DNA of 64,000 bases from Draconibacterium orientale. Its GTDB lineage: Bacteria > Bacteroidota > Bacteroidia > Bacteroidales > Prolixibacteraceae. A model generated the notes under the pieces. The model searched no databases. It was not told where the DNA came from and saw only the letters and a list, made by a program, of their open reading frames with translations. Both the position numbers and the translations under genes were made by a program. Where the stretch lies: NCBI RefSeq assembly GCF_000626635.1, contig NZ_CP007451.1, positions 2,170,001 through 2,234,000 of the forward strand, read 5' to 3'. Below, piece after piece: positions 1 through 64,000 of the stretch. Each line of letters begins with the position of its first letter. Positions within the stretch are counted from its first letter, which is position 1.

Positions 1-206
1 TCCCAGTCATTACCGTTCCGAATAATCAGCACCGAGTCGGCAAAATAGGTTTTTACTTTTTCGGCATCGCCTTTTTTAACGGCATCCCAAAAGCCTCTTG
101 TTGCGTCAATGGTTTCGTGTTCGTTAAACACGGTACCATTTTTTTTCTGAGCGACTGATGTACTTGCAAGGAGGGTTAAAATTAGCAATACAGCAAAATT
201 TTTCAT
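1..206 (-). CDS. Secreted NTF2-like (SnoaL/DUF4440-type) protein, 3' end outside the window
   Basis: Only the first 68 codons are present; the gene runs off the left edge. The start is the ATG read from 206 downward. Residues 1-20 form a typical signal peptide (MKNFAVLLILTLLASTSVAQ), so the product is probably exported to the periplasm or outer membrane side. After it come the words ETIDATRGFWDAVKKGDAE and KTYFADSVLIIRNG, which fit the first helices and strand of the SnoaL/DUF4440 cone-shaped fold, where a short acidic helix is followed by an 'F-A-D-x-V' turn. This family includes small ligand-binding proteins and ketosteroid isomerase-like enzymes, so the substrate cannot be named. Family call is moderately secure; function is not known. 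Confidence 0.6.
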   Translation of the reverse strand, partial: MKNFAVLLILTLLASTSVAQKKNGTVFNEHETIDATRGFWDAVKKGDAEKVKTYFADSVLIIRNGNDW

Positions 207-575
207 AATGTAATCTTTAGTTAATTGTTTTGAAAAATCTGGCTATAAATCACTTAACTCAATGGGTATGTCTATACAATTTACGCAATACTTCGTTAAA
301 ATGAAAATGAAAAAAATGGTAAAGCGCAGAAATACAGCATGATAGTGGGCTTTGGGGAATTGTTATTTGGTGTGGAGGCAAGTCAAAATATTGATAGTAA
401 GCATTATAAAAGAAAAAAGGGTCTGAAAATATAAAAAGGAAATTCATCATTTTATTTTTCTCCAACTGACTTTTTCTTGTTATGCGCTGTAACTTGAAAA
501 GTGTATAAGTTGGTTTTCGATTTTATATTCCAACATTTTCGTTTATTTTGGGCGAAGTATTAAATCAACTAAACT
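207..575. other. 369-bp divergent intergenic region, no gene seen
   Basis: This gap separates the leftward NTF2-like gene from the rightward ThuA gene, so it should carry both promoters. An open frame on the minus strand (259-465) is rich in Phe, Tyr and His, has no family resemblance and is probably spurious. A weak TAnnTTTG-like word (TATTTTGG, 544-551) lies 24 bp before the ThuA start, but it has no well-placed upstream TTG. I see nothing else here. Confidence 0.4.
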
Positions 576-1385
576 ATGTTACACAAGAGTAGAAGGAATT
601 TTATAAAAACTGCCGCTTTGGCCGGAGCTGGTTTACTATTCTTAACTCCAAAAAGTTATGCCGTGGAGAAAATGCAAAATAATAACTCGTTGAAAGGAAA
701 GAAAGTACTTTATGTTTATGGTGGTTGGAGTGGTCACGAGCCACAACAATCGGTCGACGTATTTGTGCCATGGCTAAAATCAGAGGGAGCAGAGCTTACG
801 GTGTCGGACAACCTGGATAGCTACCTGGATGAAGAATTAATGGGATCGGTTGATCTGATTATCCAAAGCTGGACGATGGGAACCATCACCAACGAGCAGG
901 AAAAGGGCCTGTTAAAAGCCGTACGAAACGGAGCCGGTTTTTCGGGCTGGCATGGCGGTATAGGCGATTCGTTCCGAAATAATACCGAATACCAGTTTAT
1001 GGTTGGCGGGCAGTGGGTCGCGCATCCAGGTGGTGTTACTGATTATTCGGTGCAAATTACCGATAAAAATGATCCGGTAACAAAAGGAATGGATGATTTT
1101 AAAATGCATTCGGAGCAGTATTACATGCATATCGATCCGAATGTAAAAGTGCTGGCGACAACAGAATTTACTGCTGAACATGCCTCGTGGATTGATGAAT
1201 GTGTGATGCCGGTTGTTTGGAAAAAATACTATGGTAACGGACGTATATTTTACAGTTCGTTGGGACACGTTATGACTGATTTTGAAGTGACGGAAGCGCT
1301 GGAAATTATGAAACGCGGAATCCGTTGGGCTGCCGAAAGTAAATATTCTCCAAAAGAAACGTGGGTGAGCCCGGTTTATAAATAG
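576..1385 (+). CDS. Tat-exported ThuA-domain protein
   Basis: A 269-residue protein of the ThuA (trehalose utilization) family, a glutamine-amidotransferase-like fold seen next to sugar-catabolic genes in Bacteroidota and Planctomycetota. The N-terminus SRRNFIKTAALAGAG with a hydrophobic stretch ending SYA is a twin-arginine-type leader, so export is likely. The core begins at about residue 42 with KKVLYVYGGWSGHEP, and later shows GAGFSGWHGG and FKMHSEQYYMH, the usual ThuA landmarks. The ATG at 576 gives the leader directly. It stands alone on the plus strand, converging with atpG and sharing a hairpin at 1389-1414. Family members have been tied to keto-sugar or disaccharide metabolism, but the reaction here is not established. 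Confidence 0.85.
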   Translation: MLHKSRRNFIKTAALAGAGLLFLTPKSYAVEKMQNNNSLKGKKVLYVYGGWSGHEPQQSVDVFVPWLKSEGAELTVSDNLDSYLDEELMGSVDLIIQSWTMGTITNEQEKGLLKAVRNGAGFSGWHGGIGDSFRNNTEYQFMVGGQWVAHPGGVTDYSVQITDKNDPVTKGMDDFKMHSEQYYMHIDPNVKVLATTEFTAEHASWIDECVMPVVWKKYYGNGRIFYSSLGHVMTDFEVTEALEIMKRGIRWAAESKYSPKETWVSPVYK

Positions 1386-1388
1386 AAA

Positions 1389-1414
1389 AACCGCTCTTCT
1401 TTCAAAGAACGGTT
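1389..1414 (-). terminator. Rho-independent terminator of the ATP synthase operon
   Basis: AACCGCTCTT pairs with AAGAACGGTT around a 6-nt loop with one mismatch. On the minus strand the stem is followed directly by TTTTT. It lies 24 bp past the atpG stop, between two convergent genes, and may also slow plus-strand readthrough from the ThuA gene. Confidence 0.75.
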
Positions 1415-1438
1415 TCCTAATATTTTTATAAAAACGAA

Positions 1439-2314
1439 TTATCCGTTTAATGCTTCGGCACCACTTACAATTTCCAGGATTTCTCCGGTAATTGCTGCCT
1501 GACGTGCTTTGTTGTATTCCAAAGTAAGCGAACCAATCAATTCGGTAGCATTATCCGTTGCCTGATGCATTGCTGTCATTCGGGCACCGTGCTCGGCTGC
1601 ATTCGAATCGAGCAAAGCTTTGTAAAACTGAATTTTTAACGAACGTGGAATCAATTCCCGGATAATGTGCTCTTTTGATGGTTCGTAAATAAAATCGAAG
1701 TTGCCATTATCTTCACCTTCTTCCATTTCAACCGGGAGAAACTGCTCGGCAGCCTGTACCTGAACGGCGGCATTTTTAAACTGGTTATATACCAATTCAA
1801 TGCGGTCGTAATGTTTGTCGGCAAACGATTTCATACACTCTTCGGCAACTCTCGAAACATTGTCAAAAGTTAGCTCATCAAATAACTCGTTTTCGTCGGC
1901 CACAACCTTGTAACCACGGTGTTTTAACTGACGCGCTCCCTGTTTCCCGATGCACATAAAATCAAGGTTTCCCAATTGCAACTGTCGTGCATATTTTGTA
2001 TTGGCTACCTCAATGGCCTTCTTGGAGATATTGCTGTTAAAACCACCACACAAACCGCGGTTTGATGATACCAGAATCAAAAGCACATTTTCAGGCATGC
2101 GAGATTGTGTATAAACCGAATCTTCCACATTCTCGAGGCTGGCACTCAGCGAAGTTAGTATCTCGTGTAGTTTTTCGGCATACGGTCTGATCTGCAAAAT
2201 AGCATCCTGTGCTTTTTTTAATTTGGCAGCCGACACCATTTTCATGGCACTGGTTACCTGCCGGGTTGTTTTTACCGATGCTATCCGTGTGCGTATTTCT
2301 TTTAATCCAGCCAT
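1439..2314 (-). CDS. atpG: ATP synthase F1 subunit gamma
   Basis: The 291-residue gamma subunit, the central rotor shaft of F1 that couples c-ring rotation to catalysis in the alpha3beta3 head. The N-terminus MAGLKEIRTRIASVKTTRQV and the C-terminal NKARQAAITGEILEIVSGA are the two helices that form the coiled coil, and the internal SSNRGLCGGFN is the family signature. Length is normal. It is the last gene of the operon, 74 bp after atpA; that gap contains an 11-bp inverted repeat (2326-2365). A terminator follows at 1389-1414. Confidence 0.98.
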   Translation of the reverse strand: MAGLKEIRTRIASVKTTRQVTSAMKMVSAAKLKKAQDAILQIRPYAEKLHEILTSLSASLENVEDSVYTQSRMPENVLLILVSSNRGLCGGFNSNISKKAIEVANTKYARQLQLGNLDFMCIGKQGARQLKHRGYKVVADENELFDELTFDNVSRVAEECMKSFADKHYDRIELVYNQFKNAAVQVQAAEQFLPVEMEEGEDNGNFDFIYEPSKEHIIRELIPRSLKIQFYKALLDSNAAEHGARMTAMHQATDNATELIGSLTLEYNKARQAAITGEILEIVSGAEALNG

Positions 2315-2325
2315 ATCTTATTGAT

Positions 2326-2365
2326 TGAAGGATTGATTTGGAGAAAGACTGAATTCAATCCTTCA
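2326..2365. repeat. Intercistronic inverted repeat between atpA and atpG
   Basis: TGAAGGATTGA (2326-2336) is the exact reverse complement of TCAATCCTTCA (2355-2365), with an 18-nt loop. There is no T-run, so it is more likely an mRNA-stability or translation element than a terminator. Role inferred only. Confidence 0.5.
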
Positions 2366-2388
2366 CTCCATCAACATATCAGTCCTTG

Positions 2389-3966
2389 TTATTTGTATTT
2401 CTCTGCTGTTTCAGCAGCTACTTTCCGAATTGTTTCCTCAATTTCAGGAGTAAGTTTTCCGGCTTTCAGTTCATCAAGAACCGGGCGGTGCGACATTTCC
2501 ATTGTTTCCAGGAAATTGGCTTCAAACTCTTTCACCTTATCAATTGGTACACTACGAAGCAGCTCGTTGGTTCCGCAATAGATAATAGCTGCCTGATGCT
2601 CCACCTTTACCGGAGAATACTGTCCTTGTTTCAGGATTTCCACGTTTTTACGCCCTTTGTCGAGTACGCGCATGGTAGCGGCATCCAAATCGGAACCAAA
2701 CTTGGCAAAAGCTTCCAGTTCGCGGAACTGTGCCTGGTCGAGTTTTAATGTACCCGATATCTTTTTCATCGATTTAATCTGTGCACTACCACCAACTCGC
2801 GATACCGAAATACCCACGTTAATCGCCGGACGAATACCCGAGTTAAACAGGTTCGACTCCAGGAAGATCTGTCCGTCGGTAATTGAAATTACGTTGGTTG
2901 GAATATAGGCTGAAACGTCGCCGGCCTGTGTTTCAATAATAGGAAGTGCGGTTAACGAACCACCACCTTTTACTTTGTCTTTCAAACATTCCGGTAAGTC
3001 GTTCATGTCTTTCGCAATTTCATCCGATTCGATGATTTTTGCAGCACGTTCCAACAGGCGCGAGTGCAAATAGAAAACATCACCCGGATAAGCTTCACGG
3101 CCCGGTGGACGACGAAGCAACAGCGACACCTCACGATACGAAACGGCTTGTTTCGAAAGGTCATCGTAAATAATTAATGCATGGCGACCGGTATCGCGGA
3201 AATATTCGCCGATGGCAGCACCTGCATATGGTGCGTAAAATTGCAATGCAGCAGGATCGGATGCCGTTGCCATAACAATTATCGAATAGGCCATTGCACC
3301 GGCTTTTTCAAGCGTTGCTGCAATGTTGGCAACGGTAGAACCTTTCTGCCCCACAGCAACATATATACAGTAAACCGGATTTCCCTGTTCGTAGAATTCA
3401 CGTTGGTTAATAATGGTATCAATAGCTACTGCCGTTTTTCCTGTCTGACGGTCGCCAATAATCAATTCGCGTTGACCACGACCGATCGGAATCATGGCAT
3501 CAACAGCTTTCAATCCTGTTTGCAACGGTTCTTTTACAGGCTGACGAAAAATTACACCCGGCGCTTTACGTTCCAAAGGCATTTCGAAAAGTTCGCCGGT
3601 AATTGCACCTTTTCCGTCAATGGCTTCGCCAATGGTGTTAACCACGCGTCCGAGCAGGCCTTCGCCCACGTTAATCGATGCTATACGACGTGTACGTTTT
3701 ACGGTATCGCCTTCTTTAATTTCTTCTGTAGGACCTAAAAGCACAGCACCAACATTGTCTTCTTCAAGGTTTAACACGATCCCTTTCATGCCGTTTTCGA
3801 ATTCGATCATTTCGTTCGATTCAACGTTTGAAAGTCCGTAAATACGGGCAATACCGTCACCAACCTGTAGTACGGTGCCAACTTCTTCCAGTTCGGCTGC
3901 CGATTTAAATCCTTCGAGTTGTTGCTTCAGAATTGCAGATACTTCAGCAGGTTTTATACTAGCCAT
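2389..3966 (-). CDS. atpA: ATP synthase F1 subunit alpha
   Basis: The 525-residue non-catalytic nucleotide-binding subunit of the F1 head. The Walker A loop GDRQTGKT is at residues 171-178, and the alpha signature [17 protein letters not shown] lies in the C-terminal half. The N-terminal [17 protein letters not shown] helix contacts the peripheral stalk subunit delta. Length is normal for Bacteroidota. It follows atpH by 30 bp. The partner beta subunit (atpD) is not in this operon, so the head must be assembled from at least two transcription units. Confidence 0.99.
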
Positions 3967-3996
3967 GTTTTATTATTTTTTGCTTGTCGCTTTCGT

Positions 3997-4542
3997 TTAT
4001 AATTCGGTTTCTAACAAGGTTTGTTTCACCTTGCGTAATTGGGTTGCCACGCTGGCATCGTACTGTTTGTCGTCCATTCGCAATACCAGACCTCCAAGAA
4101 TTTCGGGATTAACCTGGGCCGCCAACTCAATAGTAGCATTCAGCTCTTTTCCCAACAGTGCTTCCACTTTTTTTAGAGTTGAGGCATCAACCTCGGAAGC
4201 TGTTGTAAGAACTGCCGATTTAATATTGAGGTCTTTTCGGGTGAGATCGAGAAAATTGCGGCAGATGCCCGGAATGTGTACTTCGCGTTTGTTTTGAACG
4301 ATCAGCAATAAAAAGTTAAGACTGATCGCTTCAATTTTACCTTCGAAAATACTTTTTACCAAGGTTGCCTTTTTTGATGATTTTACGATCGGGCTTTCCA
4401 GCAAAAGAATAAAATCTTTCGATTCTTTGCAGACATCCATTACCAACTGGATATCGGTTTTTAGTTTGTCAAGCAGGTTTTTCTCTTTAGCTGTTGAAAA
4501 GAAAGCTTTGGCGTATCGTACAGTTATTGCGCTCTGGTCCAT
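3997..4542 (-). CDS. atpH: ATP synthase F1 subunit delta (OSCP)
   Basis: A 181-residue delta subunit linking the b-subunit stalk to the top of F1. The N-terminal VRYAKAFFSTAKEKN matches the conserved 'RYAxALFxxA' helix, and the C-terminal stretch NPEILGGLVLRMDDKQYDAS contains the family's I-x-GG-x-x-x-R-x-D signature. The start lies 2 bp after the atpF stop, consistent with translational coupling. Confidence 0.97.
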   Translation of the reverse strand: MDQSAITVRYAKAFFSTAKEKNLLDKLKTDIQLVMDVCKESKDFILLLESPIVKSSKKATLVKSIFEGKIEAISLNFLLLIVQNKREVHIPGICRNFLDLTRKDLNIKSAVLTTASEVDASTLKKVEALLGKELNATIELAAQVNPEILGGLVLRMDDKQYDASVATQLRKVKQTLLETEL

Positions 4543-4544
4543 AC

Positions 4545-5039
4545 TTAATTCAGCTTGATGTCGTCGATTAATCCGTCAACCATTTTTTCCTGTTCGCCTT
4601 TGTTGCTTAACTCTTTGCGAATCACTTTTTCAGCAATGCTTACCGAAAGTTCGGCCACTTGTTTTTTGATATCGTTTATGGCGGCTGTTTTTTCAGCTTC
4701 GATTTGCTGACGTGCCTGAGCAATGGTTTTTTGCGCTTCTTCGCCGGCTTTTTCTTTGGCTTCGGCAACAATTTTATCTTTTAGCTCTTTGGCCTCTTTC
4801 AGAATCGCTTCTTTTTCGCGGCGTGCTTCAGCAATAACTTTTTCGTTATCGGCTTTTAGCCCGGCTACTTCTTTTTTAGCCTCTTCGGCCGAGTTTAAAG
4901 CAGTTGCAATTGAATCTTCGCGCTCTTTTAAAGCGGTAAGAATTGGTTTCCACGCAAACTTCTTTAAAACAAAAAATACGATTCCAAAAATGATGAGCAT
5001 CCAGAAGATGGTGCCCGGATTCGGCATTACTAATCCCAT
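4545..5039 (-). CDS. atpF: ATP synthase F0 subunit b
   Basis: A 164-residue peripheral-stalk subunit. One membrane segment (about residues 8-25, [19 protein letters not shown]) is followed by a long charged helix rich in Ala, Lys and Glu (about 35-150) that dimerises and reaches up to delta. Only one b-type gene is seen, so the stalk is probably a homodimer. It starts 66 bp after atpE, and that gap contains a very stable hairpin (5066-5088), so its expression may be set separately from the c subunit. Confidence 0.97.
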
Positions 5040-5065
5040 GATCTAAAATTTTAATGGGGCAACGG

Positions 5066-5088
5066 CATCCCGGGCAATCCCCGGGATG
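5066..5088 (-). promoter_or_regulatory. Stable hairpin between atpE and atpF
   Basis: CATCCCGGG and CCCGGGATG form a perfect 9-bp stem with a 5-nt loop in the atpE-atpF gap. On the minus-strand transcript it sits just 3' of the c-subunit reading frame. There is no following T-run. Such a hairpin could protect the upstream mRNA end or reduce entry into the downstream genes, which would fit the high c-subunit stoichiometry; this is inference. Confidence 0.6.
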
Positions 5089-5105
5089 GCTGCCAAAGTT
5101 TTTTG

Positions 5106-5387
<282 letters not shown>

Positions 5388-6542
5388 TTAATGATGGTCT
5401 GCTGTCGCCATTCCGAAATAGAGTGCCGACAACAGCGTAAAAACATATGCTTGAATAAATGATACCAAAACATCGAGCAGCAAAATGAACACCGAGAACA
5501 GAATGGAAATAGGACTTGCTCCTAATCCAACTGCCGGGCCAAACAAGCTGCCGAATACAAAAATAAGGCTCACAAACACCATTACAATAAGGTGGCCCGC
5601 CATCATGTTGGCAAAGAGCCGGACCATGAGAACAAATGGTTTTGTAATTACGCCCGAAAGTTCAACGATAGGCATTAACGGAATGGGGAACTTTAACCAC
5701 CACGGAACGTCCGGGTTGTAAATTTCTTTCCAGTAATGTTTGTTACCGTTAATGGTTGTTATTGCAAAAGTGAATAAAGCCAGTACCATTGTAACCCCAA
5801 TATTTCCTGTAACATTGGCTCCAAATGGCGGAATTGGAATCAATCCCATGAAGTTGTTGATCAGGATAAAAAAGAACAGGGTTAACAGGAAAGGCATGAA
5901 CTTTTCGTATTTGTGTTCGCCAATGGCCGGTTTTGCCACTTCGTCGCGAATAAAAAAGATGATTGGTTCCAAGGCATTTTGTACGCCCGTTGGCGCTCTC
6001 CCTGTGTTCTTTTTAGCCAGCTTAGCCGTTGCAAAAACCAGCCACAATAAAATAACTACCGATGCCAAAATGCCGGCAATTGTTTTTGTGATTGAAATAT
6101 CGATGGGTGTTCCAATTTCGAGTCCTGCAGCATCCAGCTCAACTACTTTTCCTTTAAATTCCTCGCTTTCCGAAATACGGAAACCTTTGTAAGCACTGTG
6201 TCCGTGGTGAAATTTCGACGACATAAACACATGAAAAGCTTGTCCGTCGTGTAATTCAGGCTGTTTGCTGTAAACGATTATCGGAAGAGGAATGCTGATG
6301 TGCTTATCGCCAAACGATGTAATGTGCCAATCGTACGAATCGGAAACGTGGTCGATCACAAATTCTCCGGCGTTAAATCCTTCTTCAGCGTGCGTGTCTG
6401 AGGCATGTGCCTCAATTTCTTCTGAATGACTTTCTGTTACGTGTGTCTTTTCTTCTTCGTGCCCTTGTTGGGCCTGAAGCTGGCCATAACCTGGTAATAA
6501 AAAGGCAAAGAATAAAAAGACGGCTTTAGTAAGCTTAAGCAT
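5388..6542 (-). CDS. atpB: ATP synthase F0 subunit a, with long secreted N-terminal region
   Basis: A 384-residue proton-channel subunit. I start at the ATG at 6542, which gives a clean signal-like segment (KAVFLFFAFLLPGYG); the frame is open further upstream but lacks one. The essential Arg is in PFVLMVRLFANMMAGHL. Residues about 27-55 are unusually rich in His and Glu (for example HEEEKTHVTESHSEE), followed by a periplasmic domain of about 110 residues before the membrane part. N-terminal extensions of this kind occur in Bacteroidota a subunits, but the His/Glu stretch is notable. It is the first of the six core atp genes here, 218 bp after the atpI-like gene, with its own likely promoter. 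Confidence 0.95.
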   Translation of the reverse strand: MLKLTKAVFLFFAFLLPGYGQLQAQQGHEEEKTHVTESHSEEIEAHASDTHAEEGFNAGEFVIDHVSDSYDWHITSFGDKHISIPLPIIVYSKQPELHDGQAFHVFMSSKFHHGHSAYKGFRISESEEFKGKVVELDAAGLEIGTPIDISITKTIAGILASVVILLWLVFATAKLAKKNTGRAPTGVQNALEPIIFFIRDEVAKPAIGEHKYEKFMPFLLTLFFFILINNFMGLIPIPPFGANVTGNIGVTMVLALFTFAITTINGNKHYWKEIYNPDVPWWLKFPIPLMPIVELSGVITKPFVLMVRLFANMMAGHLIVMVFVSLIFVFGSLFGPAVGLGASPISILFSVFILLLDVLVSFIQAYVFTLLSALYFGMATADHH

Positions 6543-6652
6543 GGTTAATTCAGTTTTTCTTTGTTTTAACTTGTCTATAAACACTATAAACAAACGCTTC
6601 TCGATAAGAATTTTGTCAGATTGTTAAAACGAAAATTCTGTTCTCAGGTTCA

Positions 6653-6660
6653 CAAATTTA
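6653..6660 (-). promoter_or_regulatory. Candidate -7 element for atpB
   Basis: TAAATTTG on the minus strand matches the Bacteroidota TAnnTTTG consensus exactly, 111 nt before the atpB start in the 218-bp gap. No good -33 TTG is seen at the usual distance. Confidence 0.4.
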
Positions 6661-6760
6661 TAAGATTTTTTGGTCCGTGAATGGAATTTGATATTTTTCA
6701 TTTAATAATTAACCATGTTTAAAAACCTGTTTTTGCGTGAAGAAGAGGAGAGCCGGAGTT

Positions 6761-7141
6761 TTACTTTTTCTCAGAAGACTTTGTTGACTTGGTAATCTCG
6801 GTTACTTCAAAAAAGGTGTAAAACAGGTAAAGCAGCATTAAACAGATAACAAACGGAATGGCGTTTTCTTTGTCAACGGCAATATAAACAAGGGCTACAA
6901 GCGAATACAAAACGAGTTTGAAAAATGTAACAAGCATATTGCTACGGGTAAATTTGCCGATATCCTTTTGGGCCATTTTAAGCTGGTAGGCATGAATGCT
7001 GATTGTAACCAAATAGAAGAAAAGTAAAAGGAAGGGAAGTATTGGTAAATAGAATTCGGGTAACGCCAGCGAAAAGACCAGCCAGCCAGTTAAGGCAATA
7101 GCCAGGGTTATTCCGGTGAGTTTTACAATGAAAGGTTTCAT
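6761..7141 (-). CDS. AtpI-like four-helix membrane protein
   Basis: A 126-residue protein with about four hydrophobic segments (residues 8-27, 32-52, 70-90, 95-115) and a Lys/Ser-rich tail. It directly abuts the AtpZ-like gene and precedes atpB. Small proteins at this place in other phyla belong to the AtpI (ATP synthase I) group, which helps c-ring assembly or cation supply. Sequence resemblance is weak, so the call rests on topology and position. The gap of 218 bp to atpB suggests a partial break in the operon. Confidence 0.65.
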   Translation of the reverse strand: MKPFIVKLTGITLAIALTGWLVFSLALPEFYLPILPFLLLFFYLVTISIHAYQLKMAQKDIGKFTRSNMLVTFFKLVLYSLVALVYIAVDKENAIPFVICLMLLYLFYTFFEVTEITKSTKSSEKK

Positions 7142-7390
7142 TTACTTTTTCGTTTTTTTCGATTTATTATCCGGGGTCAACAAATTTTTTACGCCATAAA
7201 TAATAGATGCAATTACTCCAAAAATAACCAGTGCAAGCGTAAATCCTTTAAATTCGTTATCCATCCATTGGTCGATTTTGTAGCCCAAAAAGGTAAATCC
7301 TCCGATAATGGCCATCATCTCGAATCCGAGGCTGGAATAACGAATAAACGAATTAGTTTTTCTGGTTGTATAAGGTTTTTTCCTTTGCAT
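7142..7390 (-). CDS. AtpZ-type F0F1-ATPase accessory membrane protein
   Basis: An 82-residue protein with two membrane helices, MMAIIGGFTFLGYKIDQWM and FTLALVIFGVIASIIYGVKN. The 'G-x-x-x-D-x-x' turn (YKIDQWMD) between them fits the AtpZ/ATPase_gene1 family (PF09527), linked to Mg/Ca uptake or ATP synthase assembly. I prefer the ATG at 7390 because it starts the basic leader MQRKKPYTTRK; the frame is open to 7489, but the extra residues are a shadow of the bactofilin gene. It overlaps the bactofilin 3' end by 38 bp and its stop touches the next start, suggesting translational coupling. Confidence 0.8.
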   Translation of the reverse strand: MQRKKPYTTRKTNSFIRYSSLGFEMMAIIGGFTFLGYKIDQWMDNEFKGFTLALVIFGVIASIIYGVKNLLTPDNKSKKTKK

Positions 7391-7766
7391 CTTCTTTTGC
7401 AGGAGCACTGCTTCCTCCCATGGCGCAGGTACCGGTAAAAGTTGCACCGGGTTCAACGGCCAGTTTTCCGGCAATAATATCGCCTTCAATTTTTGCCGAG
7501 GCTTTCATATTCAATAGCTCATCAACAGTAACTTTGCCTTTTATAAAACCCGCGATCTCAACATTATTGCACTTTACTTTGCCATCGATTCTGCCTTTAG
7601 GGCCGATAACAACCCGGCCTTTAGCTTCCAGATTGCCAATTAGCTGGCCATCAATACGAATATCGCTACTGGCTGCAATATCGCCTTTAATAATGGTGCC
7701 TTCGCCTAAAATATTGATTGCCTGATCGGGGGTTTCGCCAAACGTTCTTGTGTTTTGTTTTGCCAT
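7353..7766 (-). CDS. Bactofilin (polymer-forming cytoskeletal protein)
   Basis: A 137-residue bactofilin. It has the central right-handed beta-helix repeat, for example INILGEGTIIKGDIAASSD, IRIDGQLIGNLEAKGRVVIG and MKASAKIEGDIIAGKLAVEP, in which 'I-x-G-D/N-I' rungs recur every 16-18 residues. Bactofilins self-assemble into membrane-associated filaments that place wall-modifying enzymes. I chose the ATG at 7766 (MAKQNTRTFGE) over an upstream in-frame ATG because the intervening residues carry no bactofilin features. It leads into atpZ and the atpI-like gene, an arrangement common in this phylum. Confidence 0.9.
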   Translation of the reverse strand: MAKQNTRTFGETPDQAINILGEGTIIKGDIAASSDIRIDGQLIGNLEAKGRVVIGPKGRIDGKVKCNNVEIAGFIKGKVTVDELLNMKASAKIEGDIIAGKLAVEPGATFTGTCAMGGSSAPAKEDAKEKTLYNQKN

Positions 7767-7804
7767 GGTCCCTAACTTCTTTACTGTCCTTAAAAATTGG
7801 GTGC

Positions 7805-7832
7805 CTGAAGATACAACAAAATGCATCTTCAG
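7805..7832. repeat. Small inverted repeat upstream of the bactofilin gene
   Basis: CTGAAGAT (7805-7812) pairs with ATCTTCAG (7825-7832) over a 12-nt loop, 39 bp upstream of the bactofilin start and downstream of fabH on the minus strand. There is no T-run on the minus side, so a terminator is unlikely; it could be an operator or leader hairpin. Confidence 0.35.
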
Positions 7833-7896
7833 CAAAAAAATAATTATTTAGAATCCCACAAACAGAACGGCAAAATCTGACATCTATTGTTTGCTC

Positions 7897-8895
7897 TTAT
7901 TTCGGATCGTAAGCCCATTTTAAGTAGGTGCTTCCCCAGGTAAATCCGGCACCAAAAGCTGCGAGTATAATGTTATCGCCTTTTTTCAGTTGCTTTTCGT
8001 AATCCCACAAACAAAGCGGAATTGTAGCTGCTGTGGTATTTCCGTATTTACGGATATTGATCATTACCTGTTTTTTGCTAATGCCCATTCGGCGGGCGGT
8101 AGCTTCAATTATACGCATATTGGCCTGGTGCGGAACCAGCCACGCAATATCTTTGGCGCTGATGTTGTGCTTTTCCATAATTTCAACCGCTACATCGGCC
8201 ATGCTCGATACGGCAGCCTTAAAAACGGCTTGTCCTTCCTGATAGAGGTAGTGCTCTTTGTTTTTTACGGTTTCCTCGGAGGCTGGTTTTAACGATCCGC
8301 CGGCTTTTATGTGCAGGTGGTGGCGCCCTAAACCATCAACGCGGTTAATGTAGTCGATAACACCAACATCTTCGGTACTTGGTTCAACCAGAACGGCTGC
8401 TGCGCCATCGCCAAAAAGCGGGCAGGTGGTGCGATCCTCGTAATTAATTATGGACGACATTTTTTCGGCGGCAACGATTACCACTTTTTTGTAGCGCCCC
8501 GATTCGATGAATTGTGTTGCTGTTGAGAGGGAAAAAATGAATCCGGAGCAAGCGGCATTTAAATCGAAGCTCCAGGCGTTGTGAATATTTGTTTTGTGTG
8601 CAATAATGTTGGCAGTTGCCGGAATGTTCATGTCCGGGGTAATAGTAGCGCAAATCAGCATGTCAACTTCATCGGGCGATGTGCCGGTTTTTTCCAGCAA
8701 ATTCTCCACTGCACGAGCTCCCATGTCGCTGGTTGCTTTCCCTTCTTCCTTTAAAATCCTTCGCTCCTTAATCCCGATACGTTGCATGATCCACTCGTCT
8801 GAGGTGTCAACCATTTTACTGATTTCTTCGTTTGTTAACCGGTATTCCGGGAGGAAGGCTCCAACTCCTGTAATTGCTGCCCTGATGTTAGCCAT
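7897..8895 (-). CDS. fabH: 3-oxoacyl-ACP synthase III (KAS III)
   Basis: A 332-residue FabH that starts fatty-acid synthesis by condensing acetyl-CoA (or branched acyl-CoA) with malonyl-ACP. The catalytic triad is visible: Cys116 in [11 protein letters not shown], His256 in [11 protein letters not shown] and Asn286 in [12 protein letters not shown]. The N-terminal [17 protein letters not shown] and [12 protein letters not shown] are standard. It lies downstream of the DUF177-rpmF pair, the usual neighbours of fabH, but a terminator at 9099-9137 and a 278-bp gap separate them, so it is probably transcribed on its own. No plsX is present between them. Confidence 0.97.
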
Positions 8896-9098
8896 TATTC
8901 AAATACTAATTTTTGTTTACTGAAAATAAAAGTTGTGGTGTTTTTTTTACCGGGGTTAAATGTAGAGCGATTTACAGGAGACAGCAAAGAAATGCCAGCA
9001 GATATGGTATGGGAAGGTGAAAAAATGTTCTTAAAGGCAGAACTATTTATAACATCGTTCGAAAAATCAGAAAATAGGAAATGCGGGCGGGTGTTTAC

Positions 9099-9137
9099 AA
9101 AAAATCCATCTTCGGAACTTGCCAAAGATGGATTTTT
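9099..9137 (-). terminator. Rho-independent terminator after rpmF
   Basis: AAAATCCATCTT pairs with AAGATGGATTTT, and the minus-strand copy ends in a T-run. It lies 36 bp past the rpmF stop and separates rpmF from fabH. Confidence 0.85.
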
Positions 9138-9173
9138 GTTAGTTAAATCCGGAGCTTCCGGATGCTTGTTTAA

Positions 9174-9359
9174 CTATAATGCAATTTCTTTTTCAATTAC
9201 TTGTTTTCCTCTGTAGTAACCACATTCAGGACATACTGTGTGGTATTTTACAGTTGTTCCACAGTTTGAGCAAGTAGCCAGAGTAGGGGCAACTGCTTTG
9301 TAGTGCGTACGTCTTTTATCCCTTCTCGCTTTCGATGTTTTATGCTTTGGATGTGCCAT
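9174..9359 (-). CDS. rpmF: 50S ribosomal protein L32
   Basis: A 61-residue ribosomal protein. The N-terminus MAHPKHKTSKARRDKRRTHY is the canonical basic L32 start, and two CxxC pairs (CSNCG and CPECG) form a zinc ribbon. It follows the DUF177 gene by 12 bp, the classical yceD-rpmF pair, and is closed by a strong terminator at 9099-9137. Confidence 0.98.
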   Translation of the reverse strand: MAHPKHKTSKARRDKRRTHYKAVAPTLATCSNCGTTVKYHTVCPECGYYRGKQVIEKEIAL

Positions 9360-9371
9360 TGTTATGTATTT

Positions 9372-9914
9372 TTAATTATTATTTTTTAAATTTTTTAATG
9401 CAGCCCAGCGCGGATCAATTTCTTCTTCTTCATCGTCGTCCGCTTCGTGCTGTGTAATATTGTTTAATCTGTCAATCATTTCCTGGTTACAGCTGTTTTC
9501 TCCGCTTTCATCCGGATGAACATGCCGCAACGGAATACTTAGTGTAACGTATTCGTAAATAATTTGAGCCAGGTTTATGGCGTGTTCTTCGGGTAAAACC
9601 CAAATTACATTGTCGCCTTCTTCAAAGGCATCTTCTTCGCCAAATTTTACAAATAATTCGGTTTCTAAAGATACGTTTTGATTGTAATTGTCGAGGCAGC
9701 GGTCGCATACAAGCTCTAACCATCCTTCGAGTGCAAAGCTTAATCTCAGAAATGCACTTCGTTTTTCAAGTTCAACTTTTACGCTAACTTCCCCGTTGTC
9801 AACCATACTCTCCTCAAAATGCTCAAAGAACTTCTCGTTTACCTCAAATTGGTATTCGTGCAGGCCTTCTTTAAGACCTTTAAACTCAATATTATATTTG
9901 CTCTTCCAGCTCAC
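9372..9914 (-). CDS. DUF177/YceD family protein
   Basis: A 180-residue member of the DUF177 (YceD/Rqc-associated) family, encoded next to rpmF in most bacteria and implicated in 23S rRNA accumulation in E. coli and plants. A CDRC pair (LVCDRCLDNYNQ, about residue 70) and the acidic C-terminus DDDEEEEIDPRWAALKNL are typical; the 'DPRWAAL' ending is the family's strongest motif in this phylum. It is the first gene of a two-gene unit with a likely promoter 21 nt upstream. Confidence 0.9.
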   Translation of the reverse strand: MSWKSKYNIEFKGLKEGLHEYQFEVNEKFFEHFEESMVDNGEVSVKVELEKRSAFLRLSFALEGWLELVCDRCLDNYNQNVSLETELFVKFGEEDAFEEGDNVIWVLPEEHAINLAQIIYEYVTLSIPLRHVHPDESGENSCNQEMIDRLNNITQHEADDDEEEEIDPRWAALKNLKNNN

Positions 9915-9934
9915 GATTCCAAAAAAAGTGGATG

Positions 9935-9942
9935 CAAAAGTA
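9935..9942 (-). promoter_or_regulatory. Candidate -7 element for DUF177-rpmF
   Basis: TACTTTTG on the minus strand is an exact TAnnTTTG match, 20 nt before the DUF177 start. The same octamer recurs before coaX, the wbpI-type gene and the S41 protease gene. Confidence 0.45.
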
Positions 9943-10084
9943 TAAATTTTTTATTAACAGTTAAAGAAAACTTGGAAATATTTGAAATTTCTTTCCAAAT
10001 CAAAACAGTTAAACCTGAGCCATTTGCATAAGTGCTAAGTTCGGTGATCGAACACTGCGGGACTTACTGTTTTGAGTTTAGTTT

Positions 10085-11266
10085 TTATTTGTTCAGAATA
10101 ATTCGAAAAGTGGTTCCTTTTCCCATTTCCGACGATTTGATAAAGATTTTGCCTTCGTGGTAAATCTCAACAATACGTTTTGCCAACGAAAGCCCTAAGC
10201 CCCAGCCACGTTTTTTGGTTGAAAAACCAGGGTGGAATATTGATTTCTGATGATTTTTTGAGATGCCGCAGCCGGTGTCGGTAAGGTCAATATTTACCTG
10301 TTTTTCTTTTTCTTTTACACGGATGGTTATGGTGCCGTGATTGGTCATTGCATCGATGGCATTTTTGCACAGATTCTCAATCACCCACGAGAACAGAGCA
10401 GTGTTTAATGGTATTTCAATGCAGGCCTTGGTGTCGTAAATCAGCTCAAAATTTACCTTATCCGACGAACGCCGTTTCAGGTACGAAACAGCCGAATTCA
10501 GTACTTCGATGAGGTTAACGCGCAGCAACTCCGGTTTTGATCCGATTTTAGAAAAACGTTCAGTAATTCGTTCCAGTCGCGCAGTATCCTGCTCCAGTTC
10601 TTTAATCAGGTTGGGATCAACATTTTTCAGTTTTAGCAGTTCAATCCAGGCCATAAGCGAAGAAATGGGCGTGCCCAGCTGGTGTGCTGTTTCTTTCGAC
10701 ATTCCTACCCAAACCTGGTTTTGTTCGGCACGGTTGGTAGCCACAAATGCAAAATAGGCCACAAGGATAAATATCATTATAACCGCCAGTTGTATAACCG
10801 GATACAACTGCAGGTTGCGCAGTATGGTTGATTCGCGGTAGTACAACATCAGTTTATAACTGTCGCCTAAATCAATTGAGATTGGCGCTGCATAATCCTG
10901 CATCTTTTTTAGTTCGCGTTGAAGTACCTCTTCTTTTCGGTCTTTGCGATAAGTAATATTTCGATCGAAGTTGAAGGATCCATCGGGGTTTAAAATTAGA
11001 ATCGGGATTGTTGTATTTTTTTCGCTAACCATTCCCAGAAAGTGAAGATAGCGTGTTTGAAGCTGGGTCATTTCCGGCGAGGTAACTTCTAAGGTAGCAT
11101 TGTTGATCCCCTTAATCGCTTCGGCCCATATTTCAACTTTAACACGTTCTTCACTGGCCATTTTTTTGGTCAGCCAGTTGGTGTATAACATTGATGCTAC
11201 TCCGATAAGAACAGCAAATATGAGCAATAGAATTTTTCCCCGTCGTCTTTTAAGATAAATGTCCAA
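10085..11266 (-). CDS. Orphan sensor histidine kinase
   Basis: A 393-residue membrane kinase. Helices at about residues 11-29 and 153-177 bracket an extracytoplasmic sensor of about 120 residues. The phospho-acceptor is His195 in SKETAHQLGTPISSL, followed by the N-box VIENLCKNAIDAM, the G1 box DTGCGI and the G2 box GWGLGLSLAKRIVE. The 'AHQLGTP' H-box is a variant frequent in Bacteroidota kinases. No response-regulator gene is adjacent, so the partner lies elsewhere. It is flanked by same-strand genes but with gaps above 100 bp, suggesting its own transcript. Confidence 0.93.
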   Translation of the reverse strand: MDIYLKRRRGKILLLIFAVLIGVASMLYTNWLTKKMASEERVKVEIWAEAIKGINNATLEVTSPEMTQLQTRYLHFLGMVSEKNTTIPILILNPDGSFNFDRNITYRKDRKEEVLQRELKKMQDYAAPISIDLGDSYKLMLYYRESTILRNLQLYPVIQLAVIMIFILVAYFAFVATNRAEQNQVWVGMSKETAHQLGTPISSLMAWIELLKLKNVDPNLIKELEQDTARLERITERFSKIGSKPELLRVNLIEVLNSAVSYLKRRSSDKVNFELIYDTKACIEIPLNTALFSWVIENLCKNAIDAMTNHGTITIRVKEKEKQVNIDLTDTGCGISKNHQKSIFHPGFSTKKRGWGLGLSLAKRIVEIYHEGKIFIKSSEMGKGTTFRIILNK

Positions 11267-11384
11267 TGCAAATGGTTTTTAAGTACATTCCTGAGAACGA
11301 CTTAAAGATAAAAATATTATGCCGATAAGAGGAATGGCAGAATAAGAGAATAGTTGAATATTGGAATGAGCGAGTGTTGTTACG

Positions 11385-13304
11385 TTATATCGCTTTTGTT
11401 TTGCCTACCAATTGTTTTACGGTATCAACAATACCTTGTGCATCGATGCCACATTCGCGGTAAAGTTCCTCGGGAGTTCCGTGTTCGATAAATTGATCAG
11501 GTATTCCCAGTATTTTAATTTTATTGGTGAAGCCGTTTTCGGCCATAAATTCGAGTATTGCACTTCCGAATCCCCCTTGAATAGTTCCGTCTTCGATGGT
11601 AACAATCTGATCGAAGTTTTGCATTACTTTGGTAAGCATTTCAGTATCGAGTGGTTTTACAAAACGCATATCGTAGTGGGCTGCTGAAATGTCGTTTTTG
11701 GCCAGGCTTTTTACGGCGAGCTGGGCAAATATTCCGGTTTTCCCTATCGACAGCAATGCAACATCGCTTCCATCGTTTAGTTTTCGGCCTTTACCAATTT
11801 CAATTTTTTCAAATTCCTTTTTCCAGTCGGTAATAATTCCGCAACCGCGCGGGTACCGGATTGAAAATGGCTGGTTAATCTCTCCCAGTTGTGCTGTGTA
11901 CATCAGGTTGCGCAGCTCAATTTCGTCCATTGGTGCCGATACAATCATATTCGGAACCGAACGCATATAAGCCATATCAAAAACACCATGGTGTGTAGGT
12001 CCGTCTTCTCCTACCAATCCTCCGCGGTCGAGACAGAAAATTACGGGTAATTTCTGAATGGCCACATCATGTATCACCTGGTCGTAGGCGCGCTGCATAA
12101 ACGTAGAGTAGATATTACAAAACGGAACCATTCCTTGCGCCGCAAGTCCGGCCGAAAAAGTTACGGCGTGTTGCTCGGCAATTCCCACATCGAACGCACG
12201 ACCAGGCATCTGTTCTATCATCTTATTCATAGAGCAGCCGGTGGGCATGGCGGGTGTTATACCTACAATTTTATCGTTTTTCTCTGCCAGCTCAACCAGG
12301 GTATCTCCAAATACATTTTGGAATTTTGGTGCTTGATCAGCCTTGCAATCGCACTTGTAAATTTCGCCGGTTTCCTTATCGAAAATACCCGGTGCATGCC
12401 ATTTGGTTTGATCTTGCTCGGCCTGTTTAAACCCTTTACCTTTTTGGGTGATTACATGTAACAGCTTGGGACCCGGAATATCTTTCAGGTCGTTCAGTGC
12501 GCTGGTTAAATACCGCACATCGTGTCCGTCAATGGGGCCAAAATACCTGAAGTTGAACGCCTCGAAAAGATTGTTCTCTTTCAGGATCATGTTTTTCAGT
12601 GCATGCTGATTTTTTTGGATAAACCGACGTGCTTTCTTTCCAAAACCGTCCAATTTCCCCAGACCTTCCCAAACATCGTGTTTCATCCGGTTGTAAGTGT
12701 CGGATTTTGAAATGTTGAGCAGGTATTTATTCAGTCCGCCAACACTGGGGTCGATGGCCATGTTATTGTCGTTCAGAATTACCAGAATATCGGCATTTTC
12801 GCCACCTGCATTGTTCAGCGCTTCAAAAGCCATTCCACCGGTCATGGCGCCATCGCCAATAACAGCAACCACTTTGCGCTCTTCTTCACCTTTAATTCTG
12901 GAGGCAATGGCCATACCTAATGCGGCCGAAATTGATGTTGACGAGTGTCCTACGCCAAAAGCATCGTATTCGCTTTCAGTGCGTTTTGGGAATCCGCTGA
13001 GTCCTTTATATTTCCGGTTGGTATCGAATTGATTTTTTCGCCCGGTAAGTATTTTGTGTCCGTAGGCCTGGTGACCCACATCCCACACCAACTGATCGTA
13101 AGGCGCGTTGTAAACATAATGCAGGGCGACAGTCAGCTCTACAACTCCCAGACTGGCTCCGAAGTGTCCCGGATTGGTTGAAACCACATCGATAATATAA
13201 TCGCGCAACTCCTGACAAACGTCTTCGAGCTGGTCAACCGATATTTTTTTTAGATCGTCGGGATTGTTTATTGATTCAAGCAGCTTCCCCTTCGCGTCTT
13301 CCAT
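11385..13304 (-). CDS. dxs: 1-deoxy-D-xylulose-5-phosphate synthase
   Basis: A 639-residue thiamine-diphosphate enzyme that condenses pyruvate and glyceraldehyde 3-phosphate, the first step of the MEP isoprenoid pathway. The ThDP/Mg motif begins at GDG (150-152) and ends near ILNDNNMAI. The second domain has [17 protein letters not shown] with the catalytic Glu, and [11 protein letters not shown] with paired His. The start at 13304 gives the usual short N-terminus before [13 protein letters not shown]. Length is normal. It stands between the kinase and coaX genes without tight coupling. Confidence 0.98.
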
Positions 13305-13403
13305 TTTTCCAAAAATTACTGAAACAATAACAACTGTTCTGCTACAGTTTGTTCATTGCAAAAGAAATAAAATTACTTGTAAAAACGTATGAGATCTCAG
13401 ATG

Positions 13404-14168
13404 TTATATAAATGAATTGATTTGAACCAGCCCTTCGAGCGTGAGCATGGGCTCGCATGCTTTAATATTTTTTGTTAACGGAGCAATTACTGCACTAAGG
13501 CCTCCGGTAGCTACAACATTAAGCGATACGCCTAATTCTTTTTCGGTTCGTTCTATCATTGAATCAACCAATCCTGTGTATCCGAAAATAATTCCCGATT
13601 GAATAGCATGAATGGTATTTTCGCCCAAAACCGATGGAGGAGGCGCAATATGGATTTGTGGCAATTGTGCAGTTTTACCGGCAAGAGCGCCAACGGCTGT
13701 GCGCAATCCTGGTGCAATGGCAACGCCTAATATTGCTGAATCTTTACCGATAGTGGTGAACGTTAAAGCCGTACCAAAATCAATTACCATGGTGTTGTTT
13801 CCGTATTTTTGGTAGGCTGCCGTGGCATTGGCAACCAGGTCGGCCCCAATTTCGTATGGATTGAGAACTTTTATGGGTAAGCGATCGTAAATTTCGGGAT
13901 TAAGGTGGTTGATAACCGCATTGTCGAATAAGCCCGATAACATTTCTCGAAAAGGATGAACAAGCGATGGAACCACACTGCTTAAAATAATCCGCGATAT
14001 TTCGGTGCGGCAGATCTTTCCGGCGGTTAACAACGACCGGAAAATAACTTCATATTCGTCGGCTGTTTTCAGCTGATCGGTTTGAATGCGCCAGTGGTTT
14101 ACCCATTCTTCATTTTTGTATATTCCAAAAACAATGTTTGTGTTTCCTATATCGATTGCCAGTAACAT
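13404..14168 (-). CDS. coaX: Type III pantothenate kinase
   Basis: A 254-residue CoaX that phosphorylates pantothenate, the first step to coenzyme A. It belongs to the ASKHA fold: phosphate-1 motif LLAIDIGNTNIVFGIY at the N-terminus, substrate motif PYEIGADLVANATAAYQKYG, then VIDFGTALTFTTI with the catalytic Asp, and PGLRTAVGALAGKTAQLP. The C-terminal VVATGGLSAVIAP completes the ATP site. Type III enzymes are not feedback-inhibited by CoA. A TACTTTTG -7 element lies 19 nt upstream. Confidence 0.97.
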   Translation of the reverse strand: MLLAIDIGNTNIVFGIYKNEEWVNHWRIQTDQLKTADEYEVIFRSLLTAGKICRTEISRIILSSVVPSLVHPFREMLSGLFDNAVINHLNPEIYDRLPIKVLNPYEIGADLVANATAAYQKYGNNTMVIDFGTALTFTTIGKDSAILGVAIAPGLRTAVGALAGKTAQLPQIHIAPPPSVLGENTIHAIQSGIIFGYTGLVDSMIERTEKELGVSLNVVATGGLSAVIAPLTKNIKACEPMLTLEGLVQINSFI

Positions 14169-14187
14169 AATTCGTGTATTAAAATTT

Positions 14188-14195
14188 CAAAAGTA
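14188..14195 (-). promoter_or_regulatory. Candidate -7 element for coaX
   Basis: TACTTTTG on the minus strand matches TAnnTTTG and lies 19 nt before the coaX ATG. No convincing -33 box was found. Confidence 0.45.
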
Positions 14196-14310
14196 CCTTT
14201 TTCTGTCGTCAGTTGCGAATGATTAAGGGTTTTTTGAGTAAATCGGTCCTGTTGTTTTCTAAATAAATTAATGTTATTTTTAGAGCAGCGCTAACCGTAT
14301 TTCTATAACT

Positions 14311-14805
14311 ATGCAAGAGACAAAAAATCCTTTAATTTTTCTGATCGAAGACAGTACCGTGTACAAAGATCTTATTGTTGGTTATTTGCAATCGCAAAAG
14401 TTTTCGAATCTGAAAGTTTTTAAAAACGGAGAAGAATGTCTCAAACAAATTCATTTAAAACCTGATATCATTATTCTGGATTATTCATCGGAAGAAACAA
14501 ATGGTTTGGAATTTATGCTTCAGGTGGAGCGTGAACACAGCCAAGTTGATTTTATCTTTCTGAGTGCGCAAAGCAAAGTTGATACAGCTGTAAAAATTAT
14601 GAAGTTGGGTGCGGCCGACTACATTATTAAAAACGATCAGGCACCGAAAAAACTGGTTGAGTCAATTGAGCGACTTAAAGACTCGACAAAACTAGAGAAA
14701 AAAAGATATAGCTTTAAACTGGGAGTAGTTGTTTTCTTTATTGTATTGTTCCTTATTATAATGATCATCACCTTTGTTTCTGTTTTTTTCGGCGTGGGAT
14801 TGTGA
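14311..14805 (+). CDS. Receiver-domain protein with C-terminal membrane anchor
   Basis: A 164-residue response-regulator receiver fused to a single membrane helix. The domain (about residues 7-128) has the acidic pocket IEDS, the phospho-acceptor Asp57 in PDIIILDYSS, a switch residue in FIFLSAQSK and the conserved Lys in ADYIIKND. After a basic linker KLEKKRYSFK, residues about 140-162 (GVVVFFIVLFLIIMIITFVS) form a hydrophobic helix. There is no DNA-binding or enzymatic output domain, so it may act by protein contact at the membrane. It stands alone, divergent from coaX and followed by a repeat block. Confidence 0.85.
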   Translation: MQETKNPLIFLIEDSTVYKDLIVGYLQSQKFSNLKVFKNGEECLKQIHLKPDIIILDYSSEETNGLEFMLQVEREHSQVDFIFLSAQSKVDTAVKIMKLGAADYIIKNDQAPKKLVESIERLKDSTKLEKKRYSFKLGVVVFFIVLFLIIMIITFVSVFFGVGL

Positions 14806-14821
14806 TTTTTGGCTGCTTAAT

Positions 14822-15450
14822 TGTTTGAACACAAAGACGCAAAGACACTAAGTTTTTTTGAACCACATAGGCACATAGGAATCATTAGAATTTAAACACT
14901 TCACAATTTTAAAAACTCTTGAAGGTATAGTTTTTGCCTATTGCTATTTGCCTATTGCCAAATTGTTATAGTGTTAAACTGTAAACTTCGACTGCCAACT
15001 GAGAACTTTCTTCCTATTGCAATCGAAATTTCATTTGGGTAACGAGTTTCGGGTTTTTCGTCTTTGTGCAACTTTGTGGTAGAAAACTTTTGAACACGAA
15101 GACGCAAAGACACTAAGTTTTTTGAACCACATAGAAACATAGGAAACAATAGGTTCGATTTACGCGCTAAGCAGTTCGAAACCGTTAAGCGCATAGAATT
15201 GACTTTTCTAACTGTAAACTGCGACTGCCAACTAAAAACTTTCTTCCTATTGCAATCGAAATTTATTTAGATAACGGGTTCCGAGCTGCAAGTTTCGGGT
15301 TTTTCGTCTTTGTGTAACTTTGTGCCTTCATTGTGCAACTTTGGGGTAGAAAACTTTTGAACACGAAGACGCAAAGACACTAAGTTTTTTTGAACCACAT
15401 AGAAACATAGGACACAGTAGGTTCGATTTACGCGCTAACTGTTAATTGCG
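14822..15450 (+). repeat. Tandem copies of a dispersed ~250-bp non-coding repeat
   Basis: One partial and two fuller copies follow one another. Shared words include GACGCAAAGACACTAAG, TGAACCACATAGAAACATAG, TTCGATTTACGCGCTAAG, TTTCTTCCTATTGCAATCG and TTTCGGGTTTTTCGTC. Related copies lie at 43150-43370 (same orientation) and 47200-47760 (opposite orientation). Frames are closed on both strands, so the family is not protein coding here. The rest of the 863-bp gap (14806-15668) contains nothing else I can name. Confidence 0.85.
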
Positions 15451-15668
15451 ATTGCAAACTGTTAGCTTTTTTTCTGGTTCTGCAATCTAAAATCGTTAAT
15501 CTTCAATCGAAATTCAATCTCCCTAATTCTTTCCTCATTTACTCAATAACTGTTTCTTCCTTTTCCCTTTTTTGCGATTTTCTATGTGTTATGTCAGCTC
15601 TTCGGCGTTGTGGTGCAGAACATATTTTGAAAAATGTTACCTTTCGTGCTTCATTAAAATTTATCAAA

Positions 15669-17105
15669 ATGGCATTTGTTTCGGTATTAAAAAAGTACAA
15701 CCGCAGTTTTTGGATTGCGAACACAATTGAATTATTTGAACGTTGGGCCTGGTACGGCTTTTTTATGCTGTTTGCCAACTACCTCACCGGTTCGGCCGAT
15801 ATGGGAGGGCTGGAATTCTCGCAGGAGCAAAAAGGGTTGATTATGGGTATTGGTACCGGAATCCTTTACTTTTTGCCGGTAATTACCGGATCGATTGCTG
15901 ATAAATATGGTTATAAACGCGTGTTGTTTATTGCCTTTGTAGTTTATACTTCGGCGTTTATTTTATTGCCGCATTTTAACACTTTTACCGGGGTTTTTGT
16001 AATGTACCTTTATCTGGCTTTGGGAGCGGCACTTTTTAAACCAATTATTTCGGCTACAATTGCCAAAACAACCAACGATGAAACGGCATCAATTGGTTTT
16101 GGTATTTTCTATATGATGGTAAACATTGGTGCCTTCTTCGGTCCGTTGGTTACCTTAATTTACAAAGGGCAATCGGAGTTGATTTTTTATATCTCAGCAG
16201 GTATTGTGGCTTTGAATTTTATTTTGCTCATTTTTTACAAAGAGCCCGACCGGGTAGCTAATACCGATTCAATTTGGGAGTCGATCGGGAAGGTTTTTAC
16301 CAACATTGTTCTGGTAGTAAAAGATTTTAAATTTTTACTGTTTTTGGTTATTGTGGCCGGGTTCTGGACCATGTATAACCAGCTTTTCTTTACATTACCT
16401 GTATTTATTGCCCAGTGGGTTGATACCAGTGCGGTTTACAATTTCTTCCATCAGTACCTTCCGTTTTTCAGCGAAAATTACGGAATTGCCGAAACCGGGC
16501 AGATGGAAGCTGAATTTATAACCAACTTCGATGCGATGTTCATCATTATATTCCAGATTATCGTATCGACGGTTGTAATGAAATGGCGTCCGTTACGATC
16601 GATGATGACAGGATTTTTGGTGTGTGCCATTGGTATGGCATTAACGCTTGCCACGCAAAATGTACTGTTTACGTTGGTGGCCATTTATGTTTTTGCTATT
16701 GGCGAAATGGCGGGGTCGCCAAAAATTACCGAATACATTGGGCGCATTGCCCCGGCCGATAAAAAGGCGCTTTACATGGGTTACTCGTTTATTCCGGTGT
16801 TTTTGGGTAATGTATTCGCCGGAATTATTTCAGGAAATGTGTATGGCGGCATGTCGGACAAAAATGTATTTGTAAAACAAGAGGTGGCCGAAAAAGGCAT
16901 TCAGCTGGCCGACGGACTCACACAAAATGAATATTTTACTGCCGCAGCACAAAAAATGGGTATGACACCGGCGGAGCTGACGAACCTGTTGTGGGATAAA
17001 TATAACCCGTCGCAAATCTGGATGGTAATCCTTGTTATTGGTCTGGCGGCTGTTGTCGCACTTTTCTTGTATGATAAGTTTGTGATGAAAGGAAAACGAC
17101 AATAA
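15669..17105 (+). CDS. MFS transporter (POT/oligopeptide-like)
   Basis: A 478-residue polytopic protein with about 12-14 hydrophobic segments. Motif A of the major facilitator superfamily is clear in GSIADKYGYKRVLFI after helix 2. The N-terminal NTIELFERWAWYGFFML resembles the 'E-R-x-x-Y-Y/W-G' start of proton-dependent oligopeptide (POT/PTR) transporters, so peptide uptake is possible; the substrate cannot be fixed. I start at the ATG at 15669 (MAFVSVLKKYNRSFWIANT); the frame is open to 15591, but that part lacks membrane or family features. It stands as a single gene. Confidence 0.85.
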   Translation: MAFVSVLKKYNRSFWIANTIELFERWAWYGFFMLFANYLTGSADMGGLEFSQEQKGLIMGIGTGILYFLPVITGSIADKYGYKRVLFIAFVVYTSAFILLPHFNTFTGVFVMYLYLALGAALFKPIISATIAKTTNDETASIGFGIFYMMVNIGAFFGPLVTLIYKGQSELIFYISAGIVALNFILLIFYKEPDRVANTDSIWESIGKVFTNIVLVVKDFKFLLFLVIVAGFWTMYNQLFFTLPVFIAQWVDTSAVYNFFHQYLPFFSENYGIAETGQMEAEFITNFDAMFIIIFQIIVSTVVMKWRPLRSMMTGFLVCAIGMALTLATQNVLFTLVAIYVFAIGEMAGSPKITEYIGRIAPADKKALYMGYSFIPVFLGNVFAGIISGNVYGGMSDKNVFVKQEVAEKGIQLADGLTQNEYFTAAAQKMGMTPAELTNLLWDKYNPSQIWMVILVIGLAAVVALFLYDKFVMKGKRQ

Positions 17106-17117
17106 AAATACCGATTT

Positions 17118-17201
17118 AACAACAAAAGGTAGCATACTTTCACTTCGTTCAGTCTCCTCCTTTGTTGTATAATTGGCATTAACTCCCGAAAAGATTTCGG
17201 G
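17118..17201. repeat. Imperfect palindromes downstream of the MFS gene
   Basis: ACAACAAAAGG (from about 17118) is mirrored by CCTCCTTTGTTGT (to about 17168) around a 'CACTTCGTTCAG' centre, and TCCCGAAA/TTTCGGGA forms a separate 8-bp stem at 17184-17201. Neither has a following T-run. They look like members of the short intergenic palindromes common in this genome rather than a classical terminator. The remainder to 17376 holds no gene. Confidence 0.45.
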
Positions 17202-17376
17202 ACAGGCTATTGTAAACTTGCTTATTGCTATGCGGCAAAATAAAGTATAATTGGTATAAGTTGCCGTATAATCTCAAACTAACGAAATTAACTGGTATTA
17301 GTGGGCGGATTTTAGTGGAATTTCCAATATTCAATGTCCAATATAGAATAACCAATTATTGGAAATGTAGTATTCA

Positions 17377-17898
17377 TCATTTTACAATAAACCGCCAGGG
17401 CTTGCTAATCCAGGGTTCGCCGGCATAGTTGATTCCAACACGTGGGGCAGTTGTGTATTGTGGTTTCAATCCCGAATCTTCAATCCACATTCTTGTCGAA
17501 TTTGCCAGATCTTCACCATAAAAACTTTTGTCGAGTTGCAGTGCCCGGCCAACTCGTCCCGGACCGGAGATACCCTCGACGCCACGAATTAAAACGGCAG
17601 AGGAATCACCTGTTTCGCCGGTAACAAAATTGAGCATCCAGTACATTCCGTAAATCAGGTAAACATATACCAGTCCGCCCGCATCAAACATTACTTTGGT
17701 GCGAGCCGTTAAGCCTTTGTTGGCGTGGCAGGCTTTGTCTTCGCCACCACGATAGGCTTCGGTTTCAGTAATTTTGAATTTATGTATCGTCCCGTCCTCA
17801 AAACGTCGTACCAGTATCTTGCCGAGTAAATCGGGTGCAACTTCGGTTACTTCGCGCTGGAAGAAGGAGTTTGTTAAGCGCACTGAATCAGTTGTCAT
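17377..17898 (-). CDS. 3-methyladenine DNA glycosylase (AAG/MPG family)
   Basis: A 173-residue alkyladenine DNA glycosylase that excises N3- and N7-alkylated purines, opening base-excision repair. The motif ITETEAYRGGEDKACHA contains the catalytic Glu that activates water, and VYVYLIYGMYWMLNFVTG has the intercalating Tyr region. VLIRGVEG and GPGRVGRALQLD are further family landmarks. The protein is at the short end of the family's usual 180-200 residues but has all the blocks. It is oriented against its neighbours and is probably a single-gene unit. Confidence 0.93.
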   Translation of the reverse strand: MTTDSVRLTNSFFQREVTEVAPDLLGKILVRRFEDGTIHKFKITETEAYRGGEDKACHANKGLTARTKVMFDAGGLVYVYLIYGMYWMLNFVTGETGDSSAVLIRGVEGISGPGRVGRALQLDKSFYGEDLANSTRMWIEDSGLKPQYTTAPRVGINYAGEPWISKPWRFIVK

Positions 17899-17940
17899 AT
17901 TTTGTTTTTATTGATACGGGAATATGCAAAATAAAAATCG

Positions 17941-17975
17941 TTTGACTAATTCTGTACACTAAATTTATACTTTTA
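17941..17975 (+). promoter_or_regulatory. Possible promoter of the first wbp module
   Basis: TTTG at 17941-17944 and TACTTTTA at 17968-17975 resemble the -33 and -7 boxes, though the spacer is 23 bp rather than 19-21 and the last base of the -7 box is off consensus. wbpE starts 28 bp downstream. Weak. Confidence 0.3.
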
Positions 17976-18002
17976 TAGTTTATTAGAAACAAGTTAAACG
18001 GT

Positions 18003-19118
18003 ATGCAAACCATCCATATGTCCGACATTTACGGGCAATATCTTACGATGAAGGCGGAGATTGATAATGCTATTCAGGAGGTGATTAAATCTACCCGCTT
18101 CCTGAAAAGTGGAAAGGTGCTTGATTTTGAGAAGAAGTTGGCCGACTACCTCGATACCAATGTCGTTACGTGTGGAAATGGTACCGATGCCCTTCAGCTG
18201 GCGTTTATGGCTTTAAACCTGGAGCCCGGCGATGAGGTAATTATCACGCCTTTTTCGTTTGTGTCAACCGTTGAAGTTCTGGTATTGATGGGGCTTAAAC
18301 CCGTTTTTGTTGATGTTTGTCCCGCTACTTTTAATATTGATGAAACACAAATTGAAAATGCCATCACGCCAAAAACGAAAGCGATTTTACCGGTTCATCT
18401 TTTCGGACAATGTGCGAATATGGAAGCAATATTAAATAGTGCCCAAAAACATGAGCTGTTTGTAGTTGAAGATGCTTGTCAGGCCTTGGGGACGGATTAT
18501 CTTTTTGCTGACGGTACAAAAAAGAAAGCAGGGACAATCGGGCATATCGGTTGCAACTCTTTTTTCCCCTCAAAGAACCTGGGTGCTTTTGGCGATGGCG
18601 GAGCGGTATTTACAAACGATACATTTTTGGCCGAAACGATACGTTCGTTGGCCAATCACGGAAGGAAGGCCAATTATGAATATCAACGTGTGGGTATAAA
18701 CTCGCGCCTCGACAGTATTCAGGCTGCCATTCTTGAGGTTAAGTTGAAATATCTGGATGAGCATATAAAAGCAAGACAAAAAGCTGCACGTTTTTATGAT
18801 GAACATTTACATGGTCTCTCCGAAATTAAGCTTCCGGGGAGAACAGAATACAGTGAGCATACTTTTCATCAGTACACCATTCAGGCAGAAGCAAGAGATG
18901 AGTTGAAAAAATATCTGGAATCAAAAGGAATTCCGTCGATGGTGTATTATCCCAAAGCATTGCATTTACACGAAGCGTATGCAAGTTTGGGGTATAAGGC
19001 CGGAGATTTTCCGGTGGCAGAAAAACTAACGCAAACGGTGCTGTCGCTGCCCATGCATACCGAATTGGATGAGCAGCAGTTGGAATATATTGTGAATAAT
19101 ATTAAGGAGTTTTTTTAA
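18003..19118 (+). CDS. wbpE: UDP-sugar 3-aminotransferase, WbpE/DegT family (module A)
   Basis: A 371-residue DegT/DnrJ/EryC1 aminotransferase. The PLP-binding lysine is Lys191 in [18 protein letters not shown], with EDACQALG (Asp for the pyridine nitrogen) at about 156-163 and CGNGTDAL at 57-64. In the WbpA-B-E-D pathway, WbpE adds an amino group to the 3-keto carbon of UDP-3-keto-GlcNAcA. It starts module A; a paralogue at 32894 has about three-quarters identity over the first 60 residues and the same length of N-terminus. Its TAA stop lies inside the left arm of a palindromic repeat. Specificity is inferred from the neighbouring pathway genes. Confidence 0.9.
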
Positions 19119-19175
19119 CCGCAGAGACGCTGAGGCGCAAAGGTATCTCCGCGACTTTGCGACTTAGCGGTGAAA
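19115..19175. repeat. GC-rich intergenic palindrome (family P), copy 1
   Basis: The left arm TTAACCGCAGAGACGC, then GGCGCAAAG, is mirrored by CTTTGCGACTTAGCGGTGAA (19156-19175 region). It fills the whole gap between wbpE and wbpD of module A and supplies the wbpE stop codon. No nuclease-like gene is inserted here. Confidence 0.85.
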
Positions 19176-19183
19176 AAATAGAA

Positions 19184-19750
19184 ATGATGAGTTATTATAA
19201 ACACGAAACAGCCATAATTGATGAAGGAGCACAAATCGGTTCCGGCACAAGAATATGGCATTTTTCACATGTGATGGCTTCTGCCCACATTGGAGCCCGG
19301 TGTATTCTAGGGCAAAATGTTTTTATTGGCAATCAGGTAAAGCTGGGTGATAATGTAAAAGTTCAGAATAATGTTTCGGTGTACGAAGGTGTAATTTGCG
19401 AAGACGATGTTTTTCTGGGGCCTTCCGTAGTATTTACGAATGTTATCAATCCTCGGAGTAGCGTACAGCGAAAAGATGAATTCAAACCGACGCTGGTAAA
19501 AAAAGGGGCAAGCATTGGCGCCAATGCAACCATTGTTTGTGGCGTTACTTTAGGCGAATATTGCATGATAGGAGCCGGGGCGGTGGTAACAAAAGATGTG
19601 TTGCCTTTTGCTTTGCTTACTGGTGTGCCGGCCCGCCAAACGGGATGGGTAAGCCGGAGCGGGGAAATTTTAGGGCACGATTTAACCTGCGCGAAAACGG
19701 GAGAAAAATATTGCATCGAAAATGGGAAACTGATACTTATAGAAGGATGA
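19184..19750 (+). CDS. wbpD: UDP-3-amino sugar N-acetyltransferase, WbpD-like (module A)
   Basis: A 188-residue left-handed beta-helix acetyltransferase with repeated hexapeptides, for example [30 protein letters not shown] and [14 protein letters not shown]. In the pathway it acetylates the 3-amino group of UDP-GlcNAc(3NH2)A using acetyl-CoA. The start is ATG at 19184 (or 19187); the open frame extends back into the palindrome from a TTG, which I reject. The paralogue at 34543 starts at the same relative place. The stop overlaps the next ATG (ATGA), so translation is coupled to wbpA. Confidence 0.9.
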
Positions 19751-21057
19751 GTAATAAAAACAGACTTTTTCAAAAAATAAAAGATCGATCGCTAAAGGTT
19801 GGGGTAGTCGGACTGGGTTATGTGGGGCTGCCGCTGGCGGTTTGTTTTGCCGAAAAAGGAATTTTGGTATGTGGGCTGGACACATCGGCCGAACGGGTTG
19901 AAAAGGTAAATTCAGGACAGAATTATATTGCCGATATTTCCGATGAGCTGTTGCAGGACCTGGTTCGTCAGCAAAAATTAAAGGCTTCAACCGATTTTTC
20001 CTTTCTGAAAGAGTGCGATGCCATATTCATTTGTGTTCCCACCCCACTCGATAAATTCCGGAAACCCGATATGTCGTTTATCGAAAAAGCCTGTAAGGGA
20101 ATAGGAGAAACGATGCAGTCGGGAACGTTTATCAGTCTTGAAAGTACAACGTATCCAACCACTACTGAAGATTTTGTGTTGCCTCTTCTTGAAAAATATT
20201 CGGGGATGAAAGGTGGTGAAGATTTTTGGCTGGCTTATTCTCCCGAGCGTGTCGATCCCGGAAATAAGGAGTATTCGACAAAAAATACACCCAAAGTTTT
20301 GGGGGCCATAAGTAACGACGGTTTGGAAATTGGGAAAGCGATCTATTCAATTGCCGTTTCCAAAATTCACCCTGTAAGTTCGCCGCGTATTGCCGAAATG
20401 GTGAAAATTCTGGAGAACACGTATCGTTTGGTAAATATCAGTTTAATTAATGAACTGGCGCTGTTAGCCGGGAAAATGGACATCAATATTTGGGAAGTGA
20501 TTGATGCTGCCGCAACAAAACCATTCGGATTTCAGGCCTTTTATCCGGGGCCTGGGGTTGGCGGGCATTGTATTCCGCTCGATCCGTTTTACCTGGAACA
20601 CATCGCCAAAAAATTTAATTTCGATTTGTCAATGATTCATACCGCCGGGCATATCGATTTGCTGATGGCACACCGGATGACCTTAAAAATAACTTCGGCG
20701 CTAAACCGGCACCGAAAATCGATAAACGGCAGTAAAATACTGTTTTTGGGTGTGGCCTATAAACCCAACATTAATGACGAGCGCGAATCGCCGGCATTAA
20801 AGATTATGAAGGAGGTGGAAAGTAAAGGGGGAGAAGTGCGTTATTATGATCCTTATATTTCTTCTGTAGTATTGGATACTGGAAGTCGGTACGAATCTGT
20901 TGACTGGTCTGAAACGGTTTTGGCCGATCCCGATTGTGTGGTTATTACAACAAACCATAAATCATTCAACGCCGAATTTATTGAGAAGAATTCAAAATTG
21001 ATCGTTGATCTGCGAAATGTGATAACGGAGGCTTCGGATAAAGTTTATAAATTATAA
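19747..21057 (+). CDS. wbpA: UDP-N-acetylglucosamine 6-dehydrogenase, WbpA-like (module A)
   Basis: A 436-residue UDP-sugar dehydrogenase that oxidises C6 of UDP-GlcNAc to the uronate in two NAD-dependent steps. It has the Rossmann motif [15 protein letters not shown] (18-32) and the catalytic Cys275 in [10 protein letters not shown], with the Lys-bearing [15 protein letters not shown] just before. The ATG at 19747 overlaps the wbpD stop by 4 bp; a longer in-frame start would run through wbpD and is rejected. It has the same length as the module B copy at 35106. A palindrome (21063-21140) follows before the GxxExxY gene. Confidence 0.93.
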
Positions 21058-21062
21058 TAGAG

Positions 21063-21140
21063 TTAACCGCAGAGACGCAGAGGCGCAAAGAAAAAAATGA
21101 ATAAGGAAAAAACTCAGCGCCTTAGCGTCTCAGCGGTGAA
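21063..21140. repeat. GC-rich intergenic palindrome (family P), copy 2
   Basis: Left arm TTAACCGCAGAGACGC plus AGGCGCAAAG; right arm CGCCTTAGCGTCTCAGCGG. It lies directly upstream of the first GxxExxY gene and ends 9 bp before its ATG. Confidence 0.85.
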
Positions 21141-21149
21141 ATATCTAAT

Positions 21150-21536
21150 ATGAATAAAGAAAAATATAACTTACTCTCGAAAGAGATTCTTGATGCAGCA
21201 ATAGCAGTTCATAGAGAAATGGGGCCTGGCTTATTGGAGTCAGTTTATGAACATTGCCTGATGAAAGAATTTGAATTGCGCGGAATTTATGCTCAAAATC
21301 AGGTTGCTGTTCAACTTATATATAAAGGATTTGATTTAAATAAGGATTACCGAATTGATATTTTAGTAGAAGATGAGATTATAATTGAACTTAAAGCCGT
21401 GGAGGTCGTTTTGCCAGTCCATGAAGCTCAAATCATATCTCATTTAAAGCTTACCGACAAGAGGCTGGGATTTTTAATCAATTTTAATGTTCCTTTATTG
21501 AAACAGGGATTTCGACGGTTTGTGAATAATTTTTAG
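21150..21536 (+). CDS. GxxExxY family protein (PD-(D/E)xK nuclease-like), copy 1
   Basis: A 128-residue GxxExxY protein (PDDEXK_3, PF13366). The name motif is Gly27-Leu-Leu-Glu30-Ser-Val-Tyr33, and a nuclease-like core is visible: Asp70 in DYRID, then Glu80-Leu-Lys82, then HEAQIISHLK with Gln94. All presumed metal-site residues are present, so it could be an active nuclease, although the family's function is unknown. It interrupts module A between wbpA and wbpB and is bordered on both sides by family P palindromes. The copy at 34087 matches at about 110 of 128 residues but sits in a different gap of module B. This suggests transposition of gene plus palindrome, or exchange by recombination between palindromes. 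Confidence 0.9.
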   Translation: MNKEKYNLLSKEILDAAIAVHREMGPGLLESVYEHCLMKEFELRGIYAQNQVAVQLIYKGFDLNKDYRIDILVEDEIIIELKAVEVVLPVHEAQIISHLKLTDKRLGFLINFNVPLLKQGFRRFVNNF

Positions 21537-21538
21537 AG

Positions 21539-21634
21539 TTAACCGCAGAGACGCGAAGGCGCAAAGAATAAGTTTGTTTAAAGCGAAAACAAATAAAGAA
21601 AGAACCTAGCGACTTTGCGTCTTAGCGGTGAAAA
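21539..21634. repeat. GC-rich intergenic palindrome (family P), copy 3
   Basis: Left arm TTAACCGCAGAGACGC then GGCGCAAAG; right arm GACTTTGCGTCTTAGCGG (to about 21628). It lies between the GxxExxY stop and the wbpB start, so the nuclease-like gene has a palindrome on each side. Confidence 0.85.
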
Positions 21635-21639
21635 AGAAT

Positions 21640-22536
21640 ATGAAAAGATTTGCACTAATAGGAGCGGCAGGTTTTGTAGCCGAACGACATATACGAGCCA
21701 TTAAAGAAACCGGTAACGAGTTGGTGTGCGCCATGGATACCTTCGATGTAATGGGCCGCATGGACAGCTATTTCCCTGAATCCGAATTTTTCACTTCGGA
21801 AGAGGAACTGGTGAATTTCCTTCAACAAGCAAAAGAAAAAGGTGAACCGGTAGATTATATAAGTATTTGTTCGCCCAATTATCTTCATATAAAACACATT
21901 GAGCTGGCATTAAAAAATGGGTGTAATGTGATTTGTGAAAAACCACTGGTGATTACTTTTGCTGACCTTGAAAAGATAAAAACCTGGGAAGCCGAAGCAG
22001 GAAAGCGGGTTTATACGGTTTTACAACTCCGGTATCACCAAGCCATTCTTAATTTGAAGAAGGAAATAGAGCAATCGGACAAACACTTTTTTGATATCGA
22101 GCTAAACTATATCACCTCGCGGGGCAAGTGGTACTTTAAAAGCTGGAAAGGCGATGAGCAAAAGTCGGGTGGCATTGCGACCAATATTGGCATTCATTTT
22201 TTTGATATGCTTACCTGGATTTTTGGCGCGGTGCAACAAAATAACGTTTCGCTTTACGAAGCCACAAAAGCATCGGGTATCTTGATCCTCGAAAAAGCAA
22301 AAGTAAGGTGGTTTTTAAGTCTCGACGCCAGCGACCTGCCACAAGTTGCAGTAAATGGCGGCAAGCGTACTTTTCGTTCTATAAAAGTTAATGGTAAAGA
22401 GATCGAATTCAGCAATGGCTTTACCGATCTTCATACCGAATCGTACCGCCAGGTACTGGCCGGCAATGGTTTTGGCATTGAGGAGGCACGGGCTGGTATT
22501 GAACTAACCGATCAGATACGCGAAATACGAATTTAG
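21640..22536 (+). CDS. wbpB: UDP-GlcNAcA 3-dehydrogenase, WbpB-like Gfo/Idh/MocA protein (module A)
   Basis: A 298-residue NAD-dependent oxidoreductase that would oxidise C3 of UDP-GlcNAcA before WbpE acts. The N-terminus MKRFALIGAAGFVAERHIRA is the variant Rossmann loop of WbpB proteins, and CEKPLV (about 100-105) is the Gfo/Idh signature. An upstream GTG lies in the palindrome; the ATG at 21640 aligns with the module B protein and is preferred. It ends ...LTDQIREIRI, 14 residues shorter than the paralogue at 36471, lacking that protein's GDYHP-containing tail. The last residues may be the result of a deletion or frameshift, so activity is uncertain. Confidence 0.85.
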   Translation: MKRFALIGAAGFVAERHIRAIKETGNELVCAMDTFDVMGRMDSYFPESEFFTSEEELVNFLQQAKEKGEPVDYISICSPNYLHIKHIELALKNGCNVICEKPLVITFADLEKIKTWEAEAGKRVYTVLQLRYHQAILNLKKEIEQSDKHFFDIELNYITSRGKWYFKSWKGDEQKSGGIATNIGIHFFDMLTWIFGAVQQNNVSLYEATKASGILILEKAKVRWFLSLDASDLPQVAVNGGKRTFRSIKVNGKEIEFSNGFTDLHTESYRQVLAGNGFGIEEARAGIELTDQIREIRI

Positions 22537-22740
22537 CATCGATCGATTCCGTGTGCTCGGGATTTGTCTCTTTCTTAGCAAATCCTTTGTTGCGGCCTAC
22601 TGAGCGGAGGGGAATTGGAGCATGGTTATATAGAAGAGCCTACCATTCCCGGCCTGCAAATTAATTTTTCAAATACACCACATAGCAGGCTTAAGCCGGA
22701 TATTATCCCCTTAAAGGATTATCTTTCTCTTTTTGTATGC

Positions 22741-25203
22741 TTATTCCACGTTTTTTAAAAGTAAAAAGAGGTAGGTTATTACCAACAGTATAAAAAAGAT
22801 AGAACCGGCGTACGATATTTTATTTCCAAGGAAATACGATTGTGGTTCAAATTTAAACTCGATAGTGTGTTCGCCTTTCGGTATAATCATAGCTCTTAAC
22901 AAGTAATCGACCCTGAAATGAGGAACTTTTTCCCCATCAATAAAAGCATCCCATCCTTTATTGTAGAAGATTTCTGAAAAGACGGTAAGCTGCTCTGAGT
23001 TCGAGTTAAACTCATATTTCAGGTAATTGGGCTCGTATTCAGTAAGTGCGATAGCGCCGTTCTTATTAAACGACTTTCCTTCAACATATGATTTATAGCG
23101 TTGATCAACAATAGCTGTTGCCGAAGGATCGAAACCTTTCAGTGCATCAATTTCAGCATCGGCATTTTCAACAATCTGAAAATTATCGACAAACCAGGCG
23201 TTGCCTAAAGGATTTGGATCCTGAACAGGTGCTCCGTCAGGATTAACGATCAGGTATTTGGTGTTCAGCATTTTAATAACCGGGGCACTGTTAAATAAAT
23301 TTCCAAACTGGTTCGGATCAATTCCTGTGTTCAGCATATTTATTATCAGTTGCATTTCCGGAGTAATATGATTTTCAATAATTTCCTGGTAGCGGCCCAG
23401 TTTGGCTCCGTGGTAACCGCCCAGCGATTTATGGAAATACGAAGTTGATGCGTCGGTAAATGGATTTACGGTGAGATTCAGAACGCGGTAACTTAATGCT
23501 TTGTCTTGATGAATAGCTTTGTCGGCATTACTCAATGTATAAGGATTGCTCATTTGGCGCTTGGCCACAAAGCTGTCGTTATTCAGGTAGCGTTTGTTGG
23601 CCGGCCACATATCGGCAAAAATCAGTATCACCCAAATTGCCAATGCATATTCTGCTTTTAATTTCTTTTTCCAGAAAGCCCAAAGTACACCTGCTGCCAG
23701 GGCCACAAAAATAAAGGTGCGGAAGGCATCTTTTTGTACCACCATTTTACGATCGGCCTGCAGCGCACTTAAAAGTTGCTCGGGCCATCCGGCCTGAACC
23801 AGGCGGGCATCTGATGGGGCCGTAAAATTTCCGGCAACACTTGGGATTAACGCAAAAAGTAAAGCCAGTCCTCCGGTAATGCCAAAAGAGTATAACAGTA
23901 CTTTATTGAATTGTTTGTCGCTAATCTCGCGTTTGTATAGGGCCGAAACTGCCATTACGCCCATAAAGGCCATGGCAAATTGCTGAATAACAATAATGTT
24001 TTTTACATCGCGGAACTTGTTGTAAAGCGGGAAATAGTCGATCATAAAATTAGCCAGTGCCGGGAAGTATTTCCCTAACGATAAGGCAAACGAGATGACT
24101 ACTGCTGCAACAATCCACCATTTGTCTTTGCCCTTAATTACAAAAAGGCCCAAAACAAATAAAAAGCAGAGTACAGCGCCAAAATACATATAACCTCCGG
24201 CAATGGGTTGGCTGCCCCAGTATAACGGAAGATTGTTGGCAATACGTAAGGCATTTTGTTTTCCCTGCGAGCCTGCTAGCAGTTGATACACATTCGAATC
24301 TTCTCCTAACGACTCGCGCATGCTTCCACCTTTAAGGCGGGGAATAAAAGCTGTTAAGGCTTCACCCACGTCATAACTGTAATCGAGAATATAATCTTTA
24401 TCCAGGCCGGCGGCATTATCATTGGTTGATTTTGGAGTAAGTTCCGACTCGCCTCTTATCGTGTACTTTCCGTACTCGTAGGTCGTCCATAAGGGGGCCA
24501 GATTCATACTTAATGCTAAAAGAGCTGCAGCAATAAGTACACCTGAGTTTTTTGCAAAATCCGGAAGTGTTTTTTCTTTAACAGCATCGATAAAATAAAC
24601 CACTCCTATAATTAACGCCAGTATGGCCGCGTAATAGGTCATTTGCAGGTGGTTGGCTGCAATCATAAACGAAATGCCCAGCGTACTTAACATGAATCCT
24701 GCGACGCGTTTATTTCGGAAGGCAAGTAATATGCCGGCAATCAACAAAGGAATATAAGTGATGGCATCGGCCTTTGAGTTATGGCCCGATTCAAGAATAA
24801 CAAAAAAGAAGGTGGTAAAACCATAAGCGGTTGCTCCGGCCAGACTTAACCAGGGATTATAGCCCAGGGCAATAAACATGAGGTAAAATAAGCTTAATAA
24901 CAGGAAATGGTAGCTAATGGGGCGGGGGATTTTCAAAATCCATTCTTTCAATTTCTTGGTAATACTTCCTTTATACAATGTTGAAATCTGAAAAGCCGGC
25001 ATACCGCTAAACATACTGTTTGTCCAAAGAGCTTCATCTCCGGTTTCGGCACGGTAGTCAACAATTTCTTTCGACATTCCTGTGAAATGAATAATATCGG
25101 ATTGTTGCAAAACTTTACCTTCCAGAACCGGGAAAAAGTAAACTGACGAAGTAATTAAACACAGTAAAACGGGGGCTAAATATTTAATGAGTTTTTTGTT
25201 CAT
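22741..25203 (-). CDS. YfhO-family polytopic membrane protein
   Basis: An 820-residue protein with a dozen or more hydrophobic segments and a C-terminal soluble domain (about 570-790), ending in one last helix. It opens with VLLCLITSSVYFFPVLEGK and soon has QQSDIIHFTGMSKE, resembling the first extracytoplasmic loop of YfhO/GT-C glycosyltransferases, where an acidic pair binds lipid-linked sugar. YfhO in Gram-positives helps glycosylate lipoteichoic acid; here a role in adding a sugar to a surface glycan is plausible because of the location between two polysaccharide modules. It has its own well-formed promoter and is oriented against the wbp genes, so it is an independent unit. Confidence 0.8.
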   Translation of the reverse strand: MNKKLIKYLAPVLLCLITSSVYFFPVLEGKVLQQSDIIHFTGMSKEIVDYRAETGDEALWTNSMFSGMPAFQISTLYKGSITKKLKEWILKIPRPISYHFLLLSLFYLMFIALGYNPWLSLAGATAYGFTTFFFVILESGHNSKADAITYIPLLIAGILLAFRNKRVAGFMLSTLGISFMIAANHLQMTYYAAILALIIGVVYFIDAVKEKTLPDFAKNSGVLIAAALLALSMNLAPLWTTYEYGKYTIRGESELTPKSTNDNAAGLDKDYILDYSYDVGEALTAFIPRLKGGSMRESLGEDSNVYQLLAGSQGKQNALRIANNLPLYWGSQPIAGGYMYFGAVLCFLFVLGLFVIKGKDKWWIVAAVVISFALSLGKYFPALANFMIDYFPLYNKFRDVKNIIVIQQFAMAFMGVMAVSALYKREISDKQFNKVLLYSFGITGGLALLFALIPSVAGNFTAPSDARLVQAGWPEQLLSALQADRKMVVQKDAFRTFIFVALAAGVLWAFWKKKLKAEYALAIWVILIFADMWPANKRYLNNDSFVAKRQMSNPYTLSNADKAIHQDKALSYRVLNLTVNPFTDASTSYFHKSLGGYHGAKLGRYQEIIENHITPEMQLIINMLNTGIDPNQFGNLFNSAPVIKMLNTKYLIVNPDGAPVQDPNPLGNAWFVDNFQIVENADAEIDALKGFDPSATAIVDQRYKSYVEGKSFNKNGAIALTEYEPNYLKYEFNSNSEQLTVFSEIFYNKGWDAFIDGEKVPHFRVDYLLRAMIIPKGEHTIEFKFEPQSYFLGNKISYAGSIFFILLVITYLFLLLKNVE

Positions 25204-25228
25204 TGCCGAGTGCTATTTGAATGTAGAG

Positions 25229-25258
25229 CAAATATAACCATTGAAACGAGTATGACAA
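25229..25258 (-). promoter_or_regulatory. Promoter of the YfhO-family gene
   Basis: On the minus strand a TTG (25258-25256) is followed after 19 bp by TATATTTG (25236-25229), an exact match to the Bacteroidota -33/-7 arrangement. The gene starts 25 nt downstream of the -7 box. Confidence 0.6.
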
Positions 25259-25474
25259 TATTTTTAAGGCTGCTGCCCCCGAATGCAACGAGAGCATAGG
25301 GATTAATGAAGTTTTTTGTACCTCCTTATTTTATTCAAATTGATTCTAAACTGTATTTTTCATAATTTGCACTAACGTTAAGAACCAGGCTCGGTTAATC
25401 CTGTAAATCAGAATTTTTCAAGAATTAAGATTTAATAACCGATCGACTCACATGCCATTTAGTTGGCGTGTACA

Positions 25475-25561
25475 CCGGCTTTAATACTGCCGGCGATAAA
25501 GAGGCCGCCCACAGCTTCGAAACTTACAGGCGGCCCACAGTTAACAACGAATTTCTTCGTT
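25475..25561 (+). promoter_or_regulatory. Structured 5' leader with three hairpins
   Basis: Three stems follow one another upstream of the 25587 gene: CCGGC/GCCGG (25475-25493), GGCCGCC/GGCGGCC (25503-25535) and AACGAA/TTCGTT (25546-25561). The first two are GC rich in an AT-rich surround. The last ends 26 bp before the ATG. No T-run follows, so they look like a leader RNA or protein-binding site. No known riboswitch recognised. The rest of the 383-bp gap contains the YfhO promoter and nothing else I can name. Confidence 0.5.
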
Positions 25562-25586
25562 ATTGTAAACGCCAAAAGTAACTAAA

Positions 25587-25910
25587 ATGGCAACATTAAA
25601 TGAAAAGGAAAGTCGTGATTTTGTATCGCAGATGATTGTAATGGTCAATCAGAATGCAGGATTGCTTACTGATGCCGGTTTCGATCCTACAGCAAGAATC
25701 GAAACGTTGCAGGGTAAACTGCAAACTGCCGACGATGCCGAGGGCGAGCAGCAAAAAGCCCAGGCAGCTGCACTCGATGCTACAAAACTGGCCAACGAAA
25801 CGTTGAAGTTGGCTTACGACGATGCTTCTGCTTTTGTAAACCTGATAGAAGGTTTGCTGGGAAAAGACCACAGTTTGGTGCGTAAGTTGCGTCAGCTGCG
25901 CAAAAAGTAA
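25587..25910 (+). CDS. Small helical protein of unknown function
   Basis: I do not recognise this 107-residue protein. It is acidic at its centre and probably all helical: residues about 38-80 (KLQTADDAEGEQQKAQAA onward) are rich in Ala, Glu, Gln and Lys and could form a coiled coil. The tail LVRKLRQLRKK is strongly basic, and there is no signal peptide or membrane segment, so it should be cytoplasmic. It has a structured leader and a perfect terminator, so it is a free-standing, probably well-expressed small gene. The Ala-rich core and basic tail could suit nucleic-acid binding or a scaffold; no function is claimed. Confidence 0.75.
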   Translation: MATLNEKESRDFVSQMIVMVNQNAGLLTDAGFDPTARIETLQGKLQTADDAEGEQQKAQAAALDATKLANETLKLAYDDASAFVNLIEGLLGKDHSLVRKLRQLRKK

Positions 25911-25927
25911 AAGCGCTGTGAAAATTG

Positions 25928-25961
25928 AATTCCGCCCTGATTTCGGGGCGGAATTTTTTTT
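25928..25961 (+). terminator. Rho-independent terminator of the small helical-protein gene
   Basis: AATTCCGCCC pairs perfectly with GGGCGGAATT over an 8-nt loop, followed by a run of T. It lies 18 bp after the stop. Confidence 0.9.
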
Positions 25962-25982
25962 AAATATTAAATTGGAAAAAAA

Positions 25983-26493
25983 TTTCTCCTCCTGACAGGA
26001 GGAGGGGACCAGCGCAGCTGGTGAGGTGGTGTATTAAATATCCTCAAACATTTTCCTAGCGTGTTTTAAAATGTCACTTTTAATAATCTCCGGGTATTCA
26101 TACACCCATCTGTTTTCATAACGGAGAACGGTAATTCCCAATTTTGCCAATTTCTCATCACGTTCCGTGTCCCACGCGATACTATTAAGGTCGGCATGAA
26201 CTTCACCATCCAACTCAATGGCTAACATCAAATCATAGCAAAAAAAATCAACGATATACATGTCAATAGAATGTTGTCGTCTGAATTTATAACCACCGAT
26301 TTGTTTGTTTTTCAGCATTTTCCAAAGTGTTGCTTCAGCTGCTGTTGAATGGTTTCTGAGGTGTTTTCGGATGTTTTTTAGCTTTTTGCGGTTATGGAGT
26401 TTCATTTTTGATTTAAAAGTAAAGCTAATCGAAATAAAAAACAACCGCCTCACCGCTGTAAACGCGGTCCCCTCCGCCTGAGAGGCGGAGAAA
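25983..26493 (-). mobile_element. DUF559 cassette 1 with terminal inverted repeats
   Basis: A 511-bp unit. Its left end begins TTTCTCCTCCTGACAGGAGG, then GGGGACC, then a second small stem, then TGAGGTGGTGT. Its right end, read on the minus strand, begins TTTCTCCGCCTCTCAGGCGG, then GGGGACC, a second stem, then TGAGGCGGTTGT. The two ends therefore align as ~50-bp inverted repeats, each made of two hairpins. The single gene inside (26034-26405) is a DUF559 protein. No target-site duplication is evident by eye. Mobility is inferred. Confidence 0.7.
26034..26405 (-). CDS. DUF559 (Vsr-like fold) endonuclease-domain protein, copy 1
   Basis: A 123-residue DUF559 protein (PF04480), related in fold to very-short-patch-repair endonucleases and the PD-(D/E)xK superfamily. 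The core is FRRQHSIDMYIVDFFCYD, then LAIELDGEVH: Asp53, Glu64 and Asp66 are the likely metal ligands, and ERDEKLAKLGITVLRYENR is the usual C-terminal block. I use the ATG at 26405; a longer open frame upstream runs through the right terminal repeat. It differs from copy 2 at only one residue (Ala87 versus Pro). Its stop lies immediately inside the left inverted repeat, so gene and ends form one compact cassette. Confidence 0.9.
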   Translation of the reverse strand: MKLHNRKKLKNIRKHLRNHSTAAEATLWKMLKNKQIGGYKFRRQHSIDMYIVDFFCYDLMLAIELDGEVHADLNSIAWDTERDEKLAKLGITVLRYENRWVYEYPEIIKSDILKHARKMFEDI

Positions 26494-26872
26494 GTTCGTG
26501 CTTCAATCAGGCTTTGAAATTCAGGGATCGTGCTTCGAACATTTCTCCTCCAACAATAATAAAATACCTTATTCGCCCCTTTCATGGAGATACGGCAGCA
26601 GTGTAAGTCTTTTTAAGGGGCTGTTGCCGAAGGGGGCAGGAGAAGAGCCTGTCCCCTTCGGGCAAAAGCGAGTATCGGGAGGACCAACGCAGCTGAGGTG
26701 GTCGGTCTGAGATTGTTATTTTTTAGCCTCATAAGACACCACCCCGTCAGCGAATTTGAATTCTTATTTTTCATAGCAGATCAGGTGTCGTTGCCACCCC
26801 TCCTGCAAGGAGTGGAAATATTTCATGCACAAATTTTCTGCTTTACTGTAAAATTTGTTTTGGAAAAAGAAA
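26494..26872. other. Mosaic of repeat fragments between the two DUF559 cassettes
   Basis: This stretch has no credible gene. It holds a partial cassette end (26641-26702), CCACC-rich fragments resembling the cassette tips in the other orientation (about 26741-26760 and 26796-26820), and a short segment after cassette 1 (GTTCGTGCTTCAATCAGG) that recurs after cassette 2. It appears to be a graveyard of earlier insertions. Confidence 0.6.
26641..26702. repeat. Partial solo cassette end
   Basis: This segment shares GAGCCTGTCCC, CGGGCAAAAGCGAG, ATCGGGAGGACCAACGCAGC and TGAGGTGGT with the left end of cassette 2 (26894-26954), but is not joined to a DUF559 gene. Confidence 0.7.
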
Positions 26873-27417
26873 TTTCTCCTCCTGACAGGAGGAGAGCCTG
26901 TCCCGATCGGGCAAAAGCGAGCATCGGGAGGACCAACGCAGCTGGTGAGGTGGTGTATTAAATATCCTCAAACATTTTCCTGGCGTGTTTTAAAATGTCA
27001 CTTTTAATAATCTCCGGGTATTCATACACCCATCTGTTTTCATAACGGAGAACGGTAATTCCCAATTTTGGCAGTTTCTCATCACGTTCCGTATCCCACG
27101 CGATACTATTAAGGTCGGCATGAACTTCACCATCCAACTCAATGGCTAACATCAAATCATAGCAAAAAAAATCAACGATATACATGTCAATAGAATGTTG
27201 TCGTCTGAATTTATAACCACCGATTTGTTTGTTTTTCAGCATTTTCCAAAGTGTTGCTTCAGCTGCTGTTGAATGGTTTCTGAGGTGTTTTCGGATGTTT
27301 TTTAGCTTTTTGCGGTTATGGAGTTTCATTTTTGATTTAAAAGTAAAGCTAATCGAAATAAAAAACAACCGCCTCACCGCTGTAAACGCGGTCCCCTCCG
27401 GCTGGGAGGCGGAGAAA
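26873..27417 (-). mobile_element. DUF559 cassette 2 with terminal inverted repeats
   Basis: A 545-bp near-copy of cassette 1. The right end matches cassette 1 with few changes. The left end carries an additional block of about 34 bp (AGCCTGTCCCGATCGGGCA and following) between the first hairpin and the GACCAACGCAGCTGGTGAGG segment. Sequence just outside both ends is also partly shared with cassette 1 (TTGGAAAAA on the left, GTTCGTGCTTCAATCAGG on the right), so a segmental duplication may explain the pair. Confidence 0.7.
26958..27329 (-). CDS. DUF559 (Vsr-like fold) endonuclease-domain protein, copy 2
   Basis: A 123-residue twin of the copy at 26034, with the same motif residues Asp53, Glu64 and Asp66. 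Only a few nucleotide differences are seen over the gene (for example near 26983, 27068-27071 and 27093), and one changes a residue. Such near-identity means a recent duplication or gene conversion. The same-strand orientation of both copies fits a tandem duplication. Both reading frames are intact. Function in the family is not established; host-encoded copies have often been treated as stand-alone nucleases. Confidence 0.9.
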   Translation of the reverse strand: MKLHNRKKLKNIRKHLRNHSTAAEATLWKMLKNKQIGGYKFRRQHSIDMYIVDFFCYDLMLAIELDGEVHADLNSIAWDTERDEKLPKLGITVLRYENRWVYEYPEIIKSDILKHARKMFEDI

Positions 27418-27469
27418 GTTCGTGCTTCAATCAGGATTTGAAATTCATAAATTAATTGGGCTTCGTTAA

Positions 27470-27523
27470 TTTCTCCTCCTGACAGGAGGAGAGGTATCCG
27501 TCGGCTGACGGATGAGGTGGTGT
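27470..27523. repeat. Solo DUF559-cassette end
   Basis: TTTCTCCTCCTGACAGGAGG is followed by GAGAGG, a stem TCCGTCGGCTGACGGA, then TGAGGTGGTGT. This is a complete two-hairpin end without a DUF559 gene; the second stem differs in sequence from that in cassette 1 but keeps its pairing. Confidence 0.75.
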
Positions 27524-27590
27524 ATTCTACCGTAACAATCTTACCCTCCCGATAGAAATTGTCTTACGTATGATTATCCTTCCAAAACGT

Positions 27591-27821
27591 CAGATAGTCA
27601 TCATCTTTTAGAAGATATACTTCATTTTCCATAAGATAGCCTCCGTCTGATAGAAGATAATCGTGAAAAACCATCAGCGAAAGCAGATCTTCCATAAGAT
27701 GATGATGCGCTGATGCCCGATAGCCTTTCGCTGGCATAAGAGGAAGGCCATCGGGCACAAGATAATGGCGATCTTCCATAAGATAATCGTTCGCTGCCGT
27801 CAGATGATGATGATCTTTTGG
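27591..27821 (-). repeat. Eleven-unit degenerate 21-bp tandem repeat, open as a heptapeptide repeat
   Basis: Eleven units of 21 bp with no stop on the minus strand, reading as heptapeptides such as MEDRHYL, MENEVYL, LSDGGYL, LKDDDYL and TAANDYL (pattern x-x-D/N-x-x-Y-L). Within this open frame the ATG at 27779 would give a 71-residue product ending ...TFWKDNHT at 27564. There is no recognised family and no clear ribosome site. It may be a repetitive DNA element or a remnant of a repeat protein. The surrounding gap (27524-27991) has no other gene. Confidence 0.6.
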
Positions 27822-27991
27822 TGGCGAATTGTTCTGTAACCCTTATTTAATGTGGGATTTGGGAAGATTATCTGTCGGAGAAGTTTGCAAGAGAAGAGGT
27901 TGAAAAATTTGCAATGTTTGTTAGCCTGCATTTGTACCACTACTTTTATTCTAATTGCTTTTACTATTTTTGGAATCTTCATACTTACCTA

Positions 27992-29470
27992 ATGGGAATT
28001 ATTATAAAACAATCAATAAAAGGGGCAATCTGGTCGTACTTGGGCGTGGGAGTTGGGTTTGTCACTACTGCATATTTGTATCCGAATTACCTTACGCCGG
28101 AAATTGTGGGTCTGTTTGCCTTGCTGCTGGCCTGGTCGAACTTGTTTGCATCATTTTCGGCCCTGGGATTTCATGGTGTAACGGCCCGTTTGTTTCCGCG
28201 CTTTCGCGATAAAGAGAAGGGACATAACGGCTTTCTGTTTATCGCTTTAATGGTTATGCTTACCGGCTTTGTTTTATTCCTAATAGCTTTTTTATTTTTA
28301 CGTCCCTGGCTGGTGGAAAGTAACCTCGAAAAATCGGCTTTGTTCGCCCACTATGTTGATTTGCTGGTGCCGTTAACCTTTCTGGCACTTGTTTTTGCCT
28401 TTCTCGATGGTTTTACTAAAATGTTGTACAACGCCGTATTGGGAGCACTGCTAACCGAATTTGTGCAGCGTGTATTAATTCTACTGCTATTGTTGCTTTA
28501 CATCTTTGGATGGCTTACACCAAATGCACTGATTCTTGCCTACGCCGGGGCCATCGGTTTAAAAGGAGTCTTTATCTTTTTTTATCTCTTGTTTCGGAAA
28601 GAACTAAACTTTCGGCCACAACTTAATTTTATTGATCAAGGCCTGAAGCGAGAAATGGTGACCGTGGCCATTTTTAGTGTATTGACTGGTATTAGCGGCA
28701 CCATCGTTTTTCAAATCGATAAGATTATCATTAACCAGGTAATGGGGCTAAGCGCAACAGGTGTTTATACCATTGCCTTTTATTTTGGAACGCTGGTAGT
28801 AATACCATCGCGCACCTTGTTAAGGATTTCGGGAACCTTAATTGCCGATGCGTTTAAAAATAACGACCTTAAAACGATAGAAGATATCTACCATAAAAGC
28901 TGTTTAAATCAGTTTATTATAGCCGCTTTTTTGTTTGGAGGCATTTGGATTAACATTGATAATATTCTTGAAATCCTTGGCCCCGATTATGCGGGTGGCA
29001 AATGGGTGATCTTTTTTATTGGGCTGGCGTATGTTATTGATATGGCTACCGGGGCAAACGGTAATGTTATCAGTTATTCGAAGTACTACCGTATGACGCT
29101 TTGGTTGTGGCTATCTCTGGTTGTTGTAATGATTATTTTAATGCTCTTATTTATTCCGGCTTGGGGGATTAGTGGAGCCGCAGCCGCTATAACTCTAACA
29201 TTTCTCTTAAATAATTTCATGAAGTTTATTTATGTAAAAGTAAAATTGGGGATGCAGCCCTTTACCTTAAAGTTTCTTACTGTTGTTCTGGTATTTGCAC
29301 TTTCCTGGGGGGCATCATTTCTGATTCCGCAGCTCGATTTAATTCCCGATATTTTACTTCGAAGTGCGGTGTTTTCCATGGTTTATTTATTTCTTACTTA
29401 TTTTCTGAAAATCTCAGAAGATATTGATGGTTTGGTTAAAAGAATTATTGATAGAATAACTATTGTCTGA
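27992..29470 (+). CDS. Polysaccharide flippase, Wzx/MOP superfamily
   Basis: A 492-residue membrane protein with about 12-14 helices, of the oligosaccharide flippase family (polysaccharide_synt/MATE-like). It starts KQSIKGAIWSYLGVGVGFVT, the typical first helix with a basic cytoplasmic lead, and has 'Q-I-D-K-I-I-I-N' (VFQIDKIIINQVMGLSATG) after the midpoint, a hallmark of Wzx-type proteins. It would move lipid-linked repeat units across the inner membrane for Wzy-dependent assembly. I prefer the ATG at 27992; an open frame from 27914 adds only an aromatic-rich leader. A Wzy polymerase is not evident nearby. Confidence 0.88.
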   Translation: MGIIIKQSIKGAIWSYLGVGVGFVTTAYLYPNYLTPEIVGLFALLLAWSNLFASFSALGFHGVTARLFPRFRDKEKGHNGFLFIALMVMLTGFVLFLIAFLFLRPWLVESNLEKSALFAHYVDLLVPLTFLALVFAFLDGFTKMLYNAVLGALLTEFVQRVLILLLLLLYIFGWLTPNALILAYAGAIGLKGVFIFFYLLFRKELNFRPQLNFIDQGLKREMVTVAIFSVLTGISGTIVFQIDKIIINQVMGLSATGVYTIAFYFGTLVVIPSRTLLRISGTLIADAFKNNDLKTIEDIYHKSCLNQFIIAAFLFGGIWINIDNILEILGPDYAGGKWVIFFIGLAYVIDMATGANGNVISYSKYYRMTLWLWLSLVVVMIILMLLFIPAWGISGAAAAITLTFLLNNFMKFIYVKVKLGMQPFTLKFLTVVLVFALSWGASFLIPQLDLIPDILLRSAVFSMVYLFLTYFLKISEDIDGLVKRIIDRITIV

Positions 29471-29477
29471 TGTTTAG

Positions 29478-29698
29478 TTTTTTTGGAGGATAGTGTTGGT
29501 TGAAAAGGAGGATGAAATGATTGGGAAGAAGCAATTGATTGAAAAGAATGCTGTTATATTACCGGAAATTGAAATGGGAGATAATAAGCTGTTGGGTACT
29601 GGATCAGTTTTGTAAAAAGTATAAAAAAAGGTTTTTGTATCATTGTAGGGAGTTCTGGGGAAGTGATTGAGAAAGTACTTGTTGATGATAATTAGTGT
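29478..29698 (+). pseudogene. Remnant of a hexapeptide-repeat acyltransferase (3' end)
   Basis: The plus strand from about 29478 reads as an acyltransferase tail: IGKKQLIEKNAVILPEIEMG, then DNKLLGTGSVL, a TAA stop at about 29613, and without a frame change KSIKKGFCIIVGSSGEVIEK. In functional maltose/galactoside acetyltransferase-like proteins the join reads 'GAGSVVTKSIPDN...IVVGNPAKVIKK', so the stop replaces one residue within the motif. The 5' two-thirds of the gene are missing. It is a decayed relative of the sugar O-acetyltransferases often found in O-antigen loci. Confidence 0.75.
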
Positions 29699-29707
29699 CG
29701 CAAAAAT

Positions 29708-30742
29708 ATGAAAGTTATATACATCTGTTACCAAGATTTTTCAGATTTTACGAGTGGGTCAAAAGTACGTCCTTATAAAGTTTATAAGACTTTTTTAGAA
29801 AAGGGGGATGACGTTATTTTAATAAACGGAAGGATTAAGCAAAGGCTAAAATTGTTTTTTTCTTTACTTAAAAGTAAAGCATATAGAAATGCCGATTACT
29901 GTTATGTAGAGCCTTCTACTTATCCAGCAAATCCGCTGGACTATATTATGTTCTTTTATTTCAAATATAAGAATATCCCAATGGGTTATTTTTACCGGGA
30001 CATGTATTACCGTTTTCCTGATTTATTTAAACTGGAAGGATTGAATAAGCATATCTTGTTATTGCGATATAAATTTGATTTAGTTTTATTTAAAAGATTA
30101 TTCAAAGTTGTGTTCTTTCCTTCTCAACTAATGGCCAGTTATTTCAAATTTAAAGTAAAAGTGCCATTACCTCCGGCAGGCAATCTTGAATTTGAAGGGG
30201 ATGAGGAGTTTTACCATTCGATAATTTACGTTGGAGGAATTAACAATATGCTGGGATCCAGGATCTTGCTTGAGGCTATGGATTTAGTAAATAATCAAGG
30301 TAAAAAACTACAACTAAATCTAATTTGTAGAGATCAGGATACAAAAGATATTAGTGAATACCATAACAAGAGTTGGTTAAATGTTCTTCATCTTAGTGGT
30401 GATCATTTAAAAGAAATTTATAATAAATCAGATTTTGCTATAATACCAAGAAAGAGGAATCCATATTTCGATTTTTCAATGCCTGTTAAGTTACTTGAAT
30501 ATATGTCTTACGGTAAGCCGATGGTTGTTACAGATTGTACTGAAATGGCCAATTTTGTGCAAAGAAACGAGATCGGAATTGTTGCGGAAGATAATGCTGA
30601 GAGTTTGGCGAGGTCAATAATTGAATTATCTGACAGTCCCGAAAAGCTTAATAAGTTTCGAAAAAATATTAGGCAATCATTACTGTCTGAAAATTTGTGG
30701 AAACATAGAATAAATACGATTGAAGAAGCTCTTCTATCTTAG
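29708..30742 (+). CDS. Glycosyltransferase, GT4-like
   Basis: A 344-residue GT-B protein with weak N-terminal and clear C-terminal features: IYVGGINNMLGSRILLEAMD starts the second Rossmann domain, and FDFSMPVKLLEYMSYGKPMV matches the GT4 'P-x-K-x-x-E-y-x-a-x-G-k-P-v' nucleotide-sugar site with its Glu. It would add a sugar to a lipid-linked glycan in the cytoplasm. The gene is markedly AT rich compared with the wbp genes on either side, suggesting recent acquisition along with the next gene. The donor and acceptor cannot be read from sequence. Confidence 0.85.
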   Translation: MKVIYICYQDFSDFTSGSKVRPYKVYKTFLEKGDDVILINGRIKQRLKLFFSLLKSKAYRNADYCYVEPSTYPANPLDYIMFFYFKYKNIPMGYFYRDMYYRFPDLFKLEGLNKHILLLRYKFDLVLFKRLFKVVFFPSQLMASYFKFKVKVPLPPAGNLEFEGDEEFYHSIIYVGGINNMLGSRILLEAMDLVNNQGKKLQLNLICRDQDTKDISEYHNKSWLNVLHLSGDHLKEIYNKSDFAIIPRKRNPYFDFSMPVKLLEYMSYGKPMVVTDCTEMANFVQRNEIGIVAEDNAESLARSIIELSDSPEKLNKFRKNIRQSLLSENLWKHRINTIEEALLS

Positions 30743-30746
30743 TTGA

Positions 30747-31746
30747 TTATATTATGTCATAGATACTTTTCTTTCTATATTCTAATTTGAAGTCAGAAAG
30801 AATCTGATGCTTACTATTACATTTTGGAACTATACTAAGTATTAATAAATCATGAATGGCGTTGACTATATTTTCAATATTACGTTTAACAATAACTCCT
30901 GAGCTACTAACAATTTCTGGTAATCCTCCTACGTTTGTCACAACCGGAATACATCCGAAATACATGGCTTCGGCTAGTGCCATGCCAAAAGACTCGGAAC
31001 GCGACAACTGGCAGTAAATTTTTGCTTTTTGGTAATAGGCAACAAGTTCCGGATGAGGAATCTTCTCTTTTATTGTTAGGTTGTCAGGCAAATTATTTAG
31101 CAAATGTGCCAGTTTTTCCGAGTTTAATCCAATAATAAGGAATTTGTATTGCGGAAGTAGCCGGGCTACTTCAATAAAGGTATCAATTCCTTTGATGTAA
31201 AATGTCTGTTCTTTTTCAATAAGACCAACTGTAACAATTAAGTTTTCTTTTTTTGATAATCTCCTTCGCAGCATTTTTATCAAGGGAAACACAATTATAA
31301 ATTAGCTCCGTATTTGCTTTTGGGGCTATCCAGTTTACTTTTCGATCCACGTATTTGGAAACTGTAAGGTTCACGGAAGAATGGTTCATGGAATATAACG
31401 AAAAAAAACCTCTTAATTTGGAGGTAAAAACTCCATAAGCTAAGTGTTGTATTCTGGCTACATCGTAACCTCCAATTACCACAAAGGACTTTTTCTTGAA
31501 AACCATGGAAAATAAAACCGGCAAGAAGGAATGATAGTCAGCAAACCATATATAAGCTGCATCGAATTTTCGAATATGGAATAACAAAAAAAAGAACTGT
31601 TTCAGAAACTCCAGCAAGTTTCGATAAAGTCCTTTTACCGGTTTATATTGGTACTTCTCAACATGGTACCTTTCAGACAAAATCTCATGGTCTGTTTTTA
31701 CGAAAGTGGAGAAGTTTGTGTAAACCAGCAGAATATTTTTTTTCAT
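30747..31746 (-). pseudogene. GT4 glycosyltransferase split by a +1 shift in a 7-base A run
   Basis: The N-terminal half (MKKNILLVYTNFSTFVKTD onward, 31746 to about 31250) and the C-terminal half (IVTVGLIEKEQTFYIKGID onward, to 30747) are in different frames. Removing one A from the run of seven (31248-31254) fuses them as ...EIIKKENLIVTVGLIEKE, giving about 332 residues. The C half has the complete GT4 site QLSRSESFGMALAEAMYFG and PVVTNVGGLPEIV, so the break is the only defect I can see. It might be a true pseudogene, a slippage-controlled gene or a sequence error. Like its neighbour, it is AT rich. It converges with 29708 with only 4 bp between stops. Confidence 0.8.
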
Positions 31747-31769
31747 TCAAGGAAACATTAAAAATGTTG

Positions 31770-31777
31770 TACTTTTG
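31770..31777 (+). promoter_or_regulatory. Candidate -7 element for wbp module B
   Basis: TACTTTTG is an exact TAnnTTTG match 23 nt before the wbpI-type start. No good -33 TTG is seen at the standard spacing. Confidence 0.4.
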
Positions 31778-31800
31778 ATGTTCTACAAAGGTAATAATTC

Positions 31801-32883
31801 ATGCTAAAGATACTCACGATAGTAGGCGCCCGGCCACAATTTGTAAAAGCAGCAGCTTTAAGCAGGGCATTAAAAAAACAGGGCATTAAAGAGGTGTTGG
31901 TACATACCGGCCAGCATTTCGATAAAAATATGGCCGAAATATTTTTTACCGAGATGGAAATTCCCGAGCCGAAATATAACCTGGGCATTAATTCGCTTTC
32001 GCATGGAGCCATGACCGGCCGTATGCTGGAAGAAATTGAAAAGGTATTGCTGGTGGAAAAACCTTCGGTGGTTGTTGTGTTTGGCGATACCAATTCGACG
32101 ATTGCCGGGGCTTTGGCGGCCAGCAAACTGCATATTCCTGTTGCCCATGTGGAGGCCGGATTACGAAGTTTTAATATGCATATGCCCGAGGAAGTGAATC
32201 GTATTTTAACCGATCGTATCTCCGATTTTCTTTTTTGCCCTACCGAAACAGCTGTTAAAAATCTGCATAACGAGGGGTTTAGTAATTTTAATTGTAAAGT
32301 TGAGAACATTGGAGATGTAATGTACGATGTAGCCATGTATTATAGTCAAACATCGGAAAATAAATCGACTATAATAGAGGACTTAAACCTGAAAGACAAA
32401 CCGTTTATTCTGGCAACACTGCACCGCCAGGAAAATACCGACGATTTAAATCGCTTAAATGCAATAATTGAAGCATTTAACAATCTAACCGATAAGTTTC
32501 ATATCGTTTTACCCTTACATCCACGTACAAAAAATATTATCGAAAGAGAAAATATCAAGTTAGCTTTTCAGCCCATTCAACCGGTTGGCTATTTCGATAT
32601 GATAGAATTGCTTAAAAACTGCAACATGGTGGTATCCGATAGTGGAGGCCTGCAAAAAGAGGCTTTCTTTTTTAAGAAACATTGTTTGGTTACACGCGAT
32701 GAAACGGAATGGACTGAACTGGTTGACCTGAATTATAACTTTATGGTGGGAGCAAACCGCGAAGCAATAGAACAAAAAGCGATTGAACTTGCAAATGTTA
32801 GCAGCAAGTTTAATGAAAAGCCATACGGCGATGGTAATGCTGCCGAAAAAATTGCCAGCTATTTAAAGAATAATCTGGCGTAA
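31801..32883 (+). CDS. wbpI: Non-hydrolysing UDP-sugar 2-epimerase (WbpI-like)
   Basis: A 360-residue UDP-GlcNAc 2-epimerase family enzyme. MLKILTIVGARPQFVKAAAL is the family start, VVVFGDTNSTIAGALAA and HVEAGLRSFNMHMPEE surround the substrate pocket, and VSDSGGLQKEAFF is the UDP-binding loop. Such enzymes are WecB (UDP-GlcNAc) or WbpI (UDP-2,3-diacetamido glucuronate); the location at the head of a WbpE-D-A-B operon supports WbpI, which would give UDP-ManNAc(3NAc)A. There is no second copy in module A, so module A either shares this enzyme or stops at the gluco form. Confidence 0.88.
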   Translation: MLKILTIVGARPQFVKAAALSRALKKQGIKEVLVHTGQHFDKNMAEIFFTEMEIPEPKYNLGINSLSHGAMTGRMLEEIEKVLLVEKPSVVVVFGDTNSTIAGALAASKLHIPVAHVEAGLRSFNMHMPEEVNRILTDRISDFLFCPTETAVKNLHNEGFSNFNCKVENIGDVMYDVAMYYSQTSENKSTIIEDLNLKDKPFILATLHRQENTDDLNRLNAIIEAFNNLTDKFHIVLPLHPRTKNIIERENIKLAFQPIQPVGYFDMIELLKNCNMVVSDSGGLQKEAFFFKKHCLVTRDETEWTELVDLNYNFMVGANREAIEQKAIELANVSSKFNEKPYGDGNAAEKIASYLKNNLA

Positions 32884-32893
32884 AAGAATTGAT

Positions 32894-34015
32894 ATGAAAA
32901 CCATACACATGTGCGACCTCTACGGCCAATACCTCACGCTAAAAGAGGAGATCGATGCGGCCATGCAAGACGTAATAAAATCAACCTTATTTATAAAAAG
33001 CGGGAAAGTACTCGATTTTGAGGAAAAACTGGCAACTTATTTAAACACCCATGTAATTAGCTGTGGAAATGGTACCGATGCCTTACAAATGGCCTATATG
33101 GCCCTCGGCTTAAAGCCAGGCGATGAGGTGATTACAACACCCTTTACTTTTGTGGCAACGGTTGAAACGGCTGTGCTAATGGGATTAAAACCGGTTTTTG
33201 TTGATGTTGACCCGGGCACGTTTAATATGGATGTCAATCAGCTTGAAGCTTTGATTACCCCAAAAACAAAAGCTATTGTTCCGGTGCATTTGTTTGGGCA
33301 GTGTGCCAATTTAGAAGCGGTTATGGGCATTGCCCAAAAACACAATCTGTATGTAATTGAAGATGCCTGCCAGGCCCTGGGAACCGATTATATTTTTAAA
33401 AATGGGACAAAACAAAAAGCCGGCACTATTGGAGCTATTGGTTGTAATTCGTTCTTCCCCTCGAAGAATCTTGGTGCTTTTGGCGATGGCGGGGCTGTTT
33501 ATGCAAAAGATGAAGAATTGGCGGGTATTATAAGGTCGATTGCCAACCACGGCATGAAAGCCAAATACCAATACGAACGCATTGGTGTAAATTCGCGTTT
33601 AGACAGTATTCAGGCCGCTATTCTTGAGGTGAAGCTAAAGTATTTCGATAAGCATATAAAAGCCCGTCAGGAGGCAGCAGCATATTACGATGAACATCTT
33701 TCGGAGTTGGAAGGAATTGAAATTCCGGAAAGGGTGGAATACAGTACGCACACCTTTCATCAATATACCATTAAAACCGAAAAAAGGGATGAATTACAGG
33801 CTTTTCTGAAATCCAAAGGAATACCATCGATGGTGTATTATCCCGAGGTTTTTCATTTACAGGAAGCGTATAAGTTTTTGGGGTATAAGGAAGGTGATTT
33901 CCCGGTGAGTGAACGATTAACAAAAATAGTTTTATCGTTGCCTATGCATACTGAATTGGATGAGGAGCAGCTGGAGTATATCGTCGGAAACACTAAAGAA
34001 TTTTTTAGTCGTTAA
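32894..34015 (+). CDS. wbpE: UDP-sugar 3-aminotransferase, WbpE/DegT family (module B)
   Basis: A 373-residue PLP aminotransferase, paralogue of the protein at 18003. Lys191 in [18 protein letters not shown] forms the Schiff base, and [11 protein letters not shown] and [14 protein letters not shown] are as in module A. It starts 11 bp after wbpI. Its TAA stop is part of the left arm of a family P palindrome, just as for the module A copy, which means the palindrome insertion or its ancestor has been kept at the wbpE 3' end in both modules. The GxxExxY gene follows here, in contrast to module A. Confidence 0.9.
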   Translation: MKTIHMCDLYGQYLTLKEEIDAAMQDVIKSTLFIKSGKVLDFEEKLATYLNTHVISCGNGTDALQMAYMALGLKPGDEVITTPFTFVATVETAVLMGLKPVFVDVDPGTFNMDVNQLEALITPKTKAIVPVHLFGQCANLEAVMGIAQKHNLYVIEDACQALGTDYIFKNGTKQKAGTIGAIGCNSFFPSKNLGAFGDGGAVYAKDEELAGIIRSIANHGMKAKYQYERIGVNSRLDSIQAAILEVKLKYFDKHIKARQEAAAYYDEHLSELEGIEIPERVEYSTHTFHQYTIKTEKRDELQAFLKSKGIPSMVYYPEVFHLQEAYKFLGYKEGDFPVSERLTKIVLSLPMHTELDEEQLEYIVGNTKEFFSR

Positions 34016-34077
34016 CCGCAGAGACGCGGAGACGCAATGAAAGTACGCATAGCGCCTTAGCGCCTACGCGGTGAAAA
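34012..34077. repeat. GC-rich intergenic palindrome (family P), copy 4
   Basis: Left arm TTAACCGCAGAGACGC then GGAGACGCAATG; right arm AGCGCCTTAGCG, then CCTACGCGGTGAAAAAG. It separates wbpE and the second GxxExxY gene and provides the wbpE stop codon. Confidence 0.85.
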
Positions 34078-34086
34078 AGGAAGAAC

Positions 34087-34473
34087 ATGAATAAAGAAAG
34101 ATACAATCAACTTTCAAAAGAAATTTTAGATGCTTCAATCACTGTTCATAAAGAAATGGGGCCGGGATTGTTGGAATCGGTTTACGAATTTTGTTTGATG
34201 AAAGAATTGGAATTACGCGGTATTGTTGCCAGGAATCAGGTTCCGGTACAATTAATATACAAAGGATATGAATTAAATAAGGATTACCGCATTGATATTT
34301 TGGTAGAAAATGAAGTAATAATAGAACTAAAAGCTGTTGAGGTTTTGTTGCCGGTTCATGAAGCACAAATAATTTCACATTTAAAACTTACTGATAAGCG
34401 ACTTGGATTTTTAATTAATTTTAATGTTCCACTGCTAAAACAAGGGTTTAGAAGATTTGCATATGATTTTTAA
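34087..34473 (+). CDS. GxxExxY family protein (PD-(D/E)xK nuclease-like), copy 2
   Basis: A 128-residue protein with the same motif positions as copy 1: Gly27/Glu30/Tyr33, Asp70, Glu80-x-Lys82 and Gln94. Residues from about 88 to 123 are identical between the copies, including VHEAQIISHLKLTDKRLGFL. It lies between wbpE and wbpD, whereas copy 1 lies between wbpA and wbpB. A full palindrome precedes it; only the right half of one follows (34505-34534). The gene is unlikely to belong to the sugar pathway and is better seen as a guest in the operon. Confidence 0.9.
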   Translation: MNKERYNQLSKEILDASITVHKEMGPGLLESVYEFCLMKELELRGIVARNQVPVQLIYKGYELNKDYRIDILVENEVIIELKAVEVLLPVHEAQIISHLKLTDKRLGFLINFNVPLLKQGFRRFAYDF

Positions 34474-34504
34474 GATGATAATTGTAAAGGCATAATAAAT
34501 TGAA

Positions 34505-34534
34505 CATTGCGCCTTAGCGTCTCAGCGGTAAAAG
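34505..34534. repeat. Half palindrome (family P right arm)
   Basis: TTGCGCCTTAGCGTCTCAGC and the following GGTAAAAG match the right arm of the other copies. The left arm is absent: the 31 bp after the GxxExxY stop (34474-34504) show no AACCGCAGAGACGC word. An upstream TTG here extends the wbpD frame artificially. Confidence 0.75.
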
Positions 34535-34542
34535 AAATAATT

Positions 34543-35109
34543 ATGGAAAGATATTACGCACACGAAACGGCCATCATAGACGAAGGAGCAAGGATTGGCG
34601 AGGGCTCAAAAATATGGCATTTCTGCCATGTAATGGGAAGTGCCGAGATGGGGAAAGACTGCATATTAGGCCAAAATGTTTTTGTTGGCAACAAGGTAAA
34701 GCTGGGCAGTAATGTTAAGGTGCAAAATAATGTTTCGTTATACGAAGGTGTAATTTGTGAAGATGATGTTTTTTGCGGGCCATCGATGGTTTTTACCAAT
34801 GTAATCAATCCGCGAAGCGCCGTTGAGCGAAAAACTGAGTTTAAGCCAACTCTTGTCAGGAAAGGGGCCAGTATTGGTGCCAATGCAACTATTGTGTGTG
34901 GAACTACCTTAGGAGAATATTGCTTTATCGGTGCAGGCGCAGTTATTACAAAAGACGTTAAGCCATTTGCGCTGATGGTTGGTGTTCCTGCAGTGCAAAA
35001 GGGATGGGTAAGCCGGAGTGGTGCGATTTTGGGCGCAGATCTGGTTTGTCCTGAAACCGGAGAAAAGTATAAATTAGCAGGCGATAATTTAGAATTAGTG
35101 AGCGAATGA
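34543..35109 (+). CDS. wbpD: UDP-3-amino sugar N-acetyltransferase, WbpD-like (module B)
   Basis: A 188-residue beta-helix acetyltransferase, equal in length to the module A copy. Hexapeptide rungs include [31 protein letters not shown] and [16 protein letters not shown], and the C-terminus PETGEKYKL is retained. It would use acetyl-CoA to make UDP-GlcNAc(3NAc)A. I use the ATG at 34543, which aligns with [11 protein letters not shown] of copy A. The stop overlaps the wbpA start by 4 bp (ATGA). Confidence 0.9.
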
Positions 35110-36416
35110 CATATAAAAAGCAAATACTGGATAAAGTAGCCGAAAAGCAACTGTTAATAGGAGTTGTGGGTTTGGGCTATGTGGGATTACCGCTGGCCGT
35201 AAGTTTTGCACAGGAAGGAAATAAAGTGCTGGGTTTCGACAAAGCCGAGGCAAAGGTAAAAAAAGTCAACGCAGGAGAAAACTTTATAGGAGATATAGAG
35301 GACTGGGAGTTGGAGCAGGTGGCAGAATCCAATTATCTTAAGGCAACAAGCGACTTTTCGGAATTAAAAAATTGCGATGCCATACTTATATGTGTACCAA
35401 CACCTCTTGATCGCTACAAAAAGCCTGATATGAGCTACATTGAGGCGGCTTGTACAGAAATAGGCAGGAACATGAAAGAAGGTACCTTTGTCAGCCTTGA
35501 GAGTACAACGTATCCAACGACTACCGAAGATTTTATGCTGCCCATTATTGAACGTGAATCGGGATTAAAACAGGGCGAAGATTTTTGGTTGGCGTTCTCT
35601 CCGGAGCGGGTAGATCCGGGAAACCAGGATTTTAAAACCAAGAATACCCCCAAGGTGCTGGGCGCTTTAACTTCCGATGGACTAGAGATTGGCGAAGCGA
35701 TCTATAAACTGGCCATCGAGAACGTACATCTGGTAAGTTCTCCGCGGGTAGCCGAAATGGTTAAGATTCTGGAAAACACCTACCGCCTTATTAATATTAG
35801 TCTTATCAACGAGTTGGCATTACTGGCCGGCAAAATGGACATTAATATCTGGGAGGTAATTGATGCCGCCAAAACCAAACCCTTTGGATTTCAGGCTTTT
35901 TATCCCGGGCCGGGAGTAGGAGGGCATTGTATTCCGCTCGATCCTTTTTATTTGGAGCATATTGCAAAAAAATTCAATTTCGAATTAAGTATGATACATA
36001 CGGCCGGGCATATCGATCTGTTGATGGCGCACCGTATGACCCTAAAAATTACCTCGGCTTTAAATCGTCAGAAAAAAGCGCTTAACGGAAGTAAAGTTTT
36101 GTTTTTGGGAGTAGCTTATAAACCCAACATTGATGACGAACGAGAATCTCCTGCATTAAAAATTATTGATGAAGTGGTAAATAAGGGGGCAGAGGTGAGT
36201 TATCACGATCCTTATATTCCGGAAATAAAGACAGAAGGAGACCGAATTTTTACCAGCACAAACCTAAGCGAGGAAATCCTGAATGATGCCGATTGTGTTG
36301 TAATTACCACCCACCACTCGGTATTTGACGCTGAGTTTATTGAGCTTAACTCGAAACTTGTGGTCGATTTAAGAAATGTAATTAAAGAGGCGTCAGACAA
36401 AGTATATAAATTATAG
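35106..36416 (+). CDS. wbpA: UDP-N-acetylglucosamine 6-dehydrogenase, WbpA-like (module B)
   Basis: A 436-residue UDP-sugar dehydrogenase with the Rossmann motif [13 protein letters not shown], catalytic Cys275 in [10 protein letters not shown] and the shared segment [17 protein letters not shown]. It matches the module A protein in length and is especially alike from about 215 to 350, while the N-terminal 100 and C-terminal 70 residues differ more. Coupled to wbpD by a 4-bp overlap, followed after 54 bp by wbpB with no palindrome between, unlike module A. Confidence 0.93.
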
Positions 36417-36470
36417 TTTTAATTCAAAGTCAGTGTAGTATTCAGGGCTTTGTACCAATTTGTAGTATTA

Positions 36471-37409
36471 ATGAGTAAACGATTTGCACTAATAGGAGCG
36501 GCAGGATACATCGCCGACCGCCATATGAGAGCCATTAAAGAAACCGGCAATGATTTGATTTGCGCCACCGACAGGTTCGACGTAATGGGGCGTATTGACA
36601 GTTATTTCCCCGAGGCCGAGTTTTTTTTGGAGCACGAGAACTTTGAAAAGTACATGGACGACCTCCGTATGGCCGGAAATCCTGTTGATTATGTAAGTAT
36701 TTGTACACCGAACTACATGCATGCCTCGCATATTCGTTTTGCTTTACGAAATGGTGCCGATGTAATTTGCGAAAAACCCTTGGTGATTTACCCCAGGGAA
36801 TTGGATGTGTTAAAGGAAATTGAAAAGGAAACCGGAAAGCGGGTAAATACCGTCCTTCAATTACGTTACCATCAAACTATTCTCGATCTGAAAAAGAAAG
36901 TTGATGCGGGTGGGGATAAAATGTATGATGTAGATTTAACTTACATGACTACCCGCGGCAAATGGTACTTTAAAAGCTGGAAAGGCGAGATGGAAAAATC
37001 AGGAGGAGTGGCTACCAATATAGGAATTCACTTTTTTGATATGCTTACCTGGATTTTCGGAGCGGTAAAAGAAAATGTGATTCATGTTTACGAGGCCGAC
37101 AAAGCCGCCGGTTATCTTCAGTTGGAAAAAGCCCGTGTGCGTTGGTTTTTAAGCCTCGATGCCAGAGACTTGCCGGCGTATGCTACAGAGCGGGGAATGC
37201 GTACTTTTCGATCGATTACCGTAAACGGCGACGAAGTGGAATTTAGTGGCGGCTTTACTGATTTGCATACCGTAACCTATCAGAATATATTGAATGGTAA
37301 TGGTTTTGGCTTGGATGATGCGCGCGAAAGTATTGTGCTTACCGATTATGCCCGTAACACAAAACCAGTTGGATTGAAAGGGGATTATCATCCATTGTTG
37401 AAAGGATAA
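36471..37409 (+). CDS. wbpB: UDP-GlcNAcA 3-dehydrogenase, WbpB-like Gfo/Idh/MocA protein (module B)
   Basis: A 312-residue NAD-dependent oxidoreductase with MSKRFALIGAAGYIADRHM at the N-terminus and CEKPLVIYPREL at about residue 100. It ends with GLKGDYHPLLKG, the tail missing from the module A copy, so this is the complete version. The ATG at 36471 is used rather than an upstream TTG. In the known WbpB/WbpE cycle, NADH made at C3 is recycled with alpha-ketoglutarate; nothing in the sequence tests this here. It ends module B and converges with a glycosyltransferase gene 2 bp away. Confidence 0.92.
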   Translation: MSKRFALIGAAGYIADRHMRAIKETGNDLICATDRFDVMGRIDSYFPEAEFFLEHENFEKYMDDLRMAGNPVDYVSICTPNYMHASHIRFALRNGADVICEKPLVIYPRELDVLKEIEKETGKRVNTVLQLRYHQTILDLKKKVDAGGDKMYDVDLTYMTTRGKWYFKSWKGEMEKSGGVATNIGIHFFDMLTWIFGAVKENVIHVYEADKAAGYLQLEKARVRWFLSLDARDLPAYATERGMRTFRSITVNGDEVEFSGGFTDLHTVTYQNILNGNGFGLDDARESIVLTDYARNTKPVGLKGDYHPLLKG

Positions 37410-37411
37410 GG

Positions 37412-38704
37412 CTATTTTGTTGCAATATCAATAATTTTTTTTGCCAGATTTTTTCTTGAGTATTCTTGAAAGGAGTTGCTGTTTACCCGTAATGCATTTT
37501 TTTTGAATAACTCATAGTAATCCCGAATGGTTTTTTCCATGCCTGTTTTGTCGTTAAAGTTATGGCAGGAACCGGATTGTGTTTCACTAATAATTTTTGC
37601 ATAGTCGGCAATTGTTGGACCAATCGCCAAAATGGGGCGTTTTAAGGCAAGGTACTCGTACATTTTCCCGGGAAGAATTCCCATAACGTTAGGCGCATTA
37701 TTTAACGGAAGTAGCAAAACCTGCGAAGATTTCAGTAGGGATAAGCCTTTTTTATGGGGAAGATGCTCAATGATACACACATTATCATACAAATTGCAAT
37801 TTCTGATACTCTCCAATATGGTATTATCTGTTTGGCCAATAAGTTGAATTTTTAAGTTCGCTTTAAAACTGTTGTCCTCCTCTGCAAGTTTCTGCAATAT
37901 ACTCCACAGATGAACAGGATTCCTGTCTTTATTAAAGGCCCCAAAGTGTGAAATTGTAAATTCCTTGTCAAGCTTATCTTCTGCAAATTCAAAGTCTGCC
38001 GGATCATAACCGTTGTTAACAATTTCAATTTTCCTGTTTGCAATTTTCGAAATATCTCGTGCACAGCCCGGGCTTACTGTAATTACGCTATCTGCTTTCG
38101 TTAGCACCTTTTTTTCAAGCTTCCGGTGTTTTTTATCTGCCCATTTGGTCAACCTTAATTTTGAGTAAAAATCAATATCAGTCCAGGGATCCCTAAAATC
38201 GGCTATCCACTTAATGTCCGGAAATCTTTTTTTCAAACCTAAAGCAATTAAATGCATGCTGTGTGGTGGCCCTGTTGAAACGATGGCATCAATATCGTTC
38301 TCATTTAAATATTTTGATAAATACTTAATTGAAGGCCTTATCCAGAACATTCTGGGATCGGGAATTAAAAAGTTTCCGCGGATAAAAACAGAGAGTTTGC
38401 TTTTCCAGTTACCCGAAGAAGCTTCCGAAACATAGCCGGCTTTAAACTTTGTATCTTTCTTTTTCCCGGTTAAAAAGCGGTAAATATCGTAGGGTTCCCA
38501 TATGGGATATTTTAACACCGTGGTATTTGGATGAATTTCCTGTAATAAGCTTTCGTCGTTAACCGAGGCATCCGGATTTTCGGGCGTGTAAATTATTGGC
38601 TGCCATCCTTGTTCGGGTAAATATTTCGACATTTTTAACCAGCGCATAACACCGCCTCCTCCACTTGGTGGCCAGTAATAAGTTATAATCAGAATTTTTT
38701 TCAT
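37412..38704 (-). CDS. Glycosyltransferase, GT4-like
   Basis: A 430-residue GT-B enzyme. It begins MKKILIITYYWPPSGGGGVM, where the glycine loop binds the acceptor side, has IVSTGPPHSMHLIAL and IADFRDPWTD in the first domain, and 'LLPLNNAPNVMGILPGKMYE' then LALKRPILAI as the nucleotide-sugar site in the second. The 'F-R-D-P-W' word is frequent in GT4 enzymes of Bacteroidota surface-glycan loci. The ATG at 38704 is 2 bp from the stop of the upstream gene; the longer open frame overlaps that gene and is not favoured. It is the last gene of a minus-strand unit with 38707 and 39848. Confidence 0.87.
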   Translation of the reverse strand: MKKILIITYYWPPSGGGGVMRWLKMSKYLPEQGWQPIIYTPENPDASVNDESLLQEIHPNTTVLKYPIWEPYDIYRFLTGKKKDTKFKAGYVSEASSGNWKSKLSVFIRGNFLIPDPRMFWIRPSIKYLSKYLNENDIDAIVSTGPPHSMHLIALGLKKRFPDIKWIADFRDPWTDIDFYSKLRLTKWADKKHRKLEKKVLTKADSVITVSPGCARDISKIANRKIEIVNNGYDPADFEFAEDKLDKEFTISHFGAFNKDRNPVHLWSILQKLAEEDNSFKANLKIQLIGQTDNTILESIRNCNLYDNVCIIEHLPHKKGLSLLKSSQVLLLPLNNAPNVMGILPGKMYEYLALKRPILAIGPTIADYAKIISETQSGSCHNFNDKTGMEKTIRDYYELFKKNALRVNSNSFQEYSRKNLAKKIIDIATK

Positions 38705-38706
38705 GG

Positions 38707-39855
38707 CTAAAGCGATTGGTAGATTTGTATTAACTTTTCCACAAACACCTCCCACGAATATTTTTTTTTCTCTTCTGCAGCATTGGTGCTAAATTCCGAT
38801 TCCTTTTTTAGCTCATAGAATCTGTAAATGGCATCGGCAATTTCCTGTTTATCGGAATTTACCACATAGCCCACTTTTTCGTTGGGTATCAGTTCGGCCA
38901 GGCCTCCAACGTTGGTGGTAATCATGGGTTTGTTAAAATGATAGGCAACTTGTGTTATTCCACTTTGCGTGGCTGTTTTGTAGGGCTGTACCACCACATC
39001 CGAAGCGCAGAAATACTTGTGCACATCGGTATTCGGAATAAAGTCGGTTCGCAGTTCAATGTAATCTTGCAGTTTATTCTTTTTTATGATTTCCAGGTAC
39101 TTATCCGGCTTGGAGTAAAACTCTCCGGCAATCAATAACTTTGCCGGAAGTTCGCGCAATTTATTATCGGCAAAAGCTTCCAGCAGTATATCGAGGCCTT
39201 TGTAATCGCGGATAAATCCAAAAAACAGAATGTAATTTGTTTTTGCATCCAGCCCAAGTTGTTCTTTGGCTGTTGCTTTGGGAATTATTTCTCCAAAGTT
39301 GTCGTAGAGCGGGTGCGGTGTATAGCTGCGTGGTTTTGTGGTGTCAAACTGATTCAGGTCGTTCAGCACACTTTTCGACATGGTGATAAAAGCATCAACA
39401 TTTTTCACAAAGTACTTCGACAGCAACGAATCGCCCGGCTTTTTCTCGTGTGGAATTACATTGTCGGTGATCGCGATAACTTTGGTCTTTTTGTTTTTCC
39501 TGACGATTTTGGAAATCGTTCCAAGGCACGGTCCCATAAACGGTATCCAGTAGCGCAGAATCACCAGATCGGGTGCTAGTTTTTTCAGGTACCGGCCAAC
39601 TTTTATCCAGTTAAACGGATTGATGGAGTTAACCATTACCTCAATATCCAGGCCTTCGGGAGGTGTTTCTTCCGAATATTGCGTTTTCCCGGGAAACAAA
39701 ATCGATGGGTACTGGAGGCTGAATGTGTATATTTTTACTTCGTCGCCATTATCGATAAAAGCCTTTGCCATTCGTTCGTTGAAAGTGGCAATTCCGCCGC
39801 CTCGGAGGGGGTAGGCCGAACCTACAATGGCAATTTTTCTTTTTTCCTTAGTCAT
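38707..39855 (-). CDS. Glycosyltransferase, GT4 family
   Basis: A 382-residue GT4 protein with IAIVGSAYPLRGGGIATFNE at the N-terminus (glycine loop), VIAITDNVIPHEKKPGDSLL in the linker region, ILFFGFIRDYKGLDILLEAF at the start of domain 2 and VVQPYKTATQSGITQVAYHF with NVGGLAELI for the donor site. The motif E-x7-E is modified to a Q-S-G-I-T-Q form, which is seen in a subset of GT4 enzymes. Its start overlaps the end of the AlbA_2 gene by 8 bp, so the three minus-strand genes form an operon. Acceptor and donor unknown. Confidence 0.88.
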   Translation of the reverse strand: MTKEKRKIAIVGSAYPLRGGGIATFNERMAKAFIDNGDEVKIYTFSLQYPSILFPGKTQYSEETPPEGLDIEVMVNSINPFNWIKVGRYLKKLAPDLVILRYWIPFMGPCLGTISKIVRKNKKTKVIAITDNVIPHEKKPGDSLLSKYFVKNVDAFITMSKSVLNDLNQFDTTKPRSYTPHPLYDNFGEIIPKATAKEQLGLDAKTNYILFFGFIRDYKGLDILLEAFADNKLRELPAKLLIAGEFYSKPDKYLEIIKKNKLQDYIELRTDFIPNTDVHKYFCASDVVVQPYKTATQSGITQVAYHFNKPMITTNVGGLAELIPNEKVGYVVNSDKQEIADAIYRFYELKKESEFSTNAAEEKKKYSWEVFVEKLIQIYQSL

Positions 39856-41239
39856 TTTGTTTTGGTTTTACAATTTCCCAATATCCGGTTTTTGCGCTTC
39901 CAACCCTTTGGATAATATTAAGTTCGCGTAATAGTTTGAGGTCTCTTTTTATCGTTTCTCTTCCGGCACTGCAAGCTATTGCAAGTTTGGCAATGGTTAT
40001 CGACGGATCAATTTTTATTCGATTGATAATCTGTTTCTGTCTTTCATTTACAGGCTCATTTACAGGCTCATTTACGGGCTCATTTACAGGCTCATTTGCA
40101 GGCTCATTCTTTTTGTTAGCCAATGACAATGTAATTTTAGCCTGTATATAACCACTTAAATCTGAGACGCTAAACTGTAAGTCGGGATAGTCCGAGAACC
40201 ATTCTCTGAGTCTTTTGTAGCCTGTTCCGTATTTCTCGATATCGCCTGTAAGGTAAAAAGCTTCTGTAAGCAGTTTATTCCTGTGTCGGGAAATGTAGTT
40301 GTCGGTATAAAGGTCTTCAATTTTAAGTCCTTCCATGAGTTTCCCGGGATTTGTAATTTCAATGCTTTCATCAAAAATCTTTACAATAACATCGGTAGGG
40401 GTGGAATAATCGCGATGAACAATGGCGTTTAGCAATAATTCCCGGATCGCAGGAATGGGATACTGCCAATGTTCGGTTCGTTGTAAACCTGTTCCCCCAA
40501 ATTTAAAACCAAGCCTGATATTTTTCTTGATGAATGTTAATGCTTCTTCTACCGCCAGAACCAAGGGGCTTCGAATCATTAAATCATCAATAATTGTCGT
40601 TTCTGATTTAAAACGTCCCAAGTGAATATTCGTCAGGTGGTTCCCGAATAACAACTCGCTGGCCCGTGTTAGCCTGTTGTTTTTAATTAAACCAAGCCTG
40701 GCAAAATCGTGTTTAATGTTGCCTGATAACTGAAATCGGCCTGAATTTCCGGATTTGTTACGGAAGACTTCGATGGCATCTTTATCTAATTCTTCAAAGT
40801 CTGTGTCAACTTCAAATGAATCAAACGAATAATTCAGACTTGTAAGTCGAAGTTCGGTAATTTCGTCGGCAGACAAGATATGATTTGAATTCATTTTTCT
40901 TATATAGTGTCTGCCTTTGCACGATACAGGTTTTATAGGGAATTCGTTAACCGAAAATACAACAATTGTTTTGTTGTTATATTTAATGATTTTGGTATCG
41001 GGAATTATTGCAGGTTCGGTAGTTTGTTTTATTTCGTTTAACCATTTCTGAATTGTTTCTTCCGTGATGGAGATTCCTGTCGGTATTCCCTTGTTGTTCA
41101 CTCCAATCAGAATTTTTCCTCCGTCAGTATTTGAAAATGCGACGATTGTTTCTATTACTGCTTTATTGAATGACTGTTTATATTCAACAGTATTACTTTC
41201 TCCTTGAAAAATAATATTTTTTAAATCATCATTTGTCAT
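39848..41239 (-). CDS. AlbA_2 (Schlafen-type) domain regulator with GHKL-like and winged-helix parts
   Basis: A 463-residue protein often annotated as an ATP-dependent DNA helicase-like transcriptional regulator. The N-terminal AlbA_2 domain (about 8-130) has ESNTVEYKQSFNKAVIETIV and ILIGVNNKGIPTGI. The middle (about 255-375) has PIPAIRELLLNAIVHRDYST and KLMEGLKIEDLY, as in the HATPase_c_4/RecG-like part. A linker of NEPV repeats (about 397-418) precedes a helix-turn-helix at the end. The linker is encoded by 12-bp tandem units (40051-40108). Family members act as regulators or in phage defence; here it heads the glycosyltransferase operon and overlaps the next gene. Confidence 0.85.
   Translation of the reverse strand: MTNDDLKNIIFQGESNTVEYKQSFNKAVIETIVAFSNTDGGKILIGVNNKGIPTGISITEETIQKWLNEIKQTTEPAIIPDTKIIKYNNKTIVVFSVNEFPIKPVSCKGRHYIRKMNSNHILSADEITELRLTSLNYSFDSFEVDTDFEELDKDAIEVFRNKSGNSGRFQLSGNIKHDFARLGLIKNNRLTRASELLFGNHLTNIHLGRFKSETTIIDDLMIRSPLVLAVEEALTFIKKNIRLGFKFGGTGLQRTEHWQYPIPAIRELLLNAIVHRDYSTPTDVIVKIFDESIEITNPGKLMEGLKIEDLYTDNYISRHRNKLLTEAFYLTGDIEKYGTGYKRLREWFSDYPDLQFSVSDLSGYIQAKITLSLANKKNEPANEPVNEPVNEPVNEPVNERQKQIINRIKIDPSITIAKLAIACSAGRETIKRDLKLLRELNIIQRVGSAKTGYWEIVKPKQND
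40051..40108 (-). repeat. 12-bp in-frame tandem repeat (NEPV linker)
   Basis: Five units of CAGGCTCATTTA with single changes, coding for the tetrapeptide NEPV/NEPA in the linker of the AlbA_2 protein. Unit number could vary without breaking the frame. Confidence 0.85.
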
Positions 41240-41326
41240 TCTAAAAAAAATGAATTGGCGATTATGTTGTTTCGATGGATAAAGATATTAGAATTTACCT
41301 AAACAGTTCAGGTTTTGTTTTTTAAT

Positions 41327-41361
41327 AAAAAGGGGATAAGCACAATGCCTATCCCCTTTTT
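41327..41361 (-). terminator. Rho-independent terminator of the glycyl-tRNA synthetase gene
   Basis: AAAAAGGGGATA pairs with TATCCCCTTTTT across an 11-nt loop. On the minus strand the stem is followed by T residues. It lies 21 bp past the stop. Confidence 0.85.
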
Positions 41362-41381
41362 GTATAATTTTTTGTAGATGT

Positions 41382-42917
41382 TTACAATTTTCCAAACAAC
41401 GTTTTGTAGCTCACCTGCTCGCCAATAATTTTACCCAGATCGGCAATGGCAACACGCTCTTGCTCCATGGTATCGCGGTAGCGGATGGTAACCGTGTTGT
41501 CTTCGGCTGATTGATGATCGACAGTTACGCAGAACGGCGTACCAATAGCATCCTGACGGCGGTAACGTTTACCAATCGAGTCTTTTTCGTCGTACTGACA
41601 GTTGAAATCAAATTTCAGTTCGTCGATAATTTCGCGTGCTTTTTCAGGCAGACCGTCTTTTTTAACCAGCGGCATAACGGCCAGTTTTACCGGAGCCAGT
41701 ACCGGAGGTAATTTCAATACTACACGGGTATCTTTTTCCAGTTGCTCTTCACAGTAACTTGCTGAAATTACCTGCAGGAACATGCGGTCGACACCAATCG
41801 ATGTTTCCACAACATAAGGAACGTACGATTCGCCCAGTTCAGGGTCGTAGTAACGTATTTTTTTGCCTGAATATTCTTCGTGTTGCGATAAATCGAAGTC
41901 GGTACGCGAGTGAATACCTTCCACTTCTTTAAACCCGAATGGGAATTTATACTCCACATCAACAGCAGCGTTGGCATAGTGCGCCAGCTTTTCGTGCTCG
42001 TGGAAACGGTAGTTTTCGTCGCCAAAACCAAGTGCACGGTGCCATTTCATACGTGTTTCTTTCCATTTTTCGAACCAGTCGAGCTCGGAGCCGGGACGAA
42101 CAAAGAATTGCATTTCCATTTGTTCGAACTCGCGCATACGGAAAATAAACTGACGGGCTACAATTTCGTTACGGAAAGCTTTACCAATTTGGGCAATACC
42201 AAACGGAATTTTCATACGGCCGGTTTTTTGCACATTCAGGTAGTTCACAAAAATACCCTGTGCCGTTTCGGGGCGAAGGAAAATTTTTGAAGCACCTTCA
42301 GCAGTCGATCCCATTTCGGTAGCAAACATCAGGTTAAACTGGCGTACATCGGTCCAGTTGCGCGAGCCTGAAATAGGGCAAACAATTCCTTCGTCTTCAA
42401 TAATCTGCTTTAATCCTGCCAGGTTGTTGTCGTTCAGTGCGTCAGAAAAGCGGGTATGCAGCGTGTTCCATTTTTCCTGGTTAGCCAGAACGCGAGGATT
42501 GGTTTCGCGGAATTGTTTTTCATCAAAAGCATCGCCAAAACGTTTTGCTGCTTTGGCCACTTCCTTGTTCATTTTTTCCTCGTACTTTGCCAGCTGGTCT
42601 TCAATAAGTACATCGGCACGATAGCGTTTTTTCGAGTCTTTGTTATCGATTAACGGATCGTTAAAAGCATCAACGTGGCCCGATGCTTTCCAGATTGTGG
42701 GGTGCATAAAAATGGCCGAATCCAACCCAACCACATTTTCGTGCAACAACACCATGCTGTCCCACCAGTATTTTTTGATGTTGTTTTTCAGTTCAACACC
42801 CATTTGTCCGTAATCGTACACTGCGCCAAGCCCGTCGTAAATCTCGCTCGATTGAAATACATATCCGTATTCTTTGCAGTGCGCTACCAGTTTCTTGAAA
42901 ATATCTTCTTGTGCCAT
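41382..42917 (-). CDS. glyS: Glycyl-tRNA synthetase (homodimeric, class IIa)
   Basis: A 511-residue alpha2-type enzyme that charges tRNA-Gly. The N-terminal KKLVAHCKEYGYVFQSSEIY and GAVYDYGQMGVELKNNIKK, motif 2 FRNEIVARQFIFRMREFEQM, and motif 3 ETSIGVDRMFL are all present, and the C-terminal anticodon-binding domain begins at VLAPVKLAVMPLVKK. The single-chain form (not glyQ/glyS alpha2beta2) is usual in Bacteroidota. It has a TATTTTTG promoter word 27 nt upstream and a strong terminator, so it is a single-gene unit. Confidence 0.98.
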   Translation of the reverse strand: MAQEDIFKKLVAHCKEYGYVFQSSEIYDGLGAVYDYGQMGVELKNNIKKYWWDSMVLLHENVVGLDSAIFMHPTIWKASGHVDAFNDPLIDNKDSKKRYRADVLIEDQLAKYEEKMNKEVAKAAKRFGDAFDEKQFRETNPRVLANQEKWNTLHTRFSDALNDNNLAGLKQIIEDEGIVCPISGSRNWTDVRQFNLMFATEMGSTAEGASKIFLRPETAQGIFVNYLNVQKTGRMKIPFGIAQIGKAFRNEIVARQFIFRMREFEQMEMQFFVRPGSELDWFEKWKETRMKWHRALGFGDENYRFHEHEKLAHYANAAVDVEYKFPFGFKEVEGIHSRTDFDLSQHEEYSGKKIRYYDPELGESYVPYVVETSIGVDRMFLQVISASYCEEQLEKDTRVVLKLPPVLAPVKLAVMPLVKKDGLPEKAREIIDELKFDFNCQYDEKDSIGKRYRRQDAIGTPFCVTVDHQSAEDNTVTIRYRDTMEQERVAIADLGKIIGEQVSYKTLFGKL

Positions 42918-42944
42918 CTAACTATAATTTCTGAATTGTGAACG

Positions 42945-42952
42945 CAAAAATA
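42945..42952 (-). promoter_or_regulatory. Candidate -7 element for glyS
   Basis: TATTTTTG on the minus strand matches TAnnTTTG exactly, 27 nt before the glyS start. Confidence 0.45.
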
Positions 42953-43149
42953 GGATAAAATTCTAAAGTACAGGGGAGAGAGCCGGAAGATTAAGGATTA
43001 GTGATTAAAGATTAATAGAATATTAGGGAGTGAGTTATTGAGGAAATGAGGAACGGAAAATCTTCAGCGATTGGATTTGATTGAATGGAGATTGATTTTA
43101 AGATTGAAAGAAGATTGCGAAATTGATAAACTGTGAAATTGTAGGTCTC

Positions 43150-43370
43150 AGCCCGTATTCATTTCAGGGACAAGTTACGAGCTACGGATTTCGGGTTTTT
43201 CGTCTTTGTGGAACTTTGTGGTAGAAACCTTTTAAACACGAAAATGCTAAGACACGGAGTTTTTTTGAACCACATAGAAACATAGGACACAGTAGATTCG
43301 ATTTACGCGCTAAGCGATTTAGAACTGCTAAGCGCATAGAATTAGCACTGCTAAATTGTTCTATTGCAAA
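43150..43370 (+). repeat. Dispersed ~250-bp repeat, second location
   Basis: It shares TTTCGGGTTTTTCGTCTTTG, TGAACCACATAGAAACATAG, GACACAGTAG and TCGATTTACGCGCTAAGCG with the block at 14822-15450, in the same orientation. It occupies the centre of a 571-bp gap (42918-43488) that otherwise contains the glyS promoter and AT-rich sequence with no gene. Confidence 0.8.
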
Positions 43371-43488
43371 ATTGTAATGATGTTAACTGCAGACTGCAAA
43401 CTTTCTTCCTGTTTATGAAAGTAAAAAACATTAATCTTTACACGTTATTTCTTACTTTTTCCTTTAAACTTTTTCCTTTTGCCTTGTC

Positions 43489-43761
43489 TTAATCTACTTC
43501 CTCAAAGTCAACATATTCGCCATTGTCCTGGTTGTTCCTGTTGCTTGAACGTCGGTTTTCAACCGTAACTTCGCCTTCAGGGCGTTTGGGGTGTTGCTGG
43601 CGTTGCTGCTCCTGCATTTTTTGCTGCATATTTTTCATGCCCTTGTCGATTATTTTAGGGAAGAGATAGCGCACAATAAAGCGAAATCCGAAGTAGATAA
43701 CAGCAATTATAACGAGTGTTCTGAGGAATCCGACGATGTATAGTGTAATAAATAAAGTCAT
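43489..43761 (-). CDS. DUF4834 family small membrane protein
   Basis: A 90-residue protein of the DUF4834 family, confined to Bacteroidota. One long hydrophobic helix (about 4-35, LYIVGFLRTLVIIAVIYFGF) is followed by a Gln-rich segment (KNMQQKMQEQQRQQHPK) and an acidic end DNGEYVDFEEVD, which is the family's conserved C-terminal motif. Function is unknown. It lies 8 bp after the DUF5723 gene, so the two form an operon. Confidence 0.85.
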   Translation of the reverse strand: MTLFITLYIVGFLRTLVIIAVIYFGFRFIVRYLFPKIIDKGMKNMQQKMQEQQRQQHPKRPEGEVTVENRRSSNRNNQDNGEYVDFEEVD

Positions 43762-43769
43762 AACAAAAA

Positions 43770-45140
43770 CTAATTTGGCTCGGTGGAAAATAATAAGTTC
43801 ACACCAAACGACAAATTTAAATTTTTTGCCTTAGATGGTTGCACCAGCCGGGCAATATTATTTGTTGCCAGGTAAAGTTGTACTCCTCTGGCCGTGTAGC
43901 TACAGGCAAAACCGGGCATAACCTGCTTAATGTTATAAAGATTCAGTCCGCTGCTTAATTCGAAACGGGTTCCTAAAAGCAGATTGAAATAGCCCGCTAA
44001 ATAGTTGTTGGCATCTCCGTTGTAGTAAGTGAAGTTGTTGGCAAAATTCAGCGTCATTCCATCGTTTATCCGGTGTGTTACCATCAGGTTTAGCGTTACC
44101 GGAAGCAGTTCGTACCGGCGCTGGGCAAAAGCCTCAGATGTTGTTTTATAGGGCAGCGAATCAGTTAGGGCATCTAAAGCTGCCCGGGGTTCAAAATAGT
44201 AAGCGGCAGCAGAGTCGGAAGACTGGTAGAGATGCGTATAATCTATCGACCCGACGAAGGTATTTTTATAAGCCTTGTAGTTTAAGGTGGTAAAAGCAAT
44301 ATCGGTAATTGCCGCCGCAACGGTGGTTTCTTTGTTTAGCTGGTAGGTGAACCCCAAATCGATGCCGGCTCCCATATTTTTGAACTTAAAAAAGTAATCT
44401 CCGGCAGTAAAATCGGTTTTTATACTTGTTTTTCCTTTAAGCGGGTCGTACTGCACATCAATTGGGCCTGAAATTCGATAACTACCTTCCGGAATAACTT
44501 GCAGAACCTTCCTGTCTTCATCGGTGTGTACTATTACATTTAGGTTTTGGATGTCGTAAAACGCGCGGCCAAACAGCACTTTTGGTCGTATGCCAACACT
44601 TAGTTTCCTGTTAACTTGTTTGGCATACGAAAAAGCCAGTTCTCTGAAAACTTGTGTTTTAAACGAGAAGGGGCCAAATTCTTCTTCCTGCCCATAATAG
44701 GGAAGAAGCCCCTGATCGATAAATTTCAGAAACTCGTGATCGAAATTTCCCCAACCCAGAGCTCGTTCCGAAAGGGAAAAACTTAAGGTTCGTTTATCGT
44801 TTCGGTGACTTAAATAAACAAGTGGCAGCGTTGCATAAGCTACAGCATCGCCGGGTTTGCCTAGAGACGTGTAAAAATTATCGAAGCTATAATCGAAGTT
44901 TTCGGTAAAGAAATAATCGGCCGAAAAATTAGCATTCCAGTGAAGTGCGGCTCCTGACAAAACCGGAAGACCAATCACCAGCTTTTCGGTTTTATTATGA
45001 AATGCCGGATTGGACTGCGACGATTGACTCACCTCCGACAAAAATTGCAGCGGATTTCCGCTTTGTGCTGTTGCCGGAATTTTGCAAAGTGCAGTAAGCA
45101 GAATGAGTACGAATCCTATTTTTACGGCTAAGTTTTTCAT
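43770..45140 (-). CDS. DUF5723 family outer-membrane beta-barrel protein
   Basis: A 456-residue protein with a signal peptide (IGFVLILLTALCKIPATAQS) and alternating hydrophobic/polar strands typical of a barrel: TLSFSLSERALGWGN, ELAFSYAKQVNRKLSVGI and GIDLGFTYQLNKETTVAAAI. The early word SQSNPAFHNKTEKLVIGLPV is the DUF5723 start, where 'NPAF' follows the signal. The family resembles PorV/FadL-type barrels, but its cargo is not known. It is the first gene of the pair with DUF4834. Confidence 0.82.
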   Translation of the reverse strand: MKNLAVKIGFVLILLTALCKIPATAQSGNPLQFLSEVSQSSQSNPAFHNKTEKLVIGLPVLSGAALHWNANFSADYFFTENFDYSFDNFYTSLGKPGDAVAYATLPLVYLSHRNDKRTLSFSLSERALGWGNFDHEFLKFIDQGLLPYYGQEEEFGPFSFKTQVFRELAFSYAKQVNRKLSVGIRPKVLFGRAFYDIQNLNVIVHTDEDRKVLQVIPEGSYRISGPIDVQYDPLKGKTSIKTDFTAGDYFFKFKNMGAGIDLGFTYQLNKETTVAAAITDIAFTTLNYKAYKNTFVGSIDYTHLYQSSDSAAAYYFEPRAALDALTDSLPYKTTSEAFAQRRYELLPVTLNLMVTHRINDGMTLNFANNFTYYNGDANNYLAGYFNLLLGTRFELSSGLNLYNIKQVMPGFACSYTARGVQLYLATNNIARLVQPSKAKNLNLSFGVNLLFSTEPN

Positions 45141-45285
45141 TTAACGATAACGATTATTTATACGCTAACACGCCGCTGGCGGAGAATACGCAAATAATCA
45201 TTTCCCTTCAGGAAAATCATTTTACCTTTTTGTTTAAATACAACGTAAAAATATGGTTTCTATTTGATTCGGAATGTTTTGGTCG

Positions 45286-45311
45286 CAAAAAAAAGGTGGA
45301 GTCTCCACCTT
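45286..45311 (-). terminator. Rho-independent terminator downstream of the head-GIN genes
   Basis: AAGGTGGA/TCCACCTT forms an 8-bp stem with a 3-nt loop, and on the minus strand eight T follow. It lies about 145 bp beyond the 45457 gene, after the palindrome at 45329-45450. Confidence 0.75.
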
Positions 45312-45328
45312 GATATGTTTAGAAAAAC

Positions 45329-45450
45329 GAACGGTGATAACACTGATTAAACTGATTTTTGCTGATTTGTATGTCTGCTAATTTTTCGATTGCAAACTTG
45401 TTGTTACCTGTTTTCAGCGAAAATCAGAAAAATCTGTGTCATCAGCGTTC
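45329..45450. repeat. Long imperfect palindrome between the DUF5723 and head-GIN genes
   Basis: GAACGGTGATAACACTGATT at the left is mirrored by a right arm ending GTGTCATCAGCGTTC, with further pairing of CTGATTTTTGCTGATTT against AGCGAAAATCAGAAAAATC. The gap 45141-45456 has no gene. This is a different sequence family from the other palindromes in the window. Confidence 0.65.
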
Positions 45451-45456
45451 TGCTAA

Positions 45457-46170
45457 TTATCGCTGGCTAACATCGCCACCGCTCGATTCATCGATGTCTC
45501 TGATGGCGGGATTTCCATGGTAATTAATGTCCGATCCGCTGCTGGCATTGGCATACAGTTCGTCGCTAACACTCACGGTAATATCTGATCCGCTGCTGGC
45601 ATTGGCATGGCAAATTACCGATTCAAGACTGCCGGCTTTAATATCTGAGCCACTGCTGGCATCAACGCGAAGTGTTTTTACCTTGCCATGTAATCTGGCA
45701 TCGCTGCCACTGCTGGTATCAACCGACAGATTTTTGTAAAAAACTTCAATCTCCAAATCCGAGCCGCTGCTGCAGCTTACCTCAAGCGATTCGCCTTCCA
45801 GCGTATTGGTCGATCCCACATCGGAGCCCGATGAGGCCGAAAGCTCTTTCAGCTCTTTTACGGTAACATAAACTTTTCTGGTTTCGTTGCCGCTGCTCCA
45901 GTTAAACCAGTTGCGGCGTTTCATGTAAATTTTAAGTGTTCCGCCTTCCACTTCGGTAATCAGATCGTTAATCAGGTCATCGTCGGCAACAACTTTTACT
46001 TCTTCGGCATTGCCCATTGTAAGGTAAAGGTCGATTCCGGTTGATACTTTTATGGCATTAAAACCACTGATTTGGCGCGTTTGGGTTTCGTCGCGGTTTC
46101 CGGCAAGTACTGTTCCGTAGCTGGTAACAGCAATCATAACCAGGAATAGAAATTTTGAGAATGTTTTCAT
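45457..46170 (-). CDS. Secreted head-GIN (DUF2807) protein 1
   Basis: A 237-residue protein with a signal peptide (FLFLVMIAVTSYGTVLAGN) and the DUF2807 head-GIN beta-helix. It opens IKVSTGIDLYLTMGNAEEVK, then shows the word SSGSD eight or so times at about 20-residue spacing (for example ELSASSGSDVGST, LRVDASSGSDIKAG). The repeats form rungs of a parallel beta-helix, like adhesin-type domains. It is likely to be exported to the cell envelope; partner unknown. A relative of the same length lies at 46345, so this is a tandem duplicate pair. Confidence 0.85.
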   Translation of the reverse strand: MKTFSKFLFLVMIAVTSYGTVLAGNRDETQTRQISGFNAIKVSTGIDLYLTMGNAEEVKVVADDDLINDLITEVEGGTLKIYMKRRNWFNWSSGNETRKVYVTVKELKELSASSGSDVGSTNTLEGESLEVSCSSGSDLEIEVFYKNLSVDTSSGSDARLHGKVKTLRVDASSGSDIKAGSLESVICHANASSGSDITVSVSDELYANASSGSDINYHGNPAIRDIDESSGGDVSQR

Positions 46171-46344
46171 ACGATTAAATTGTTTGCTTATTAAGCATCG
46201 TATGGAATTCGCATTTTGAATTTAATTTAAATTTCAATTGGTGTGAATCCATATTATATGCTCATTTCATGTGCTTTATTTTTGTTTTTTTTGAATTGAG
46301 ACTGTTGAAAAGACGTAGCCAAAAATGGAAAGTTACAGTTGTGG

Positions 46345-47058
46345 CTAATTTTTTATCACATTTCCGCCCGACGATTTGCTTATTTCTATACTTGGCGGAT
46401 TGCCGTTATAAAAAACATTGCCACCGCTGCTGGCAGTTGCCTGCAGTTCGTTTTCGGTGCTTAACCAAATGTTGGCACCGCTGCTAACATTTGCCCGGGC
46501 CGATTTTGCTTTTAAATCTCCGGCTTTAATGTTCGATCCCGAACTGGCTTTGGCGTTTATTGAACTGGCATTTCCTTCGAGAAAAATATTCGATCCCGAA
46601 CTGGCTTTCGCTTCTACCGCACCGGCATTAAGCGAGAAGGTTAAATTGGCACCCGACGAAACCGAAAGATCGATGTCGTTTACTTTTAATACATTTTCAG
46701 AATACACATTGCTGCCCGATGATGATTTCGCTGCTTCGAGTTGTGGCAGTGTAACAAATACTTTCAGGCTGCTTGCATTTCGAATGATGTCGATGGCTTT
46801 TATTTGTAGTTCCTCACCGTGTAGCTCGGTAACAATGCTGTTGTGCAGGTTTTCATCGGCTTCAACAACTACTTTATAATCGTTTCCCATGGTAACATAA
46901 ACATTCATTCCGCGACTTACATCTAAAGCATTAAAATCTTCAAGATTCCGCTCCTCGGTGGTTACATTTCCATTTCCTTTAACGGTTGATTGCAATAAAC
47001 ACGAAGAAGTAAAAAGCGATAAAATGATGGCCGAAAGCAATACTGTAAACTGTTTCAT
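46345..47058 (-). CDS. Secreted head-GIN (DUF2807) lipoprotein-like protein 2
   Basis: A 237-residue DUF2807 protein, upstream tandem neighbour of the 45457 gene. Its leader LLSAIILSLFTSSCLLQSTV contains a lipobox-like LFTSSC, so it is probably a lipoprotein, unlike its neighbour, which has a plain signal peptide. Repeats read EAKASSGSNIFLEG, NAKASSGSNIKAGD and RANVSSGANIWLS, using SSGSN/SSGAN where the neighbour uses SSGSD. The head motif is LDVSRGMNVYVTMGNDYKVV. The gene gap to 46170 is 174 bp, so the two may be transcribed separately. Confidence 0.85.
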   Translation of the reverse strand: MKQFTVLLSAIILSLFTSSCLLQSTVKGNGNVTTEERNLEDFNALDVSRGMNVYVTMGNDYKVVVEADENLHNSIVTELHGEELQIKAIDIIRNASSLKVFVTLPQLEAAKSSSGSNVYSENVLKVNDIDLSVSSGANLTFSLNAGAVEAKASSGSNIFLEGNASSINAKASSGSNIKAGDLKAKSARANVSSGANIWLSTENELQATASSGGNVFYNGNPPSIEISKSSGGNVIKN

Positions 47059-47199
47059 AACTTATTGTCTGGTTTATAATTGTTATGCAAATTATTGAAA
47101 CCATACGAATACCGGAGATTATTTCGTTAAACCGGGGTATTTTGTCGGTAAGCAGGAATTGAACGCAGAGAATTTAGAATGATAATTAACTTTTTTAGA

Positions 47200-47760
47200 A
47201 GTAGGAAGAAAGTTTTCAGTTTACAGTAAATCGAATCTACTGTGTCCTATGTCTCTATGTGGTTCAAAGAAATCTTCGTGCCTTTGAGTCTTCGTGTTTA
47301 AAAGTTTTCTACCACAAAGTTGCACAAAGACGAAAAACTCGAAACTCGCAGCCCGAAACTCGTTACCCAAATGAATTTCGATTGCAGTAGGAAGAAAGTT
47401 CTCAGTTGGCAGTTTAGCAACGTGAATTCTATGCGCTTAGCGCGTAAATCGAACCTATTGTGTTCTATGTTTCTATGTAGTTCAAAAAAACTTAGTGTCT
47501 TGGCGTCTTCGTGTTTAAAAATTTTCTACCGCAAAGTTGCACAATGAAGGACACAAAGTTGCACAAAGACGAAAAACCCGAAACTTGCAGCCCGAAACTC
47601 GTTACCCAAATGAAATTCGATTGCAGTAGGAAGAAAGTTCTCAGTTGGCAGTTAGCAGCGCCAATTCTATGCGCTTAGCGCGTAAATCGAATCTATTGTG
47701 TTCTATGTTTCTATGTAGTTCAAAAAAACTTAGTGTCTTGGCGTCTTAGTGTTTAAATAT
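47200..47760 (-). repeat. Dispersed ~250-bp repeat, third location (inverted, tandem)
   Basis: Two to three copies in the opposite orientation to those at 14822 and 43150. Shared words are CTATGTTTCTATGTAGTTCA, CTTAGTGTCTTGGCGTCTT, CACAAAGTTGCACAAAGACG and AGGAAGAAAGTTCTCAGTTG. The whole 1047-bp gap (47059-48105) has no credible gene; besides these repeats it has a hairpin AGCCGG/CCGGCT at about 47772-47795 and the promoter word at 48050. Confidence 0.85.
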
Positions 47761-48049
47761 TCAATCAGAAAAAAGCCGGCAAATTAAATTACCGGCTCCC
47801 AAAACATCTATCTATTAACCACTAAGCACCGTGTTTAAAACGATCACGGGTTGTTGGTTTCGTGGAAATTACATCCGATTTTTAAGATTTTGACGGCGTA
47901 GTTACAAAAAGGTTTAATGCTGCGTTTTTTTAACGACCTTTAACTTTTCGGCGTTAAAAATGTTCTACCATAAGCATAAACAGTTGGTTTTAATATAAAT
48001 TAACGTAATGGATTACCGGCTGGCGTTACCGATATCAGGCAAGATTTGT

Positions 48050-48057
48050 TACTTTTG
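48050..48057 (+). promoter_or_regulatory. Candidate -7 element for the S41 protease gene
   Basis: TACTTTTG matches TAnnTTTG exactly, 48 nt upstream of the ATG at 48106. It is the same octamer as before coaX, DUF177 and the wbpI-type gene. Confidence 0.4.
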
Positions 48058-48105
48058 GCAGTTCGGTACAATTGTGCTGAAAGTGAATTCAGAAAAGAAG
48101 GAATT

Positions 48106-49773
48106 ATGAAGAAAAGATTATTAATAGGAATAACGATAGTTGCGGTAATTGGTATTAGCTTTTTCAGCTTTACCCGCGACGAGAAGAATTTTGAAATTGC
48201 AAAGAATCTGGATATTTACCATACCTTGTTTCGCGAGTTGAACATGTTTTATGTTGACGAAGTGAATCCGAACGACCTGGTAAAAACCAGTATTGATGAA
48301 ATGTTATCCTCGCTTGATCCTTATACGAATTATATTTCGGAAGATCAGATGGAAGATTTTCGGTTTATGACCACCGGCGAATATGCAGGTATCGGAGCGT
48401 TAATCAGCAAACAAAACGACAACATTATTATTGCCGAACCTTACGAGGGATTTCCGGCACAGAAATTTGGCATAAAAGCGGGCGACATTATTCTTGAGGT
48501 TTCGGGGAAAGATACCAAAGATATGAACACCGAGGATGTGAGCACGCTGTTAAAAGGGCCGGCCAACAAACCTGTTACCATAAAATTACAGCGACCCGGC
48601 CAGAAAAAGCCTTTTACCGTTGATGTTGTTCGCCAAAAAATCAGTATCGACGCTGTTCCTTATTACGGAATGATCGATCAGAATACGGCCTACATTCGGT
48701 TATCGAATTTTACAACCAACTGTAGCGAAGATGTAAAAAAGGCTTTCCTGGAACTAAAAGAAAATAATCCTGACGGACTAATCCTCGACCTGCGAGGCAA
48801 TCCGGGCGGTTTATTGGTTGAAGCTGTAAAAATCGTAAACCTCTTTGTGCCGAAAGGCGAAGAAATTGTTAGCACCCGCGGTAAAGTAAAACAGTGGGAC
48901 AAAGTGTATAAAGCAACGGCTGAACCTTTGGACACCACAATGAAAATTGCCGTTCTGGTAAACAGCGGATCGGCATCGGCATCCGAAATTGTTTCAGGGG
49001 CTATTCAGGATCTCGACCGCGGAATTATTGTGGGTACACGCACATTTGGAAAGGGATTGGTACAAACCACGCGCGATTTAAGCTACAATACAAAACTGAA
49101 AGTTACTACCGCTAAATATTACATTCCGAGTGGCCGTTGTATTCAGGCGCTGGATTACTCACACCGCAACGAAGACGGTAGTGTAGGACACGTTCCTGAT
49201 TCGCTTATTTCTGAGTTTACAACAAAAAAAGGCCGTAAAGTTTACGATGGCGGTGGTGTTGTTCCTGATGTGAAAATTGAAGGCGACAAACTCAGCAGTT
49301 TAAGTATCGAGCTGGTTACCCGTTTTTTAATTTTCGATTTTGCCACTAAATATTCAAACGAAAACGAAAGTATTCCGGAGCCGGAAGAATTTTCGATTAC
49401 CGATGACATTTACCGGCAGTTTGCCGATTTTGTTGAACAAAGCGGCTTTAACTACGAATCGGCATCGCAAGACGATTTAAAAGAGTTGTTGGAGACGGCA
49501 AAATACGAAAAGTATTACGAGCTGGCGAAAGAGGAGTTTGATGCACTGGCAGCCAAAATTGAACCGGATTTGGATAAAGACTTAGCGGCGTTCAGACCGG
49601 AAATCAGCGATTTGCTCGAAAGCGAGATTGTTTCGCGTTTTTATTACCAAAAAGGATCGATAAGAGCATCGATTAACGACGACAAAGGAATTGCAAAAAC
49701 AATAGAAGCATTACATTCTGAAACAGCTTATGCCGCTTATTTTAAGCCCGGGCTGGTAGTTGGAATGAACTAA
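48106..49773 (+). CDS. S41 family C-terminal processing peptidase
   Basis: A 555-residue periplasmic tail-specific protease. An N-terminal signal anchor (LLIGITIVAVIGISFFSF) is followed by a helical cap, a PDZ domain (about 90-175, with AQKFGIKAGDIILEVSGKDT) and the S41 core. The catalytic dyad is Ser291 in NSGSASASEIVSG and Lys316 in GTRTFGKGLVQTT, 25 residues apart as usual, with LRGNPGGLL before it. It trims or degrades proteins with exposed C-termini. I start at ATG 48106; upstream codons overlap the promoter region and lack a signal peptide. A terminator follows. Confidence 0.93.
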   Translation: MKKRLLIGITIVAVIGISFFSFTRDEKNFEIAKNLDIYHTLFRELNMFYVDEVNPNDLVKTSIDEMLSSLDPYTNYISEDQMEDFRFMTTGEYAGIGALISKQNDNIIIAEPYEGFPAQKFGIKAGDIILEVSGKDTKDMNTEDVSTLLKGPANKPVTIKLQRPGQKKPFTVDVVRQKISIDAVPYYGMIDQNTAYIRLSNFTTNCSEDVKKAFLELKENNPDGLILDLRGNPGGLLVEAVKIVNLFVPKGEEIVSTRGKVKQWDKVYKATAEPLDTTMKIAVLVNSGSASASEIVSGAIQDLDRGIIVGTRTFGKGLVQTTRDLSYNTKLKVTTAKYYIPSGRCIQALDYSHRNEDGSVGHVPDSLISEFTTKKGRKVYDGGGVVPDVKIEGDKLSSLSIELVTRFLIFDFATKYSNENESIPEPEEFSITDDIYRQFADFVEQSGFNYESASQDDLKELLETAKYEKYYELAKEEFDALAAKIEPDLDKDLAAFRPEISDLLESEIVSRFYYQKGSIRASINDDKGIAKTIEALHSETAYAAYFKPGLVVGMN

Positions 49774-49795
49774 GAAATACGTTTCTTACAGGAAG

Positions 49796-49830
49796 AAAGG
49801 AGGTCTTTTTTAAAAGGTCTCCTTTTTTTT
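49796..49830 (+). terminator. Rho-independent terminator of the S41 protease gene
   Basis: AAAGGAG and CTCCTTT with an internal CTTTT/AAAAG pairing form a hairpin followed by eight T, 22 bp past the stop. Confidence 0.8.
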
Positions 49831-49947
49831 CAACCATACTGCCCATTCGTTGTTGGAATAATTAAACGAAATCATTAACGCCCTTAAAACTTTTCAAATC
49901 TGTCGGTTTTTAGTACTTTTCTAACTCCAATTGTTTGATAAAGAGTT

Positions 49948-50793
49948 ATGACATTTAAAGAGATTTTAAATACTGAACTATACAGCAAAGGAGATTTTAC
50001 AATTACAGTTTACAACATCTTTCTGATACTAATTGTAGTTCTGATTACCTTAATTGCGCTAAAAATAGTCCGGCGTTTTTTCAAGCGTTTCATAAATAAG
50101 CAAGAAGCCGAACGGCGCTCGTATTGGTCGATTTACCTGATATTGAGGTATATCGTATGGGTGATTATTATCGTTTTTCTTTTAGAGTCGTCGGGATTTA
50201 GAGTGTCGGTTTTACTGGCCAGTATTACGGCCCTTTTGGTGGGTGTTGGTTTTGGTATTCAGCAGCTGTTCAGCGATATCGCCTCGGGGATTGTATTGCT
50301 GGTAGAACGCAACCTGCAGATTAACGATGTTATTCAGCTGCAAGACGGAACCGTGGGGCGGGTAATACATATCGGGTTACGCACATCGCGATTAAAAACC
50401 CGCGACGATATTATTCAGGTTGTGCCTAATTCTAATTTTGTAAACGATAAAATTATCAACTGGAGCCACATGGATTACAACACCCGCTTTTCGGTTGATG
50501 TGGGTGTGGCTTACGGATCCGACACCAGGCTGGTAACTCAGATTCTGCTCGATTGTGCTGCAAAAAACAACAATGTTTCGCATTCGCCAAAACCTTTTGT
50601 CAGGTTTAATAATTTTGGCGATTCGGCACTCGAATTTCAGGTTTTCTTTTGGGTGCGCGAATCGTTTTACGTTGAAAATACAAAGAGCGAGTTGCGTTAC
50701 GCCATCGATGATGAGTTTCGGAAAAATGGCGTGCAAATTCCTTTCCCGCAGCACGATATACACATTAAAAGTACTGTTGAACAACCAAAATAA
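49948..50793 (+). CDS. MscS family mechanosensitive channel 1
   Basis: A 281-residue small-conductance channel with three N-terminal helices (about 22-40, 65-83, 90-112). The pore-lining third helix and following strand read LVGVGFGIQQLFSDIASGIV and LQINDVIQLQDGTVGRVIHI. The C-terminal cage follows, ending HDIHIKS. Such channels release solutes on hypo-osmotic shock. It is followed 14 bp later by a second MscS-type gene. The two proteins differ in length and sequence, so this is not a recent duplication. Confidence 0.93.
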   Translation: MTFKEILNTELYSKGDFTITVYNIFLILIVVLITLIALKIVRRFFKRFINKQEAERRSYWSIYLILRYIVWVIIIVFLLESSGFRVSVLLASITALLVGVGFGIQQLFSDIASGIVLLVERNLQINDVIQLQDGTVGRVIHIGLRTSRLKTRDDIIQVVPNSNFVNDKIINWSHMDYNTRFSVDVGVAYGSDTRLVTQILLDCAAKNNNVSHSPKPFVRFNNFGDSALEFQVFFWVRESFYVENTKSELRYAIDDEFRKNGVQIPFPQHDIHIKSTVEQPK

Positions 50794-50807
50794 ACTACAC
50801 TTTTTAT

Positions 50808-51761
50808 ATGAAGAAAATCATCAAATTTATTATCCCGTTTTTATTGCTGCTTATAGCGGTATATTTTCTGGTTTTTGTCGAAAAGCGCGAACTGGTTTCA
50901 CCCGATTATTATAACTTTTTTAAAAAAGCAGGTTCCATTTTGCTCATCGTAAGTATTGCATGGAGTTTGATGGCCATTTTGCGTGCCTTTAAAAAGGTTA
51001 TCCTTTCCAAATTCGACACTTCAAAAGAAGATAATTTACGCCAGCGCAAGTTTCTTACGCAATTCAATATCATGGAAAGTATTATTTATTTCCTGATTGT
51101 TTTAATCGCAATTGGAGCCTCGTTAATGTTGTTCGAAGAAGTGAGGCAGCTGGGAATCAGTCTTTTTGCATCGGCAGGTGTTGCCGGTATTATTATTGGT
51201 TTTGCAGCACAAAAACTTATTGCAACCGTTTTGGCCGGGTTGCAAATTGCCATTACCCAGCCCATTCGTATCGACGATGTGGTTGTTATTGAAAATGAAT
51301 GGGGACGAATTGAAGAAATTACACTTACCTATGTGGTGGTAAAAATCTGGGATCAGCGCCGTTTGGTGGTTCCATCCACGTATTTTTTCGAAAAACCATT
51401 TCAGAACTGGACACGAACCTCTGCTGAGATTTTGGGAACCGTGTTTTTATATACCGATTACCATGTGTCGTTCGATGCGTTGCGCAAAGAGCTAACCCGC
51501 CTGCTTGAAAGCACTCCGCTGTGGGATAAACGGGTGAATGTGTTGCAGGTTACCGATGCCAAAGAATATGGTGTTGAAATACGAGCTTTGGTAAGTGCCA
51601 AAGACTCGCCAACTGCATGGGATTTGCGGGTTTTTATCCGCGAGAAAATGATTGAATTTATTCAGAAGAATTACCCCGAAAGTTTACCGCGAACGCGTGT
51701 TGTATTTGAACAGGGAGAACAAAAGTCAACCACCGATTTGCTAAACAAAACAAAAGCCTAA
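50808..51761 (+). CDS. MscS family mechanosensitive channel 2
   Basis: A 317-residue MscS protein. It has an N-terminal helix (FIIPFLLLLIAVYFLVFV), two further helices and the pore segment ASAGVAGIIIGFAAQKLI, then VLAGLQIAITQPIRIDDVVV and VKIWDQRRLVVPSTYFFEKP, a version typical of MscS-like YnaI/YbdG-type proteins with an 'I-W-D-x-R-R' turn. The short gap after the first channel suggests cotranscription. The next gene, a DNPH1-like hydrolase, starts only 6 bp after the stop, so it may belong to the same transcript. Confidence 0.92.
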   Translation: MKKIIKFIIPFLLLLIAVYFLVFVEKRELVSPDYYNFFKKAGSILLIVSIAWSLMAILRAFKKVILSKFDTSKEDNLRQRKFLTQFNIMESIIYFLIVLIAIGASLMLFEEVRQLGISLFASAGVAGIIIGFAAQKLIATVLAGLQIAITQPIRIDDVVVIENEWGRIEEITLTYVVVKIWDQRRLVVPSTYFFEKPFQNWTRTSAEILGTVFLYTDYHVSFDALRKELTRLLESTPLWDKRVNVLQVTDAKEYGVEIRALVSAKDSPTAWDLRVFIREKMIEFIQKNYPESLPRTRVVFEQGEQKSTTDLLNKTKA

Positions 51762-51767
51762 ATATTA

Positions 51768-52196
51768 ATGAAGATTTATTTTGCCGGTTCTATACGTGGA
51801 GGCAGACAAGATGCCGCCCTGTACGAACAAATCATTCAATACCTGAAATCGTTTGGCGAAGTGCTGACTGAGCATGTTGGCGATCCGGCATTAACCAGTG
51901 CCGGCGACGATGGGCCAAACGATCAGTTTATTCACGATCGCGATTTGAAATGGCTGCAAAGCTCCGATGTAATTGTGGCTGAAGTAACTGCCGTTTCGAT
52001 GGGAGTTGGTTACGAAATTGGCCGGGCAGTGGAAATGGGAAAACCGGTGCTATGTCTTTTTCGCGAAGGGCCAAAACACAATTTATCAGCTATGATTGCC
52101 GGGAGTAAAGACGTTGTACTTATTCATTATTCAGATATTGAGGAACTTAAAAAGCCACTTCAGGGAAATTTGTTTTCTTTTAAGGCATCTAAATAG
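51768..52196 (+). CDS. 2'-deoxynucleoside 5'-phosphate N-hydrolase-like protein (DNPH1/Rcl)
   Basis: A 142-residue member of the nucleoside 2-deoxyribosyltransferase superfamily. MKIYFAGSIRGGRQDAALYE and the following EVLTEHVGDP are close to DNPH1 (Rcl), which cleaves deoxyribose-phosphate from 5'-monophosphates and so removes abnormal nucleotides. The catalytic Glu is Glu83 in MGVGYEIGRAVEMGKP. The C-terminal LSAMIAGS supplies the phosphate-binding Ser. Position after two channels is probably incidental. Deoxyribosyltransferase activity is an alternative. Confidence 0.85.
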   Translation: MKIYFAGSIRGGRQDAALYEQIIQYLKSFGEVLTEHVGDPALTSAGDDGPNDQFIHDRDLKWLQSSDVIVAEVTAVSMGVGYEIGRAVEMGKPVLCLFREGPKHNLSAMIAGSKDVVLIHYSDIEELKKPLQGNLFSFKASK

Positions 52197-52313
52197 AATT
52201 AACATTATCAGGGCGAATACATTTTTTAATTTTTCATTGCGTCCTTTTGACAAATTCAATTATCTTGTGTCGAATTTCGAAAAACATTTGATCACTAATA
52301 AAAATCTAAACCT

Positions 52314-53720
52314 ATGGATTCGAAGAAATCAAATCAATTAGACCGAAGGAAATTCCTGGGTCTTTCAGCACTGGGTTTATCCAGTTTGACCATCCTTCCG
52401 AGTTGGACAATCAACGGTGTTAAAATCGCTCCAAGCGACAGAGTTACAATGGGTTTTATTGGCCTCGGACAGCAAGGCATGAACGACTTCCGCAGTTTCT
52501 CGGCAGTTCCCGGAGTAGAAGTAGTTGCAGGTTGCGATGTTGACAGCATGAAAACAGAGCGTTTTAAACGTACCGTTGAAGAATGGCAAAAAGGTCTTGG
52601 CTTATCTCCACGCGTTGACAAGTATGAGCAATACGAAGAGCTACTTGAGCGTAAAGACATTGATGCAGTAGAAGTTTGTACGCCCGACCACTGGCATGCT
52701 TTAATGACTATTCATGCTTGTCAGGCCGGTAAAGACGTGTATGTTCAAAAACCACTTTCTTTTACCATTGCCGAAGCCGAAAAAATGGTTCGCGTGGCAA
52801 ACGATACAAAACGTATTGTTCAGGTAGGAAGCCAGCAGCGTTCAAGTGCTGAATTCCAAAAAGCAATCGCATTGGTTCAAAGTGGCGCTATCGGTCATAT
52901 CGACAAAGTATATGCTAAGGTGGGCGATCCGCCTGCACCACTTGATTTACCTGAAATGAAAGTTCCCGGTAACCTGAATTTCAACCTTTGGATGGGACCA
53001 TTGAATGATCCTAAAATACATTACCACCCTGATCTTTGTCCTCCTATTTCGCTCGATCCGGCGGAAAGAGAAAAATTATGGGGTGCATGGCGTTGGTACC
53101 GCGAAACCGGTAACGGATTTACTGCCGACTGGGGCGCGCACATGTTCGATATTGCACAGGCTGCTATTGGTATGGATGGTTCAGGCCCTGCTGAAATTAT
53201 TCCTAAAGGAGTTGATGGTGCCGACTACCTGACTTTCAAATACCTGAATGGTGTGGTAATGACAGAGCAACCTTATTTAGAAGACATGCCTGCTGCACAG
53301 GGAATTAAATTCATCGGCGACGATGGTTGGATTGAAGTAGCTCGCGGATACCTGGCTTGTTCAAAATCAGAATTAGTACCTGATGAATTAAGAGGAAATC
53401 GTCCGAGAAACCTGACTCCGGAAGAGCGCAGAAAAATGTTCGAAGAAATGCAGAAAGCACAGGCAAAAGGCGGTGGCAGCTTCGAGATCAGTTCTCCACA
53501 CATGGAAGATTTTATCAGCTGTGTTCGTTCTCGTCAAAAGCCAATTGCTCCGGTTGAAGTTGGTGCAAGTACAGCTATCACTTGTTGTTTAGGAAACATG
53601 GCTACCGAATTACAGCGTTCGGTAAAATGGAATCCTGCAACACACAGCTTCGGAACCGATAAGGAAGCATGGAACCACCGTTTGTATGATTACGAATACC
53701 GTGGTTCGTATAAACTATAA
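52314..53720 (+). CDS. Tat-exported Gfo/Idh/MocA oxidoreductase
   Basis: A 468-residue NAD(P)-dependent oxidoreductase. The leader QLDRRKFLGLSALGLSSLTI is a twin-arginine signal, so the folded enzyme with its cofactor is exported. The Rossmann motif MGFIGLGQQGMNDF and the family signature VYVQKPLSFTIAEAEKM (position about 145) are clear; ADWGAHMFDIAQ and the His/Trp-rich LWGAWRWYRETGNG lie in the substrate domain. Many such proteins in this phylum remove or oxidise sugars from glycans. The isomerase-like gene 21 bp downstream makes a likely two-gene unit. Confidence 0.9.
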   Translation: MDSKKSNQLDRRKFLGLSALGLSSLTILPSWTINGVKIAPSDRVTMGFIGLGQQGMNDFRSFSAVPGVEVVAGCDVDSMKTERFKRTVEEWQKGLGLSPRVDKYEQYEELLERKDIDAVEVCTPDHWHALMTIHACQAGKDVYVQKPLSFTIAEAEKMVRVANDTKRIVQVGSQQRSSAEFQKAIALVQSGAIGHIDKVYAKVGDPPAPLDLPEMKVPGNLNFNLWMGPLNDPKIHYHPDLCPPISLDPAEREKLWGAWRWYRETGNGFTADWGAHMFDIAQAAIGMDGSGPAEIIPKGVDGADYLTFKYLNGVVMTEQPYLEDMPAAQGIKFIGDDGWIEVARGYLACSKSELVPDELRGNRPRNLTPEERRKMFEEMQKAQAKGGGSFEISSPHMEDFISCVRSRQKPIAPVEVGASTAITCCLGNMATELQRSVKWNPATHSFGTDKEAWNHRLYDYEYRGSYKL

Positions 53721-53741
53721 ATCAACCAACAATTAAACCTT

Positions 53742-54674
53742 ATGGATAAAAGAGAATTTTTGAAAAAAATGGGTCTGCTTACCGCCGGAGGTATGGTAGC
53801 AGGTTCCATTAAGCCTGCCAGTGCTGCGGCTATGGTTGGAAGGGGCAAAAAGGAAATTGGTTTGCAAATTTACTCGGTAATGCGTGAATTGAATGCTGAT
53901 GTTCCGAATGGCTTAAAGAAAATAAAAGATATCGGTTACAGCACCATTGAGCTGGCCGGTTACGGCAATCGCAAAATGGGTGAGTATTCGGTTGAAGAGT
54001 ACCGCAAACTCGCCGATGATGCAGGATTGAAAATTACAGGATCGCACGTAAATCCTCCTACCCGTGATATTACAAAAGATAAACTGGGTGAGCTTGCTGA
54101 TTTCTGGAAAAAAACCGTTGAAGACCATGTAAAGTTTGGCGTGAAAACGTTGGTTCAGCCAATGATGCCAAATGTGCCAACACATGATGCCGTAAAAGTG
54201 GTTTGCGAATCGTTTAACCAGGCTGGCGAGATTGCAAAGTCAGCAGGTATTAAATTTGGCTACCATAACCATCATATGGAATTCGGCCGAATCGTAAAAC
54301 CGGAAGACAAGGATAAACAACGTAATCCGTGGATGCCGGTTGGCGACGTAATTTACGACTTGTTCCTGAATGGTACCGATCCTGATCTGGTATTCTTCGA
54401 AATGGATGTTTACTGGACGGTGATGGGAGCTAACGATCCGTTGGAATACTTCGAGAAGTATGCAGGCAGATTCCCTGTGCTGCATATAAAAGACCGCTCG
54501 GTTCTTGGCCAGTCGGGAATGATGAACTTTAAAAACATCTTTAACAAAGCGTACGAAAATGGTTTGGAAGGTTTCTATGTGGAACTGGAAGGAATCAGGG
54601 ACGGAAGTATGACTCAGTTTGAAGGTGTTGAAAAATGTTTCGATTTTTTAAATGAAGCTTCATTCGTGAAGTGA
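53742..54674 (+). CDS. Exported sugar phosphate isomerase/epimerase (AP endonuclease family 2 TIM barrel)
   Basis: A 310-residue TIM-barrel protein with a Tat-like leader (KREFLKKMGLLTAGGMVAGS). Barrel strands carry IGLQIYSVMRELNADVPNG, YSTIELAGYGN, KFGYHNHHMEF with metal-ligand His, VFFEMDVYWTVMGANDP with Glu/Asp ligands, and FPVLHIKDRS, then EGFYVELEG with a terminal Glu. This pattern fits xylose-isomerase-like sugar isomerases or epimerases. With its neighbour, the Gfo/Idh protein, it would act on keto-sugars in the periplasm. Substrate is unknown. A terminator follows. Confidence 0.88.
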   Translation: MDKREFLKKMGLLTAGGMVAGSIKPASAAAMVGRGKKEIGLQIYSVMRELNADVPNGLKKIKDIGYSTIELAGYGNRKMGEYSVEEYRKLADDAGLKITGSHVNPPTRDITKDKLGELADFWKKTVEDHVKFGVKTLVQPMMPNVPTHDAVKVVCESFNQAGEIAKSAGIKFGYHNHHMEFGRIVKPEDKDKQRNPWMPVGDVIYDLFLNGTDPDLVFFEMDVYWTVMGANDPLEYFEKYAGRFPVLHIKDRSVLGQSGMMNFKNIFNKAYENGLEGFYVELEGIRDGSMTQFEGVEKCFDFLNEASFVK

Positions 54675-54696
54675 TCCTAACCAAATTGAATATACA

Positions 54697-54726
54697 AAAC
54701 GGGTGCGTTTTCGCATCCGTTTTTTT
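54697..54726. terminator. Bidirectional rho-independent terminator
   Basis: AAACGGGTGCG pairs with CGCATCCGTTT across a TTTT loop, with T on both ends of the stem. It lies 22 bp past the isomerase stop and 4 bp from the convergent DUF2752 stop. Confidence 0.9.
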
Positions 54727-54730
54727 GTTC

Positions 54731-55132
54731 CTAGCCTACAGGTGCAAGCACATTAAACGGATACCACGGCAGATTTCGCGCAATCCAAAACACAATTACT
54801 ATGGCTAAAACAATCAGGGGCGTTTGTTTTTTGTAGAACAGGTTCGGAAGTTTCCACCCGAAAGCTTTATTCAGCAAAGGATACAGGTAGTGGTACAAAA
54901 TAAAAAGCGCTGCCGGAAGAAACAAAAAGTTATACCCCACCACACCGGCAAAATCGAAGTGCAATAAACTGTGTAAGGCGCGTTGCGAGCCGCATCCCGG
55001 GCAATAACCCCCGGTTAGCGAGTGAAACAGGCACTGCGGGAATATTTCGTGTTGGGCCGGGTCGACTACAAAAAAAAGAACTGCTACCCCAATAATTACG
55101 AGTAGCAGTATGCTATTGATGGTTTGTTTCAT
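54731..55132 (-). CDS. DUF2752 membrane protein
   Basis: A 133-residue protein of the DUF2752 family with three helices (about 7-24, 58-78, 100-120). The motif GGYCPGCGSQRALHSLLHFD between helices is diagnostic: CPxCGxxRA with a following His. The family is widespread, and its function is unknown. It follows the CD225-type gene by 6 bp, a pairing found repeatedly in Bacteroidota. Confidence 0.88.
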   Translation of the reverse strand: MKQTINSILLLVIIGVAVLFFVVDPAQHEIFPQCLFHSLTGGYCPGCGSQRALHSLLHFDFAGVVGYNFLFLPAALFILYHYLYPLLNKAFGWKLPNLFYKKQTPLIVLAIVIVFWIARNLPWYPFNVLAPVG

Positions 55133-55138
55133 CTATTA

Positions 55139-55429
55139 TTAATTAAAAGCTCCCTGCATTATTCCTGCAAGTACGCCAAATACTGATAGCATTGCAAAAA
55201 GTATTATCCAGGCAAGTCCGGCAGCAAACGATACCCAGGCCCATATTTTTGCATTTCTGCTTGCTGATTTGGCTGCTTCGTAATTTCCGGCATTCCAGTG
55301 CGAATTTACCTGCGCGGCAAAAACAATGGCTACAATTCCAAAAATTTTTCCACAAAACAAGGTGGCAAGAATGGCAAATACCAAATAATTAGGCGGTGGT
55401 ACTTGTGGTTTGTTTATTTGTTCGTTCAT
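55139..55429 (-). CDS. CD225/dispanin family small membrane protein
   Basis: A 96-residue protein with two membrane segments, YLVFAILATLFCGKIFGIVA and WVSFAAGLAWIILFAMLSVF, joined by a loop with QVNSHWNAGNYEAAKSASRN. This is the dispanin (CD225, PF04505) pattern, in which the first segment is a re-entrant helix and the loop has the Y-x-x-A-x-x-x-S motif. Human relatives (IFITM) restrict virus entry; bacterial function is unknown. It starts the pair with DUF2752 and has the best-formed promoter in this part of the window. Confidence 0.85.
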   Translation of the reverse strand: MNEQINKPQVPPPNYLVFAILATLFCGKIFGIVAIVFAAQVNSHWNAGNYEAAKSASRNAKIWAWVSFAAGLAWIILFAMLSVFGVLAGIMQGAFN

Positions 55430-55461
55430 GATAAGTAGTTTTTTTAAGACTTGATGAATAG

Positions 55462-55491
55462 CAAAGTTAAACGAACGAATAAGTATAACAA
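55462..55491 (-). promoter_or_regulatory. Promoter of the CD225-DUF2752 pair
   Basis: On the minus strand TTG (55491-55489) is followed after 19 bp by TAACTTTG (55469-55462), both exact matches to the Bacteroidota -33/-7 consensus. The gene starts 32 nt downstream of the -7 box. Confidence 0.6.
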
Positions 55492-55684
55492 AGTATATGT
55501 TGCAAAATGCAGCTTGAAATTTGAACCTTATATATCTTGAATGTTAAACTAAATCTTAAAATATATTAAAATTAACCATCAATTTGTTGTCTTAATTTGT
55601 GGTGATTCCATTCGCATTATTTTTGCAATCCTTATGGATTAAGCAGCAGAAGGCACTTTTTCCATAGATTTTAAGTTTTGGTAG

Positions 55685-55714
55685 AATGCCATCCGGGAGG
55701 GTGGCATTTTTTTT
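55685..55714 (+). terminator. Plus-strand intrinsic terminator in a gene-free gap
   Basis: AATGCCATCC pairs with GGGTGGCATT over a 4-nt loop, followed by further T. There is no plus-strand gene between the terminator at 54697 and this site, so it would end a small RNA or act as an attenuator for the receptor gene at 55918. The rest of the 488-bp gap (55430-55917) shows the CD225 promoter and no other gene; a minus-strand open frame at 55592-55777 has no family features. Confidence 0.65.
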
Positions 55715-55917
55715 AGCGCCTACCCAAATGGACGTCGTTGTTTTTTTAGAAATGGGCCGATTCCGAAACCACACCAACTACTGAGAAACCACACTTTTTA
55801 AAGCCGGCAGCAGTGCTGAAATACGTTAACAACTAATTAACACGCTTGGGTTAAACTTAATAAGGAAATAACGGTCTTAATATAATAAACAGAAAAAAGG
55901 AAACAATTTAAACAGCA

Positions 55918-58398
55918 ATGAAGTACTTGAAGAACGTAATTTTAATTGCCCTTTTATTTATAGGGGTAAATTCTTATGCCTTACTTAAAAATCCTGTAAT
56001 AGAGAACGACCCAAACGATGATGGTAAGGGGAAGATCGTTGGTACGATCGTGGAAAAGGATACAGAGACTCCCATGGAATTTGCCAATATAGCCGTTTAT
56101 AAAGAGGCCGATTCAACCCTCGTAACCGGAGGTATTACCAACGAAAAAGGCGTATTCGAAATAACAAATTTAGATTATGGCAATTATTACCTTGTGGCCA
56201 ATTTTATAGGTTTCGATGAGGGAAATGTAGTGGATATTAAGCTGGATCGTACCAACCGTGTACATGATTTGGGCGAGATCAATCTGGCTCCTTCAACCGT
56301 TGCCATTGGCGAGGTTAACGTGGTTGCCGATAAAGCTGCAGTAGAATATAAACTCGACAAAAAGGTGGTTAATGTTAGCCAGGTTATCAGTGCCATTGGC
56401 GGTACTGCCGTCGATGTTCTGGAGAATACTCCTTCCGTTCAGGTTGATATTGAAGGAAATGTTTCGTTACGCGGATCGGGAAATTTTACCGTATTAATAG
56501 ATGGCCGCCCGAGTGTTTTGAGTGGTAGCGATGCGTTGCGCCAGATTCCTTCTTCCGCAATCGAGAATATCGAGATCATTACCAATCCATCGGCAAAATA
56601 CGAACCCGATGGGGCAGCCGGTATCATTAACCTGGTAATGAAAAAGAACTCGATGAACGGACTGAACGGTATTGTAAACGCCAGTGTTGGAACGGGCGAT
56701 AAATACCTTGTCGATTTAATGCTGAATTACCGCTTTGAAAAACTGAACCTGTTTTTTGGAGCCGACTGGCGCGATGAGATCAATCACGGAAAAATGGCCT
56801 CGGAACGCGAAACGTATTACAGCGATACCACCGAATATCTGAATATGGCTGGCGATCGGAAGTGGATTCGGGGAGGACACCGTTTTAAGGGAGGTGCAGA
56901 TTTTTTCCTGGGCACTAACACTACCTTAACTCTTTCAGGAGAAACCGGAACATCAGAACGTGGAAACGAAGGGGGTGGCCGAACGGAAAACTTCACAATT
57001 CCGGCATCAGAACAAATCTTGTCAATCAGCGAAGAAACCTCGGAACGTAATAACGACTTTTACACACTGAATATGAATTTTCAGCATAAATTCGATGATA
57101 AGGGACACCGTATTGAAGCCACCGCCTTTTACTCGGATGAGACCGGAACCGACAACGAAATTGAAGGTGAATTGCTCGCCGACGGCAATTTTAATCCTAC
57201 CAACGAGTATTTGTCGAATGTTTCGACATTTGAAACCGAAGATGAGCAAGACATTCGTTTAAAATTGGATTATACCTATCCGTTTAGCGAAGATGGCCGT
57301 TTTGAGGCCGGTTACCAGGGGCGCCTGGAAAGTGAAATGGAAACGCTTGAATTTCGCGATTACGATCAGGCAACCGACACCTGGATCATAAACGAAAATT
57401 ATTCGAGTGCTACCGATTTTCAGCGCGATATACATGCTGCCTATTCTACCTACAGCAACAAGGTGGGCAAACTGGCATACATGGCCGGGTTGCGCGGAGA
57501 GCTGACCATTCGCGAAATTAAGAATACAAGTGCCGAAAATGTTTCGTCGCTAAATCGGTTCGACCTGTTCCCAACAGCGCACTTTTCGTATCCGCTGGCA
57601 CAAACTGCCGATGTTACCGCAAGTTACAGCCGAAGGATAAACCGACCAGGTGGCCGCGATCTCGACCCAACACCGAACTACTACAACCGTTACACCATTC
57701 GTTACGGAAATCCCGATTTGGAGCCGGAATACACCAACTCTTACGAACTGGGTTTTATGAAACGTTTCGGGGAAACACGTTCGTTTGTTTCGGTCGATGT
57801 GTTTCGCAGGGTAACCAACAATAAAATCGACCGCACACAGGAACTGGGCGAAGATGGCATTTTTTACCTATACACCGACAATTTTGATAAAGACTACAGC
57901 ACCGGCCTTGAAGTAACCGGAAACCTGAGTTACAAAAAGTGGTTGACTGTTAATGCCAGTGTGAATGTTTACGATTATAAAATTACCGGCGAGTTGAATG
58001 GCGAATCCATCGACAGGCAAAGCACCAACTGGGGAGGGCGAATGAATACCACGTTTAAATTTGCTGAAAATTCGAGGCTTCAGGTAAATGCATTTTACCG
58101 CGGTAAATCAGTATCGGCGCAGGGCGAAAGCGGAGCCATGTTCTTCACCAATGTTTCGTACCGTCAGGAGTTTATGAATAAAAAACTTTCGGCTACGGTT
58201 AGCGTTCGCGATCCTTTGGGAACGGGGCGTTTTGAACGTACAAGCTATGGCGACGACTTTAATAGCTGGTTTCGTTTTGAACGCGAACCACGTGTAGTAA
58301 TGCTTACGTTGAGCTACAAGATTAACAACTTTAAAGAAGAACGTCGTGGCGAAGGTGGCGGCGATGGCGGAATGGATATGGGAGGAGGAGAATTTTAA
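55918..58398 (+). CDS. TonB-family outer-membrane beta-barrel receptor (OMP_b-brl_3)
   Basis: An 826-residue outer-membrane protein. The signal peptide (VILIALLFIGVNSYALL) is followed by a carboxypeptidase-regulatory-like domain (about 40-120, KIVGTIVEKDTETPMEFANI), a plug (about 130-245, with LRGSGNFTVLIDGRPSVLSG and IEIITNPSAKYEPDGAAGII) and a C-terminal barrel (PF14905 type, with VTASYSRRINRPGGRDLDP and NPDLEPEYTNSYELGF). The last residues are Gly/Asp rich (GGGDGGMDMGGGEF). Family members lack an obvious SusD partner and may import or respond to an unknown ligand. It has a strong terminator but no well-formed promoter; an attenuator-like hairpin precedes it. Confidence 0.92.
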   Translation: MKYLKNVILIALLFIGVNSYALLKNPVIENDPNDDGKGKIVGTIVEKDTETPMEFANIAVYKEADSTLVTGGITNEKGVFEITNLDYGNYYLVANFIGFDEGNVVDIKLDRTNRVHDLGEINLAPSTVAIGEVNVVADKAAVEYKLDKKVVNVSQVISAIGGTAVDVLENTPSVQVDIEGNVSLRGSGNFTVLIDGRPSVLSGSDALRQIPSSAIENIEIITNPSAKYEPDGAAGIINLVMKKNSMNGLNGIVNASVGTGDKYLVDLMLNYRFEKLNLFFGADWRDEINHGKMASERETYYSDTTEYLNMAGDRKWIRGGHRFKGGADFFLGTNTTLTLSGETGTSERGNEGGGRTENFTIPASEQILSISEETSERNNDFYTLNMNFQHKFDDKGHRIEATAFYSDETGTDNEIEGELLADGNFNPTNEYLSNVSTFETEDEQDIRLKLDYTYPFSEDGRFEAGYQGRLESEMETLEFRDYDQATDTWIINENYSSATDFQRDIHAAYSTYSNKVGKLAYMAGLRGELTIREIKNTSAENVSSLNRFDLFPTAHFSYPLAQTADVTASYSRRINRPGGRDLDPTPNYYNRYTIRYGNPDLEPEYTNSYELGFMKRFGETRSFVSVDVFRRVTNNKIDRTQELGEDGIFYLYTDNFDKDYSTGLEVTGNLSYKKWLTVNASVNVYDYKITGELNGESIDRQSTNWGGRMNTTFKFAENSRLQVNAFYRGKSVSAQGESGAMFFTNVSYRQEFMNKKLSATVSVRDPLGTGRFERTSYGDDFNSWFRFEREPRVVMLTLSYKINNFKEERRGEGGGDGGMDMGGGEF

Positions 58399-58426
58399 CG
58401 CTAATTAGCAAAGACAATACTACAAG

Positions 58427-58460
58427 ATGCCGTTCTTTTTAAAAGAATGGCATTTTTTTT
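58427..58460 (+). terminator. Rho-independent terminator of the receptor gene
   Basis: ATGCCGTTCTTTT pairs with AAAAGAATGGCAT (one G-T), followed by eight T. It lies 28 bp past the stop. Confidence 0.9.
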
Positions 58461-58598
58461 ATTTCAAGAAAACGTACTAAAACAAGGGTGTTGAGGTGCT
58501 AAATGTATCTTTTTCAGATAAAAACGCATTTGGCAACTGAAAAAGCAGTTGGAAAACTGAAAAAACAGTTGTATGTTTGTTTCCATGTTGAGCAAAAT

Positions 58599-58676
58599 GT
58601 CATTTCGACGACTGAGGAGGAGAAATCTCATTGCTTTGGAAAAAGATTTCTCGTTCGTTTCTTGCTCGAAATGACA
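58599..58676. repeat. Palindromic repeat upstream of the blaI-like gene
   Basis: TGTCATTTCGA (58599-58609) and TCGAAATGACA (58666-58676) are exact inverted ends; an inner pair AGAAATCT/AGATTTCT (58621-58628, 58644-58651) adds a second stem. It ends 22 bp before the blaI start. An open frame over this region (58503-58781) is an artefact of the repeat. Apart from this element and the receptor terminator, the gap 58399-58698 holds nothing I can name. Confidence 0.8.
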
Positions 58677-58698
58677 ATAAACCTGAAAAGAAGGAAAA

Positions 58699-59058
58699 AT
58701 GAAAAAACTAACAAAAAAGGAAGAGGAGTTGATGAAGATCCTCTGGAAACTGGAAAAAGCATTTGTAAAAGATATTGTTGAATTGTATCCCGATCCGAAA
58801 CCGCATTACAACACCATCTCGTCGTTGGTGCGCCTGTTACAGGACAAAGGTGTGATCGGCTTTAAACAATACGGCAACACTTACCAGTATTTCCCGCTCA
58901 TTTCGAAAGAAGAGTACCGCCGCTCGTTTATGAACCAGGTGGTAAGCGACTATTTCGATAACTCGTATAAAAGTGCCGTGGCTTTTTTTGTAAAAGAGAA
59001 AAACCTGTCGGACGAAGAAATCGACGAACTGGTTAAGCTCATTAAAAATAAAAAGTAA
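58699..59058 (+). CDS. BlaI/MecI/CopY-family repressor
   Basis: A 119-residue winged-helix repressor. MKKLTKKEEELMKILWKLEK is the classic BlaI/MecI start, VKDIVELYPDPKPHYNTISS carries the recognition helix, and VRLLQDKGVIGFKQYGNTYQ the wing. The C-terminal half dimerises. Dimer-operator binding is normally relieved by proteolysis under control of the M56 sensor encoded next door. The stop overlaps the start of that gene by 1 bp (TAATG), so they are coupled. The operator is probably close upstream; the palindrome at 58599-58676 is a candidate but is also a likely dispersed repeat. Confidence 0.93.
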   Translation: MKKLTKKEEELMKILWKLEKAFVKDIVELYPDPKPHYNTISSLVRLLQDKGVIGFKQYGNTYQYFPLISKEEYRRSFMNQVVSDYFDNSYKSAVAFFVKEKNLSDEEIDELVKLIKNKK

Positions 59059-61931
59059 TGGAAGATTTTATCCTCTACATCGGAAAAGCCGCTTTGGCGC
59101 TTGGTGCCTTTTTTCTGGCTTACCTGGCACTTTTCCAGCACCAGAAACAGTTTCTGTTTAACCGCATTTATTTGCCGGTGTCGTTTCTGGTTAGTTTCCT
59201 TATTCCGCTGATTACCTTCACTAAAGTAAATTACATACAGCCGATTCCGGTGGCTGCTTCCGAAAGTTTTGCTTTTCTCCCCGAAGCTGCATTAGCTGGC
59301 GAACCGCAATTTACCTTCGAATGGTATCATTACCTGTTGGCGATTTACGCACTCGGAATAATTGTATTTCTCCTGAATCTGCTCATCGGGCACCTCAAAG
59401 CCATAAAAATTATCCGTTTTAGCCGCCTGCAAGAATTGTTTGGCGCACAAGTTAACCTGACCGGAAAAGATGTGCATCCGTTTTCTTTCTTTTCGCGAAT
59501 TGTGCTGTCGGAGAAAACATTGAAGAATCCCGATCTGAAAATGATCGTCGATCACGAAATGGTGCATGTGCGGGAACGTCATACGCTTGATATCCTTTTT
59601 GCCGAGCTTTTGTTTCTCTTCCAGTGGTTTAACCCCTTTGCCTGGTTAACCCGCGATGCGATGCGAAATAACCTGGAATACCTGACTGATCATCAGGTAG
59701 CCCAAAATCATAATGCCGAAGCTTATCAATTGGCCATGGTAGGATTAGCGCATAAAAAAGGAGTGGCTCCCTTTTTAACTGCGCTTAACGGCTCACAATT
59801 AAAAAATCGTATTATCATGATGAAAAAGAAAACAGAAAATCGTTACAGCCTGCTCAAACAGCTGGTTGTACTCCCCCTGCTGGCCGTTTTAATTATGGGC
59901 TTGTCGAACAAAGAAGTACGAACCGAAGTGCTTCACGATGCCGGACAACTAAAAGTAGTTGTTGATGGTGTTGAGCTTCCTGCCGATCATCCCGACCTGA
60001 TGAAACTTGATTTCTCCAATGGATTTGATGGAGGCGAAATAATAAGAGCACTCGGTCTGGAAGACAAAGTGGTTGCCAATGCCATGTCGTTCGATAAAAA
60101 TCCGGGAGAAGATGGAGTTTACTGCATTCAAACCAGCGACTATGAGCTAGGCACTGTTCCCGAGTTTGATAAAATGATAAACAAGCCTGTAGTTCTTGTT
60201 CGCAACGGGAATTTTACCGTAAAAGGCACAGTCGAAAATGGTTTGGGCGAGGCGATCCCGAATGCAAAAATCCTTAACAACGAAACGTCGGAAGAATTTG
60301 TGGCAGATGAAAAAGGCAACTTTGAACTTGCGTTTAACGAAATCGAAAAACCGCTGGTTTTAAGCTTTTCGGCACCCGGTTATTACAAAAATGACGTTGC
60401 TTATTATGGCAACAAAAAGGAACTGAAGATAGTTCTTGCTGAGAGCGACTCGGAGAAAGAGCTTACCATTACCGGCAAGATCACCAACGAAGATGATGAA
60501 GGAATTCCAGCTGTAGCAGTGTTGGTAAAAGGAACCAAAATTGGGACTATTTCTGATTTTTCAGGAAATTATGAGATTAAAACCGACGAAAACAGCACCC
60601 TGGTTTTTAAAATGATAGGCTATGCTGAAAAAGAAGTGGCTATCGATGGAAAATCGGAGCTTAATGTGCAGTTAAAAGCTGATGGAAGCGAAAAAACCAA
60701 AGAGCCGAAAGTAACCGGAAACAGCCAGCAGACAAAACAAGTGGTGATAATTGAAAAAGCAAGTATGCCTATTTCCGATCCGTTGGATAACGAGCCGCTG
60801 TATATTGTTGATGGGGTGCCGGTTACCGACATTAATTCCATTCCTCCCGAAAAGATTGAGAGCGTTTCGGTATTAAAAGGTGCGCAGGCTACGGCTTTAT
60901 ACGGTTCGGTTGGTGGTAAAAATGGGGTGGTAATTGTTACCACCAAAGAAGCAGCAGCAAAAAATTCGGCAAACGTAAAACTCATTGGTTTAGGAGAACA
61001 AACCAGCAAAAGCTTTTCGAATGTACAAATTGAAAAGCTGGGCTTTGAAACCACCACCGGCGAGGCTCCTTTATATTTCGTTGATGGAAAAGAAATGGGC
61101 AATGTGGCGCATATTTCTGCAGAAGAGATTGAATCCATCTCGGTTTTAAAAGATGAATCGGCTACTGCTTTATATGGCGAAAAAGGCAAAAACGGCGTAA
61201 TCGTTATCTCCACAAAAGCCGCAGCCAAAGCCAAAATGGACGAGGCTGTAGTAATGGTTGAAGGTATTCCATACGATGGCGATATTCACGATATTGATCC
61301 GGAAACAATAGAATCAATGGAAGTGCTGAAGGACGAAAGTGCTACCAAGCGATTTGGACCAATAGCGAAAAACGGCGCTATATCGATTAAACTAAAGGGT
61401 TCAGCTGATTTTAATGGAAAGTCGCCGCTGATATTTCTCGATGGTGAAAAATTTACCGGAGATATGGGTGATATTGATTCGAATGACATTGAATCAATCA
61501 CTGTTCTGAAAGATGAGTCAGCTATTGAAAGTTATGGCGAAGAAGGGAAAGATGGTGTGATACTTATTAGAACAAAATTGTCCGATATAACTTCGGATAT
61601 GGACATGCGTAAATTTATTGCGAAGAAGATTAAATATCCATCAGAATTACGCGACGCAAATGCCACAGGCGTAAGCAAACTCTATGTAAAGGTGAATAAA
61701 AGCGGAAGTATTGTATCGGTTGATGATAAGGTTGTAGAAGGAGCCGTGCCTGTTGATGAGGTGGTGGTGGTTGGATACAAAGCAGAAGAACCGGCTGATA
61801 CAAATGTATTGGGTGTTCAGGGAAGATTCGATCGTGAAGCCAAAAGGGTACTTCTTCAACTTCCAAAACTGAATATTCCGGAATTTAAAAGCGAAACACT
61901 TGTTTTTACTGTAAAATTCATGCTTCAATAA
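59058..61931 (+). CDS. M56 (BlaR1-like) metallopeptidase fused to repeated TonB-plug-like and TonB C-terminal segments
   Basis: A 957-residue fusion. Residues 1-285 are the BlaR1/MecR1-type membrane protease: helices at about 8-26, 38-57, 92-112 and 267-283, with the zinc motif VDHEMVHVRERH at 165-176 (HExxH at 166-170). Next come carboxypeptidase-regulatory-like domains (about 392-450 and 468-535, for example TITGKITNEDDEGIPAVAVL). Then four related 50-residue blocks (about 575-630, 669-720, 731-780, 789-838) with the plug words 'VDG', 'IESxxVLKDESATALYG' and 'KNGVIVIxTK'. The end (about 848-957, IAKKIKYPSEL to TLVFTVKFMLQ) resembles a TonB C-terminal domain. It would sense envelope conditions and free the BlaI repressor, with the tail possibly contacting outer-membrane receptors; the latter is inferred. 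Confidence 0.88.
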   Translation: MEDFILYIGKAALALGAFFLAYLALFQHQKQFLFNRIYLPVSFLVSFLIPLITFTKVNYIQPIPVAASESFAFLPEAALAGEPQFTFEWYHYLLAIYALGIIVFLLNLLIGHLKAIKIIRFSRLQELFGAQVNLTGKDVHPFSFFSRIVLSEKTLKNPDLKMIVDHEMVHVRERHTLDILFAELLFLFQWFNPFAWLTRDAMRNNLEYLTDHQVAQNHNAEAYQLAMVGLAHKKGVAPFLTALNGSQLKNRIIMMKKKTENRYSLLKQLVVLPLLAVLIMGLSNKEVRTEVLHDAGQLKVVVDGVELPADHPDLMKLDFSNGFDGGEIIRALGLEDKVVANAMSFDKNPGEDGVYCIQTSDYELGTVPEFDKMINKPVVLVRNGNFTVKGTVENGLGEAIPNAKILNNETSEEFVADEKGNFELAFNEIEKPLVLSFSAPGYYKNDVAYYGNKKELKIVLAESDSEKELTITGKITNEDDEGIPAVAVLVKGTKIGTISDFSGNYEIKTDENSTLVFKMIGYAEKEVAIDGKSELNVQLKADGSEKTKEPKVTGNSQQTKQVVIIEKASMPISDPLDNEPLYIVDGVPVTDINSIPPEKIESVSVLKGAQATALYGSVGGKNGVVIVTTKEAAAKNSANVKLIGLGEQTSKSFSNVQIEKLGFETTTGEAPLYFVDGKEMGNVAHISAEEIESISVLKDESATALYGEKGKNGVIVISTKAAAKAKMDEAVVMVEGIPYDGDIHDIDPETIESMEVLKDESATKRFGPIAKNGAISIKLKGSADFNGKSPLIFLDGEKFTGDMGDIDSNDIESITVLKDESAIESYGEEGKDGVILIRTKLSDITSDMDMRKFIAKKIKYPSELRDANATGVSKLYVKVNKSGSIVSVDDKVVEGAVPVDEVVVVGYKAEEPADTNVLGVQGRFDREAKRVLLQLPKLNIPEFKSETLVFTVKFMLQ

Positions 61932-62021
61932 ATTGGATCTGCGGTTTGCATCCGCACGAAAAAAGGCGGTTAAAAACCGCCCATCCCTGTAAAAAGATTC
62001 CATCCTTATGTAATTCGAAAA

Positions 62022-62069
62022 AAAGGATCCGATCCGTATCTATTCAGAATAATAAGGATCGGATCCTTT
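62022..62069. terminator. Bidirectional terminator between the M56 and GH97 genes
   Basis: AAAGGATCCGATCC pairs perfectly with GGATCGGATCCTTT over a 20-nt loop, between convergent genes. Two smaller hairpins (TGCGG/CCGCA at 61940-61956 and GGCGGTT/AACCGCC at 61965-61982) lie just before it. Confidence 0.75.
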
Positions 62070-62084
62070 CTTTTGAACACGTAT

Positions 62085-64000
62085 CTATTTCTTCTCAATA
62101 ATAGCAGCCCAGCCACCACCAGGAGCCATTTTAACTTTTACAGTTGATCCTGCAGTTACTTCAAGCGTTTCCTGAGCAAAGTCGGCAGCATGTTTATCGG
62201 CATTCAGGCCGTCTTTCCAAACTTTCATGGTGTAGGTTCCTTCGCCAAGGAAATCGAGTTTTAATTCCATCTCACGCGGATCCCAGTCGGTTAAAGCACC
62301 CACAAACCATTTGTCGCCCGAGCGGCGTGCAACGGCAATGTAGTCGCTAACTTTTGCTTCCAACACTTTAGTCTCGTCCCAAACCGATGGAACTGCCGCA
62401 AGGAATTCCATACATTCCGGCTCGCGGTAATAGTTCGACGGATTATCTGACAGCATTTGCAGCGGGCTTTCAAATATCGCGTATATGCCCAATTGGTGGC
62501 AGCGTGTTCCGGCGCTCATGGGCTCGGTAAACACATCGCGGAAATTGGTTTTGTTGGCATTTTTCATGGCTCCCGGAGTAAAGTCCATTGCACCGGCTAC
62601 CATTCGGATAAACGGCAGGGTTACAGTGTGCTCCGGATCAGGTAGTTGGCTCCACTTGTTGTTTTCCATTCCTCTTACGCCTTCGTACGAAATTACGTTG
62701 GGGTAAGCACGATCGAGGCCACAAGGTTTGTACGCGCCATGAAAATCGACCAGCATTTTACGTGCCGCACATTCGCGGGCAATTTTTTCGTAGAAATTTA
62801 CCATCCACTGATCGTCGCGCTGCATAAAGTCAATTTTAATCCCTTTTACTCCCCATGCTTCAAACTGATCGAGTGCTTCCTGCAGTTTGTCGTCGAGCGC
62901 TTTCCAGGTAACCCAAAGAATAATGTCAACATTTTTTTCTTTTCCGTAGTCAACCAGTTCTTTTACATCAATGTCTTTTTCCTGCTTCATAATATCAGAA
63001 AGTACGTACCAGCCTTCGTCAAGAATAATGTACTCCAATCCGTATTCCGATGCAAAATCGATGTAGTATTTATAGGTCGGGTTATTTACGCCGGCCACAA
63101 AATCAACACCGTAAATGTTGTTGGCGTTCCACCAGTCCCAGGCTACTTTTCCGGGTTTAATCCAGTTGGTATTTTCGAGTTTGCACTCGGGCGCCAGTTT
63201 ATAAATCATTTCGGTTTCAATCAACTGACCATCGTTTTCGGCAACTACCATAGCACGCCACGGAAAATCGCGTGGTCCGTTACATTCGGCAATGTAATCG
63301 GCATATTTTGTAGGTTTTACATCGCGGTCGCTCAACTGCTCGGTTTCCAGTACAACACCCGGGTATTTCCCAATCAATGCATATTGATTATCGTTGCAAC
63401 CACGCAAAAACATTCCCGGATAATCCATCAGGTTCGATTCCGAAATGTAGGTTTTAACACCGTTGCCGCAGTCAACCAGCAAGCCTGTCGAGGCAAAACG
63501 ATTGCTGCCAATATCCGATAGCGTTTCGTTCAGGTATACACGTTCCTGGTGTGTGTACATGCTTTCTTCTTCGGGGAACCAAAGCTTGTTATCGGCCGGA
63601 AAAACGAAAGAAGCCAGCTCGCTTTTCACTTTGTATTCGCCATCTTTATCCGACACCCAGCGGTAAGCAGCACCATCATCGTATGCTCTGAATTGCAGCG
63701 CATAACCTTTAAACGACAGGGTCAACTCCTTGTATTCGTCTTTTATCGTTGCACTTTTACGTTGAACAACCGGCGTAAGCACCTGCGATACGCTGTTGGT
63801 TTTTGCTTTGCGCACTTTGGCATCTACGCCCCAAACTGTTCCGTCGTACAATTCCATCGAAATTTGCGACGGTGCAATAATTGGGGTTCCGTTTAACAAT
63901 ACCGAGTAGGAAACATTTTTGTCGATATTTACTTTCACTTGAATTTTGCCTGACGGCGACTCAAGCGAATATTCTTTGGCCGAAAGGGTGAATACAAGGC
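62085..64000 (-). CDS. Glycoside hydrolase family 97 protein (N-terminus outside the window)
   Basis: A GH97 enzyme running off the right edge; about 638 residues are visible. The upstream codons continue in frame (…LSAKEYSLESPSGKIQVKVN), so the GTG at 63938 is not the start. GH97 blocks are present: NTNWIKPGKVAWDWWNANNI, LEYIILDEGWYVLSD, VKGIKIDFMQRDDQWMVNFY, MLVDFHGAYKPCGLDRAYPN and ISYEGVRGMENNKW. The Asp in 'KIDFM' corresponds to the nucleophile of retaining alpha-galactosidase-type members, while inverting SusB-type alpha-glucosidases use Glu residues; I lean to the retaining type with low confidence. It acts on alpha-linked glycans in the periplasm. The C-terminal domain ends GGGWAAIIEKK. 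Confidence 0.92.
   Translation of the reverse strand, partial: LVFTLSAKEYSLESPSGKIQVKVNIDKNVSYSVLLNGTPIIAPSQISMELYDGTVWGVDAKVRKAKTNSVSQVLTPVVQRKSATIKDEYKELTLSFKGYALQFRAYDDGAAYRWVSDKDGEYKVKSELASFVFPADNKLWFPEEESMYTHQERVYLNETLSDIGSNRFASTGLLVDCGNGVKTYISESNLMDYPGMFLRGCNDNQYALIGKYPGVVLETEQLSDRDVKPTKYADYIAECNGPRDFPWRAMVVAENDGQLIETEMIYKLAPECKLENTNWIKPGKVAWDWWNANNIYGVDFVAGVNNPTYKYYIDFASEYGLEYIILDEGWYVLSDIMKQEKDIDVKELVDYGKEKNVDIILWVTWKALDDKLQEALDQFEAWGVKGIKIDFMQRDDQWMVNFYEKIARECAARKMLVDFHGAYKPCGLDRAYPNVISYEGVRGMENNKWSQLPDPEHTVTLPFIRMVAGAMDFTPGAMKNANKTNFRDVFTEPMSAGTRCHQLGIYAIFESPLQMLSDNPSNYYREPECMEFLAAVPSVWDETKVLEAKVSDYIAVARRSGDKWFVGALTDWDPREMELKLDFLGEGTYTMKVWKDGLNADKHAADFAQETLEVTAGSTVKVKMAPGGGWAAIIEKK

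Follow-up and report, generated by a model that had tools for sequence, protein, structure and literature searches.

DUF559 cassettes are probably minimal mobile elements in which a homing-endonuclease-like protein acts on triplex-forming ends. In the window, by which we mean the whole 64-kb stretch analysed from a host genome of 5.13 Mb (a single contig with 5 DUF559 matches), two minus-strand DUF559 genes, each between two inverted ends, and a solo end after them occupy 25983-27521. The preliminary description of this DNA had reported DUF559 genes bracketed by inverted ends of ~50 bp, and the coordinates of both cassettes confirmed it; the ends are ~50 nt long with the exception of the left end of cassette 2 (82 nt). 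The features of the locus are as follows.

25983..26030, plus strand: cassette 1 left end (TTT, an 8-bp hairpin, a linker, a second hairpin and an 8-nt mirror tail towards the gene)
26034..26405, minus strand: DUF559 gene 1 (123 aa, homing-endonuclease-like nuclease)
26444..26493, minus strand: cassette 1 right end (inverted, with a compensated change in stem 1)
26494..26552, no strand: spacer of ~49 nt plus a truncated end (TTTCTCCTCC), read from the sequence
26637..26702, plus strand: degenerate solo end (89% identity to part of the cassette 2 left end)
26873..26954, plus strand: cassette 2 left end (worn, with an extra hairpin inserted)
26958..27329, minus strand: DUF559 gene 2 (123 aa, 1 amino acid unlike gene 1)
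27368..27417, minus strand: cassette 2 right end (worn, 1 mismatch in stem 1)
27470..27521, plus strand: solo end of the same type as the cassette ends

Cassette 2 (26873-27417) is a near copy of cassette 1, the genes differing at 4 of 372 nt and 1 amino acid. Stem 1 of the cassette 1 left end reads CTCCTCCT/AGGAGGAG and its tail GAGGTGGT, with 3 nt between the stop codon of gene 1 and the tail, in keeping with the earlier remark that the stop abuts the left end; stem 1 of the right end reads CTCCGCCT/AGGCGGAG. The solo ends said to lie nearby were located at 27470-27521 and, in degenerate form, at 26637-26702. A 21-nt core of the end matched exactly at 3 places in the window, against a mean of 0.00 in 100 shuffles, and two of these places also matched on the opposite strand with 3 mismatches. 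A strict scan of all 64 kb for a hairpin plus mirror tail, which misses both worn ends of cassette 2, returned 3 places, every one at the DUF559 locus. Rfam gave 7 matches within 25900-27600, each under its gathering score. To the right of the solo end, at 27590-27810, lie imperfect repeats of ~21-27 nt (AGATAATC...TTCCATAAGATAATC), and similar text is also found in the orthologous spacers of genomes G065 and G060.

An end has the order 5' TTT, 8-bp stem, short linker, second stem of variable sequence and 8-nt G-rich tail, stem 1 having a pyrimidine 5' arm and a purine 3' arm. Across 14 ends of the host genome, stem 1 was paired in 98.2% of 112 cells, 6 both-side changes fell in 2 of its 8 pairs, and the covariation score was 0.170 versus 0.067 in shuffles, a value reached by 0 of 500 shuffles; these figures, with the right end of cassette 1, bear out the compensated stem changes of the preliminary description. 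When folded as single-stranded DNA, seven of eight ends gave z <= -2.99 (six of them z <= -3.2, one -2.99), the weakest fold being that of the cassette 2 right end (z -2.12). The two-hairpin account of the preliminary description needs amending, in that what stays constant in an end is one hairpin plus the mirror tail, and a second hairpin may or may not be present. The information lies in the tail, and the second hairpin, on which that description laid stress, is secondary. The tail points towards the gene in the window but elsewhere also points away from it, depending on the pair.

An end-type pattern found 12 copies in the host genome and 0 for the reversed control, the pattern being strict enough to miss, for example, both right ends in the window. 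Geneless inverted pairs of ends were seen at L009 (gap 19 nt) and L041 (gap ~50 nt). To read the ends as terminators of transcription, or as hairpins that stabilise the mRNA of an ordinary small gene, is scarcely credible: GC-rich hairpins do stand directly beside the stop codon, but no T run follows the hairpin, a terminator has no need of a mirror tail, and such ends also occur without a gene and inside the coding sequence of single-copy ileS.

The relation between stem and tail is that of a mirror. In the window, the arm AGGAGGAG reversed is GAGGAGGA, and the tail is GAGGTGGT; by inspection of the window ends, a 5' arm with CCCC goes with a GGGG tail and an end with CTCCGCC has the tail GAGGCGG. 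The relation was measured on 511 hairpins, taken from 615 with purine arms at 147 loci and lying <=450 bp from DUF559 domains; a tail G for an arm G, and a tail A or T for an arm A, were scored as matches (locus L004, the same stretch as L003, was left out here as well as from the hairpin-plus-tail count and the protein sets, while the interrupted loci L062, L098 and L119 were kept in). A perfect 8-nt mirror match was present on the 3' side of 219 of the 511 hairpins, while a perfect direct match was present in 97/511 and a perfect mirror match on the 5' side in 26/485. The arms are G-rich and alike, a caveat on this evidence, and because they resemble each other the excess over arms from other loci was modest (mean z 1.05 mirror, 0.48 direct); many arms are also nearly symmetric, and therefore mirror and direct copy both scored. 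With each distinct asymmetric arm counted once (n = 54), the mirror was better for 41, the direct copy for 4 and 9 were tied when the mean score per arm was taken, the corresponding figures by maximum being 23, 2 and 29. In 67 distinct pairs aligned by G/not-G, an arm A stood opposite a tail A 81 times, T 55 times and C 12 times. Of 255 tails, 144 began 2-5 nt past the stem and another 78 began 10-23 nt past it. This arm-tail relation is the code of a purine-motif intrastrand triplex, and the two-hairpin ends, read by that code, may form one.

Ends of this kind accompany DUF559 across phyla. Hairpins with a mirror tail were counted within <=300 bp of a DUF559 domain on at least one side, the units being reading frames rather than loci, with flanks of <250 nt left out and the interrupted loci L062, L098 and L119 kept in. 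Within the host family, in which 41 of 60 genomes have DUF559, the motif accompanied 65/75 standalone and 8/9 in-frame frames, versus 6/71 and 1/9 at control positions 700 bp further out and 0/75 and 0/9 in shuffles. For the named genomes, represented by the best 80 loci listed (Bacteroidota, Chloroflexota, Cyanobacteria, Planctomycetes, Proteobacteria, Nitrospirae, Omnitrophota and others), the corresponding figures were 40/47 standalone and 20/25 in-frame, with 1/39 and 2/22 further out and 5/47 and 0/25 in shuffles. The plasmid collection gave 6/7 (1/7 further out, 0/7 in shuffles) and viral contigs 14/27 (2/21 and 0/27), and loci of an unrelated gene gave 2/25. Both sides carried the motif in 27/75 standalone and 7/9 in-frame frames of the host family, 27/47 and 17/25 among the best 80 named-genome loci, 1/7 on plasmids and 12/27 on viral contigs. 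Tails pointed inward versus outward in 18 versus 8 standalone and 1 versus 7 in-frame pairs of the host family, 13 versus 15 and 11 versus 8 among the same best 80 loci, 1 versus 0 on plasmids and 12 versus 3 on viral contigs. In a looser first count of hairpins, which this one replaced (it left out L004 and, in its family part, L062, L098 and L119), 22 of 24 large DUF559 proteins had hairpins and gave the impression of a control that had failed; on inspection these proved to be in-frame units.

Of the 41 genomes with DUF559, 33 have a common Bacteroidota end pattern (315 matches versus 13 for its reversed form), as do 4 of the 19 that lack DUF559 (Fisher p 2.5e-5, related genomes not being independent samples). 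It was missing in the other 8 of the 41, and two of the 4 DUF559-less genomes that have it hold 13 and 22 copies. Among phage records, 2 of 50,697 matched the DUF559 protein. Relatives of the protein are encoded on 39 viral contigs (L282-L320), often near the contig end, and on a Sphingomonas parapaucimobilis plasmid (L155) DUF559 with both ends lies between sufB and sufC.

In REP/RAYT systems (REPINs), a small gene lies between inverted palindromes and many pairs are geneless. The comparison drawn with them in the preliminary description holds as logic, since inverted palindrome pairs, some geneless (here L009 and L041), are common to both; it does not extend to the machinery, the DUF559 protein being unrelated to the Y1 (HuH) transposase, and where REP/RAYT has a tetranucleotide tag the DUF559 ends have a longer mirror tail. 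It is very improbable that another transposase, for example a Y1 (RAYT-like) enzyme, moves the ends with DUF559 as a passenger. The inverted hairpin pairs do resemble REPINs and the genome has 12 Y1 matches, but hairpins with a mirror tail were found at 0 of the 12 Y1 transposase genes of the host genome, the Y1 loci have other palindromes, and the association with DUF559 holds in many phyla. The host Y1 transposase genes (L018-L028) have short flanking palindromes of their own, such as ACCACGCGA near L026-L028.

Ends also vary together with the protein. Protein identity and end similarity were correlated over 3135 pairs (rho 0.291; 0.292 between genomes), the largest of 999 permutations reaching 0.132, in a set that excluded pairs with long shared flanks (score >=70), the interrupted loci L062, L098 and L119, and L113 and L116. 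Judged from sequence, this co-variation suggests that the DUF559 protein recognises its ends. Fourteen residues were invariant in 21 divergent members, among them acidic residues and a histidine (E24, D53, E64, D66 and H70 are included). Relatives with solved structures are 3hrl and 3r3p, the latter matching with E 7.6e-7 over profile positions 43-114 and listed as a mobile intron protein; we take 3r3p to be the homing endonuclease I-Bth0305I. In the available text of the papers cited, the YcjD family is a predicted PD-(D/E)XK nuclease related to Vsr (PMC1189080), and a DUF559 gene is classed under the EDxHD homing endonucleases (PMC9403480). DUF559 resembles the EDxHD/Vsr-type enzyme I-Bth0305I in its related nuclease sequence, and resembles such endonucleases in same-site insertion in a conserved gene in several species (available text of PMC3943268 and PMC9403480). 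It differs from them in that no intron or intein was recognised around the gene and in having inverted triplex-forming ends of its own and geneless derivatives.

Related DUF559 genes were found at many places, together with empty sites and geneless ends, in support of the mobile-unit reading put forward in the preliminary description. Fixed positions with unrelated flanks were not the pattern seen, yet some positions are common to several species (upstream of metH in 3 genomes, after gntP in 5, and in ileS); positions are therefore partly conserved, and the distribution partly reflects inheritance or homing. At the window's own site, read in 7 of the retrieved loci, the orthologue of the neighbour gene lacked a cassette in the stretch read in G065 and G060, and G062 had a Y1-transposase-like gene there. 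Downstream of a gntP-like gene, in 30 loci of the genus whose states were read by eye, two DUF559 element types were present at 5 and 2 loci (one of the 2 interrupted), geneless or remnant ends of several types at 7, and no clear element at 16; the five loci of one type may represent one old insertion. Genome G062 has a DUF559 gene and 126-bp units where G090 (91% complete, without a DUF559 match) has a 44-bp half unit, the flanks being 97.6% and 93.3% identical; this difference, in a comparison that leaves out the second G062 DUF559 gene (L356), may be a deletion or equally an insertion. In G068 an element lies directly after a permease stop codon, whereas G086, 88% identical on the left side and rearranged on the right, has none.

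A geneless unit whose tails point outward occurs on 4 related Azospirillum plasmids and is cut down to one hairpin with both tails in 2, one further relative (H81) being left out of the comparison. We rejected this unit as a clean insertion, as the two seemingly empty strains retain a one-hairpin scar, and A. ramasamyi as an empty-site reference, as it is too diverged for exact junctions. None of the sites compared, each scarred, rearranged or too diverged, gave a clean junction flanked by a target duplication. Of the features by which MITEs and mobile elements are recognised, the terminal inverted repeats are present, and so are copies that lack the gene. Taken together, the geneless pairs, scars, empty sites, varied elements at one site and in-frame ileS copies point to mobility. 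At L044, L046, L054, L055 and L354, DUF559 units lie directly after the stop of an ABC permease gene ending in NPVEALRYE or similar, and the 3' end of such genes is possibly a preferred site.

Where DUF559 domains lie in large reading frames, the ends are carried in frame too. Profile scans of 18 of the 42 large frames named as hosts ileS, valS, leuS, hrpA, recG, metH, hisF and bioA, as well as restriction-modification genes and a radical SAM gene; with hisF and the radical SAM gene, the unit sits at the N terminus and not within the protein. In the genus, ileS gave one strong match per genome (E 1e-103 or lower) in 37 genomes; 30 of these loci were retrieved and 23 read, of which 2 were without anchor. 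At the ileS site of the 21 readable loci, 5 had an in-frame DUF559 unit, 3 a shorter scar-like insert (scars being read by eye) and 13 neither. The insert-bearing enzyme is, as far as the assemblies show, the sole IleS of those cells, which suggests that units can persist inside essential proteins. Scars of ends were seen in two unrelated hosts, Azospirillum and the ileS genus. Rickettsia palindromic elements likewise are palindromic repeats inserted in frame in protein genes; they differ in their length of ~150 bp and in that the available text (PMC10969869) speaks of no nuclease gene. In a Rickettsiales frame (L227), DUF559 is accompanied by a series of peptide repeats that resemble the ends, an arrangement reminiscent of those elements. 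At L045, L047, L155 and L156, translated ends give peptides such as SLPLGEGWGG and NPSPEGEG. Peptides of this sort occur widely in protein databases, where they may mark copies of ends that have gone unrecognised.

In the minimal element, two inverted ends would enclose a single gene for a small nuclease of Vsr/EDxHD type (DUF559, YcjD family). While single-stranded, for example during replication, an end would fold on its G-rich strand into a hairpin with the tail as third strand; the DUF559 protein would recognise its own end type in this folded form and nick or cut there, after which repair or recombination would copy and spread, remove or rearrange the unit, and geneless end pairs would move in trans. 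Both the movement and the action of the enzyme, including cutting at the ends and copying of units, are inferred. If the nuclease reads a triplex, it would use an end signal that, to our knowledge, no other mobile element has.

A single transposing unit fails to explain tails that point inward in some pairs and outward in others. Both directions would be accounted for by arrays in which the gene lies either within one unit or between two of them, and this keeps alive the main rival: triplex-end repeats are spread by host recombination or another factor, and DUF559 is a free-standing homing endonuclease gene that targets them, homes in and therefore ends up bracketed. We consider it unlikely, though clearly ahead of the terminator and Y1 readings. 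Both placements of the gene are indeed seen, within a unit whose tails point outward and between units whose tails point inward; arrays of 126-bp units adjoin a DUF559 gene, the protein is related to a homing endonuclease, and 5 of the 21 readable loci of the genus share one ileS site. Homing, however, does not account for how the units spread, the ends track the protein subfamily, and 15 of the 19 DUF559-less genomes lack the end pattern. The reading of the cassettes as mobile elements whose own protein acts on the ends is thus the one we favour.

Single-hairpin ends match the triplex motif of Holder et al. 2015. According to the available text of that paper, its E. coli form, TM_ECO, has 23 copies in K-12, forms a triplex in vitro, is linked to unstable loci and is always intergenic, with no link to transposons, phages or plasmids, and triplex motifs occur in many copies in >260 genomes; the same text calls their origin unclear and reports no mobility functions nearby (PMC4666352). 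TM_ECO resembles the DUF559 ends in its purine-arm hairpin with a mirror third strand after a short loop, its inverted pairs, its partial loss leaving a stem-loop and its wide occurrence in bacteria (available text of PMC4666352). It differs, on the same text, in having no mobility gene and K-12 copies that are all intergenic, whereas here the motif brackets DUF559; the DUF559 ends for their part vary in sequence with the protein, may have a second hairpin before the third strand and occur as in-frame copies in genes. The search of Holder et al., as described in that text, took loops of 1-6 nt between strands, while in the window a second hairpin separates stem and tail.

We put forward, tentatively and at somewhat less than even confidence, a wider reading: a mobile class present in many phyla, in which a Vsr-fold nuclease would read a DNA triplex as end signal, place units between genes and in frame in essential genes (tRNA synthetases), and have given rise to the triplex repeats found in E. 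coli and many other genomes. Such a class would supply the engine behind a repeat that hundreds of bacterial genomes hold in abundance, that forms a triplex in vitro and that marks unstable E. coli loci; it may explain the source of a known bacterial repeat whose origin was left open in print, and it assigns to YcjD and the DUF559 family a role that can be tested. A literature search, limited to the text available, found no paper that connects DUF559, COG2852 or ycjD with hairpin or triplex repeats in the role of a mobile element; within the literature searched, what is new is that the triplex motif is linked to the DUF559 family, that it is spread over phyla and that in-frame copies of it occur in essential genes.

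In E. coli K-12, the letters of Holder copy no. 9 are present at 2163 of locus L158, between fabI and ycjD (1642-1995 in L158), the DUF559 gene of that species; identical letters are given for three other copies, and the assignment to no. 9 is by map position (29 minutes). The sapF-fabI interval was rejected as a clean empty site, efflux genes lying there in the two ycjD-less strains examined (see also the available text of PMC12817139). Among 5426 complete E. coli genomes, 3316 have ycjD together with most of the sequence around it.
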